Source of the DNA: Microcaldota archaeon
GTDB taxonomy: Archaea; Micrarchaeota; Micrarchaeia; Burarchaeales; Fermentimicrarchaeaceae
Reading direction: 5' to 3'
DNA: 34,975 nucleotides
Assembly (NCBI GenBank): GCA_013425405.1
Contig: JACCLF010000029.1
Span: 1 to 34,975, forward strand
The number at the start of each line of letters is the position of its first letter. Within the stretch, counting starts at the first letter, position 1. Below, in pieces: positions 1 through 34,975 of this stretch. The notes beneath the pieces are model-generated. The model did no database searches, had not been told where the DNA came from, and saw only the letters and a list, made by a program, of their open reading frames with translations. Both the position numbers and the translations under genes were made by a program.

Positions 1-1
1 A

Positions 2-541
2 ATTCCATTGCTTCCTCCTCAGATTCTGATGATGAACCTTGTAACAGATGGATTGCCTGCGCTTGCCCTTGGGGTGGAGCCGACAAACCCAAAGATTATG
101 GAGAGGCCCCCGAGAAACCCGAAGGAGGACATACTGAAGCCAATGATGCCGGATATAGTGATGGTTGGCTTCCTCACATGCTTGGGGACTCTGCTTGTTT
201 TCAGCCAGTATTATGCGAACAACCCAGCCAACCTTGACATTGCAAGGACTGCCGCTTTCACGACTATTGTGATGTTTGAATTGTTCGTTGCATTTGCTTG
301 CAGGAGCAGCAGCAGGACACTTGTGGAGGCAGGAGTTCTCTCAAACCCGTCACTCGTCCTTGCGGTTGCATCATCGGTTGTGCTGCAGCTTGCAGCAATT
401 TACCTGGCTCCTCTGCAGGCAATTTTCAAAACAGTGCCGCTCTCCCTGAGTGACTGGGTGATAATTCTGATAATATCCAGCACGGCATTCTTTGCGATGG
501 AGATTACAAAAATACTGCAGAGAAGAATTAGGAAATCATAA
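2..541 (+). CDS. P-type cation-transporting ATPase, C-terminal part (truncated by window edge)
   Basis: The reading frame is open to the left edge, so only the C-terminal transmembrane part of a larger protein is seen. The first residues contain the conserved P-type ATPase stretch LPPQILMMNLVTDGLPALAL followed by GVEP and IMERPPR, typical of the M5-M6 region and cation_ATPase_C domain of Ca2+/Mn2+-type pumps. Four further hydrophobic segments follow (around residues 50-70, 85-100, 115-135 and 150-165). The phosphorylation (DKTGT) and ATP-binding domains would lie upstream of the window. It ends convergently with the next gene, overlapping it by 6 bp. Ion specificity cannot be read from this fragment. 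Confidence 0.9.
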   Translation: MPLLPPQILMMNLVTDGLPALALGVEPTNPKIMERPPRNPKEDILKPMMPDIVMVGFLTCLGTLLVFSQYYANNPANLDIARTAAFTTIVMFELFVAFACRSSSRTLVEAGVLSNPSLVLAVASSVVLQLAAIYLAPLQAIFKTVPLSLSDWVIILIISSTAFFAMEITKILQRRIRKS

Positions 542-1246
542 ACTTTTCATTCCAAGCAGCCTTTTCACTTCCTCTGGTGTTTCAAAGAATATTTCAAGCG
601 TCCTCCCGCTGCTCGCCTCTGAGAGGTCAAGCTCAACATCCTTGAATTTATGATTCTTTTGGTAATCATACTTGCCGTCGCTCAGGAATACCCCGTAGGG
701 CATGCCTCTTCCTTTCACAGCATTGTAGTCATGTCCTGCCTCCCTTGGGACAAGCCCGGCAACAACGGCGCCCTTCCTACCGCAGTACAGCCTGTGTATT
801 GAAGTGGGAGAGATGAGTACCTCATCGCCCTCCTCCATGTGTATTGCTGTCATCCTCTGCCTCTCCTCTTCATAGGAAATGAGAAAAGCCTCTCCTGCTA
901 GGAGGGTGTAAACCTCCGCATATCCTCTCTCATGCTTATGCCCATAGGTGAAGAACAACTCTCCTGAATCTGAAGTTGAAATTATCCCATAGTTTAGGAC
1001 TGTTACATCGCAGTTTATTCCTGTCTTCTCAGACATCTCCTTCACTTTGGGGATGGTTTTCCAGAGGTTGTAGACTTCATAAATGAAAACGTCTCCCTCT
1101 TTCTTGAGAAGCTCCCGCGCATCCTTGGGGCTGAATACAACGTTATCTTCTATGAGCCTGCTTAAACTCCTCCTCCAGCCTGATGCATTCTCATAGTTAA
1201 TTGAATAGTTCTTGCCCTGCTCCTTTATCTCTATGCCCAAATCCAT
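536..1246 (-). CDS. pgiA: Cupin-type glucose-6-phosphate isomerase
   Basis: This 236-aa protein is the archaeal cupin-type phosphoglucose isomerase, which interconverts glucose 6-phosphate and fructose 6-phosphate in the cytoplasm. The metal-binding cupin motif is visible: GHKHERGYAEVY supplies His103, His105 and Glu111, and a second cupin strand ending in SIHRLY supplies His151, matching the family's three His and one Glu. The ATG at 1246 is preceded by a TATA-like CTTTATATTCC centred about 25 nt upstream, which suggests a leaderless transcript. Together with the FBP aldolase/phosphatase at 4.4 kb it supports a gluconeogenic sugar-phosphate pathway. The N-terminal ~80 residues are less conserved than the cupin core. 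Confidence 0.88.
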   Translation of the reverse strand: MDLGIEIKEQGKNYSINYENASGWRRSLSRLIEDNVVFSPKDARELLKKEGDVFIYEVYNLWKTIPKVKEMSEKTGINCDVTVLNYGIISTSDSGELFFTYGHKHERGYAEVYTLLAGEAFLISYEEERQRMTAIHMEEGDEVLISPTSIHRLYCGRKGAVVAGLVPREAGHDYNAVKGRGMPYGVFLSDGKYDYQKNHKFKDVELDLSEASSGRTLEIFFETPEEVKRLLGMKSL

Positions 1247-1284
1247 GAAAGTAGATTGGAGGGAGAGGAATATAAAGATTTAAC

Positions 1285-1698
1285 CTAACGCCTTGCCGTG
1301 CCGTATTTCAAGCCTATGAGCAAAGGAGCGAGAAATGTAACTGCATAGTAGACAAAAATATCAAGCTTGTAGTAATCCTTTGCATCAAACAGTTTCACTA
1401 TGAAGAGATAGTCGAAAACAACCGCAATGAGAAGCCAGGCCAGTGCAACCAAGAAGTAATATCCGGCAGTTTCATTTCTACTCCTGAACCTCCTGTAGGG
1501 CAGGTATGCCATCAGAGGAGTGAATACTACGAAAAGAATCCAGCCGAGGATGTCATGAGAGACGAAGCCCCAGAGGAGTATTGAGGCAATATAACCAATG
1601 AGCCAAATCACAAACCCGAGCCCTAGTGTGTCGATGAGCTTTGTTTTCCACTCCATGCTAACACTTAGAACCATCACATAATAAATTGCTTTTCTCAC
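1285..1698 (-). CDS. Small multi-pass membrane protein in ABC-2 operon
   Basis: The 137-aa product has about four hydrophobic segments (roughly residues 25-45, 50-68, 80-100 and 112-130) and a basic C-terminus. The GTG start at 1698 overlaps the permease stop codon as GTGA, a translational-coupling arrangement. An internal ATG near residue 15 (MEWKTK) is an alternative start that would place the first membrane helix nearer the N-terminus. No family was recognised. Its position as third gene of the ABC operon suggests an accessory membrane subunit of that exporter, but this is inference from context only. Confidence 0.7.
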   Translation of the reverse strand: MRKAIYYVMVLSVSMEWKTKLIDTLGLGFVIWLIGYIASILLWGFVSHDILGWILFVVFTPLMAYLPYRRFRSRNETAGYYFLVALAWLLIAVVFDYLFIVKLFDAKDYYKLDIFVYYAVTFLAPLLIGLKYGTARR

Positions 1699-2468
1699 TC
1701 GATTATTCTCTCGAAGCTCCAGGATGCAATCAGGAAGAGGATTACGTCGAAAATGAGTATTGCAACAATATCAACAGCCAGATGGGATATGTCTCCTGTG
1801 ATCAGCAGGCCCCTTGTTGCGTCTACTATGTATGTCATCGGGTTGATGTTGGCAAAGAACTGAAGCAACGGAGGCATTGATGTTATCGGGTAAAGGGCAT
1901 TGCTCCCGAAGAACATTGGCAGAATGATGACTTGCCCGAGCCCCATGAACCTCTCCCTTGTTTTCAGGATAGAGGCAATGAGAATGGAGAGGGCTGCAAA
2001 TCCGCTTGATGCAACGAAGACGAGTATAAGTGCAAGAAGGGTGTAGAGCGGGTTGGGGAACAGCCTCACTCCTATCAGCACTGCGAAGGGTATGATGAGC
2101 AGCGCCTGGAACAGAGCTCTTGTCCCTGCAGCCATGGACCTACCGACAACAATGGCGAAGTCGGGCGAGGGGGATGCAACCAGCTTCTTCAGTATGCCGG
2201 ATTCCCGCTCCCATATCATCACCAGACCGAAGAATATGGCAATGGTTGTTGTGGACTGGACAAGAACTCCAGGCATTATGTAGTCAGTATATGGTATGTC
2301 GCCAGTGGGTATGCTGTGGAATGACCCAACCACAGGCCCGAATATGACGAGCCACAGCATGGGCTGGACTGCCCTGAGGTATAACTCTGTCCTGTCGTGC
2401 ATAATCCTCCTGATTTCCAGCTCTATCATTGAAAGCATGACGCGTATGTAATCCCTCAACTCATCCAC
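1695..2468 (-). CDS. ABC-2 type transporter permease
   Basis: This 257-aa membrane protein is the permease of an ABC-2 (DrrB/NodJ-like) exporter. It has about six hydrophobic segments and the family's characteristic late motif: GLGQVIILPMFFGSNALYPI, then MPPLLQFFANINPMTYIVDA before the last helices. The GTG start at 2468 overlaps the end of the ATPase gene by 8 bp, with GAGGTG immediately upstream, so the two genes are translationally linked. The substrate is unknown; relatives export drugs, lipids or polysaccharides. An internal ATG at residue 11 is a possible alternative start. Confidence 0.9.
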   Translation of the reverse strand: MDELRDYIRVMLSMIELEIRRIMHDRTELYLRAVQPMLWLVIFGPVVGSFHSIPTGDIPYTDYIMPGVLVQSTTTIAIFFGLVMIWERESGILKKLVASPSPDFAIVVGRSMAAGTRALFQALLIIPFAVLIGVRLFPNPLYTLLALILVFVASSGFAALSILIASILKTRERFMGLGQVIILPMFFGSNALYPITSMPPLLQFFANINPMTYIVDATRGLLITGDISHLAVDIVAILIFDVILFLIASWSFERIIE

Positions 2469-3462
2469 CTCTTATCCTCTCTCTTAATCTCTTCACATCA
2501 GCAAGCTGCACAGGAGCCCTTGAGGACTCCTTTGTTCCAGCATATTTCAGGAAAACGTCATCAATCGTGGGCTGGCTGGCAGATATTTTTCTGACATGCA
2601 CTTTGTTCGCAAGAAGGAATTCTATGATTGCCTCAAGCAGTGCGGCGCTGTCCTTTGCTGATATTGCCAAAATATTCCCCTCCGCAGAGACCTTGCCAAT
2701 ACCATGAAGCTTCCTCAAACCGGCCAGGGCTCGCTTGTCAAGCTCCGAGTCAATTTCTATTTCAATGCGGTCGTAACCCACCGAGCGCTTCAGCTCTTCT
2801 GGCGATGCAACCTTGATGAGCCTGCCGCGGTCTAGAATTCCAATCTCGTCTGCGTAGTTGTCAGCCTCATCCATGTAATGGGTGCTGAAAAAAACATTGG
2901 TGCCGCCTTCCCTGTTAAGCGCTTTCAGCTTTTCCCATATTGTTTTCCTGGTGGCAGGGTCCAGCCCGATTGTTGGCTCATCCAGGAATAGTATTTTTGG
3001 TTTGAGCATCACAGCTGAAGCCAGCTCAAGCTTCCTTATCATGCCGCCAGAATAGGTGCTCACAAGGCGGTTTGCCACATCGGATAGGTCCATGAGTTCA
3101 AGCGAATTCTTTATTGAATCTTTTCTTGTTGCAGCAGGCAGCCCGTATATTTTTGAGTATATGAGAAGGTTCTCATATCCGCTGATGTCTGTCCAGACGC
3201 TCATTTCCTGTGGCACGTAGCTTATGAGTTCCCGCAGCTCTTTGCTCTGGCTCACCACATTCTTTCCCAAAACAAAAGCCTCTCCAGTTGTGGGCTTAAA
3301 CTGAGTGGTGAGAATGCGCAACAGAGTTGTCTTCCCAGAACCGTTGGGACCTAGAATGGCGAAGAGCTTGCCCTCCTCCACATTCAGGTTTATGTTGTCC
3401 AGAGCGAGGAAGTCGCCGTATTTTTTTGAAAGATTATGAACGCTGACAGCGAAGTCATTCAT
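2461..3462 (-). CDS. ABC transporter ATP-binding protein (DrrA/NatA type)
   Basis: The 333-aa cytoplasmic ATPase powers the adjacent ABC-2 permease. Walker A is GPNGSGKTT (residues 38-46), the Q-loop lies near YVPQEM (82-87), the ABC signature is YSGGM (137-141), Walker B is ILFLDEP (157-163), and the H-loop is in FFSTHYMDEAD. The C-terminal ~110 residues form the extra domain typical of the DrrA/NatA subfamily (DUF4162-like: EELKRSVGYDRIEIEI and later strands). It is the first gene of a three-gene minus-strand operon (ATPase, permease, small membrane protein). The ATG lies 47 bp from the GNAT gene stop. Confidence 0.93.
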   Translation of the reverse strand: MNDFAVSVHNLSKKYGDFLALDNINLNVEEGKLFAILGPNGSGKTTLLRILTTQFKPTTGEAFVLGKNVVSQSKELRELISYVPQEMSVWTDISGYENLLIYSKIYGLPAATRKDSIKNSLELMDLSDVANRLVSTYSGGMIRKLELASAVMLKPKILFLDEPTIGLDPATRKTIWEKLKALNREGGTNVFFSTHYMDEADNYADEIGILDRGRLIKVASPEELKRSVGYDRIEIEIDSELDKRALAGLRKLHGIGKVSAEGNILAISAKDSAALLEAIIEFLLANKVHVRKISASQPTIDDVFLKYAGTKESSRAPVQLADVKRLRERIRGG

Positions 3463-3509
3463 GAAGGGTATTTAAGAGCGAAGTGATTAAAGGACTTTCG
3501 CAGATTGTT

Positions 3510-4109
3510 TTAAAGTATCTTCAAGTAGAAATATTCTGTTCTCTGAAAGCCGAATTTCGTAAGAAGGGCTTGCATTTCCGGCTTGGTTGTACAGCAGTAA
3601 GCAGCTGCCACACCTTCGGATTTGCACTTCTCCAAAACCTCGTCTAGGATAGCACTTCCTATGCCTTTTCTCTTCAGCTCCTCAAATGGAATTTTGAAGA
3701 ATTCTTCGATCATTGCAGCTTTGTCCTCAGAGGGGAGTGGTTGGAAGCGTTCAATGATCTCCTTTTTATCTTCAGAGTGGATGGGGTAGAAATGGTCAAG
3801 CATTGCGATTTTGTCATCCTCTCTCAGACCAGCTTTTTTGAAAACAGCACGCATGTTAGGGTCTTGTATATCATTGAGTCGTCTGTAAACAACTGTTGCA
3901 TAGCCTATCAAGTTTTCTTCCGAGGAGTCTGATTGAACCAGGGAGAAGCGGTACGCTATCTCCTTCCTTCCCCAGTCTTCTATGTGTTTTTTCCGGTGAA
4001 GGAATTTTTTTATTTCTTGAACAAGAGGGCGCTCTGCAACGCTGAGTTTTACAACTCCAGCGATGGTTTCCGTTTCCTTTGGAGGTTCCTTGCCCGTCAC
4101 CCAAGCCAT
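3510..4109 (-). CDS. GNAT-family N-acetyltransferase
   Basis: The C-terminal half carries the GNAT acetyl-CoA binding pattern: RKGIGSAILDEVLEKCKSEG (the R/Q-x-x-G-x-G/A loop with the following helix), then a strand and KFGFQRTEYFYLKIL at the end. A strand resembling motif D is at LIGYATVVYRR. A helical insert of about 45 residues (DPNMRAVFKKAGL to PFEELK) separates the halves and has a repeated character (DKIAMLDHFYPI, DKKEIIERFQPL, DKAAMIEEFFKI). The start chosen (MAWVTGKE) lies about 25 nt from TTTATTAA; an ATG five codons upstream at 4124 is the alternative. Substrate unknown. Confidence 0.75.
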   Translation of the reverse strand: MAWVTGKEPPKETETIAGVVKLSVAERPLVQEIKKFLHRKKHIEDWGRKEIAYRFSLVQSDSSEENLIGYATVVYRRLNDIQDPNMRAVFKKAGLREDDKIAMLDHFYPIHSEDKKEIIERFQPLPSEDKAAMIEEFFKIPFEELKRKGIGSAILDEVLEKCKSEGVAAAYCCTTKPEMQALLTKFGFQRTEYFYLKIL

Positions 4110-4155
4110 GAGTAGATTGTGCATTTCAACTTAATAAACCTGCATAAAAAAAGTA

Positions 4156-4259
4156 TGGGCCCGGTGCGATTTGAACGCACGACCCCCCGGTTATCAGCCG
4201 AGTGCTCCGACCAAACTAAGCTACGGGTTATAGTGCAGAAGCGAATGCTTCTGCATCCC
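4156..4259 (-). tRNA. tRNA-Ile(GAT) with a 29-nt intron in the acceptor stem
   Basis: Read on the minus strand, exon 2 forms a full cloverleaf: D-arm GCTTAG...GGAGC, anticodon stem CTCGG/CCGGG with loop CTGATAA (anticodon GAT), T-arm GTGCG-TTCAAAT-CGCAC, and 3' acceptor strand CGGGCCC with discriminator A at 4156. CCA is not encoded. The 5' acceptor strand GGGCCCG is split after position 3: GGG (4257-4259) is separated from CCCG (4224-4227) by intron 4228-4256. The intron folds as TGCAGAAGC-ATTC-GCTTCTGCA. With the flanks it gives a bulge-helix-bulge: outer CGG/CCG, 4-bp ATAG/CTAT, bulges GGA and AAC, cut after the second base of each. An alternative reading starts the tRNA at GGGTCCG (4273), with one G-U pair and no fitting bulge-helix-bulge. 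Confidence 0.85.
4228..4256 (-). other. tRNA intron between acceptor positions 3 and 4
   Basis: This 29-nt segment interrupts the 5' acceptor strand. It forms a 9-bp perfect hairpin plus the inner strand of the 4-bp helix (CTAT pairing with ATAG of exon 1 and leader). Three-nucleotide bulges on opposite strands (GGA at the 5' site, AAC at the 3' site) match the substrate of archaeal tRNA-splicing endonuclease. Removal restores a fully Watson-Crick acceptor stem GGGCCCG/CGGGCCC. Confidence 0.75.
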
Positions 4260-4284
4260 TATCCGCCGGACCCATTTAACAACT

Positions 4285-4312
4285 GTTGTTTCTCTTATGT
4301 TGTTTCTCTTAT
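4285..4312. repeat. Two tandem 14-bp direct repeats
   Basis: GTTGTTTCTCTTAT occurs twice back to back (4285-4298 and 4299-4312) in the spacer between the tRNA gene and the FBP aldolase/phosphatase gene. It lies within the presumed promoter/leader region of the minus-strand tRNA. It may be a slipped-strand duplication or a regulatory element; nothing decides between these. Confidence 0.6.
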
Positions 4313-4322
4313 ATTCTAAATC

Positions 4323-4337
4323 CATATATTTAAATGC
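4323..4337 (+). promoter_or_regulatory. TATA-box promoter of FBP aldolase/phosphatase gene
   Basis: CATATATTTAAATGC is an archaeal TATA box. Transcription is expected about 25 nt downstream, near 4356, leaving a short leader that carries GGTGAT (4359-4364), complementary to the 16S 3' end, 4 nt before the ATG at 4369. Confidence 0.55.
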
Positions 4338-4368
4338 CTTAACTATCCATACTTATCTGGTGATATTT

Positions 4369-5484
4369 ATGGCGGGAAAAACTACTTTCAGTTTAATAAA
4401 AGCGGATATTGGAAGCTATGCGGGCCATTCAATGGTGCATGAGGACACTCTCAAAGTGGCCGAGAGGAAGATGGAGAAAGCTCAGAAAGCAGGCATTATA
4501 CTTGACTTCAGGGTAACGCACTGCGGTGATGACACTGAATTGATAATGACTCACAAGCGCGGAGTTGACAATCCAAAGGTGCACAAGCTTGCCTGGGATA
4601 CATTTGTGGAATGCACAGCCCTTGCAAAGAAGATGCACCTCTACGGGGCAGGGCAGGATTTGCTCAAGGATGCATTCTCCGGCAATGTGAAAGGGATGGG
4701 CCCGGGCAGCGCTGAGATTGAGTTCACTGAGAGAAAAGCAGAGCCGGTCATTGCATTCATGATGGACAAGACAGAGCCTGGAGCGTTCAACCTGCCGGTA
4801 TACAAGGTATTTGCAGATCCGTTCAATACAGCCGGTTTGGTGATAGATGCTTCACTTCATGGAGGATTCATCTTTGAGATTTGGGATATTTTGGAGCACA
4901 AGAAAGTCATGATGAGCGCACCTGAGGAGATGTATGATATTCTTGCCTTGATTGGAGCAAAGAGCAGGTATGTCATAAAAAGAGTATTCCCCAAGCCCGG
5001 GGGAAAGCTGCCAAAGGATGAGCCGGTTGCCTGCATAAGCACCGATAAATTATACCAGATTGCCGGTGAATACGTAGGGAAGGACGACCCATGCGGAATA
5101 ATCAGGGCTCAATCAGGCCTGCCTGCAGTTGGAGAGGTGCTTGAAGGATTCAGCTTCCCGCATTTGGTTTCTGGATGGATGAGAGGCTCCCACAACGGTC
5201 CTTTGATGCCGGTGGGTGTGAAGGATGCCAAGTGCACTCGTTTTGACGGTCCTCCAAGGCTTATTGGGCTGGGCTTCCAGGTTGGGGACGGAATGCTGGT
5301 GGGGCCAAACGACATGTTCGACGACCCAGTATACGACTACAACAGATGGAAGGCTGCGGAGATTGCGGACTACATGAGAAGGCACGGCCCGTTCGAGCCG
5401 CACAGGCTTCCGCTGGAAGACATGGAGTACACAACTCTGCCTGGAGTGCTGAAGAAGCTTGAGAGCAGGTTCAGCAAGCTCTGA
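4369..5484 (+). CDS. fbp: Fructose-1,6-bisphosphate aldolase/phosphatase (class V, bifunctional)
   Basis: This 371-aa enzyme makes fructose 6-phosphate from triose phosphates through fructose 1,6-bisphosphate, the unidirectional gluconeogenic step of most archaea. Hallmarks include KADIGSYAGHS near the N-terminus (Asp13 and His20 as metal ligands), GDD at 53-55, DPFNTAGLVIDASLHGGFIF around 150-169, and YVIK at 201-204, matching the catalytic Tyr and the Schiff-base Lys of the family. The start at 4369 gives the conserved N-terminus; the frame is open further upstream but that part overlaps the promoter. GGTGAT precedes the start. Length is usual for the family. Confidence 0.96.
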   Translation: MAGKTTFSLIKADIGSYAGHSMVHEDTLKVAERKMEKAQKAGIILDFRVTHCGDDTELIMTHKRGVDNPKVHKLAWDTFVECTALAKKMHLYGAGQDLLKDAFSGNVKGMGPGSAEIEFTERKAEPVIAFMMDKTEPGAFNLPVYKVFADPFNTAGLVIDASLHGGFIFEIWDILEHKKVMMSAPEEMYDILALIGAKSRYVIKRVFPKPGGKLPKDEPVACISTDKLYQIAGEYVGKDDPCGIIRAQSGLPAVGEVLEGFSFPHLVSGWMRGSHNGPLMPVGVKDAKCTRFDGPPRLIGLGFQVGDGMLVGPNDMFDDPVYDYNRWKAAEIADYMRRHGPFEPHRLPLEDMEYTTLPGVLKKLESRFSKL

Positions 5485-5487
5485 GGT

Positions 5488-6372
5488 TCAGAGCCTTAAA
5501 TCAATCCCGAAAAGCTTGAAGAATGTTATAGATGCCAGGGCTGCTATCAGGATAAAGTCGAAGAGCATATTCCAGCCTAGTGAGTGGAATGCCTGAAGGG
5601 CACTGGAAACTCCGGCGTTATACCAGATGAGCAGCACTATTAGTATTCTCAGTACGTCCAGCACCCAGGTCATTATGAGCCATAGTGCAAGCCACACCAC
5701 TTTGTTTATGGCATTTCCTTTTGCAGCATAGGCAAACGGGAGCAGGAAGCAGAAAAGTGCAATAATTGAGCTTAGTGAAACGCATTCTGGGACTACTTCC
5801 ATGAATCCCTGAGTTTGTGAGTTGAATACATTTCCATACCTCTCTATGGCAAGACCGCTGAGGGTTATTGGGATGGCAACAATGTCGCTTGTGAAGTTAG
5901 TGAGGCTCTGCTGGGTGGATGCAAGGGGTTGGAAAAGGGGTGTCCAGAGAAGGAATAGGTACAGAATTGGGGGGAGCAGTCTTTTTATCGTGTAGATGCT
6001 GAAGAAAAGCAGGACGGCGCCGGCAGTGAAGAATGGAATGGAGAGCATGTCAAGAGCGTAGTTGGGAAACGCGCCAGCTTCGAACAGCAGAATGGCTGAG
6101 ACTGCAAAGAAAGGCAGGGAGAGCAGAAGCTTTTTGGAATCCCTGCCGACCTTCAAGTCTGTTCTGTAGAAGAATATGAGCGTTATGAGAAACATCGGAG
6201 GGATGATTGCAACATAGGAGTAGGGATCCTTGTCATCTATGTATAGCTTCATGCTGGAAAATGTTCTGTAATAGACCAGCAGGGTGAAGCACATAAGAAG
6301 CAGAAACGAAACTGCTGCGAGTTTCCATTCCTCCACTGCATCTTTTTTGCTCCTTCTTGCCATTCTTTTCAT
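5488..6372 (-). CDS. Archaeosortase/exosortase family transpeptidase
   Basis: The 294-aa polytopic membrane protein has about eight hydrophobic helices and the exosortase/archaeosortase catalytic triad in order: Cys197 in PECVSLSSI, Arg242 in VLDVLRILIVL and His263 in AFHSLGWNM. Such enzymes cleave C-terminal sorting tails and attach surface proteins to lipid. The start MKRMARRSK is chosen because TTTATATA lies about 28 nt upstream, implying a leaderless mRNA. A longer frame to 6447 would overlap the neighbouring gene. It ends 3 bp from the convergent FBP gene. No protein with a PGF-like or other tripartite C-terminal tail was seen in the window, so its substrate is encoded elsewhere or has an unfamiliar tail. 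Confidence 0.85.
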   Translation of the reverse strand: MKRMARRSKKDAVEEWKLAAVSFLLLMCFTLLVYYRTFSSMKLYIDDKDPYSYVAIIPPMFLITLIFFYRTDLKVGRDSKKLLLSLPFFAVSAILLFEAGAFPNYALDMLSIPFFTAGAVLLFFSIYTIKRLLPPILYLFLLWTPLFQPLASTQQSLTNFTSDIVAIPITLSGLAIERYGNVFNSQTQGFMEVVPECVSLSSIIALFCFLLPFAYAAKGNAINKVVWLALWLIMTWVLDVLRILIVLLIWYNAGVSSALQAFHSLGWNMLFDFILIAALASITFFKLFGIDLRL

Positions 6373-6403
6373 TGTCTCACATATTTGCATCTTGGTATAT
6401 AAA

Positions 6404-6664
6404 TCATCCGCATTTATTTCTCTTTGAGAGTAAAAGCAGGAAGCCAAGAGCTATGAAAAACAACCCTACGGGGACGAATACCCAGCTGTAGCGCACCAGC
6501 AGCAGTGAGAGGGCGCCAACAAAAGCAAAGAAGAGTGGTATTGAAGGAAAGGCTGCCATCAGGCAGGGTATGCACATCATGCTGAATGTTGCGAGAAGGC
6601 CGGATACTAAACCTATTATTAGGAAGTTGATGCTTAACTTCGCCTTATCCTTCTTCTTAGCCAT
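6404..6664 (-). CDS. Small membrane protein with CIPC motif
   Basis: An 86-aa protein with a lysine-rich N-terminus (MAKKKDKAKL) and three hydrophobic segments (about 13-32, 42-60 and 62-80). Cys31 and Cys34 form a CIPC motif at the end of the first helix, broadly like small mercuric-transport or thiol-redox membrane proteins, but no family is firmly recognised. The start at 6664 is supported by a TATA-like TTAATATAT about 25 nt upstream. The reading frame continues upstream of 6664 only as antisense of the ACT gene. The archaeosortase promoter lies at its 3' end. Confidence 0.65.
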   Translation of the reverse strand: MAKKKDKAKLSINFLIIGLVSGLLATFSMMCIPCLMAAFPSIPLFFAFVGALSLLLVRYSWVFVPVGLFFIALGFLLLLSKRNKCG

Positions 6665-6685
6665 ATTTAGAAAATGGAGAGGAGG

Positions 6686-6698
6686 ATATATTAATATT
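6686..6698. promoter_or_regulatory. Shared palindromic TATA element for two divergent genes
   Basis: ATATTAATAT at 6688-6697 is a perfect palindrome. Its centre lies 24 bp from the + strand ATG at 6717 and 28 bp from the - strand ATG at 6664, so one element could serve as TATA box for two leaderless, divergent genes (double-ACT protein and CIPC membrane protein). Confidence 0.5.
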
Positions 6699-6716
6699 GT
6701 CTGCAGAAAACAAATT

Positions 6717-7133
6717 ATGAAGGAGCTTACAGTGTTCGCCAAGGACAGGGTGGGCCTGCTAGCGGACATAACAGAGATGATGGGAAAGAATGGGATAAAC
6801 ATAGAGTTCCTTTCTGGAGAGGCAATTGCGGGAATTGCCGTGCTCCATATGACGTTCTCCAATGAGATGGCGGCAGCATCTCTTCTTGAGAGGGCTGGCT
6901 TCACGGTCATAAGCTCTGACATACTTGTGCTGAAGATTCCGAACAAGCCCGGGGAGATAGGGCGGATAAGCCGGATGCTCTCGGATGAGGGGATAAACAT
7001 ACAGAACATATACTTCATGGGGGAGACGGCAAAGCACGGATTCTTTGCGGTGAAGGTGGACAGAATGGATGACGCAAAGGGAATTCTGAAAAAATATGTT
7101 TCAAAATCTCCTGGGATGGGAAGGCTTGGATAA
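6717..7133 (+). CDS. Double ACT-domain protein
   Basis: The 138-aa protein consists of two ACT domains. The first starts KELTVFAKDRVGLLADITEM and continues with GINIEFLSGEAIAG. The second begins LVLKIPNKPGEIGRISRML with GINIQNIYFMG. ACT domains bind amino acids and regulate metabolic enzymes; stand-alone double-ACT proteins are often assumed to be amino-acid sensors. No catalytic domain is attached. The ATG at 6717 lies about 25 nt from the shared palindromic TATA element, so it is probably leaderless. The open frame extends to about 6570 but that part is antisense to the neighbouring gene. Confidence 0.88.
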   Translation: MKELTVFAKDRVGLLADITEMMGKNGINIEFLSGEAIAGIAVLHMTFSNEMAAASLLERAGFTVISSDILVLKIPNKPGEIGRISRMLSDEGINIQNIYFMGETAKHGFFAVKVDRMDDAKGILKKYVSKSPGMGRLG

Positions 7134-7165
7134 GGTTAATAAAGAGGTTTGCGAAAGGTAATTGC

Positions 7166-7969
7166 ATGAAAAGAATAAGAAAATTCAGGAGGGCTGCGAA
7201 GGTGAGGCAGGCGCATGGGGTTTCGAAGCCTCAAGTTTTTTCGAAGCCAGCTGCCAAACCTTCTTCTGAGGAGAGAGTGTCTTCAGGCATAGAGGGGCTT
7301 GACGAACTCATTGAGGGCGGGTTTGAGAGGAACAGTGTGATACTCGTCTGTGGTGATGCGGGGAGCGGCAAGACAACTCTCTCGCTTCAGTTTCTCTATA
7401 ACGGTGCAACGCAGTACGAAGAGCCCGGAATATTCATAACTTTTGAGGAGGGGAAGAAATCCGTATACAAGCATGCCCTCCAGTACGGCTGGGATTTCAA
7501 GGCGCTGGAGGACAAGGGGCTTTTTGCATTCATTGAGTACAAGCCGCAGCAGATTGCGGAGATAATAAGGGGAGGCAGCAGCACCGTTAAGGACACCATA
7601 GATTCCATAGGGGCGAAGAGGATTGGGCTGGACTCGCTCACTTCCTACTCGCTTCTTTTCAAAACACCATATGAGGGCAGGGAGGCAGTTCTTGCGCTCT
7701 TCAACAGGCTGAGGGATTGGCATTGCACGAGCATGATTGTTTCTGAGATAATTCTGCAGTTCGGCAGCAGAAGGGGGGAAGCCGGAGTTGAGTTTCTTTC
7801 CGATGCAGTTCTGCTGCTCTACTATGCAAGACAGCAGGATATGAAGGTGAGAGCCCTTGAAATACTGAAGATGAGGGGCACGAAGCATTCAGACAAGATA
7901 TGCCCATTCAAGTTCGGAGAGAAAGGAATAGTAGTATTCCCGAAAGATTCTGTTTTTGGAAGGTTGTAG
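7166..7969 (+). CDS. KaiC-like RecA-superfamily ATPase (FlaH-like), first gene of pilus locus
   Basis: The 267-aa protein has a basic ~35-residue N-terminus, then a single KaiC/RadA-type domain: GIEGLDELIEGG, Walker A GDAGSGKTT (63-71), GIFITFEEG, and a Walker B-like strand RIGLDSLTSYS. A KaiC-type domain is also found in the archaellum protein FlaH/ArlH, which binds ATP at the motor platform. Position directly before five pilin-like genes and the secretion ATPase suggests a regulatory or motor role in this pilus system. AGGTTAATAAAG lies about 26 nt upstream of the ATG, and AAAGGTAATTGC gives a weak ribosome site. Confidence 0.88.
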   Translation: MKRIRKFRRAAKVRQAHGVSKPQVFSKPAAKPSSEERVSSGIEGLDELIEGGFERNSVILVCGDAGSGKTTLSLQFLYNGATQYEEPGIFITFEEGKKSVYKHALQYGWDFKALEDKGLFAFIEYKPQQIAEIIRGGSSTVKDTIDSIGAKRIGLDSLTSYSLLFKTPYEGREAVLALFNRLRDWHCTSMIVSEIILQFGSRRGEAGVEFLSDAVLLLYYARQQDMKVRALEILKMRGTKHSDKICPFKFGEKGIVVFPKDSVFGRL

Positions 7970-7976
7970 TGGTCCT

Positions 7977-9059
7977 ATGAGGGGACAAACGGCTGTAGAG
8001 TGGGTAGTGATGCTTGCAGCTTCACTCATAGTCCTCTTTATCATAATTTCTATTTCCAGCCAGTACCTCTCAGAGCTGACCCAGTCGAAGATAAATACGG
8101 AGGCGAGGAACACAGTTGAGGATTTGGCTTATGCCGCCAAGCAGGTGTATTACCAGGGAGAGGGTTCAAGAATGCAGGTACTCATAACAATACCCGAAGG
8201 GGTGAACGCAAGCAAAAGCGGAATCTCCAACAGGGCAATAAACCTCAACGTGCTGGGAACTGACTTCCCTGCCATAATGGACTTTGATGTGCGTGGCAGA
8301 ATACCCACGAAGCCTGGAGGTTACACCGTATGGGTCACTGCAAAGAAAGGGTATGTGCTCATAGGGACAACGAGCCTCAATGCCAACCCGAATTCCATTT
8401 ATGTTCATTTCTTCTCGCAGAACCAGAGCCAGTCCTCGCAGAGCGATGTGTTCTTCAGCAATGACGGGGACTCAAACATCGACGTGAATCTCACCCTCAA
8501 CTTCCCGTCTGGGAACGTCAGCGTGTCATTGACAAACCCAAGTGATACGGGCTTCGCGCTCACCCCAAGCGGCTCAAGGGATGTTCTGCTCAACTTCAGC
8601 GCTACGGCAAATGCTTATGGAAGCTACTCAGGGACTCTTTACGCAAATGCCAGCAACGGCGATGAGCTGACAGTGGACATAATTGTTGATGTTACAAGCC
8701 AAGTGTGCACTACCACAACGCAGTGCCAGCAGCCTCCTCCAAGCTGCACCGCAAGCTACCTGGTGATAGGCACATACAACGACAGCAACTACAACTACCA
8801 GAAGGAGGTATTTGGCCCGTCGCAATATGTCACAATATCGGGCAGCGGTTGGACGCCTTCCCCGCAGATAACGCTCGATTTAAGGAACCCCGGCGGCTCA
8901 TCGGTTTCCGGCTACCCCAAGCTGGTGGCGGTTAGTTCTCAGGGTGCATTCTCGGACCAGTGGAACAGCGTTGGGGCGCCTTTGGGAGTTTACACAGTAA
9001 TTGCAAATGACTCCATAAGACAGAGGAACTCAACCTTCAGCATAACGACATGCACGTGA
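7977..9059 (+). CDS. Class III signal peptide protein (type IV prepilin-like, minor pilin with beta-rich ectodomain)
   Basis: The 360-aa protein starts MRGQTAVEWVVMLAASLIVL: a short basic leader, Gln-Thr, Glu at the +5-like position and a hydrophobic helix, the pattern of archaeal class III signal peptides processed by prepilin peptidases. The ectodomain is rich in Asn-x-Ser/Thr sequons and beta-strand sequence. A CTTTTQCQQPPPSC linker lies near residue 245, followed by a C-terminal beta-sandwich-like domain (YVTISGSGWTPSPQITLDL). The start is set by the signal motif; a frame to 7956 would overlap the previous gene. It is far longer than a major pilin, so a minor/tip pilin or adhesin is likely. 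Confidence 0.82.
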   Translation: MRGQTAVEWVVMLAASLIVLFIIISISSQYLSELTQSKINTEARNTVEDLAYAAKQVYYQGEGSRMQVLITIPEGVNASKSGISNRAINLNVLGTDFPAIMDFDVRGRIPTKPGGYTVWVTAKKGYVLIGTTSLNANPNSIYVHFFSQNQSQSSQSDVFFSNDGDSNIDVNLTLNFPSGNVSVSLTNPSDTGFALTPSGSRDVLLNFSATANAYGSYSGTLYANASNGDELTVDIIVDVTSQVCTTTTQCQQPPPSCTASYLVIGTYNDSNYNYQKEVFGPSQYVTISGSGWTPSPQITLDLRNPGGSSVSGYPKLVAVSSQGAFSDQWNSVGAPLGVYTVIANDSIRQRNSTFSITTCT

Positions 9060-9063
9060 TTGT

Positions 9064-12000
9064 ATGAGAAACTGCATACGCATTTCAATTTTCCTCCTTT
9101 TCGTAGCTTTGCTGCTCTCAGAAAATGCGTCTGCGAAGACTGTTTACCTGAATAACACTGGGAGCCCAATCACTTATGATAGATTTACTGCATCATGCTT
9201 TGGACCGGATTATGTGAATTTGTGCAATCCCTACCCCATCAGCTTCTACTACGTTCTTTCACCAACTACTTTTCTCTCTTCTATTCCTACATACCCGATA
9301 TACGACAATACTTACTGCACCTTTCCTGTGTATTGGGCCGGGTGCAATCAATCATGTTGCCACAGTAACTATCCATCACTAACCGCAATATATGGTAGAG
9401 GGTGGGAGGGAAACGAGACCGGAACGGTTCCGGCAGGGACATGGACGTTTGGGGTGACCACGCAGTCAACAACCAGCACGGGAGTTGGTACGGTTTTGGT
9501 GTATGTCTGGAACGTATGCTCAATTAATTTTGGACCGAATGGGTACGAGACTGATACGCTGCTTTTCACAGTGAATGGCTCAAAGGACCATATTACCGCA
9601 GGAACTAACACGGAGGTAATAACGACAAACCAGCCCAGCTTCATTTTTACCGGTGGAAAGCAAACGGAATTCTGCTATCTGATTGTGGAATACCATCTAA
9701 ATGTTTCTACTGGGAGTGGAAGCGGGAGTGACACTGTCTCGCTGATTAGCGGCGGAGCCAACCCGTCATACATCAGTTATCCCACCCCTATAAATGCGAT
9801 AAATAGCGTTGCGCTCAATTCACCGCAGACCGACCCATCGCTTAATGCAACACAGACATTTCTGATGAACTGCACCCCGAATACGGATGATTCATTATAC
9901 GGAATAAACATGAGCTTTGAATACAGTTACTTTGGGAACTCGACTTTCACTGCCATACCCATGAGTGGAAGCATGCTGGTGGCAAATGCCACGACGGCGC
10001 TGGTCAATGTGAGGAACAACACGATGTATTCAATACTCGTGAATGCATCTACCGGCAATGATTATTATGTGAGATGCCGGCTGTACAACTCGACTACCAA
10101 CATCACCTCGAATGCACAGCTGGTGAGCGTGAGATATCCGCCGAAGCTTACAATTGCCGAGTTCAGGTTGTACGCGCAGAGTGGTTTTAGTCTTACTTTT
10201 GGGACTGGAACTAATGTATGTGACATCAAATCGGCCTATGGAAGCAGCCTATCCAACTTGAACTGCTCGGATGGAGGATTCTATGAATCGAATCAGTACA
10301 GAGCTGAGCTTGAAGTGTGCAACGATCAGCTATTTGGGAGGGATGTGAGCATAACTGGGATTGCGCATGGAAATCTGACAGCTGCGTATATGGGGGACCT
10401 GTTGTATATGGTATGCGGTAGTGGAACAAGCGACACTGGGGTTGGCAACTGGGATATGATAAATTGCGACTGGAATCAAACGAATCAAAGTGCATTGTAT
10501 ATGGATACCACCGCATACTATTTCTACGGCGGCACAATTCCCCCGCTTGTAGGGAGTAAAGTGAGCAACACAAGGACAGGTTACTCCTGCAGATGGTACG
10601 TATATACTTTTATGACATACCCTGTATTGAATGATACGTGGGTTATGTCTAATGCAACAACGTTTGGAGCAAGCTTAGGTTCTAACCCGCAGGTGGCAAG
10701 AATGCCAATTCTGTTTCATACGATTGCGCACCCCCAGATTGCAGAGTTCAGGATTTATCAGAGCAGCAATATGACAACTCTTGGGAGCGGAACTCAGGTA
10801 TGCGACATAAGCTCATCTTATGGAAGCAACATACTTGACAACTCCACGTGCACAGGCCTGACCTCAGTGACGCAATACCGGGCTGAGGTAAGGCTATGCT
10901 ATGACTGGCCGCTTGAGGGGAAGAATATAAACATAACTGGGCTGGTGCATGGGAATCTGACTTCCAATTACATAGGAACTTGGGGAGGATGCGCAACTGG
11001 AAGCAACACTCTCACTTCCATCAGCTGCAACTGGAATAATACAGTGCTGAATGGGGTGTATATCAACACTTCCACCTCCCCGCAGTTCACAACAGGCAGT
11101 AGGAGCGCCACATCTTGCCAGTGGTTTGTATACAACTTCGCAACAAATTCTCTGACGAATAATACAGTAGCCATCTCAAACGTCAGCACCCAGGGGGTGA
11201 GCTCGGGGATAAACCCGCAGGTGAGCAACTTAACTATCAGCATCACGCCACAATCCTTCATGAGTGGCGTAACACTCAACTCCCCTTCAACTGATTTGAA
11301 CGTGACTGATTTGAGCAATTTCAGCATGATATGCACACCGAGTACTGGCGGAGGTTATGGTATAAACCTCACATTTGAGTACAACACCACAAGCCAGGGC
11401 TGGGGTACAATTCCTTCAGCAGGAGCTAATCTCACAATAGACGGGAATAACCCCAATGTGAATGTTTCAAACGGGATTCCGTATCTTAATTGGTACGTCC
11501 ATACTGTTAATGTTAGCTTGAACTCGTTTGGGACGTACTGGATAAGGTGCAGGATTAACAATGCAACCACCTCGTTATACTCAAATGCAGTGAAAATAGG
11601 AGTCTACCGGGGCCTGTTGAACATCACTCTCCAGAATCCCTCCCCGCTTGTTTACAACTCGTCAAACCCATTGGTGATTGGGCAGTATAGTCCCTTTATA
11701 GTAAATGCATCAGTAAACTGCAGCTCAATTGGCTCACTGGGTGGTTGCGGCGGTGTGAGCTGTTCTGTGAGATACAATTCCAGCTCGGCTCTTGCGGATA
11801 CGCTTGTGAATGAGACTCAGGGCGCTACACCGTTCTATGTGATATCCTCGAATATGACCCATGATTTCACTGGGGTGAGCAACCCAAGCTCAAACCACCA
11901 GGCGATGTATGGTATTTGCTCCTTTGGAAGTTTGACCTATAAGCCGCCAACCGATATAACGGCAGTTCCTTCGAGTGAGCGGCCAACCAGCGATTATATA

Positions 12001-13161
12001 GCCCTCAGTTCAGAGGATGGGGTGGAGGCAAGATGGGTATTTAGAAGTTTTGACGTTGCGGTTTTCCAGCAGTTCAGATTCCAGCTGAATGAGAGCATTG
12101 GATCAATAAACAATATAAGGGTGTATTACAAGGGCTCGAGTTCCGGTGCTACAACCACAACCACGGCTTGTGATACAGTTTCTTATCTCACAAGATTCTT
12201 TGTGTGGAATTTCACCGCTGGCTCATGGCAGCTAATGGGAAATCATAGCTTGCCCTACGATAGTGTCATAAGCGTGAATTTCACCTCTGGCTTCACTGGT
12301 GTCATCAATTCCAGTTATATGTATGTGCTCGCCTCATCGGACCTGGGACGGAATGGTTGCGGGGAGAATATCTCAACAGATTTTGTTAAGATTGATGTTA
12401 ATTTAAAAAACAATTCAGTTGTGCCCTGCGGCAATCTCTCTGCCAACCAGATATGCAAGTTCTCCTGGCTGTTGAATGCCACTGGAGTCAATGAGCTGAG
12501 GGTAATTGACGTCAACTGCAGCTCAGCAAAAACCACGGTTGCATCGAATCACTCAAACGATTCTTATATATTCCTGAAAGGTGTTGAAATACACACGGAT
12601 AAAGGCACATACAGAAACTGCGGAAAAGTATTCTACAAGGTCAGCAGCTATAATTCTGACGGAAATGCATTTGACCAGAACTTTACAGTGAATATATACG
12701 ACACCGTTGGGAATCTTATGAACCAGAGCAGGGTGCAGACTTCCGGTGGCTCGTACAGTGGAAATTACATACTGCAGGCCGGGGCACCAGTCGGCCAGTG
12801 GCTCATAAAAGCATTCTCATGCGGAGTTTTCAACAAGACTTTTGGGGTTGGAATTGGGAACAGCAGCGCATTCTGGAGGGCGGAGTGGCAGATGCAAAAC
12901 AGAGTGAAGTACTCTCCTGGTGATAATATAAAAGTTATCATTAAGTTCTATAATCAGGCCGGCGAGGGTCAGGGCAGCTTTACAGCTACGAGATATCTAG
13001 ATACAACTTTCTGGGGCGGCTGTAATTCTATCACTAAAGGGCAGGTTGACTGCTCAGTAATCGCACCATCTTCAAACGGCACTCATTCAATAAATGTGTA
13101 TGCTAATATGGGTGGCGGAGTGATATTTAACGAGACGAGATACTTCTACGTTGGTGGTTAG
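9064..13161 (+). CDS. Giant secreted Cys- and sequon-rich surface protein (putative adhesin)
   Basis: This 1365-aa protein has a Sec signal peptide (MRNCIRISIFLLFVALLLSE, then NASAKT) and very many Asn-x-Ser/Thr N-glycosylation sequons. Internal repeats are arranged A-B-B'-A'. Module A (LNSP..D, about 249-360) returns at about 734-845, each with a CTP core and an RC(R)xNxTT end. Module B (IAEFRLY at about 363) returns as IAEFRIY at about 560, sharing VCDI, SYGS, QYRAE, HGNLT and RW/QWFVY. The C-terminal ~250 residues resemble macroglobulin/Ig-like strands (DKGTYRNCGKVFYKV). No C-terminal membrane helix or sorting tail is visible. It begins 4 bp after a prepilin gene and abuts the next, implying export or display with the pilus. 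Confidence 0.85.
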   Translation: MRNCIRISIFLLFVALLLSENASAKTVYLNNTGSPITYDRFTASCFGPDYVNLCNPYPISFYYVLSPTTFLSSIPTYPIYDNTYCTFPVYWAGCNQSCCHSNYPSLTAIYGRGWEGNETGTVPAGTWTFGVTTQSTTSTGVGTVLVYVWNVCSINFGPNGYETDTLLFTVNGSKDHITAGTNTEVITTNQPSFIFTGGKQTEFCYLIVEYHLNVSTGSGSGSDTVSLISGGANPSYISYPTPINAINSVALNSPQTDPSLNATQTFLMNCTPNTDDSLYGINMSFEYSYFGNSTFTAIPMSGSMLVANATTALVNVRNNTMYSILVNASTGNDYYVRCRLYNSTTNITSNAQLVSVRYPPKLTIAEFRLYAQSGFSLTFGTGTNVCDIKSAYGSSLSNLNCSDGGFYESNQYRAELEVCNDQLFGRDVSITGIAHGNLTAAYMGDLLYMVCGSGTSDTGVGNWDMINCDWNQTNQSALYMDTTAYYFYGGTIPPLVGSKVSNTRTGYSCRWYVYTFMTYPVLNDTWVMSNATTFGASLGSNPQVARMPILFHTIAHPQIAEFRIYQSSNMTTLGSGTQVCDISSSYGSNILDNSTCTGLTSVTQYRAEVRLCYDWPLEGKNINITGLVHGNLTSNYIGTWGGCATGSNTLTSISCNWNNTVLNGVYINTSTSPQFTTGSRSATSCQWFVYNFATNSLTNNTVAISNVSTQGVSSGINPQVSNLTISITPQSFMSGVTLNSPSTDLNVTDLSNFSMICTPSTGGGYGINLTFEYNTTSQGWGTIPSAGANLTIDGNNPNVNVSNGIPYLNWYVHTVNVSLNSFGTYWIRCRINNATTSLYSNAVKIGVYRGLLNITLQNPSPLVYNSSNPLVIGQYSPFIVNASVNCSSIGSLGGCGGVSCSVRYNSSSALADTLVNETQGATPFYVISSNMTHDFTGVSNPSSNHQAMYGICSFGSLTYKPPTDITAVPSSERPTSDYIALSSEDGVEARWVFRSFDVAVFQQFRFQLNESIGSINNIRVYYKGSSSGATTTTTACDTVSYLTRFFVWNFTAGSWQLMGNHSLPYDSVISVNFTSGFTGVINSSYMYVLASSDLGRNGCGENISTDFVKIDVNLKNNSVVPCGNLSANQICKFSWLLNATGVNELRVIDVNCSSAKTTVASNHSNDSYIFLKGVEIHTDKGTYRNCGKVFYKVSSYNSDGNAFDQNFTVNIYDTVGNLMNQSRVQTSGGSYSGNYILQAGAPVGQWLIKAFSCGVFNKTFGVGIGNSSAFWRAEWQMQNRVKYSPGDNIKVIIKFYNQAGEGQGSFTATRYLDTTFWGGCNSITKGQVDCSVIAPSSNGTHSINVYANMGGGVIFNETRYFYVGG

Positions 13162-13542
13162 TTGAGGGCGCAGATAAGTTTTGAGTTCTTCATCGCATTC
13201 TTCTTTCTACTTCTGTTTTTTATCCTCTCCTTTATAATTTACCAGGATGAAATGCAGTTCGCGAATTTGTTTATGTCGGCCGTGGAAGCGCAGTCTGTCG
13301 CATCCGACTTCTCCAGGGCTATAAACGGGGTTTACCAGTGCGGAAGCGGATGCTCTTACAAACTGCAGCTCAAGGATGGCTACTACCTGGCAGTCCGCCG
13401 AAGGGTGCTTGAAGTCTCAGGAGGACCGCATGTTGGCCAGGCTTCGCTTGTCAGCGATAATGTGAATATTCAGTCAGCAACTCCGGGTAGGTATGTGACA
13501 GTGATAAACAACAAAGGCGTGGTTGAGTTGCATGATGCGTAG
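13162..13542 (+). CDS. Class III signal peptide protein (pilin-like, 126 aa)
   Basis: The N-terminus MRAQISFEFFIAFFFLLLFF is a textbook class III signal peptide: Q-I-S-x-E-F followed by a long hydrophobic helix. The remaining ~95 residues form a small ectodomain with two Cys (CGSGCSY), and the size is that of a small pilin. The TTG start at 13162 directly abuts the stop codon of the giant surface protein, so translation is probably coupled; the choice is set by the signal motif. It could be the major or a minor subunit; nothing in the sequence decides. Confidence 0.8.
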   Translation: MRAQISFEFFIAFFFLLLFFILSFIIYQDEMQFANLFMSAVEAQSVASDFSRAINGVYQCGSGCSYKLQLKDGYYLAVRRRVLEVSGGPHVGQASLVSDNVNIQSATPGRYVTVINNKGVVELHDA

Positions 13543-14035
13543 GGGGCAGATAATCACCATTGACATTCTTACCGCATTCGCAGTATTCATCCTCATAGCA
13601 GATGCCTCAATACTGCTCTGGGAATATGAGCTGACGAAGGCTGGCGACTCCCAGAACAGGAACATTATGGAAGAGGTTGCGAGGGCTGCAAGCAACCAGC
13701 TGATGACCCCGGGAGAGCCTTCAGACTGGCAGTTGACTGACATTAACAGCAGCTCCCTCCACTCATTTGGTCTGACAAGCTCCAGCAATGTGATAGAGTG
13801 GAGCAAGATTCAAAGAATCGGCCAGCTCAACGGGAATCAGGGAAATTATACCGTAGTGAAGAGTGCTCTTGGGCTGAACAGCTGGGAAGTCTGGTTTGGC
13901 GTCCTCTACGAGAATGGGACTATGATACAGAGCTTCGGCAGTCAGCCTCCAACAGGCAGCTCTGCAGTTAGCATAGACAGGAAAGCAATGCTCAACTCCT
14001 CACCGGTGACTGTGAGGCTGGAGGTGTGGAGATGA
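13535..14035 (+). CDS. Pseudopilin-like protein
   Basis: The 166-aa protein begins MRRGQIITIDILTAFAVFIL: basic residues, Gly-Gln, then ITID with Asp where classical pilins have Glu, followed by a hydrophobic helix. The rest is a soluble ectodomain without Cys. Starts at 13532 (MMRRGQ) and a TTG at 13523 are also open; MRRGQ is preferred because it matches the neighbours. It overlaps the end of the previous pilin gene by 8 bp and the next gene by 4 bp (ATGA). Likely a minor component of the same machine. Confidence 0.75.
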   Translation: MRRGQIITIDILTAFAVFILIADASILLWEYELTKAGDSQNRNIMEEVARAASNQLMTPGEPSDWQLTDINSSSLHSFGLTSSSNVIEWSKIQRIGQLNGNQGNYTVVKSALGLNSWEVWFGVLYENGTMIQSFGSQPPTGSSAVSIDRKAMLNSSPVTVRLEVWR

Positions 14036-14430
14036 GAGGTTTTGTAATAACGCTTGATTCAATAATTGCCCTCATACTGGCCATTTCGCTCATAATCATT
14101 GTAGGCTCTCCGGTTCTCAGGGTGAGGCCCAGCGCATGGAGCGACGCCCAGGTAAAGCGCATTTCTAGGGACTTCCTCACAATCCTTGATAAGTCGGGCG
14201 CGCTCACAAGAGCAGTTGGGCAGAACTCTTCTTCAGAAATCGTTTATTTCATGAGCACTGAGTCCAGCTCCCTCTGCATGAAGGTTAGGTTGAGCGGGAG
14301 CAACGGCTACCTCCTCTCAGCAGAAAAATCTGGCTGCAGCGGGGAAGGGACGAGGGTTTTCCTGAGCAGAAGGACGCTTGTATCGGGAAGTAATTTTTAC
14401 ACAGCTGAGCTGCGCACATGGGAAAGGTGA
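14032..14430 (+). CDS. Pseudopilin-like protein
   Basis: The 132-aa protein starts MRGFVITLDSIIALILAISL, the same basic-GF-xIT-x-D pattern as its upstream neighbour, followed by a hydrophobic helix of about 20 residues. The ectodomain has two Cys (SSSLCMKVRL and EKSGCSGE), which could form a disulfide. The ATG overlaps the previous stop codon as ATGA, so translation is coupled. Proteins starting M-K/R-G-F-x-x-T-x-D are frequent in archaeal pilus loci; the exact role is unknown. Confidence 0.75.
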   Translation: MRGFVITLDSIIALILAISLIIIVGSPVLRVRPSAWSDAQVKRISRDFLTILDKSGALTRAVGQNSSSEIVYFMSTESSSLCMKVRLSGSNGYLLSAEKSGCSGEGTRVFLSRRTLVSGSNFYTAELRTWER

Positions 14431-14434
14431 AGAA

Positions 14435-15274
14435 ATGGACAGGGGATTTTTGGTGACCTTGAGCACAATGCTGCTGCTTATGGCTAGCTTGCTATTGGTC
14501 CAGAGCAGCCAGAAGGCAGGCAGGAATAGCGAAAGGGCTGTCTTAGACGCGCAGGCAATAGACTCTGCAGCCTATGAATTCGATGACATGGCATGGGATT
14601 TGAACGCGATGCTCGGCCCCCAGGTCAACATTTCCAGAAACAGCTCGGAAAGCAACATAACATTCACAGAGCAGCTTCCCCAGAGCGACTACAGCTCGCT
14701 GCTCTCAAATTACAGCAGCTTCATTGCAAATTATTCAAACTGGATAAACACAAATATTACATTGAACTTCTCAGGAATCCTAAATGGTACGCTGCTTGTT
14801 TTCAGCAACGGGCTGCAGTACGACCGAAATGCAACAGCTGTCAGGGTCTATGCTTCAAACGCAGGAACAAACGCAAGCGCCTATGAGCTGAGCATATCCT
14901 CCAATGACTACAGGAATATTGAGAGTATAAACAACATAAACTCCATGCAGTCCGGTGCTGTGAAGCTTATGGTGCACTACTCGGATTTGAACGGCAGCAT
15001 TGAGGCAATCGGGACTTTTGACCCGAACTCTGTTGCGAGCTACTCGGTGAGCTACACTGGAGACCCTGCAAGTGCCATTATGATAAGGGTTGGGAATTTT
15101 TCAGGAAGCAGCGGCAGCATTGCAGTTGAGCAGACGGGCTTCCTGCAGGTCGGGCTGAATCTTACTGCAAGGGGGAGCTGGAACGGCAGTCTGGCTTATG
15201 CTTACAATGCGAACATGAACTACGGCCAGCTCAATGTCACGAAAAATGATTTGCTGTGGGTAGGGAGACATTAA
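14435..15274 (+). CDS. Pseudopilin-like sequon-rich surface protein
   Basis: The 279-aa protein has an N-terminal MDRGFLVTLSTMLLLMASLL helix related in pattern to the two preceding pseudopilins, here with Ser in place of the acidic residue. The ectodomain is rich in N-x-S/T sequons (NYSSFIANYSNW, NITLNFSGILNGT) and predicted beta structure, with no Cys. GGTGA ends 4 nt before the ATG and decides the start. It is the last of five genes with prepilin-like N-termini in this locus. A possible promoter for the downstream ATPase gene lies just beyond its stop. Confidence 0.75.
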   Translation: MDRGFLVTLSTMLLLMASLLLVQSSQKAGRNSERAVLDAQAIDSAAYEFDDMAWDLNAMLGPQVNISRNSSESNITFTEQLPQSDYSSLLSNYSSFIANYSNWINTNITLNFSGILNGTLLVFSNGLQYDRNATAVRVYASNAGTNASAYELSISSNDYRNIESINNINSMQSGAVKLMVHYSDLNGSIEAIGTFDPNSVASYSVSYTGDPASAIMIRVGNFSGSSGSIAVEQTGFLQVGLNLTARGSWNGSLAYAYNANMNYGQLNVTKNDLLWVGRH

Positions 15275-15275
15275 T

Positions 15276-15290
15276 TATTAAAGGTATAAT
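15276..15290 (+). promoter_or_regulatory. Possible internal promoter before secretion ATPase gene
   Basis: The only gap in the pilus gene run contains ATTATTAAAGGTATAATAATAG. A TATA-like stretch here would start transcription close to the ATPase ATG at 15308, which is preceded by AAGGTGG (15296-15302). Confidence 0.4.
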
Positions 15291-15307
15291 AATAGAAGGT
15301 GGATTGT

Positions 15308-17032
15308 ATGCTTGAGACGAGGATAGATTTGCTGATGGAGCAGGTGGAGAGGAAGAAAACTGTTTCTCTTGATGAGCTTGCAGGAAAGCTGAAATGGGAT
15401 GCTGCAGGAGTTGAGAGAGTATGCAAGATACTTGAGAAGAAAGGTGTTGTGGAGTTGAGGTACCCGCTCAGCATAATGGAGAAGCCATCAGTAATCCTAA
15501 AGAAACCTCTTGAGCATGTGAGCAAACCTTCAAGGTCTCCTGGCGAGGTGCTGGAATCCTACAAAATTGTTTCGGACAACGTTCCTGGGGAAGTTAAAAT
15601 TTACAGGAAGAAAGGCGAGCAGAAGGCAAGCTATTACCTCTCCCCCCCGGAGATAGCTCCCTACACGCGCCTGCTCGTGGACAGCACAAAGGATGAGATG
15701 GGCAAGCTGGTCACAGTCAACATAGATGAGATAATGGACAGCGCAAAAAGCGCTGAGGTCAAGACTAAGTTCTGCGAGGTTGGAGGAAAGAGGGTCAGAG
15801 AGGTCCTTCCGGATCTCTGCGAGAGCGATGTGGATACTCTCGCGGGTATACTGCTGCACGAAACATACGGGCTTGGGGAGCTGGAGCTGCTTATGTCAGA
15901 CGACAACCTTGAGGAGGTTGCAGTCAACAATGCTCATGTCCCAATTGCCGTGTACCACAAGAAATACGGGTGGATGGAAACCAACATGAGAATGAAGAGC
16001 GAGGAGGAGATATTAAACTATGCAATGCAGATTGGCAGGAAAGCTGGGAGGCAGATAAGCCTTCTGAACCCCATACTTGATGCCCACCTTGCTTCTGGGG
16101 ACAGGGTGTACGCGAGCCTTTCACCGATTTCGACAATGGGGAATACGATAACCATAAGAAGGTTTGCCAGAAATCCCTGGACGATTACTGACTTCATGGG
16201 CGACAGGCTAAAAACAATATCAACTGAGATGGCTGCCTTTCTCTGGCAGGCAATCCATTATGAGATGAACGTGCTGGTTGCCGGCGGAACCGCTTCAGGA
16301 AAAACAAGCATGCTCAACACTCTCTGCTCTTTCATGCCGTCGCACCAGAGAATTGTTACAATTGAGGATACTAAGGAGCTCTCCCTGCCTTCATTCATAT
16401 GGAACTGGGTGCCGATGCTCACGAGGCTCCCTAATCCAGAGGGGCTTGGGGAAGTCAGTATGTTGAATCTGATGCTTGCTTCATTGAGGATGAGGCCGGA
16501 CAGGATAATTGTGGGGGAGATAAGGAGGAGGAATGAGGCCGAGGTGCTGTTTGAGGCAATGCACACGGGCCACGCAGTATGTTCGACAATGCACGCAGAT
16601 ACTTCGTCCCAGGTGCTCAGGAGGCTTATTGAACCCCCGATTGAGATACCCATGGTTGAACTTGAGTCTCTGCAGCTCATAGTAGTACAGTACAGGGACA
16701 GAAGGAGCAACATAAGGAGGACTCTTGAGATAACAGAAATAGTTCCGGGGATTGGTGGAGAGAAGCTCAGCGTGAATCACTTGTACAACTGGAGGCCAAG
16801 AGGGGATGTTTTTGAGAAAGTCAACGAGCCAGTGAGAATTTACGAGGATCTCAACCTACATACTGGCATGACTCAGAAGGAGATAGTTGAGGATTTGGAT
16901 GAAAGGAAGGAGATACTGGCGTGGATGGTGAAGAATAATGTTAATACTGTTGACAAGGTTGGGGAGGTCATGCAGGAATACTACAACAACCCTCAGGAGT
17001 TCATCAGCAAAAATAAAATAAAAACAAGGTGA
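15308..17032 (+). CDS. Type II/IV secretion system ATPase (PilB/TadA/ArlI family)
   Basis: This 574-aa hexameric ATPase drives pilus or secretion-system assembly at the cytoplasmic membrane. An N-terminal winged-helix segment (VSLDELAGKLKWDAAGVERV) and a linker precede the core. Walker A is GGTASGKTS at about 325-333, the Asp box is TIEDTKEL, Walker B is DRIIVGEIRRRNEAEVLFEA, and the His box is MHTGHAVCSTMHADT. The ATG at 15308 is favoured by AAGGTGG upstream; a GTG at 15299 is in frame. It is followed by two T2SSF genes, the order seen in archaeal Tad-like and archaellum-like loci. Confidence 0.93.
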   Translation: MLETRIDLLMEQVERKKTVSLDELAGKLKWDAAGVERVCKILEKKGVVELRYPLSIMEKPSVILKKPLEHVSKPSRSPGEVLESYKIVSDNVPGEVKIYRKKGEQKASYYLSPPEIAPYTRLLVDSTKDEMGKLVTVNIDEIMDSAKSAEVKTKFCEVGGKRVREVLPDLCESDVDTLAGILLHETYGLGELELLMSDDNLEEVAVNNAHVPIAVYHKKYGWMETNMRMKSEEEILNYAMQIGRKAGRQISLLNPILDAHLASGDRVYASLSPISTMGNTITIRRFARNPWTITDFMGDRLKTISTEMAAFLWQAIHYEMNVLVAGGTASGKTSMLNTLCSFMPSHQRIVTIEDTKELSLPSFIWNWVPMLTRLPNPEGLGEVSMLNLMLASLRMRPDRIIVGEIRRRNEAEVLFEAMHTGHAVCSTMHADTSSQVLRRLIEPPIEIPMVELESLQLIVVQYRDRRSNIRRTLEITEIVPGIGGEKLSVNHLYNWRPRGDVFEKVNEPVRIYEDLNLHTGMTQKEIVEDLDERKEILAWMVKNNVNTVDKVGEVMQEYYNNPQEFISKNKIKTR

Positions 17033-17053
17033 TGCGCCACGAGAATCCCATTC

Positions 17054-17917
17054 ATGTTTTTCTCAGTTGAGCAGGCCTCAAGGATAAACAGGAGGTTTAT
17101 AGGAATGGGCAATCTGCTCGTCAGGTTTTACCCCAGTCTGAAGTATGACCTGAGGAGCGCCGGAATTGATGCGGACACTGGAGCCTATGCCGTGGCGGCC
17201 CTCATATCCGCTCTTATCTGGGGAGCCTTAATGTATGGGTTCTCCTATTTTGCCCTGCGGACAAGGGGAGTTGACAACGCAGGGATAGTCTCTCTTGGCC
17301 CGGGTCTGTTTATAGCGGTCGTCATACTTCTAGTGCAGTTTGTCTACCCCCGCATCATTGGCAGAACTGTTGCAGATAAGGTTGACAGGGAGCTCATATT
17401 CGCGCTGAAGGACATGTACATACAGATAAACTCCGGGATATCGCTTTTCGACGCAATGTGCAACATATCAAAATCCGACTACGGCCACGTATCTGATGAG
17501 TTTGAGCTCGCCGTGAGGGAGATAACTGCTGGAGAATCGGAGGAGAAGGCCCTGGAGAGGCTTGCAATGAAGACAAAGTCAGATTGTTTCAAGAAAGCGC
17601 TCTGGCAGCTCATCACGGCAATGCGCTCGGGCTCGAGCACTGCAGGCGCGCTGAGGAGCGTGATAGACGTCCTCATAGGCTACCAGCACAGGATGATAAA
17701 GAACTACGCCTCTGAACTGAACTTCTGGATTCTCATGTTCATGCTTGTTGCGGCAACAATTCCGACGCTGGGAATAACGCTCTCCGTGGTGCTTTCAACT
17801 TTCGGGAGGACCGGGATAACTCCGCTCCTCTTTGTTGAGTTCGTGGTGGCATCCTTCGTGGTGCAGGCTGTGATGATAGGCTTCCTCAGGAGCAGGAGGC
17901 CAGAGGTGTACGTATGA
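17054..17917 (+). CDS. T2SSF-domain pilus platform protein (TadB/ArlJ-like), first of pair
   Basis: The 287-aa polytopic membrane protein has two helices near residues 47-67 and 82-102. The T2SSF domain follows (RELIFALKDMYIQINSGISL to GSSTAGALRSVIDVLIG), then two C-terminal helices (WILMFMLVAATIPTLGITLS and FVEFVVASFVVQAVMIGFL). It would form the inner-membrane platform that the ATPase turns or pushes. The start follows the ATPase gene by 21 bp, and the gene overlaps its partner by 4 bp (ATGA). No better start exists upstream in frame. Confidence 0.9.
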   Translation: MFFSVEQASRINRRFIGMGNLLVRFYPSLKYDLRSAGIDADTGAYAVAALISALIWGALMYGFSYFALRTRGVDNAGIVSLGPGLFIAVVILLVQFVYPRIIGRTVADKVDRELIFALKDMYIQINSGISLFDAMCNISKSDYGHVSDEFELAVREITAGESEEKALERLAMKTKSDCFKKALWQLITAMRSGSSTAGALRSVIDVLIGYQHRMIKNYASELNFWILMFMLVAATIPTLGITLSVVLSTFGRTGITPLLFVEFVVASFVVQAVMIGFLRSRRPEVYV

Positions 17918-18954
17918 CAGGGAGGAGCAGGAGCATAACTGATATCACCGCAAAGGCATTCTCGACAATGGCGCCAAGGGGTTATAAGAGAAATATAGCG
18001 GTCCTCATGAACTATGCAGGGGTTGACGAGGATGTGGATATCTGGCTTGGCGAGAGGATGTTTCTCGCAGTCCTGCTGGCCGTCATGGGCTCGTTTATAC
18101 CGCGCACCCTGCAATCCTATGGAATTGCCTTTGTAGATTACACGCCAAGCCTGCTAGCATTATTCGCAGTAATCTCGGTGCTTGCAATATTTATGCTGGC
18201 AATTCTTCTGTTCTATTCGCATCTTTACTACGTTATTGATGAAAGAAGGAAGAGAGTGGAGGCGATACTGCCGGACTTCCTGCTTCTCATAGCTGCAAAT
18301 CTTAGGGCGGGAATGACGCCCATATCGGCGTTTGTTGAGTCCTCAATGCCCGAGTTTGGCCCCCTTGAGGAGGAGGTGAGGATAGTGGCATCCCGCTCCA
18401 TGGGGACTGAGTCTTTTATAACAGTTTTCGGGAGGCTCACCGAGAGGATAGACTCAAAGGTTCTCAAGAGGGTCGTTGGGCTTTTCACCACTGGCATGGT
18501 CTCAGGAGGGCACCTGGCCAGGCTTCTTGAAACAAGCGCCATTGACATACGGGAGACACAGGAGCTGAAGCAGGAGCTTTCAGCCAGCACAAGGATGTAC
18601 GTTATATTCGTCCTTTTCATTATACTCGTGGGGATACCGCTGCTGCTCTCTATATCAATTCAGTTCCTTGTCAAGCTCACAACCCTTAAATCGCAGATAA
18701 CCACAGCCTCGCTTGGCGAGTTCAACAGTTCCCTGTTCTCAGTTGAAGGCTCTCTCGAGCCGGAATTCGTTGAGAAGATGACCTACGTGATGCTTATAGG
18801 GACAACGTTCTTCGTGAGCATTCTCATAGGTGTGATAAACGAGGGGAAGATTTTTTACGGCCTGCGCTATTTCCTGCCCCTTGGGGCAATAGCATTGGTG
18901 GATTTTGTAGTATGCAAGAGCATTGTTGAGGGAATTCTTTTATCGCTTGCATGA
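17914..18954 (+). CDS. T2SSF-domain pilus platform protein (TadC/ArlJ-like), second of pair
   Basis: The 346-aa protein has helices near 50-67, 77-108, 225-250, 289-308 and 315-340. The T2SSF core lies between (EAILPDFLLLIAANLRAGMT to GGHLARLLETSAIDIRETQE). Having two separate half-size platform proteins rather than one long ArlJ-like protein resembles the TadB/TadC arrangement. The ATG overlaps the previous stop as ATGA, so the two are translated together. This is the last clear structural gene of the pilus locus. Confidence 0.9.
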   Translation: MTGRSRSITDITAKAFSTMAPRGYKRNIAVLMNYAGVDEDVDIWLGERMFLAVLLAVMGSFIPRTLQSYGIAFVDYTPSLLALFAVISVLAIFMLAILLFYSHLYYVIDERRKRVEAILPDFLLLIAANLRAGMTPISAFVESSMPEFGPLEEEVRIVASRSMGTESFITVFGRLTERIDSKVLKRVVGLFTTGMVSGGHLARLLETSAIDIRETQELKQELSASTRMYVIFVLFIILVGIPLLLSISIQFLVKLTTLKSQITTASLGEFNSSLFSVEGSLEPEFVEKMTYVMLIGTTFFVSILIGVINEGKIFYGLRYFLPLGAIALVDFVVCKSIVEGILLSLA

Positions 18955-18990
18955 GAAGATATTTAAATTAAGGAAACTGAAGGTATATCC

Positions 18991-19563
18991 ATGGCACAAA
19001 AGTCTGAAAAGGAGATTGAGCAGAAGATTTGTGAACTTCCCACTGAGTTCATAGCCTTGATTATATCATCTTCTGATATATATGCAATTGCGCAGGAGAT
19101 TGTGCTCAAGGTTCTGATTGGCAAGAAGGGCATGAACGGGGCGTATGTGACTTTCAACAGGCCGTACAGCACATTGAAAGCATCCATAGAAAAAATGGGT
19201 TTGGACGTATCAAAGATGTTTTTCATAGACCTTATAACTGAGAGTGCAGGCGGCACGGTACAGAGAAGCGCTGGGGACAGGTGCTTCTATGTAAGCTCCC
19301 CAAAGAACCTTACTGAATTGTCCATACTCATGGAGCAGGCTATGCTGCGCCTGCCGAGCGATAAGAGGTTCGTCTTCATAGACTCAATAAGCACAATGCT
19401 TATCTACAACGACTCGGACACGGTTCTGAGGTTCATACACGCTCTTACCGGGAAGATGAGGCTGCTTGGCATAACCGGAATAATATTCCTGCTTGAGAAG
19501 GAGAGCGATGAGAAGTTCAAGGCGCAGGTCGCCCAGTTCTGCGACAGGGTAATAACAATCTGA
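18991..19563 (+). CDS. KaiC-fold protein lacking Walker A (DUF835-like)
   Basis: The 190-aa soluble protein has the strand order of RecA/KaiC-like ATPases: AYVTFNRPYSTLKASIEKMG, MFFIDLITESAGG, a Walker B-like strand FVFIDSISTMLIYND, and GIIFLLEKESDE. There is no GxxxxGK[ST] motif, so ATP binding is doubtful. It resembles DUF835-type proteins. GATATTTAAATTAAG is centred about 26 nt before the ATG, so it has its own probably leaderless promoter. Its place right after the platform genes suggests a regulatory partner of the pilus KaiC-like ATPase, which is inference. Confidence 0.7.
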   Translation: MAQKSEKEIEQKICELPTEFIALIISSSDIYAIAQEIVLKVLIGKKGMNGAYVTFNRPYSTLKASIEKMGLDVSKMFFIDLITESAGGTVQRSAGDRCFYVSSPKNLTELSILMEQAMLRLPSDKRFVFIDSISTMLIYNDSDTVLRFIHALTGKMRLLGITGIIFLLEKESDEKFKAQVAQFCDRVITI

Positions 19564-19576
19564 TTAAGGTGATGGT

Positions 19577-19903
19577 TTGCTTGAAGTTAAAGATGATGGC
19601 GAGTTGAAGAAGTTGCTGGCTTCCAACAAAAAGCTGCTTGCGCTTTTCTTCGCCAGCTGGTGCCCCTACGCTAGGGCTTTCAGGCCTATTTTTGAGGGGG
19701 AGGCTGGGAAGGTGGAAGGTTGCAGATGCGCAATTGCCGTTGTTGACGAGGATGAAAACCCTCTTTGGGACATGTGCGCTGTTGAGCGCGTTCCGACTGT
19801 GATCTATTTCAAAGACGGAAAAATTTCGAAGAAACTTGTTGAAACTCCGGGAGTTGGGCTGAACAGGAAGGAGCTGCTGGATTTTCTGAAACTGCTCGGA
19901 TAG
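19577..19903 (+). CDS. Thioredoxin-fold protein with monothiol WCPYA motif
   Basis: The 108-aa protein has the thioredoxin pattern: KKLLALFFASWCPYARAF, a central acidic strand IAVVDEDENPLWDMCAVERV, the cis-Pro signature VPTVIYFKDGK and a C-terminal helix. The active site is WCPYA, so the second Cys of CxxC is replaced by Ala. A classical dithiol oxidoreductase cycle is not possible; glutaredoxin-like monothiol chemistry, a chaperone or a binding role are options. The TTG start at 19577 is preceded by AAGGTGAT; no ATG is available in frame. Confidence 0.82.
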   Translation: MLEVKDDGELKKLLASNKKLLALFFASWCPYARAFRPIFEGEAGKVEGCRCAIAVVDEDENPLWDMCAVERVPTVIYFKDGKISKKLVETPGVGLNRKELLDFLKLLG

Positions 19904-19904
19904 C

Positions 19905-20432
19905 TCATATAAGTTTTAGCGCTGTTTCCTCTTTTATTTCGTCTATTGATACCATGGTCACTGTTTTGCTTATTCCCTGGATTGTCCTTATCCTCTCGTT
20001 CACAAATTTCCCAAGTTGGTGTACATTCTCGCATTTCACTTTTATTAGGAGATCCCACTCTCCGCTGAGGGTGTGCGTCTCAAGGACATAAGGCAGCGAG
20101 GCGACTTTCTCCCCTATATTCCTCTGGAAGGTTCTCTCTCCTTTTATGTACTCCGTGCATGCCATTATGAATGCGGTAACTCCGAAGCCTAGCTTTTTCT
20201 CATCAAGCACGGCCCTGTAGTTTTTTATAAGTCTCATATTCTCGAATCTCTTGATTTTCTCGTGGACCGTGGACATGGGGATGCCCACTTCCTTTGCAAT
20301 TTCCTTGAGACTCTTTTTGCAGTCTTTCTGGAGTATTTCCAGGAGCAGCATGTCCTCCTCGTTTGTCGGGATTTTTTCCAAAACAATCACCTCATTCCGC
20401 AAATTTTTCAATATTTTTTCGAACAAATTCAT
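19905..20432 (-). CDS. Lrp/AsnC-family transcriptional regulator
   Basis: The 175-aa protein has an N-terminal helix-turn-helix (EEDMLLLEILQKDCKKSLKE, then IAKEVGIPMSTVHEKIKRFE) and a C-terminal RAM/AsnC ligand-binding domain (TAFIMACTEYI, VLETHTLSGEWDLLIKVKCE, IRTIQGISKTVTMVSIDEIK). The start at 20432 lies about 28 nt from CTTTATTAAG, consistent with a leaderless mRNA. It carries about 25 residues before the usual family start. The intergenic region shared with the divergent 47-aa gene contains a repeated TATAAATATT and is a likely site of autoregulation. The ligand and target genes are unknown. Confidence 0.92.
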   Translation of the reverse strand: MNLFEKILKNLRNEVIVLEKIPTNEEDMLLLEILQKDCKKSLKEIAKEVGIPMSTVHEKIKRFENMRLIKNYRAVLDEKKLGFGVTAFIMACTEYIKGERTFQRNIGEKVASLPYVLETHTLSGEWDLLIKVKCENVHQLGKFVNERIRTIQGISKTVTMVSIDEIKEETALKLI

Positions 20433-20468
20433 TATTTATGGAAAATTTACGTATTTTCTTAATAAAGT

Positions 20469-20493
20469 TATAAATATTACCAGTATAAATATT
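20469..20493. promoter_or_regulatory. Duplicated TATAAATATT in divergent Lrp/47-aa gene promoter region
   Basis: TATAAATATT occurs at 20469-20478 and again at 20484-20493, on the same strand, 15 bp apart. The first fits as TATA box for a transcript that would include the GGAGG at 20501-20505. The second could be an alternative TATA box or a regulator site. Confidence 0.45.
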
Positions 20494-20513
20494 TATGCAT
20501 GGAGGGAGTGAAT

Positions 20514-20657
20514 GTGAGAAAAAAAACTGCAGGTGGTGAGTTTATAAGAGGTCTGCTAGAGAGGCTTAACACAGAAGCGGACAGCAGTAGCTTTCACACC
20601 TCAGCTTTTACACATGCCTTTGAGGGAATCAAGGCAAGGTTCAGGGAGTTGAAGTGA
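20514..20657 (+). CDS. Small 47-aa protein, unknown
   Basis: GTG at 20514 is preceded by GGAGG (20501-20505) with 8-nt spacing and by AT-rich promoter sequence. The frame reads MRKKTAGGEFIRGLLERLN and ends FEGIKARFRELK, a charged, probably helical peptide without membrane segment or Cys. An in-frame GTG two codons upstream is closer to the ribosome site and less likely. It is divergent from the Lrp-type gene and may be its target. No homologue is recognised, and the call rests on promoter, ribosome site and an uninterrupted frame. Confidence 0.5.
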   Translation: MRKKTAGGEFIRGLLERLNTEADSSSFHTSAFTHAFEGIKARFRELK

Positions 20658-20733
20658 AACCGAGTAAAACTAGCAGATGATGGAGAAGAGATTTAGGTAG
20701 CTTGTCTCTTGTTCTTTTCAGTGTAGTTTCTCT

Positions 20734-22008
20734 CTAAGGAGTCCACTCCGGTGGCTTGTAGGTTCGGCAGATAATGCTCAGAGCTATTTCCAGGTCATGC
20801 TTGTGTTTTCTCCAGAGATCCTTGTGGTCTTCCTTTTGATCTCTGAGGTCATCCCAGCTATCGTAGGATTGCAGAAGAGCCCTCGCTGCTTTCAGGTCAA
20901 CTTCGCTTCCGCGCGCCGGTCGGTCATAAGTTTCGTGTATAACCTCTTTTACTGCCTTCATAATCCTGCGAGTGCGGTCAATTCCCAGCTTGCATGTCAG
21001 CTCGAGTAGAATGGGTCTGGCGTCCTCAATATCCATGCTTATCTCCCTGCTCAGGTTTTCCGCATCTGTCTCAATTTCCTTTATAAAATCAAGGCTCCGG
21101 TCGTTAAAATCCCTCTTGGCGGTAGCTCCACCCAGATGGGGTATAACCTCAATTGCCCTGCTGGAGAGAACCCCCTCCTTGTAGAAGTTTGCTATACCTT
21201 GGGTAACTGCCGCATACCCTTCTCGGGGCGTGCCCGCAGAGGCCAGTCCCGTTGCGACATTTGCAGCGTAGTCTGCTCCAACCCCTTTTTCTTTCAGGAA
21301 TTTTACATCATCCAACAGCTTATCTGCGGGGGTTTTCCCAATGTCCTTGGTGTAACTGGCAATTGTCCTGTCACTCACTCCTTTCTGCTTCAATTTCGAT
21401 ATGTTGCTGAATAACCCATCTTCTCCGGCAATTTCTTTAGCAAGTCCTCTGTGCATTTTCTCAATTTCTCTGGAAATTTCTTTAGCAAGTCTTCTGCGCA
21501 TTTCCTCAATGGAACTGGTATGGTCGCGCACTTCCTCCTTAGCTTCCTCTTTAGCTTCCTCCTCCTTCAATTTTGATATTTTTCTCAATAACTTATCTTC
21601 TCTGGCAACTCTGTCGAGTACAACGGCAAAGGCAACCTTAGGCGAAGGCGCATCTTTTTCTCTCTTTGTAAGCTTCTCAGTCTCACGATGCAGCTTTTTT
21701 AATGTTTTTAAGAATTCATGTTCATCCAGCTCTGAGAGCAGTTTAATGGCTTCGGGGGACCACTGGCAGAGATCGGCAGCCATATTCATAGCGGGGAACC
21801 TCACATTTTCTTTTAAACTACGCAGCTTGTTGCGCACATTTGATTCCTGCTCGGTAAGATTTCCCTGCAGAGCGGGAATAGCTCTCACCCTGCTCAGCAC
21901 GCTCTCCTCCTCTCTTTCAGCAGATTTGCCGAACAGGTGTCTGAGTCTATTCTTGAGGGACTCCTCCTTCTCCCCTGCCTTTTCCTTTGGTTTCTCCAAA
22001 ACCTTCAT
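20734..22008 (-). CDS. Unknown helical protein with LCQWSPEA motif (424 aa)
   Basis: No known family is recognised. The protein is almost wholly helical: a charged N-terminus, the motif AADLCQWSPEAIKLLSEL near residues 77-94, a coiled-coil segment rich in Lys/Glu (about 115-205), then repeats of about 35 residues marked KLKQKGVSDRT, KFLKEKGVGADYA and NFYKEGVLSSRA, and a helical C-terminal domain. A 45-bp tandem duplication lies inside the coiled coil. The same motif and repeat type occur in the next gene upstream, so the two are related. GGTTTAAATAC centred near 22074 is a plausible TATA box, giving a leader of about 40 nt. No signal peptide. Confidence 0.75.
   Translation of the reverse strand: MKVLEKPKEKAGEKEESLKNRLRHLFGKSAEREEESVLSRVRAIPALQGNLTEQESNVRNKLRSLKENVRFPAMNMAADLCQWSPEAIKLLSELDEHEFLKTLKKLHRETEKLTKREKDAPSPKVAFAVVLDRVAREDKLLRKISKLKEEEAKEEAKEEVRDHTSSIEEMRRRLAKEISREIEKMHRGLAKEIAGEDGLFSNISKLKQKGVSDRTIASYTKDIGKTPADKLLDDVKFLKEKGVGADYAANVATGLASAGTPREGYAAVTQGIANFYKEGVLSSRAIEVIPHLGGATAKRDFNDRSLDFIKEIETDAENLSREISMDIEDARPILLELTCKLGIDRTRRIMKAVKEVIHETYDRPARGSEVDLKAARALLQSYDSWDDLRDQKEDHKDLWRKHKHDLEIALSIICRTYKPPEWTP
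21430..21510 (-). repeat. 45-bp-period tandem duplication inside the 424-aa gene
   Basis: Two 36-bp segments, 21430-21465 and 21475-21510, differ at only three positions and are spaced by 45 bp (15 codons). They encode RRLAKEIS and RGLAKEIA units. At protein level a wider duplication is visible: AREDKLLRKISKLK and AGEDGLFSNISKLK flank the same region, indicating coiled-coil growth by duplication. Confidence 0.7.
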
Positions 22009-22105
22009 ACAACCAACTCGTGCGTTACCTGTGAGGCAGACACCTTGTTAAAATTATGGAATTTTTTGTATTTAAACCTGCTTGGAAGATGAAAGATGCG
22101 CTCAT

Positions 22106-24097
22106 TTATTCATAAACCCTTCTGAATTGCGTGGTGATCTTGACCTCCCTTCCTATTTTTGAAAACTCCCTTTTGAATTTCTCCATTTCTTCCCTGGCGA
22201 CCTCCAGCCTCTCTCCTAGAGGCATGTCGTCTCTGGCAAAAATCTCAAAGAACTGCTTCTTAAAAAGCCGAGCAAAATTATGCTGCATGTCCAGGTATAC
22301 GGGGAAGTTGCCCTCAGCGTGAAAAATCCTGTCACCGACCATCCCCGAATTCTTTTCATCCACATAATGCTCACTGGTATAGGTGGTTCTCCTCCTCATT
22401 TCGCTTATGATCATACGCTCATCCTTCACTGGTATGCTCTTCACGAGATCTAATGCCCCCTCGCCCTCTTCATGAACCGGCAGAAATGGTTTGCCGCGTT
22501 CGTCGAACACAGTTGATTCCCATTTCGAACCCTTGTTGTAGTACTCTCCTATCATTTCCATTCCGGGCGGAGACGGAGCATCCTCCTTGGTGACATGATA
22601 CCTCCACTTCCCGTAACTCAAGAAGCACTGATTTCTGAGGTCGAATATTTCACTTTCAAGCTTGTTGAAAGTCTTCAGGAAAGCATCAAGCTGCTCACTA
22701 GTTTTTACAGCTTCAACCGCCTTAATGGCTGCTCTGGGTCCCAGCTTATCATCCAGCTTGAGCAGGGTGGGCATCTCATCAAGCCAGAGCCTAGCAGTGT
22801 CCTTGCCAGATTTGAAGATATGCAGCATGACAGTAGTTAAGGCGCCCAAGTCAGTCCAGTATTTTACGGCAGCCTCATTGGTTTTGTCAAGCTGGGGCTC
22901 CAGCTCGTCTTTTCCGAGACTCCACAGGCTGTTGTAAACATTCTGGAGCCCTTTTAACCGAGTTTGCGGCTCGCCATAATTTTCTTTGTGTTTTTCAAGG
23001 AGAATCTTTGATGTCTCAAGGGCAAGCTGCGTGTTCATTGAGCCAATGCGGGCAGACAGCTCCGGGGTCAGTCCGCCAGCTGCAAGCCCAACTATGGAAT
23101 ATGCCGTCTTAGACTCAGGCTCCAGCGTCTCAAACGATTTGCGCGTTATGGATGTCAGAGGTTGTTTGTTGTTTAGAACAGCCAGCAGCCATTCCTCCCC
23201 AGAATGTACATCATAATTCGGCCTGTAAGCCTTGTATCTTTCGTATACGCTGCCGTATTTCTTGCAGGCTTCGATGATTTCGTCCACTATTTTGTCAGTC
23301 TTGGCAAGCCCTTTTTCCGAGGCAATTTCGGCAGCTGCTTCAAAAGCACTAGCACCGCTTATTTTTGCCGTGCGCGGAATCTTCCAATTCTCCCTAAGTT
23401 CTCTGACATTTCTGGAGACCATGCCCAGGAATTTCTCTGTGTTTTCCCTGAACTCCGTTTGAATTTCCTCTCTCCTGAATTTTGATTCTAGCCCAGCGAC
23501 ATCCATCTCAAACGCATATTGCGGGCTGACTCTGTTTTCTGTTAGGATTTCAATGCTTCTGGCTATCTGCTTGGTCTGCTGTGGAGCATGTCTGCTTGCA
23601 AACAGGAAGGCGCGCTCAGATTCAATTCCCTTTGTTTTTAATTTTTCAATGCCCGTAAGCACCTGGTCGACCTGCTCCGGAGTGTGGCTACCTGCAAAGT
23701 AGACAGCGCTTTTCGGGTCAACCCCAACATCTATCAACTTCTTTGAGCCATTGTGGAAATTCTTTATTCCGTTGACAAGTGCGGTGAAGTTAAACTCAGC
23801 TTTGAGGTTTCTCGGAGACGCATCCCAGTAAATCTGGTAAATCTTTTCAAAAGCTTCAGGTGACCACTGGCAGAGCTGCGCAGTCTTTTTTATTACATCA
23901 ATTTTTTCTTCGCCAGGTATTTCACGGAGTGCCTTGTGGACCCACTTCTCATTCTCTGGGATGCCTATCTGGAAGGCGCCGTGCTTGCCTCGTATTTTAT
24001 TAAGAAGCTCCTTCTGCAGCTCAGCCTCCTCCTTAATGTGCAATTTGGTAAACTCCCCCTGGCGTGCATCCTTATCGTCTTTCTTGACATTCTCCAT
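22106..24097 (-). CDS. Unknown large helical-repeat protein with LCQWSPEA motif (663 aa)
   Basis: No known family is recognised. The motif TAQLCQWSPEAFEKIYQI near residues 78-95 is shared with the 424-aa neighbour. It is followed by about three repeats of ~33 residues: GIKNFHNGSKKLIDVGVDPK, GIEKLKTKGIESERAFLFAS and SIEILTENRVSPQYAFEM. Further helical sequence and a C-terminal domain with conserved-looking Trp, His and Arg (KWRYHVTKED, MQHNFARLFKKQFFE) follow. No signal peptide or membrane helix. The start MENVKKDD is favoured by GGTGG 5 nt upstream; an ATG at 24121 is open but lies only 10 nt from the TATA-like CTTTAAATATC. Confidence 0.75.
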   Translation of the reverse strand: MENVKKDDKDARQGEFTKLHIKEEAELQKELLNKIRGKHGAFQIGIPENEKWVHKALREIPGEEKIDVIKKTAQLCQWSPEAFEKIYQIYWDASPRNLKAEFNFTALVNGIKNFHNGSKKLIDVGVDPKSAVYFAGSHTPEQVDQVLTGIEKLKTKGIESERAFLFASRHAPQQTKQIARSIEILTENRVSPQYAFEMDVAGLESKFRREEIQTEFRENTEKFLGMVSRNVRELRENWKIPRTAKISGASAFEAAAEIASEKGLAKTDKIVDEIIEACKKYGSVYERYKAYRPNYDVHSGEEWLLAVLNNKQPLTSITRKSFETLEPESKTAYSIVGLAAGGLTPELSARIGSMNTQLALETSKILLEKHKENYGEPQTRLKGLQNVYNSLWSLGKDELEPQLDKTNEAAVKYWTDLGALTTVMLHIFKSGKDTARLWLDEMPTLLKLDDKLGPRAAIKAVEAVKTSEQLDAFLKTFNKLESEIFDLRNQCFLSYGKWRYHVTKEDAPSPPGMEMIGEYYNKGSKWESTVFDERGKPFLPVHEEGEGALDLVKSIPVKDERMIISEMRRRTTYTSEHYVDEKNSGMVGDRIFHAEGNFPVYLDMQHNFARLFKKQFFEIFARDDMPLGERLEVAREEMEKFKREFSKIGREVKITTQFRRVYE

Positions 24098-24188
24098 GAG
24101 TCCACCAGTAAGATTGCTCATTTTTGATATTTAAAGCAACGCTAGGAATTGCCTCTTTTTCCTGAAATCGCCTTCTGGCTTGACGTTT

Positions 24189-25202
24189 TCAGACTCTGAG
24201 TTTATCTATCTCCTCCCTGCTTATTGGCTTTACAGTTATCTTTCTTGAGAGTTTTGCAGAGCCGTAGTTTACGACGACTCTGTCCTTCTTGGCATCGGAG
24301 TAAGCTGCCGTTAGCTCAGCAGAAAGTCTTACTGCCTTCTCTGTTTTCTTGTTCTGGAGAATTGTTATCGGGCTCCCAAAGTTGGGAACATCAAATATGT
24401 AATCCGACCTGCCCTTCAATTTGAGGAGTATATTGTTCTCCCCTTCATTCCTGCCGACAATTATTTTGTTTTCTCCAAACCTGAAATGCCTGCCGACTTT
24501 CAGGAGCTGCATATCTTCCATGGTAACCTTTTTCTTGTGCTTGAACAGATCCCTGACTTTTTTTGCAAATTCCTTATCAGTTAGTAAGCATCCGCCACCG
24601 GAGGAAGGATAATCCTTTATCGCAAACTTCTCTGCAAGGGCAATCTGGGGCTTTCTGGTCCTTCCTTCTATGGCCAGCAGCTTGTCCCTGTTGACCCACC
24701 CCTTATTCTCAGCTTCAGTCTTCGGAAGCAGCTTCGCAGAGAGAGGCCTGAGCAGCTTGCCCTGCAGGCCTGCTTCCTTCTCTATAAGCTTCAAGGCTCT
24801 CATGTGCTGACTCATGGGCCTCTGGTTCAGCACTTCTCCGGTGATGATGAATTTGGCACCTATTTTTTTGGAATATGCCTTTGCTTTCTTCAAGGTGTAT
24901 ATCCTGCAGTCTATGCAGGGATTCATCCCAGAGCCGTAGCCGAATTTGGGCTTTCTTACAATCCCCAGGTATTCATTGCCTTTCTTCATCACCTTCAGCG
25001 GGATTTTGAATTTGTTGGAAACCTCAAGCGCGTAGCACCTGCCCTTATTGTCGCACATGCAGAATGGGGAGGTGAACTTCAATGCAGTTACATCTATCCC
25101 CTGGTTAAGCATGAGTTTCACTGCCAATGTTGAATCCAAGCCCCCTGAAAGCAGTGCGACCGCCTTTATTTTTCCCTTAGTTTTTTCCCGAGTCTTTGCC
25201 AT
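24189..25202 (-). CDS. PP-loop ATPase, thiouridine-synthase-like with C-terminal NFACT-R-like domain
   Basis: The 337-aa protein has the PP-loop motif LLSGGLDST (residues 17-25), typical of ATP-dependent tRNA thiolation enzymes (ThiI/MnmA/TtuA-like). Conserved Cys occur as CMC..C (48, 50, 56) and CIDC (96-99), which could bind a metal or Fe-S cluster or carry sulfur. The C-terminal part (LLKVGRHFRFGENKIIVGRN and onward) resembles the RNA-binding NFACT-R/DUF814-type domain seen fused to such enzymes. A tRNA-modifying role is therefore likely; the exact nucleotide is not known. GAGGTGA 8 nt upstream supports the ATG at 25202. Confidence 0.82.
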   Translation of the reverse strand: MAKTREKTKGKIKAVALLSGGLDSTLAVKLMLNQGIDVTALKFTSPFCMCDNKGRCYALEVSNKFKIPLKVMKKGNEYLGIVRKPKFGYGSGMNPCIDCRIYTLKKAKAYSKKIGAKFIITGEVLNQRPMSQHMRALKLIEKEAGLQGKLLRPLSAKLLPKTEAENKGWVNRDKLLAIEGRTRKPQIALAEKFAIKDYPSSGGGCLLTDKEFAKKVRDLFKHKKKVTMEDMQLLKVGRHFRFGENKIIVGRNEGENNILLKLKGRSDYIFDVPNFGSPITILQNKKTEKAVRLSAELTAAYSDAKKDRVVVNYGSAKLSRKITVKPISREEIDKLRV

Positions 25203-25427
25203 CCTGAATTCACCTCTGAACCTACAAGATTCCGTATAATGCCATCGCTTCCGGTACTTAACATGGAAGATTACTTGAAGCAGATATTTCGTTACTCAGT
25301 TGCTAGGCTGTTCACCTCTGATGCTGATAACTCTTTGTTCTAAAACCTTGTAGTTGAAATGTTTTTTTAACATTGTTTTTTCAGCCATTGCTTCCACTCC
25401 TGAAAAACAACTAAAAAAGAAAAGGGA
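25203..25427. other. Intergenic region without recognisable gene
   Basis: This 225-bp spacer between two minus-strand genes holds no frame with a convincing start and ribosome site, no tRNA and no clear hairpin. T-rich tracts near 25362-25381 could act as terminator for the upstream lipoprotein only on the opposite strand, so nothing firm is assigned. Confidence 0.5.
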
Positions 25428-26459
25428 TCAGGGGCATCTTACCGCGGTTACGCACCCCTGGTTGCCTCTCTCAAAATCTGCATTCTTTTGCTGCTCCCAG
25501 CAAGTTGCAAGAGCATCGACTATTTGTTGGGATACTTGACAGTCCGGTCCCTGGCTGTTCTTAATCTGCATTTCTGCCCTTTCTTTTAAACTCATGCACT
25601 TGTACTCGGTTATGCAGTTGTTGCTATCTCTTATACTCTCCACGCTTCCACCCTGCTGATTGCAAGTATTCCACTCCTGTTGCGTTAAGGTTTTAACTTT
25701 CCCAACGCTCTTTAGTTTCCAGTTAGGTCCACCCTCTCCTCCTTTTGGTTTGAGGTATACAATATATGGAAGTGGGTTAGTATCGGTTATGCGTGCAACA
25801 CAAGCAATCAATTGCTCTGAAGAGGTAGTTCCCCTTACGACAACACTGAACTCAGTACACGGAACAACTCCGCTTGTTGATTCACTAAGTTTAGTTATTG
25901 AAATATTTGATTCTGAGCCGAATACATTCACTTCCTTTAATATAATGGGTTCGGTAGAATTCCAAATCGGGTCATTCATGAAGTTCTTGCCGGCACTATT
26001 GAAAATATAGTTCATTAAAAGTAAGAAATCTATGTCAGCTGCCTGCGGTTTTGCAGTATCAAATGAAAGGTCAGACTCTTGCTGCCAGTTTGAAGCCACA
26101 ACATCTCCGTTATCAAGGTATACTGTGACCTTTGCATAAGGCTGTCCCCCACCGCCAACACCTTGCATGGTGGCTAATCCCAAAACTGAAGCTCTAGCAC
26201 TGCAATTTTTCTCATCCTCAAGCCAGTAGGTTATTTCGATGGTTTGGTTAACTAGTATCCCTCCTTGCATTGTCCCCTGCACCATCTCGTATACAATTTT
26301 CATTGGGAATGGAGAAGGTTTTGGAGGAGGAGTAACCGGCGGTGTTTGATTTGTGCTTGGCGGTTGTGCAGGAGGCTGTTGCTGTGGAGGTTGACCACCT
26401 CCTCCCGTGCAACCAAATAAAAGAAAAGCTAGAACCAAAATTGCTAAATATTTTTTCAT
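25428..26459 (-). CDS. Secreted lipoprotein with Pro-rich linker, unknown
   Basis: The 343-aa protein starts MKKYLAILVLAFLLFGCTGG, a Sec signal peptide with lipobox LFGC, so Cys17 is probably lipidated and the protein anchored outside the membrane. A Gly/Pro/Gln-rich linker follows (to about residue 50). The globular part has beta-type sequence (MKIVYEMVQGTM, AKVTVYLDNGDVV). The C-terminal ~80 residues hold six Cys in a small domain (WNTCNQQGGSVESI to VTAVRCP). Ligand or substrate unknown. GGTGG before the ATG supports the start. Confidence 0.82.
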   Translation of the reverse strand: MKKYLAILVLAFLLFGCTGGGGQPPQQQPPAQPPSTNQTPPVTPPPKPSPFPMKIVYEMVQGTMQGGILVNQTIEITYWLEDEKNCSARASVLGLATMQGVGGGGQPYAKVTVYLDNGDVVASNWQQESDLSFDTAKPQAADIDFLLLMNYIFNSAGKNFMNDPIWNSTEPIILKEVNVFGSESNISITKLSESTSGVVPCTEFSVVVRGTTSSEQLIACVARITDTNPLPYIVYLKPKGGEGGPNWKLKSVGKVKTLTQQEWNTCNQQGGSVESIRDSNNCITEYKCMSLKERAEMQIKNSQGPDCQVSQQIVDALATCWEQQKNADFERGNQGCVTAVRCP

Positions 26460-26526
26460 TTATACCACCGCTTTTTATATTCAATTTACAGGTATTTAAG
26501 ATTAACCATACATCTACAAGTCTCAA

Positions 26527-26544
26527 GCCAAAGCAAGGTTAATA
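26527..26544 (+). promoter_or_regulatory. Copy 1 of repeated promoter element (GCCAAAGCAAGGTTAATA)
   Basis: Identical over 18 bp to the copies at 29154 and 33262. On the + strand it is followed, about 40 nt later, by a strong ribosome site (GGGGTGATTGG) and an ATG at 26583, but only a 19-codon frame follows before it runs antisense into the coiled-coil gene. Confidence 0.5.
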
Positions 26545-26567
26545 CAGTTCAATTTTATTTCATAAAA

Positions 26568-27695
26568 TCAGGGGTGATTGGAATGCAAAAGTTCGAGGAG
26601 ATGTTCGATATCTCTCAACTCTGCCTCCAATTCCTTTTTTGAATATTTTGAAAGTTCTTCCTTTCTTTTTTCAATCTTTTTGTTTTTTTCATATTCTTCT
26701 CTATAAGAATATTTTTCTTTTCTCAACTGTCTTATTTGTTCAACAATCTCTTGTGCACCTTCGATCATTTCGGCATAAAAGTCCATGACTTTTTCGTTCT
26801 CATCATCCACTGCCAGGAAGGTCGTCTTCTCAAGTGAAAGAATTGTTTCAAATAAATTTTTGTTTCCCACCACTAATCTTCTGAATCTAGAAGTTTCAGG
26901 ACAGATATGTGAAAGCTTTTTTTCGCTGTATTCGAAGAACTCGCAAAGCTGATTAACATTGCATTTTCCAAATGCAGGATATTCAGAAAAGAACTCTTTT
27001 AACTCCGCCATTTCCTCTTTTCCAGGAAGAGCTTGGCAATAATCTTTCAGAGAATATTTTTCTATATCTTCAAGCAATTCTACTACCGGTTCTGAAAGGA
27101 GGGAATGAATATATGTTTCTCTAAGTTTTTCCAGTTTTTCCAGATTTTTCAATAGGTTCTCGTAGCTGAGGATCTTTCCCAAATCAACTGTTTCTTTTTC
27201 CAGCTCAGACATTTCTGCCAATATTTTTTCTATCCTGACCTGCTCTCTTTTGAGTATCCTGTCTTTTTCTTTCATTTCCTCTTCGGTTTTTTCGTATCTT
27301 TTGCTTAATTCGATGATTTCTTCAAAATACTCAAATTCTTTTTTTGCAGGATCCATCCTGTTATCTTTGATGAGTTTTGCAACTGACATAAACCTCTTTC
27401 CTGCATCTTCCGGGATGTTGCTCTTTTCAAACTCACTCGCCACCTCCATTACAAAATAATTTAATTCCTTGGAGAGTTTGATGCCTTTCTTGGAAATTTT
27501 TATCCGTGTGTTAAGGTCTGGATTCCACATGTTTTTTTCTTTCTCTCGCATTGATTCTATGTCTGCCATTAATTCTTTTAGCCGTTCCGAAAGTTTCACA
27601 ATAGCAGAAAGTTGGTTCTTTTCGATTTTTTCCATTCTTTTTTCTAAGCTATGGTGTATTCTTTTTAATTCGCATATCTCTTCCGCGCTAAGCAT
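26568..27695 (-). CDS. Coiled-coil protein, unknown (375 aa)
   Basis: Most of this Lys/Glu-rich protein is predicted coiled coil: residues ~5-60 (SLEKRMEKIEKNQLSAIVKL), ~125-200 (KRYEKTEEEMKEKDRILKRE) and ~320-375 (RKEKYSYREEYEKNKKIEKR). A more globular middle part carries three Cys (YCQALPGKEE, FGKCNVNQLCEFFEYSEKKL). No motif of a known enzyme is seen; SMC-like ATPase motifs are absent. Its DNA is more AT-rich than the housekeeping genes nearby. AGCAAAGATTAAATAG about 44 nt upstream is a plausible promoter. Confidence 0.7.
   Translation of the reverse strand: MLSAEEICELKRIHHSLEKRMEKIEKNQLSAIVKLSERLKELMADIESMREKEKNMWNPDLNTRIKISKKGIKLSKELNYFVMEVASEFEKSNIPEDAGKRFMSVAKLIKDNRMDPAKKEFEYFEEIIELSKRYEKTEEEMKEKDRILKREQVRIEKILAEMSELEKETVDLGKILSYENLLKNLEKLEKLRETYIHSLLSEPVVELLEDIEKYSLKDYCQALPGKEEMAELKEFFSEYPAFGKCNVNQLCEFFEYSEKKLSHICPETSRFRRLVVGNKNLFETILSLEKTTFLAVDDENEKVMDFYAEMIEGAQEIVEQIRQLRKEKYSYREEYEKNKKIEKRKEELSKYSKKELEAELRDIEHLLELLHSNHP
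26583..26642 (+). CDS. Possible 19-codon mini-ORF or 5' gene remnant
   Basis: The frame MQKFEEMFDISQLCLQFLF follows promoter copy 1 and a strong ribosome site GGGGTGATTGG. It lies antisense to the 3' end of the coiled-coil gene. It may be the start of a gene whose body was lost, or chance. Low confidence; reported because promoter and ribosome site are both well formed. Confidence 0.2.
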   Translation: MQKFEEMFDISQLCLQFLF

Positions 27696-27808
27696 CTGAT
27701 TCGCCTCAGCCCTCTTATTTTTTGACTTCTCCGTCTATTTAATCTTTGCTAAACTTTCGTAAGCGCTCAAGAATGCTTAAAGTAGTTCAACTCTCCTTCG
27801 TAAAAGTC

Positions 27809-27875
27809 GTTTTGCCTCGGACGCTGTAGACTCCAAGCAGTTGGCGAGGTCATTTATGGTACACACTTTCCTTGG
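27809..27875 (+). repeat. Intergenic repeat, copy 1
   Basis: The core 27815-27852 (CCTCGGACGCTG then GACTCCAAGC, ending GGCGAGGTCA) differs from copy 2 at one of 38 positions. Further similarity follows: TTTATG, then GTACACACTTTCCTTG. The core can fold as CCTCG/CGAGG enclosing CCAA/TTGG. The first 19 bases (GTTTTGCCTCGGACGCTGT) match copy 3 at all but one position. Confidence 0.65.
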
Positions 27876-27876
27876 A

Positions 27877-28548
27877 TTATCCAACCGGTTTTGGGGGCTG
27901 GTTTGGGGACTGCCCACCGCAGTATTGTACGTTTCTCAAGCAATTATCTTTGGTGTTGTTGTTGGCTATCTTGTTGCATAATGAGCTGTCGCATTGTGAA
28001 GAAGCAAGGTTCGAATAGCAACTGTCTTTGGGATTTAATGTTCTTATCTTCTCGCAAACAGTGGAATCCCCCACTTTTGATGCGTACTGCGAATAGCAAC
28101 TATCCTTAATGTACGTCTCAGTAATCTTATCACAAGCAGTTACATCATCCTTCTCTCGTGCATAATTGGAGTAGCAATTATTCTTCTGCGTTCCCGCTGC
28201 GTCGCAAATTGTTACATCGCTTTTGAGCAGCGCAAGGCCGGAATAGCAGTCCGCTCTCCTGGACTCGCTCAGTTTTCTGCATAGTGTTGCATTCCCCCTT
28301 TTGTAAGCCAGACCCATGTAACAATAATCTGAGAAAGGTATTCTATCAGACTCCGGCATCTCCTCGCAGGTTTTCATTTCGGGATCTGCCTGCTCGACTA
28401 CTTGCTGCGCAGGAGGGCATTGTGAGGCATTTACAACAATCGCTCCGTTGCTACATACATATTCTCTTTGAACCTGGCCGCCTGTCTGCGCGCAACCAGC
28501 TAGGAATAGAACTGCAACCAGGAGGAAAAGCGATAGATAGGTTCTCAT
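27877..28548 (-). CDS. Lipoprotein with six Cys-rich ~24-residue repeats
   Basis: The 223-aa protein begins MRTYLSLFLLVAVLFLAGCA, a lipoprotein signal peptide with lipobox LAGC. After a linker come six tandem units of about 24 residues of the form T-x-C-(x)n-D-CY-(x)2-A, for example TACDKITETYIKDSCYSQYA and TVCEKIRTLNPKDSCYSNLA. The paired Cys suggest disulfide-stabilised helical hairpins on the cell surface. AGGTGTTAG precedes the ATG, and TTTTAAATACC centred near 28580 is a probable TATA box. The gene is bracketed by two copies of an intergenic repeat (27.8 and 28.6 kb). Function unknown. Confidence 0.8.
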   Translation of the reverse strand: MRTYLSLFLLVAVLFLAGCAQTGGQVQREYVCSNGAIVVNASQCPPAQQVVEQADPEMKTCEEMPESDRIPFSDYCYMGLAYKRGNATLCRKLSESRRADCYSGLALLKSDVTICDAAGTQKNNCYSNYAREKDDVTACDKITETYIKDSCYSQYASKVGDSTVCEKIRTLNPKDSCYSNLASSQCDSSLCNKIANNNTKDNCLRNVQYCGGQSPNQPPKPVG

Positions 28549-28631
28549 ACTAACACCTGAAAATTATTAACATGCCGGTATTTAAAAGGTTATCTAGTCT
28601 GGGAATTAATATGCACTTGAAAGTTACAGAA

Positions 28632-28700
28632 CCTCGGACGCTGTAGACTCCAAGCGGTTGGCGAGGTCACTTACAGGATTCTGTACGCACTTTCCTTGAA
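28632..28700 (+). repeat. Intergenic repeat, copy 2
   Basis: The core 28632-28669 matches copy 1 except for one A/G difference that falls in the tetraloop of the CCAA/TTGG hairpin. The downstream part ends GTACGCACTTTCCTTG and carries about 9 extra bases (AGGATTCTG) relative to copy 1. ATTAATATGC about 25 nt upstream of the core is TATA-like and recurs before copy 3. Confidence 0.65.
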
Positions 28701-28714
28701 TATAATTTGTTTGG

Positions 28715-28731
28715 CAGGTATATATAAATAG
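28715..28731 (+). promoter_or_regulatory. TATA box before truncated hisI-hisE gene
   Basis: GGCAGGTATATATAAATAG is a strong TATA box. Expected transcription start is near 28748-28750, just upstream of the TTG at 28756. The in-frame stop TAG at 28729-28731 falls within it. Confidence 0.5.
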
Positions 28732-28755
28732 TGGGAAAGCTCTGGAAATGCGCAA

Positions 28756-29169
28756 TTGGTTGAGAATTTTTGTACTGATTGTGATGGGGATACTGTTCTT
28801 TTTAGAGTAAAACAAATAGGCAACGCTTGCCACACTGGGAATAGGACATGTTTTTTTAGAACATATGGCAGGGAGGAGTACATATCAGTAGACGAACTTT
28901 TCTCAGTGGTTCTCGACAGAAAGAGAAAACCAAGGATAGGATCTTATACTAATGAGTTGCTCAGGAATGAGGAGAAATTGCTCGGGAAAATAAGGGAGGA
29001 AAGCGATGAATTGATAGAAGCTGCTGAGCTGAAGGATAAGGATGAGGTAGTGTGGGAAGCATGCGATTTGTTGTATCACATGTTAGTCTTGCTTGCAAAG
29101 GAAGATGTAAGTTTGAAGGAAATTTATGCTGAATTGGGTAGACGATTCTATAAGCCAAAGCAAGGTTAA
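28756..29169 (+). CDS. hisE: Phosphoribosyl-ATP pyrophosphatase (HisE) fused to truncated HisI
   Basis: Residues ~65-132 form a complete HisE domain ([48 protein letters not shown]). HisE hydrolyses phosphoribosyl-ATP in histidine synthesis. The N-terminal ~37 residues are only the C-terminal end of HisI ([27 protein letters not shown]), keeping the DxDxD metal site and the Cys25/Cys32 pair but lacking about the first 70 residues. Homology continues upstream of the TTG start (WESSGNAQ) until an in-frame TAG at 28729, so the gene lost its 5' part. The stop codon lies inside the next promoter element. No other his gene is nearby. Confidence 0.82.
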
Positions 29170-29172
29170 TAT
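29154..29172 (+). promoter_or_regulatory. Copy 2 of repeated promoter element (GCCAAAGCAAGGTTAATAT)
   Basis: This element overlaps the last codons (KPKQG stop) of the hisE gene and is followed, about 40 nt later, by GGTGGTGAT and the ATG of the 37-aa acidic protein. CAAAGCAAG would occupy the BRE position and GTTAATATA the TATA position. Confidence 0.6.
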
Positions 29173-29211
29173 ATCCCTGCATAGTAACCTAGCTACTAAC
29201 TGGTGGTGATT

Positions 29212-29325
29212 ATGAAAAAACAAGTTGTAATCTGGGAATATGGTTTCAAAGCCGAACAAAACGATAAAACTGGGGAGGATGAGGAAGAGGAGGAGGATGC
29301 TGAGGAAGAGGAAGAAGATGATTAG
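29212..29325 (+). CDS. Small acidic protein (37 aa)
   Basis: ATG at 29212 follows a strong ribosome site GGTGGTGAT and promoter copy 2. The product starts MKKQVVIWEYGFKAEQNDKT and ends in a run of Glu/Asp, giving a highly acidic tail. It stands 62 bp before the RNB-family RNase gene, whose product has a strongly basic C-terminus, so the two may interact; that is inference. No homologue is recognised. Good start signals make it a likely real gene despite its size. Confidence 0.6.
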   Translation: MKKQVVIWEYGFKAEQNDKTGEDEEEEEDAEEEEEDD

Positions 29326-29387
29326 AAGCAAAAAACAATCTTGGATACTCTTCTTAAGAAAATATTGTTGAAGCTTAGGGTAAGAAA

Positions 29388-30917
29388 ATGGTTGATTTGC
29401 GCAAGGTTGACTTGAAGGTCGTCGCCCGCAAGGCCATGGAGCAGTACGGGTTCGAAGCCGTGTTCCCTGTGAATTTGATGGCTGAGGTGGACGCCCTGGA
29501 GGACCAGGCACAGACGGCTGAGCCGGACGTCAGGGATTTAGGAGGCTTGCTGTGGTCTTCCATAGACAATTCAGATTCAGAAGATTTAGACCAGATAGAG
29601 TACTGCGAGGGAGCGCAGAGCGGCGAAATCCTCGTCAAAGTGGCCATTGCAGATGTAGACATGTATGTGCCGGAGGGCTCATTCGCTGATGAACACGCGC
29701 GCAGGAACACTACTTCAATTTACACGGGGATAGAAACCTATCCAATGCTTCCTGACAGGCTCTCAAAGGGCCTTTCCTCTCTTCTTCCGGAACAGGAACG
29801 CCTGGCGGTGGTGGTGGAATTCTCAGTGCTGCCGGGGGGAGAGGTGCTGCCAAGAGGAATTTACAAGGCGCTTGTGAGGAACAAGGCGAAGCTTGTATAC
29901 GAAGAGGTTGGTGCATGGCTGGAGGGCAGCGGACCGCTGCCTGAAACTGTTGGCAGTGTACCTGGCCTGGATGCGCAGCTCCGGCTTCAGGATGAAGCGT
30001 CCCAGCGGCTTGAGGGCTACAGGGTCGAGCAGGGGGCGCTGGAGCTGGAGACGCTTGAAGTGAGGGCAATACTGCAGCAGGGTAAGGTGTCGGACCTGAT
30101 TGCCATCCATGAGAACATGGCGAGGCAGATCATAGAAAACTTCATGGTGGCAGCCAACGGAGTCATGTCAGGCTTTCTGGAAAAAGCCAGAATCCCGACA
30201 ATCCAGAGGGTCGTCCGCATCCCAAAAGACTGGAATAGGATTGTGGAAGTGGCCAAAGCTCGCGGAGCGTCGCTGCCGGCTAAGCCTGACGCCAAGGCAC
30301 TTTCAGAATTCCTCGCAAGCCAGAAGAAAGCCGACCCTGAGCTGTTCCCTGACCTTTCTTTGACAATAGTGAAGCTTCTGGGTTCGGGAGAATATGTCAT
30401 GTACGACAGTTTCCAGCCCAGTATAGGGCATTTCTGCCTGGCAGTGAGAGATTACACCCATGGGACTGCCCCAAACCGCCGCTATGTAGATGTGGTGATA
30501 CAAAGACTGCTGAAGGCGGCGCTGGAAAGTGTGCCATCGCCCTACAGCAGTAAAGAGCTCTCGAAAATTGCAGCCTGGTGCACGGAGAGGGAGGGGGCAT
30601 CAAAGAAGGTGGAAAGGTTCATGGAGAAGGCCGAGGCGGCATTCGTCCTTTCCGGAAAGATAGGCCAGTCATTCAACAGCATAGTCACAGGAGTCTCTGA
30701 CCATGGCACATACGTGCGGCTCATTGCACCGCCGGCTGAAGGACGCGTTATGCGCGGAGTGAGAGGCCTCCGGGTGAGCCAGAAGGTGGTGGTGAGGCTC
30801 ATAAACCTGAATCCGAACAAGGGGTTCATAGACTTCGAGGTGGCTGGATGGAAGGGCAAACGCCAAAAGAGGTCTGGGAGGAGGGGCTCGCGCAACTGGA
30901 AACATAAGCGAAGGTAG
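29388..30917 (+). CDS. RNB-domain ribonuclease (RNase II/R-like)
   Basis: The 509-aa protein contains the RNase II/R catalytic domain: SSIDNSDSEDLDQIEY (Asp60, Asp66, Asp68 as metal ligands), VKVAIADVDMYVPEGSFADE, SIYTGIETYPMLPDRLSKGL and VANGVMSGFLEK. Where E. coli RNase II has EDMDDA, this has EDLDQI, so the fourth Asp is Gln69, a variant I recall from an RNB subfamily with SIDNDDSRDLDQ. The C-terminus has an S1-like beta segment (FNSIVTGVSDHGTYVRL) and a basic tail (KGKRQKRSGRRGSRNWKHKR). A 3'-5' exoribonuclease role is likely. N-terminal cold-shock domains of classical RNase R are missing. Confidence 0.88.
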   Translation: MVDLRKVDLKVVARKAMEQYGFEAVFPVNLMAEVDALEDQAQTAEPDVRDLGGLLWSSIDNSDSEDLDQIEYCEGAQSGEILVKVAIADVDMYVPEGSFADEHARRNTTSIYTGIETYPMLPDRLSKGLSSLLPEQERLAVVVEFSVLPGGEVLPRGIYKALVRNKAKLVYEEVGAWLEGSGPLPETVGSVPGLDAQLRLQDEASQRLEGYRVEQGALELETLEVRAILQQGKVSDLIAIHENMARQIIENFMVAANGVMSGFLEKARIPTIQRVVRIPKDWNRIVEVAKARGASLPAKPDAKALSEFLASQKKADPELFPDLSLTIVKLLGSGEYVMYDSFQPSIGHFCLAVRDYTHGTAPNRRYVDVVIQRLLKAALESVPSPYSSKELSKIAAWCTEREGASKKVERFMEKAEAAFVLSGKIGQSFNSIVTGVSDHGTYVRLIAPPAEGRVMRGVRGLRVSQKVVVRLINLNPNKGFIDFEVAGWKGKRQKRSGRRGSRNWKHKRR

Positions 30918-30946
30918 GTATGGCAGAGCAGGATGTAACCATGGTT

Positions 30947-30964
30947 ACAAAGCAATCTTAATAT
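30947..30964 (+). promoter_or_regulatory. Variant copy of repeated promoter element (ACAAAGCAATCTTAATAT)
   Basis: Differs from the consensus CCAAAGCAAGGTTAATAT at the first base and in the centre. No protein gene follows on the + strand; expected transcription start is near 30985, at the head of a segment that ends in a perfect hairpin with a T-run. Confidence 0.45.
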
Positions 30965-31038
30965 GGGCATAATCACTCTACAAGCTTCAACTTTCTGAGA
31001 ATTAATATGCTGTCAGTCGTGTATGAACCTTAACAATG

Positions 31039-31057
31039 GTTTTGCCTCGGACACTGT
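31039..31057 (+). repeat. Intergenic repeat, copy 3 (partial)
   Basis: GTTTTGCCTCGGACACTGT matches copy 1 at 18 of 19 positions; beyond it the sequence diverges. GAATTAATATGC about 40 nt upstream also occurs before copy 2. Confidence 0.5.
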
Positions 31058-31085
31058 TCAGCAGAAGCAGTCAGTGAACTTAATC

Positions 31086-31115
31086 AATTAATTACTTTCT
31101 TAGTAATTAATTTTT
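31086..31115 (+). terminator. Perfect 11-bp hairpin followed by T-run
   Basis: AATTAATTACT (31086-31096) and AGTAATTAATT (31102-31112) are perfect inverted repeats with a 5-nt TTCTT loop, followed by further T residues on the + strand. It fits a terminator for + strand transcription and separates it from the convergent HEPN-MNT operon. Confidence 0.5.
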
Positions 31116-31165
31116 ACAGATTCCAAATGTTATTGGAGGTTCTGATATAAAAAACTACTGTTGCG

Positions 31166-31594
31166 TCATCTCTCAAAAATTGACTTGATCTTTCTTAATA
31201 GTTCTCCTGCATTTTCAACTGCTTCTTTTGCTCCTCCTTCGCTGTACTCCGAAAGGTAATCAGCATTCTCCCTGAGGTCCATCGCATCCTCGAAGTATCT
31301 GTAGTATTTTCTTTCTAATATGCCTGCATCAACGAAAATTTCCCTGAATGCAATCTTAAGCGCATAATGGCTCTTCTCCCTGTACCCTTTGCTGTAGACA
31401 AGGGCGCGTATCCCGTGGAACATTGCGTAGTAAGCCTGAACAATAGCCCACTTGAAATCACCTTCATTGTAGGATAGCCTTGCCTTATTCAAATCGTATT
31501 CTGCACTCTTCAACTCTTTTGCTATCATCTCTTGGGTGATTTTGCCTTTTATTATCCGCCTCTCCTCAAGCAATTTTTCAAATTCGTAGCTCAT
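31166..31594 (-). CDS. HEPN-domain protein (toxin-like partner of MNT nucleotidyltransferase)
   Basis: The 142-aa all-helical protein matches the HEPN family: AKELKSAEYDLNKARLSYNE, GDFKWAIVQAYYAMFHGIRA, LVYSKGYREKSHYALKIAF and MDLRENADYLSEY. HEPN proteins of such pairs are often RNases or stress toxins. A canonical RX4-6H is not clear: REKSH has Rx3H, and RENADY has Tyr at the usual His position. The start at 31594 overlaps the MNT gene by 17 bp, so the two are one operon. It may be a toxin or an inactive structural partner. Confidence 0.85.
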   Translation of the reverse strand: MSYEFEKLLEERRIIKGKITQEMIAKELKSAEYDLNKARLSYNEGDFKWAIVQAYYAMFHGIRALVYSKGYREKSHYALKIAFREIFVDAGILERKYYRYFEDAMDLRENADYLSEYSEGGAKEAVENAGELLRKIKSIFER

Positions 31595-32129
31595 TTTCTC
31601 TCACCCATAACTCTTTACCGGCCGTCACTTGCTCGTAAAATGCCTTATCCTTCTCTTTCAGATTTAAAAATTCATTGTGGCTTGCAAGCACCGGTTTGAT
31701 TTTTCTATCTGTTTTGAATCTTCTTATTTCGGCATTTACGGCGTCTTTTTCCTCAGTCAGGACAAACAAATCAACATCCGACTTCTCCGTGTCATTCCCA
31801 TCGGCACAACTGCCGTATAGGATAATTCTATCTGAATGCATCTTTATTTTATCAATCAGTGGGTTCAGCTCTGAGACATTTATGAAAACTTTGAACTGCT
31901 TGACTTCAGGATTCCCCATGTTAACAGAATAGAACAGCATCCTTCCCTTTTTTTCAACACTTAGCATCTTTGCCCTTGCCAAGCTCCTCAGAATCTGGTT
32001 GGCGCCTCCTACGCTCATTTTTATTGATTTGGCTATTTCCCTTCCATACATCTTTGTGAGAGGCCTTCTGGCGAGGAAAGCAAGGAGCTCCAGAGTTTTC
32101 TTTGAATACTTGTTCATTATTTTGAACAT
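31578..32129 (-). CDS. wHTH-MNT nucleotidyltransferase (antitoxin-like)
   Basis: The 183-aa protein joins an N-terminal winged helix (LEL-LAFLARRPLTKMYGREIA, VGGANQILRSLARAKMLSVE) to a minimal nucleotidyltransferase domain with GSCADGNDTEKSDVDLFVL, which has the GS..G and SDxDL catalytic signature. MNT partners of HEPN toxins can AMPylate the toxin; the winged helix probably gives autoregulation. The ATG at 32129 lies about 28 nt from TTATTAAA (leaderless); an ATG four codons downstream is also open. Both ATGs sit in copies of the duplicated palindrome at 32111-32147. Confidence 0.87.
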   Translation of the reverse strand: MFKIMNKYSKKTLELLAFLARRPLTKMYGREIAKSIKMSVGGANQILRSLARAKMLSVEKKGRMLFYSVNMGNPEVKQFKVFINVSELNPLIDKIKMHSDRIILYGSCADGNDTEKSDVDLFVLTEEKDAVNAEIRRFKTDRKIKPVLASHNEFLNLKEKDKAFYEQVTAGKELWVRENELRI

Positions 32130-32147
32130 ATGTTCATTATTTTGAAC
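32111..32147. promoter_or_regulatory. Duplicated palindromic operator over MNT start codon
   Basis: TGTTCATTATTTTGAAC occurs at 32111-32127 and 32131-32147, spaced by ATA. Each copy is an inverted repeat (GTTCA/TGAAC). The pair covers the start codon and predicted transcription start of the HEPN-MNT operon, the expected place for autorepression by the winged-helix domain. Confidence 0.65.
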
Positions 32148-32219
32148 GAAAAGTTTAATAAGATGGTACCTAAAATAAAGCCCTGACTTGATACTCAGTA
32201 ATACCGGGTTGTTCTAAGA

Positions 32220-32238
32220 ACAAAGCAGGCTTAAATAT
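32220..32238 (+). promoter_or_regulatory. Variant copy of repeated promoter element (ACAAAGCAGGCTTAAATAT)
   Basis: CTTAAATAT lies about 28 nt before the ATG at 32261, so the gene is probably leaderless. The upstream half ACAAAGCA resembles the other copies. Confidence 0.5.
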
Positions 32239-32260
32239 CAAAAGAGGCATAATTTAGGGT

Positions 32261-33277
32261 ATGCATAAGGTGGAAAGAAAACATGAGCTGGAAAGAAAAT
32301 TTGAGGAGACCCGCTTCTTCGGCAACGATTTGATGGAGATGGAGTCTGGTATTACAAGTCTGGGTAAGTTTAGCAAGAACCAAAACTTCAGAGTTGACCT
32401 GGATAAACCATGGAAGAGAGAAATCTGGGAAAGCCAGAAGAAATGCGGGGGAGAGAGTGCTGTGAGGATAGAGGTCTTCTCACATGGGGGCAAACCCGAG
32501 CACGTCACTGTCTCCGAAATAAAAGAGGGGAAGCTTTTCAAGAGTGAGTTCAACTCCAAGCTTGAGCCGGTTGCAGGAGGGACTGCCCCTGCTTCTCTGG
32601 TGGAAGAACACAGGAAGAATCTTAAGGAGTTTATGAAGGGCGAGTTCTTCAAGCATGCAATGGACAGGGTTCGGGGAGTCCAAGCTATTGTGAACGTTCA
32701 GGGTGCCGAGCGTCATATATACCTTAACAAAAATATAGCTTCGACAATGCTGCTGAAAGATGGGATGCAGTGCAAGTGGGAGCGGGGGGAGGACTGCTTA
32801 ATCATGACTCCGTTGAAGGAAACTACAATTTCAGTAAAAGTCCAGAGTATCCCTTCACTGGTGGTGACAATCCCGGAGGATATGCTAGCTATTGGAGGGC
32901 TGAAACGCAGAGACTTGGTGGTATGGGTTGAGAAGGAGGGCCGGGTATCGCCCAGAAAATGCGAGGAGGGAGCGCCGAATGCCGTAAAAATCCGGACATA
33001 CGGTAACATTGTGGTGCCTATCCCAACAGAGATGGCGGAAAAGCAGAAAGTGGAGAAAGGCGAGTATGGAATATGGACTTTTGATGAGAACCGAGCGCTC
33101 TGGCTTGAGGTAGGAACTGAGAACTCACGTAACATAGGAATTGCTCAAATATGGGAGACTCTCGCGACGTTTGCAGTGCGTATACCCAAAAGTATAGGAG
33201 AATGGCCCGAGGTGGGGGAGGCGGTTATTCTGGAAGTGAAGGACGGGAAGCTTTTCATCAGGCCAAAGCAAGGTTAA
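32261..33277 (+). CDS. Protein with four AbrB/SpoVT-like beta-hairpin repeats
   Basis: The 338-aa protein has a charged N-terminal half (to ~145) without recognised family. Four units follow with the swapped-hairpin (AbrB-like) pattern of strand, proline-turn-helix, GD/GE, strand and acidic-Gly turn: RHIYLNKNIASTMLLKDGM (~151-184), LVVTIPEDMLAIGGLKRRDL (~199-235), NIVVPIPTEMAEKQKVEKGE (~249-285) and FAVRIPKSIGEWPEVGEAVI (~304-337). AbrB domains bind DNA as dimers; four in one chain could form a pseudo-tetramer. The C-terminal RPKQG residues come from the overlapping promoter of the next gene. Function unknown. Confidence 0.72.
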   Translation: MHKVERKHELERKFEETRFFGNDLMEMESGITSLGKFSKNQNFRVDLDKPWKREIWESQKKCGGESAVRIEVFSHGGKPEHVTVSEIKEGKLFKSEFNSKLEPVAGGTAPASLVEEHRKNLKEFMKGEFFKHAMDRVRGVQAIVNVQGAERHIYLNKNIASTMLLKDGMQCKWERGEDCLIMTPLKETTISVKVQSIPSLVVTIPEDMLAIGGLKRRDLVVWVEKEGRVSPRKCEEGAPNAVKIRTYGNIVVPIPTEMAEKQKVEKGEYGIWTFDENRALWLEVGTENSRNIGIAQIWETLATFAVRIPKSIGEWPEVGEAVILEVKDGKLFIRPKQG

Positions 33278-33280
33278 TAT
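33262..33280 (+). promoter_or_regulatory. Copy 3 of repeated promoter element (GCCAAAGCAAGGTTAATAT)
   Basis: Identical over 19 bp to the copy at 29154. It overlaps the final codons and stop of the AbrB-repeat gene and precedes the ATP-cone gene, whose start lies about 40 nt downstream of the TATA-like half. Confidence 0.6.
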
Positions 33281-33315
33281 ACCAATTTGTATATATGATT
33301 ACTGGAGGTGGTTTT

Positions 33316-33573
33316 TTGGAACTAAAAGTAGCAAAGAGAGCTGGAGAGGTTGAAGCATTCACTGTAGACAAGATTAAAGAGGGAGTAATGAAAGCAGGCG
33401 GAACCGCTGAGCTTGCAGGAGAGGTTGCCTTGAACACTGCTAAGTGGGCAACGGAGACAGCAAAAGGAGGAGTGATTTCGGTCGTTGACATACATAACAA
33501 AGTCGCTGAACTGCTCTATGGAAAGGATAAGGAAATCGCAGGTAAATTCAAGAGTTTTGTGAAGAAGCACTAG
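33316..33573 (+). CDS. Stand-alone ATP-cone domain protein (85 aa)
   Basis: The sequence KVAKRAGEVEAFTVDKIKEG, then VMKAGG and VISVVDIHNKVAELL, fits the ATP-cone domain found at the N-terminus of class I/III ribonucleotide reductases and in the regulator NrdR, where it binds ATP/dATP. Here the domain is alone, with no zinc ribbon and no reductase. The TTG start at 33316 follows GGAGGTGG by 5 nt. A frame open further upstream overlaps the previous gene and is not used. A nucleotide sensor acting on a partner is a reasonable guess. Confidence 0.75.
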   Translation: MELKVAKRAGEVEAFTVDKIKEGVMKAGGTAELAGEVALNTAKWATETAKGGVISVVDIHNKVAELLYGKDKEIAGKFKSFVKKH

Positions 33574-33632
33574 TGCAATAGATACACATTTCTTTTTTTG
33601 TAATATCTCTCGATTAGTTTCTTTACTCTGAG

Positions 33633-33652
33633 ACCAAAGCAAGCTTAAATAT
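33633..33652 (+). promoter_or_regulatory. Copy of repeated promoter element (ACCAAAGCAAGCTTAAATAT)
   Basis: The CCAAAGCAAG half is identical to the other copies; the TATA half is CTTAAATAT. Its centre is about 28 nt before the ATG at 33675, implying a leaderless transcript. Confidence 0.6.
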
Positions 33653-33674
33653 TGGAAACGGCACAGTTTAAGCC

Positions 33675-34034
33675 ATGCCAGAAGCGCATAAAAAAGCAGA
33701 GGAAAAGTTCAAGATTGGGGACTATGCTGTCACTAACTTCAAGCTAGATGAGCATGATAATCTTAGGTGCAAAGCCGGACCGCTTAATATCTGCGTTGAT
33801 CCCATGAAACGAATTGCTGTGGGAGGAACTACAAAGGGGAAAGGGGAGGAGATGATTTACTGGATTGCTGAAGGCTATTCAAAAAAATCCTTCCTGTTTT
33901 TCACGGGGGAGCTGGACCAGATTAGTAAAAAAAATTTCAAACCTGGCGACTTTGTTAGCAAAGCTCGGAAAAGGCATAATCTTTTATACGTTTTTAGAGT
34001 TATTAGTCGATATGGATTTTACTGCAATACTTGA
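33675..34034 (+). CDS. Hypothetical protein (119 aa)
   Basis: The protein starts MPEAHKKAEEKFKIGDYAVT and has a mixed alpha/beta composition (LNICVDPMKRIAVGGTTKGK, MIYWIAEGYSKKSFLFFTGE), with no signal peptide or membrane helix. The last ~20 residues (RHNLLYVFRVISRYGFYCNT) run over the promoter and first codons of the next gene and look unlike the rest, so the original C-terminus may have been replaced at a recombination junction. No family recognised. The start is supported by the promoter element 28 nt upstream. Confidence 0.6.
   Translation: MPEAHKKAEEKFKIGDYAVTNFKLDEHDNLRCKAGPLNICVDPMKRIAVGGTTKGKGEEMIYWIAEGYSKKSFLFFTGELDQISKKNFKPGDFVSKARKRHNLLYVFRVISRYGFYCNT
33981..33990 (+). promoter_or_regulatory. 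TATA box of M23 peptidase gene
   Basis: CTTTTATACG is centred about 26 nt before the ATG at 34012, inside the 3' end of the preceding gene, so the peptidase gene is probably transcribed separately and leaderless. Confidence 0.5.
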
Positions 34035-34971
34035 ACTTGCTCCATTTTATCTGTCTTCACTGGTCTTTCCACTTTTGCTTATTTTGTGGCAAATTGTCGG
34101 TAAAAATGAATCAAAAGTTGATTGGATTGTGCGTTTTATTTTTAGTGCTTCATTCATTATCTGGGTTTATTTTTTACTTCCTTGGGCTGGAATCAATTAT
34201 TATTTAAGATACTTTTTTCCAATAATGTTTTTGATTGCCAGTATTTATTCTTTTCAAAAAGTATGGATGATTCAATTAAAGACAAAACTTCCAATAAATG
34301 CAAAAAAACTTCCTTTATTTAAGAAACTTGGAATCAAAGATTATTTTTATTATGCTTGTTTACTAATAATGGCAGTTTTGTTTTTGCTTACCGCTATTAT
34401 CTGCTTTAGAGCGCAGTTCTATCCTGTGGAGGCAGTGCAACTTGAGTTTCCTTTGAAAGGGGGGCAATATTTTTTTGGGGAAGCAGGAAGTAATAGTGCA
34501 TTAAATAGTCATCATGAATCTAAATCACAGAAATATGCGTATGACATAATTAAAATAGATTCTCTTGGATTTAGGGGAAAAGGATTTTTTTCAAGTAATT
34601 TGTCTGATTATTATATTTTTGATGAAACAGTTTATGCGCCGTGCAGTGGAATTGTTTTTAAGACAAATAATTTTTCAGAGGATATGCCAATTATGCAAAG
34701 AAATGAAAAAGAACCTGGCGGGAATCATGTTATTTTGGATTGTTCGGGGGCGAGAGTTAGTCTTATTCATTTTAAAAAAGGGAGTTTGCTTGTTTTTGAA
34801 GGAGAGTTGGTTACAACTGGACAGCCCCTGGGAAAAATAGGCAACTCAGGAAGAACAACCGAACCGCATCTGCACATTCATGCAGAAAATAGGTTGGGAG
34901 AAGGAATTCCAATTGCTTTCAATGGAAAAACTTTTGTAAGAAATGACATTTTTAACGCAGAACAAAAATGA
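34012..34971 (+). CDS. Membrane-anchored M23-family (LytM-like) metallopeptidase
   Basis: The 319-aa protein has four hydrophobic segments (about 8-28, 40-58, 62-82 and 113-132) and then an extracellular M23 domain. Zinc-site residues are visible in order: HHESKSQKYAYD (His168, Asp178), LIHF (His253) and PHLHIHAE (His286, His288). M23 enzymes cut peptidoglycan cross-links or other Gly-rich peptides. Archaea lack bacterial murein, so the target may be a pseudomurein-like or S-layer protein, or a neighbouring bacterium; this is speculation. The gene is clearly AT-richer than most of the window, with AAA/TTT-rich codons, suggesting transfer. It overlaps the previous gene by 23 bp. Confidence 0.85.
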   Translation: MDFTAILELAPFYLSSLVFPLLLILWQIVGKNESKVDWIVRFIFSASFIIWVYFLLPWAGINYYLRYFFPIMFLIASIYSFQKVWMIQLKTKLPINAKKLPLFKKLGIKDYFYYACLLIMAVLFLLTAIICFRAQFYPVEAVQLEFPLKGGQYFFGEAGSNSALNSHHESKSQKYAYDIIKIDSLGFRGKGFFSSNLSDYYIFDETVYAPCSGIVFKTNNFSEDMPIMQRNEKEPGGNHVILDCSGARVSLIHFKKGSLLVFEGELVTTGQPLGKIGNSGRTTEPHLHIHAENRLGEGIPIAFNGKTFVRNDIFNAEQK

Positions 34972-34975
34972 TATC

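What the first reader, a model, noticed from the sequence alone, without database searches (positions are those of the whole stretch)
4156..4259. tRNA-Ile(GAT) intron at an unusual acceptor-stem position (3/4)
The tRNA is split after its third nucleotide by a 29-nt intron with a perfect 9-bp hairpin and a bulge-helix-bulge (outer CGG/CCG, 4-bp ATAG/CTAT, bulges GGA and AAC). Cutting at these bulges restores a fully paired acceptor stem. Introns outside the anticodon loop are known in some archaea, but a position this near the 5' end is rare, and RNase P and splicing must act almost at the same place. The leader also contains GGGTCCG, which could pair with the 3' acceptor strand as a competing fold.
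Basis: partly seen in the sequence, partly recalled or inferred. Interest (0 to 1): 0.62.

Follow-up and report, generated by a model that had tools for sequence, protein, structure and literature searches.

The report
tRNA-Ile intron near its 5' end
In a tiny uncultured archaeon, the only gene found for one isoleucine tRNA is interrupted after its third letter by a 29-letter intron; a related species has it too and others lack it, which makes it a real, recently changing example of a rare but known kind of intron.

Summary
On the minus strand, tRNA-Ile(GAU) is exon 1 GGG (4259-4257), a 29-nt intron (4256-4228) and exon 2 (4227-4156), with a perfect bulge-helix-bulge. Splicing gives a 75-nt tRNA identical, 75 of 75, to the intronless gene of Candidatus Fermentimicrarchaeum limneticum. 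The window is from that Micrarchaeota genus. A second species (G003) carries the same intron, with a two-sided change that keeps a hairpin pair. Three congeners have an intact gene at the same place, including G004, the closest relative of G003. It is the only tRNA-Ile(GAU) found in the genome, which also has a full-length epsilon2-type splicing endonuclease, an RtcB ligase and RNase P RNA. Position 3/4 is already reported for some Thermoproteales tRNAs, so this is a new member of a known kind. New here: the 5' half of the splice motif lies in the leader, so splicing must precede leader removal. The leader also holds GGGUCCG, predicted to pair with the free 3' acceptor strand (P about 0.999), giving a complete cloverleaf before splicing. 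Whether that surrogate strand helps or hinders is untested. In passing: two genomes of the same order carry one T-loop intron family in many different tRNAs.

The parts
4257..4259 (-). exon 1 of tRNA-Ile(GAU): GGG, positions 1-3
   Evidence: sequence; equals positions 1-3 of intronless orthologues
4228..4256 (-). 29-nt intron ATGCAGAAGCATTCGCTTCTGCACTATAA
   Evidence: orthologous intron in G003/L064
4156..4227 (-). exon 2 of tRNA-Ile(GAU), positions 4-73, discriminator A at 4156; no CCA encoded
   Evidence: Rfam RF00005 45.5 bits; ARAGORN anticodon GAT
4260..4265 (-). leader CGGATA: CGG (outer helix h) and ATA (three of the four 5' bases of the central helix) of the BHB
   Evidence: identical in G003
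4234..4255 (-). inner hairpin of the intron, 9 bp with loop ATTC (4246-4243)
   Evidence: G-C to A-U change on both sides in G003
4230..4233 (-). CTAT, 3' strand of the central helix
4267..4275 (-). leader AUGGGUCCG: surrogate (competing) acceptor strand, 7-9 bp with 4163-4155
   Evidence: P about 0.999 in precursor fold; identical in G003; chance 0.4-2.9% by shuffles
4157..4163 (-). CGGGCCC, 3' acceptor strand, contested by exon strand GGGCCCG and leader strand GGGUCCG
4326..4334 (-). TTTAAATAT, probable TATA box of the tRNA gene
   Evidence: conserved in all five congeners, 32-33 nt from the mature 5' end in the three intronless ones, 59 and 75 nt in the two intron-bearing ones; role inferred

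Best explanation
This is the single working tRNA-Ile(GAU) gene of a Fermentimicrarchaeum species, interrupted at position 3/4 by a bulge-helix-bulge intron. The epsilon2-type splicing endonuclease cuts at GG|A and AA|C. RtcB joins GGG to CCCG, restoring the acceptor stem, and RNase P then removes the leader. Because CGG and ATA of the motif lie in the leader just before +1, early RNase P cleavage at +1 would destroy the splice motif, so splicing must come first. Before splicing, the leader strand AUGGGUCCG probably pairs with the free 3' acceptor strand, so the precursor is a complete cloverleaf with the BHB as an extra arm at the 7/8 junction; after splicing the better-matched GGGCCCG must replace it. 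The intron with its lengthened leader was gained inside the genus, and its presence has changed again since G003 and G004 parted. Shown here: anatomy, comparison, single copy, presence of the enzymes. Inferred: cleavage, order of steps, the role of the surrogate strand.
For: Perfect BHB, beyond shuffles. Product 75/75 identical to the intronless gene of Sv326. Same intron in G003, with all 5 differences in the intron confined to the hairpin loop (3) and one compensatory pair (2), and 17 of 17 bases of GGGTCCGGCGGATAGGG kept while the leader upstream of it does not align. Orthologues in G001, G002, G004 intact at the same syntenic place. Among 301 genomes of the class, 70 match a tRNA-Ile(GAT) pattern and only G000 and G003 have an unpaired base in front of position 4; two other hits are intact GGACCCG stems. 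Only one tRNA-Ile(GAT) in the genome. EndA of 395 aa aligns end to end with ARMAN-2 4fz2, E 4e-145. RtcB and RNase P RNA present. Precursor fold: surrogate plus BHB -53.8 kcal/mol against -44.9 with the surrogate strand left unpaired.
Against: No RNA data: splicing, ligation and the 5' end are not observed. ViennaRNA puts the exact 4-bp central helix at P about 0.2, with the BHB fold 0.5 kcal/mol above the optimum. After splicing, with the leader still attached, the true acceptor stem is not the predicted optimum: leader pairings are better by 1.3-5.0 kcal/mol in the model, so maturation needs proteins, tertiary contacts or co-transcriptional folding. The genome is a 91% complete MAG with 6.5% contamination, so a second copy in missing sequence is not excluded.
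Confidence: 0.9

Rival explanations
1. The gene is a decayed pseudogene with a broken acceptor stem, and another tRNA reads AUC and AUU.
For: Positions 1-3 directly upstream of exon 2 (UAA) do not pair; the MAG is incomplete.
Against: No other tRNA-Ile(GAT) among 38 Rfam tRNA matches; exon 2 is 72/72 identical to G001 and G003 although four-fold sites of neighbouring genes are only about 40-57% identical; the BHB is kept with a compensatory change.
Confidence: 0.03
2. The mature tRNA uses the leader strand: it begins GGGUCCG and a 43-nt insert at 7/8 is removed.
For: GGGUCCG pairs fully with CGGGCCC; GGGTCCG is the real acceptor strand of tRNA-Ile in some other Micrarchaeota (L192, L193).
Against: The 7/8 ends lie at the foot of a helix, not in bulges, so no BHB supports that cut; congeners all have GGGCCCG.
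Confidence: 0.04
3. The leader GGGUCCG is a harmless relic or coincidence (for example the old 5' end left behind by the insertion) with no part in folding or processing. This is a rival on the surrogate strand only, compatible with the intron itself.
For: The insertion had to carry its own leader; 1 of 96 other tRNA leaders also has a 7/7 match to its own 3' strand, and shuffles give 0.4-2.9%; only two related sequences carry it, so its conservation may be shared descent.
Against: 17 of 17 bases kept between species whose upstream leader no longer aligns; predicted pairing P about 0.999 in both precursors.
Confidence: 0.5
4. Assembly artefact: chimeric joining at the conserved tRNA.
For: Both carriers are, as far as can be seen, metagenome assemblies; in G003 the tRNA segment looks like G000 while both flanks look like G004.
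Against: The G000 and G003 intron alleles differ from each other (92% over 63 nt), so one is not a copy of the other, and both form the same motif.
Confidence: 0.03

Closest known systems
Position 3/4 tRNA introns of Thermoproteales (Sugahara et al. 2008, as cited in Yoshihisa 2014, PMC4090602)
   Same: Same insertion point in the acceptor stem, stated there as an extreme case.
   Different: Other phylum (Micrarchaeota). The original paper is not held, so isotypes, leader use and any surrogate strand in those genes could not be compared.
Non-canonical BHB tRNA introns in general (D arm, anticodon stem, variable loop, T arm)
   Same: hBHBh' motif, short, excised by EndA.
   Different: At other positions both motif strands come from exon and intron; here the 5' outer helix and most of the 5' strand of the central helix come from the leader, forcing splicing before 5' processing.
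epsilon2-type splicing endonuclease of ARMAN-2 (4fz2; PMC12397907, PMC4033280)
   Same: Own-genome EndA aligns over its full length; reported broad substrate range.
   Different: Activity on an acceptor-stem intron not tested.
tRNA-Thr intron heterogeneity in Caldiarchaeum (PMC3293823)
   Same: Presence or absence of a tRNA intron among very close relatives.
   Different: There linked to an integrated mobile element; here the change is a short block of leader plus intron with no element seen.

Membership tests
Archaeal BHB (hBHBh') tRNA intron | Two 3-nt bulges on opposite strands separated by a 4-bp helix, flanked by helices | tested here: met
   chance control
Archaeal BHB (hBHBh') tRNA intron | Excision restores an intact tRNA | tested here: met
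   75/75 identity to the intronless gene of Sv326
Archaeal BHB (hBHBh') tRNA intron | Cleaved by splicing endonuclease and ligated by RtcB | not testable with these tools
   genes present; reaction not observed
Position 3/4 tRNA intron (as in Thermoproteales) | Insertion between nucleotides 3 and 4 | tested here: met
   class described in PMC4090602
epsilon2-type splicing endonuclease | Three-unit chain of about 395 aa homologous to ARMAN-2 over its whole length | tested here: met
   4fz2 aligned over query residues 11-394, E 4.2e-145
Split (trans-spliced) tRNA | Halves transcribed from separate loci | tested here: not met
   both exons lie 29 nt apart on one strand, downstream of one TATA-like box

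The most novel reading that the evidence does not exclude
The leader carries a surrogate 5' acceptor strand (GGGUCCG) selected to hold the free 3' strand in a full cloverleaf while the real 5' strand is tied up in the splice motif; splicing then releases GGGCCCG, which displaces the weaker surrogate (U4-G69 against C4-G69) and makes the RNase P site. This would be a built-in RNA strand-exchange switch that enforces the order of tRNA processing.
Probability: 0.3. Interest if true: 0.6.

Novelty: new member of a known kind. Interest (0 to 1): 0.4.

Why it matters
Acceptor-stem introns force an answer to the order of tRNA splicing and 5' trimming, because here the leader is part of the splice motif. 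Sister species about 94% identical in DNA that differ in this intron offer a natural before-and-after pair for studying how such introns come and go, in a lineage with the broad-specificity epsilon2 endonuclease.

Tried and rejected
A 43-nt intron from the first GGG (4273-4271) to CCCG was rejected: same product, but no BHB at GGG|T. A 7/8 intron was rejected: ends not in bulges. A source copy of the intron elsewhere in the genus was sought and not found: no other match better than E 0.016, and the leftovers are short pieces of 15-24 nt. Original papers on 3/4 introns (Sugahara 2008), ARMAN endonuclease (Fujishima 2011) and BHB motifs (Marck and Grosjean 2003) are not held. Thermoproteales genomes could not be reached for a direct comparison of leaders. 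Direction of the G003/G004 difference (gain by exchange in G003, or replacement in G004) was not settled: neighbouring gene trees disagree on where G000 falls.

Full report
Setting. The window is contig C24 of a 0.95-Mb genome (91% complete, 6.5% contamination). The best matches of the neighbouring fructose-1,6-bisphosphatase are Micrarchaeota MAGs and Candidatus Fermentimicrarchaeum limneticum Sv326 (91-94% identity), and four congeners are held (G001-G004). By identical sequence at the locus, G001 corresponds to L067 (Sv326), G002 to L066, G003 to L064 and G004 to L065.

Observation. On the minus strand the only tRNA found by ARAGORN or Rfam is tRNA-Ile(GAT). Rfam matches model positions 4 to 67 only, because UAA, not GGG, stands before CCCG. 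Going upstream, the sequence reads GGGUCCG-GCGGAUA-GGG-[AUGCAGAAGCAUUCGCUUCUGCACUAUAA]-CCCG. It forms CGG/CCG, a central AUAG/CUAU helix, bulges GG|A and AA|C, and a 9-bp hairpin. In 400,000 shuffles of the upstream 70 bases, a BHB that also restores the acceptor was found 8 times with an inner helix of 3 or more pairs and never with 6 or more.

Comparison. Splicing at the bulges gives a 75-nt tRNA identical at every base to the intronless gene of Sv326. Three congeners have an intact GGGCCCG at the same place next to the same gene. G003 has the intron: it differs from the window at one hairpin pair (G-C to A-U, both sides changed) and at three of four loop bases, and at none of the 17 bases GGGUCCGGCGGAUAGGG. 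Outside this block G003 is mostly 92-94% identical to G004, which has no intron, and only about 70-85% to G000, which has it. So the intron has been gained or lost, with its leader, since G003 and G004 parted, most simply by exchange of a short block around the tRNA. The direction is not settled, because gene trees around the locus conflict over the place of G000. Across 301 genomes of the class, 70 contain the tRNA-Ile(GAT) pattern used, and only G000 and G003 have a base before position 4 that is not part of an intact stem (the two other hits, G029 and G055, are GGACCCG). The pattern misses tRNA-Ile genes interrupted elsewhere, which are common in this order.

Function. No second tRNA-Ile(GAT) was found among 38 tRNA matches, so the gene is very probably needed. 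The genome has one splicing endonuclease, 395 aa, matching the epsilon2 enzyme of ARMAN-2 over its full length, an RtcB and an archaeal RNase P RNA. Epsilon2 enzymes are reported to accept introns at varied positions (PMC4033280; PMC12397907). Three of the four bases in the 5' central-helix strand, and all of the 5' outer helix, lie in the leader. RNase P cutting at +1 would therefore remove the motif, so splicing must come first (inference from anatomy). In the three intronless species the TATA-like box is 32-33 nt from the mature 5' end, so their leaders are probably only a few bases long. In the two carriers the distance is 59 and 75 nt, so the leader is longer wherever the intron is present.

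Surrogate strand. In both precursors the leader AUGGGUCCG is predicted to pair with CGGGCCCAU, P about 0.999, and this stabilises the BHB-containing fold by about 9 kcal/mol (-53.8 against -44.9 with that strand left unpaired). The precursor would then be a full cloverleaf with an extra arm. In the spliced form with leader attached, the model still prefers leader pairings over the true stem by 1.3-5.0 kcal/mol, which ViennaRNA cannot settle because tertiary contacts, proteins and co-transcriptional folding are left out. Chance of a 7/7 leader match is 0.4% or 2.9% by dinucleotide shuffles, and 1 of 96 other tRNA leaders has one. Conservation in two related alleles is suggestive, not proof. A role is put at 0.3.

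Known work. Yoshihisa 2014 states that introns at 3/4 occur in certain Thermoproteales tRNAs, citing Sugahara 2008 (PMC4090602), and a 2025 paper lists the acceptor stem among intron sites (PMC12397907). The present intron is therefore a new member of a known kind. No paper found here describes one in Micrarchaeota, but absence from an open-licence library is weak evidence.

Noticed in passing
loci L229, L230, L235-L236, L239-L240, L242-L247, L249-L258 (genomes G008 and G013, same order as the window): A 50-60-nt sequence family (CATCCCTTTTCTTTC..GAAAGAAAAGGTCTGGATCAACCCCAAAAGAAA) gives 34 and 20 matches in these two genomes; in most of the copies fetched it stands directly after GTTC(A/G)AA of a tRNA T-loop, in tRNAs of many isotypes. 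It looks like genome-wide spread of one T-loop intron in Micrarchaeota.
   Followed up: partly
L030 1501-1603; L147, L148, L149 (own genome C8, C3, C17, C30): Other non-canonical tRNA introns in the same genome: tRNA-Val(GAC) in the anticodon stem, tRNA-Ser(CGA) in the T-loop, tRNA-Ser(GCT) in the D-arm, tRNA-Gly(CCC) apparently in the D-arm.
   Followed up: partly
window, about 4286-4313: The leader of the window's gene holds a 14-bp tandem duplication, ATAAGAGAAACAAC twice, absent in G003.
   Followed up: no
window 5488-6447, minus strand: Membrane protein of the exosortase EpsH family (PF09721, E 3e-21), an archaeosortase-like enzyme in a Micrarchaeota genome.
   Followed up: no
L065 3601-3672 (G004): tRNA-Ile(GAT) of G004 differs at 5 of 72 bases from that of its closest relative G003, while G000, G001 and G003 are identical; it may have been replaced by recombination.
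   Followed up: partly
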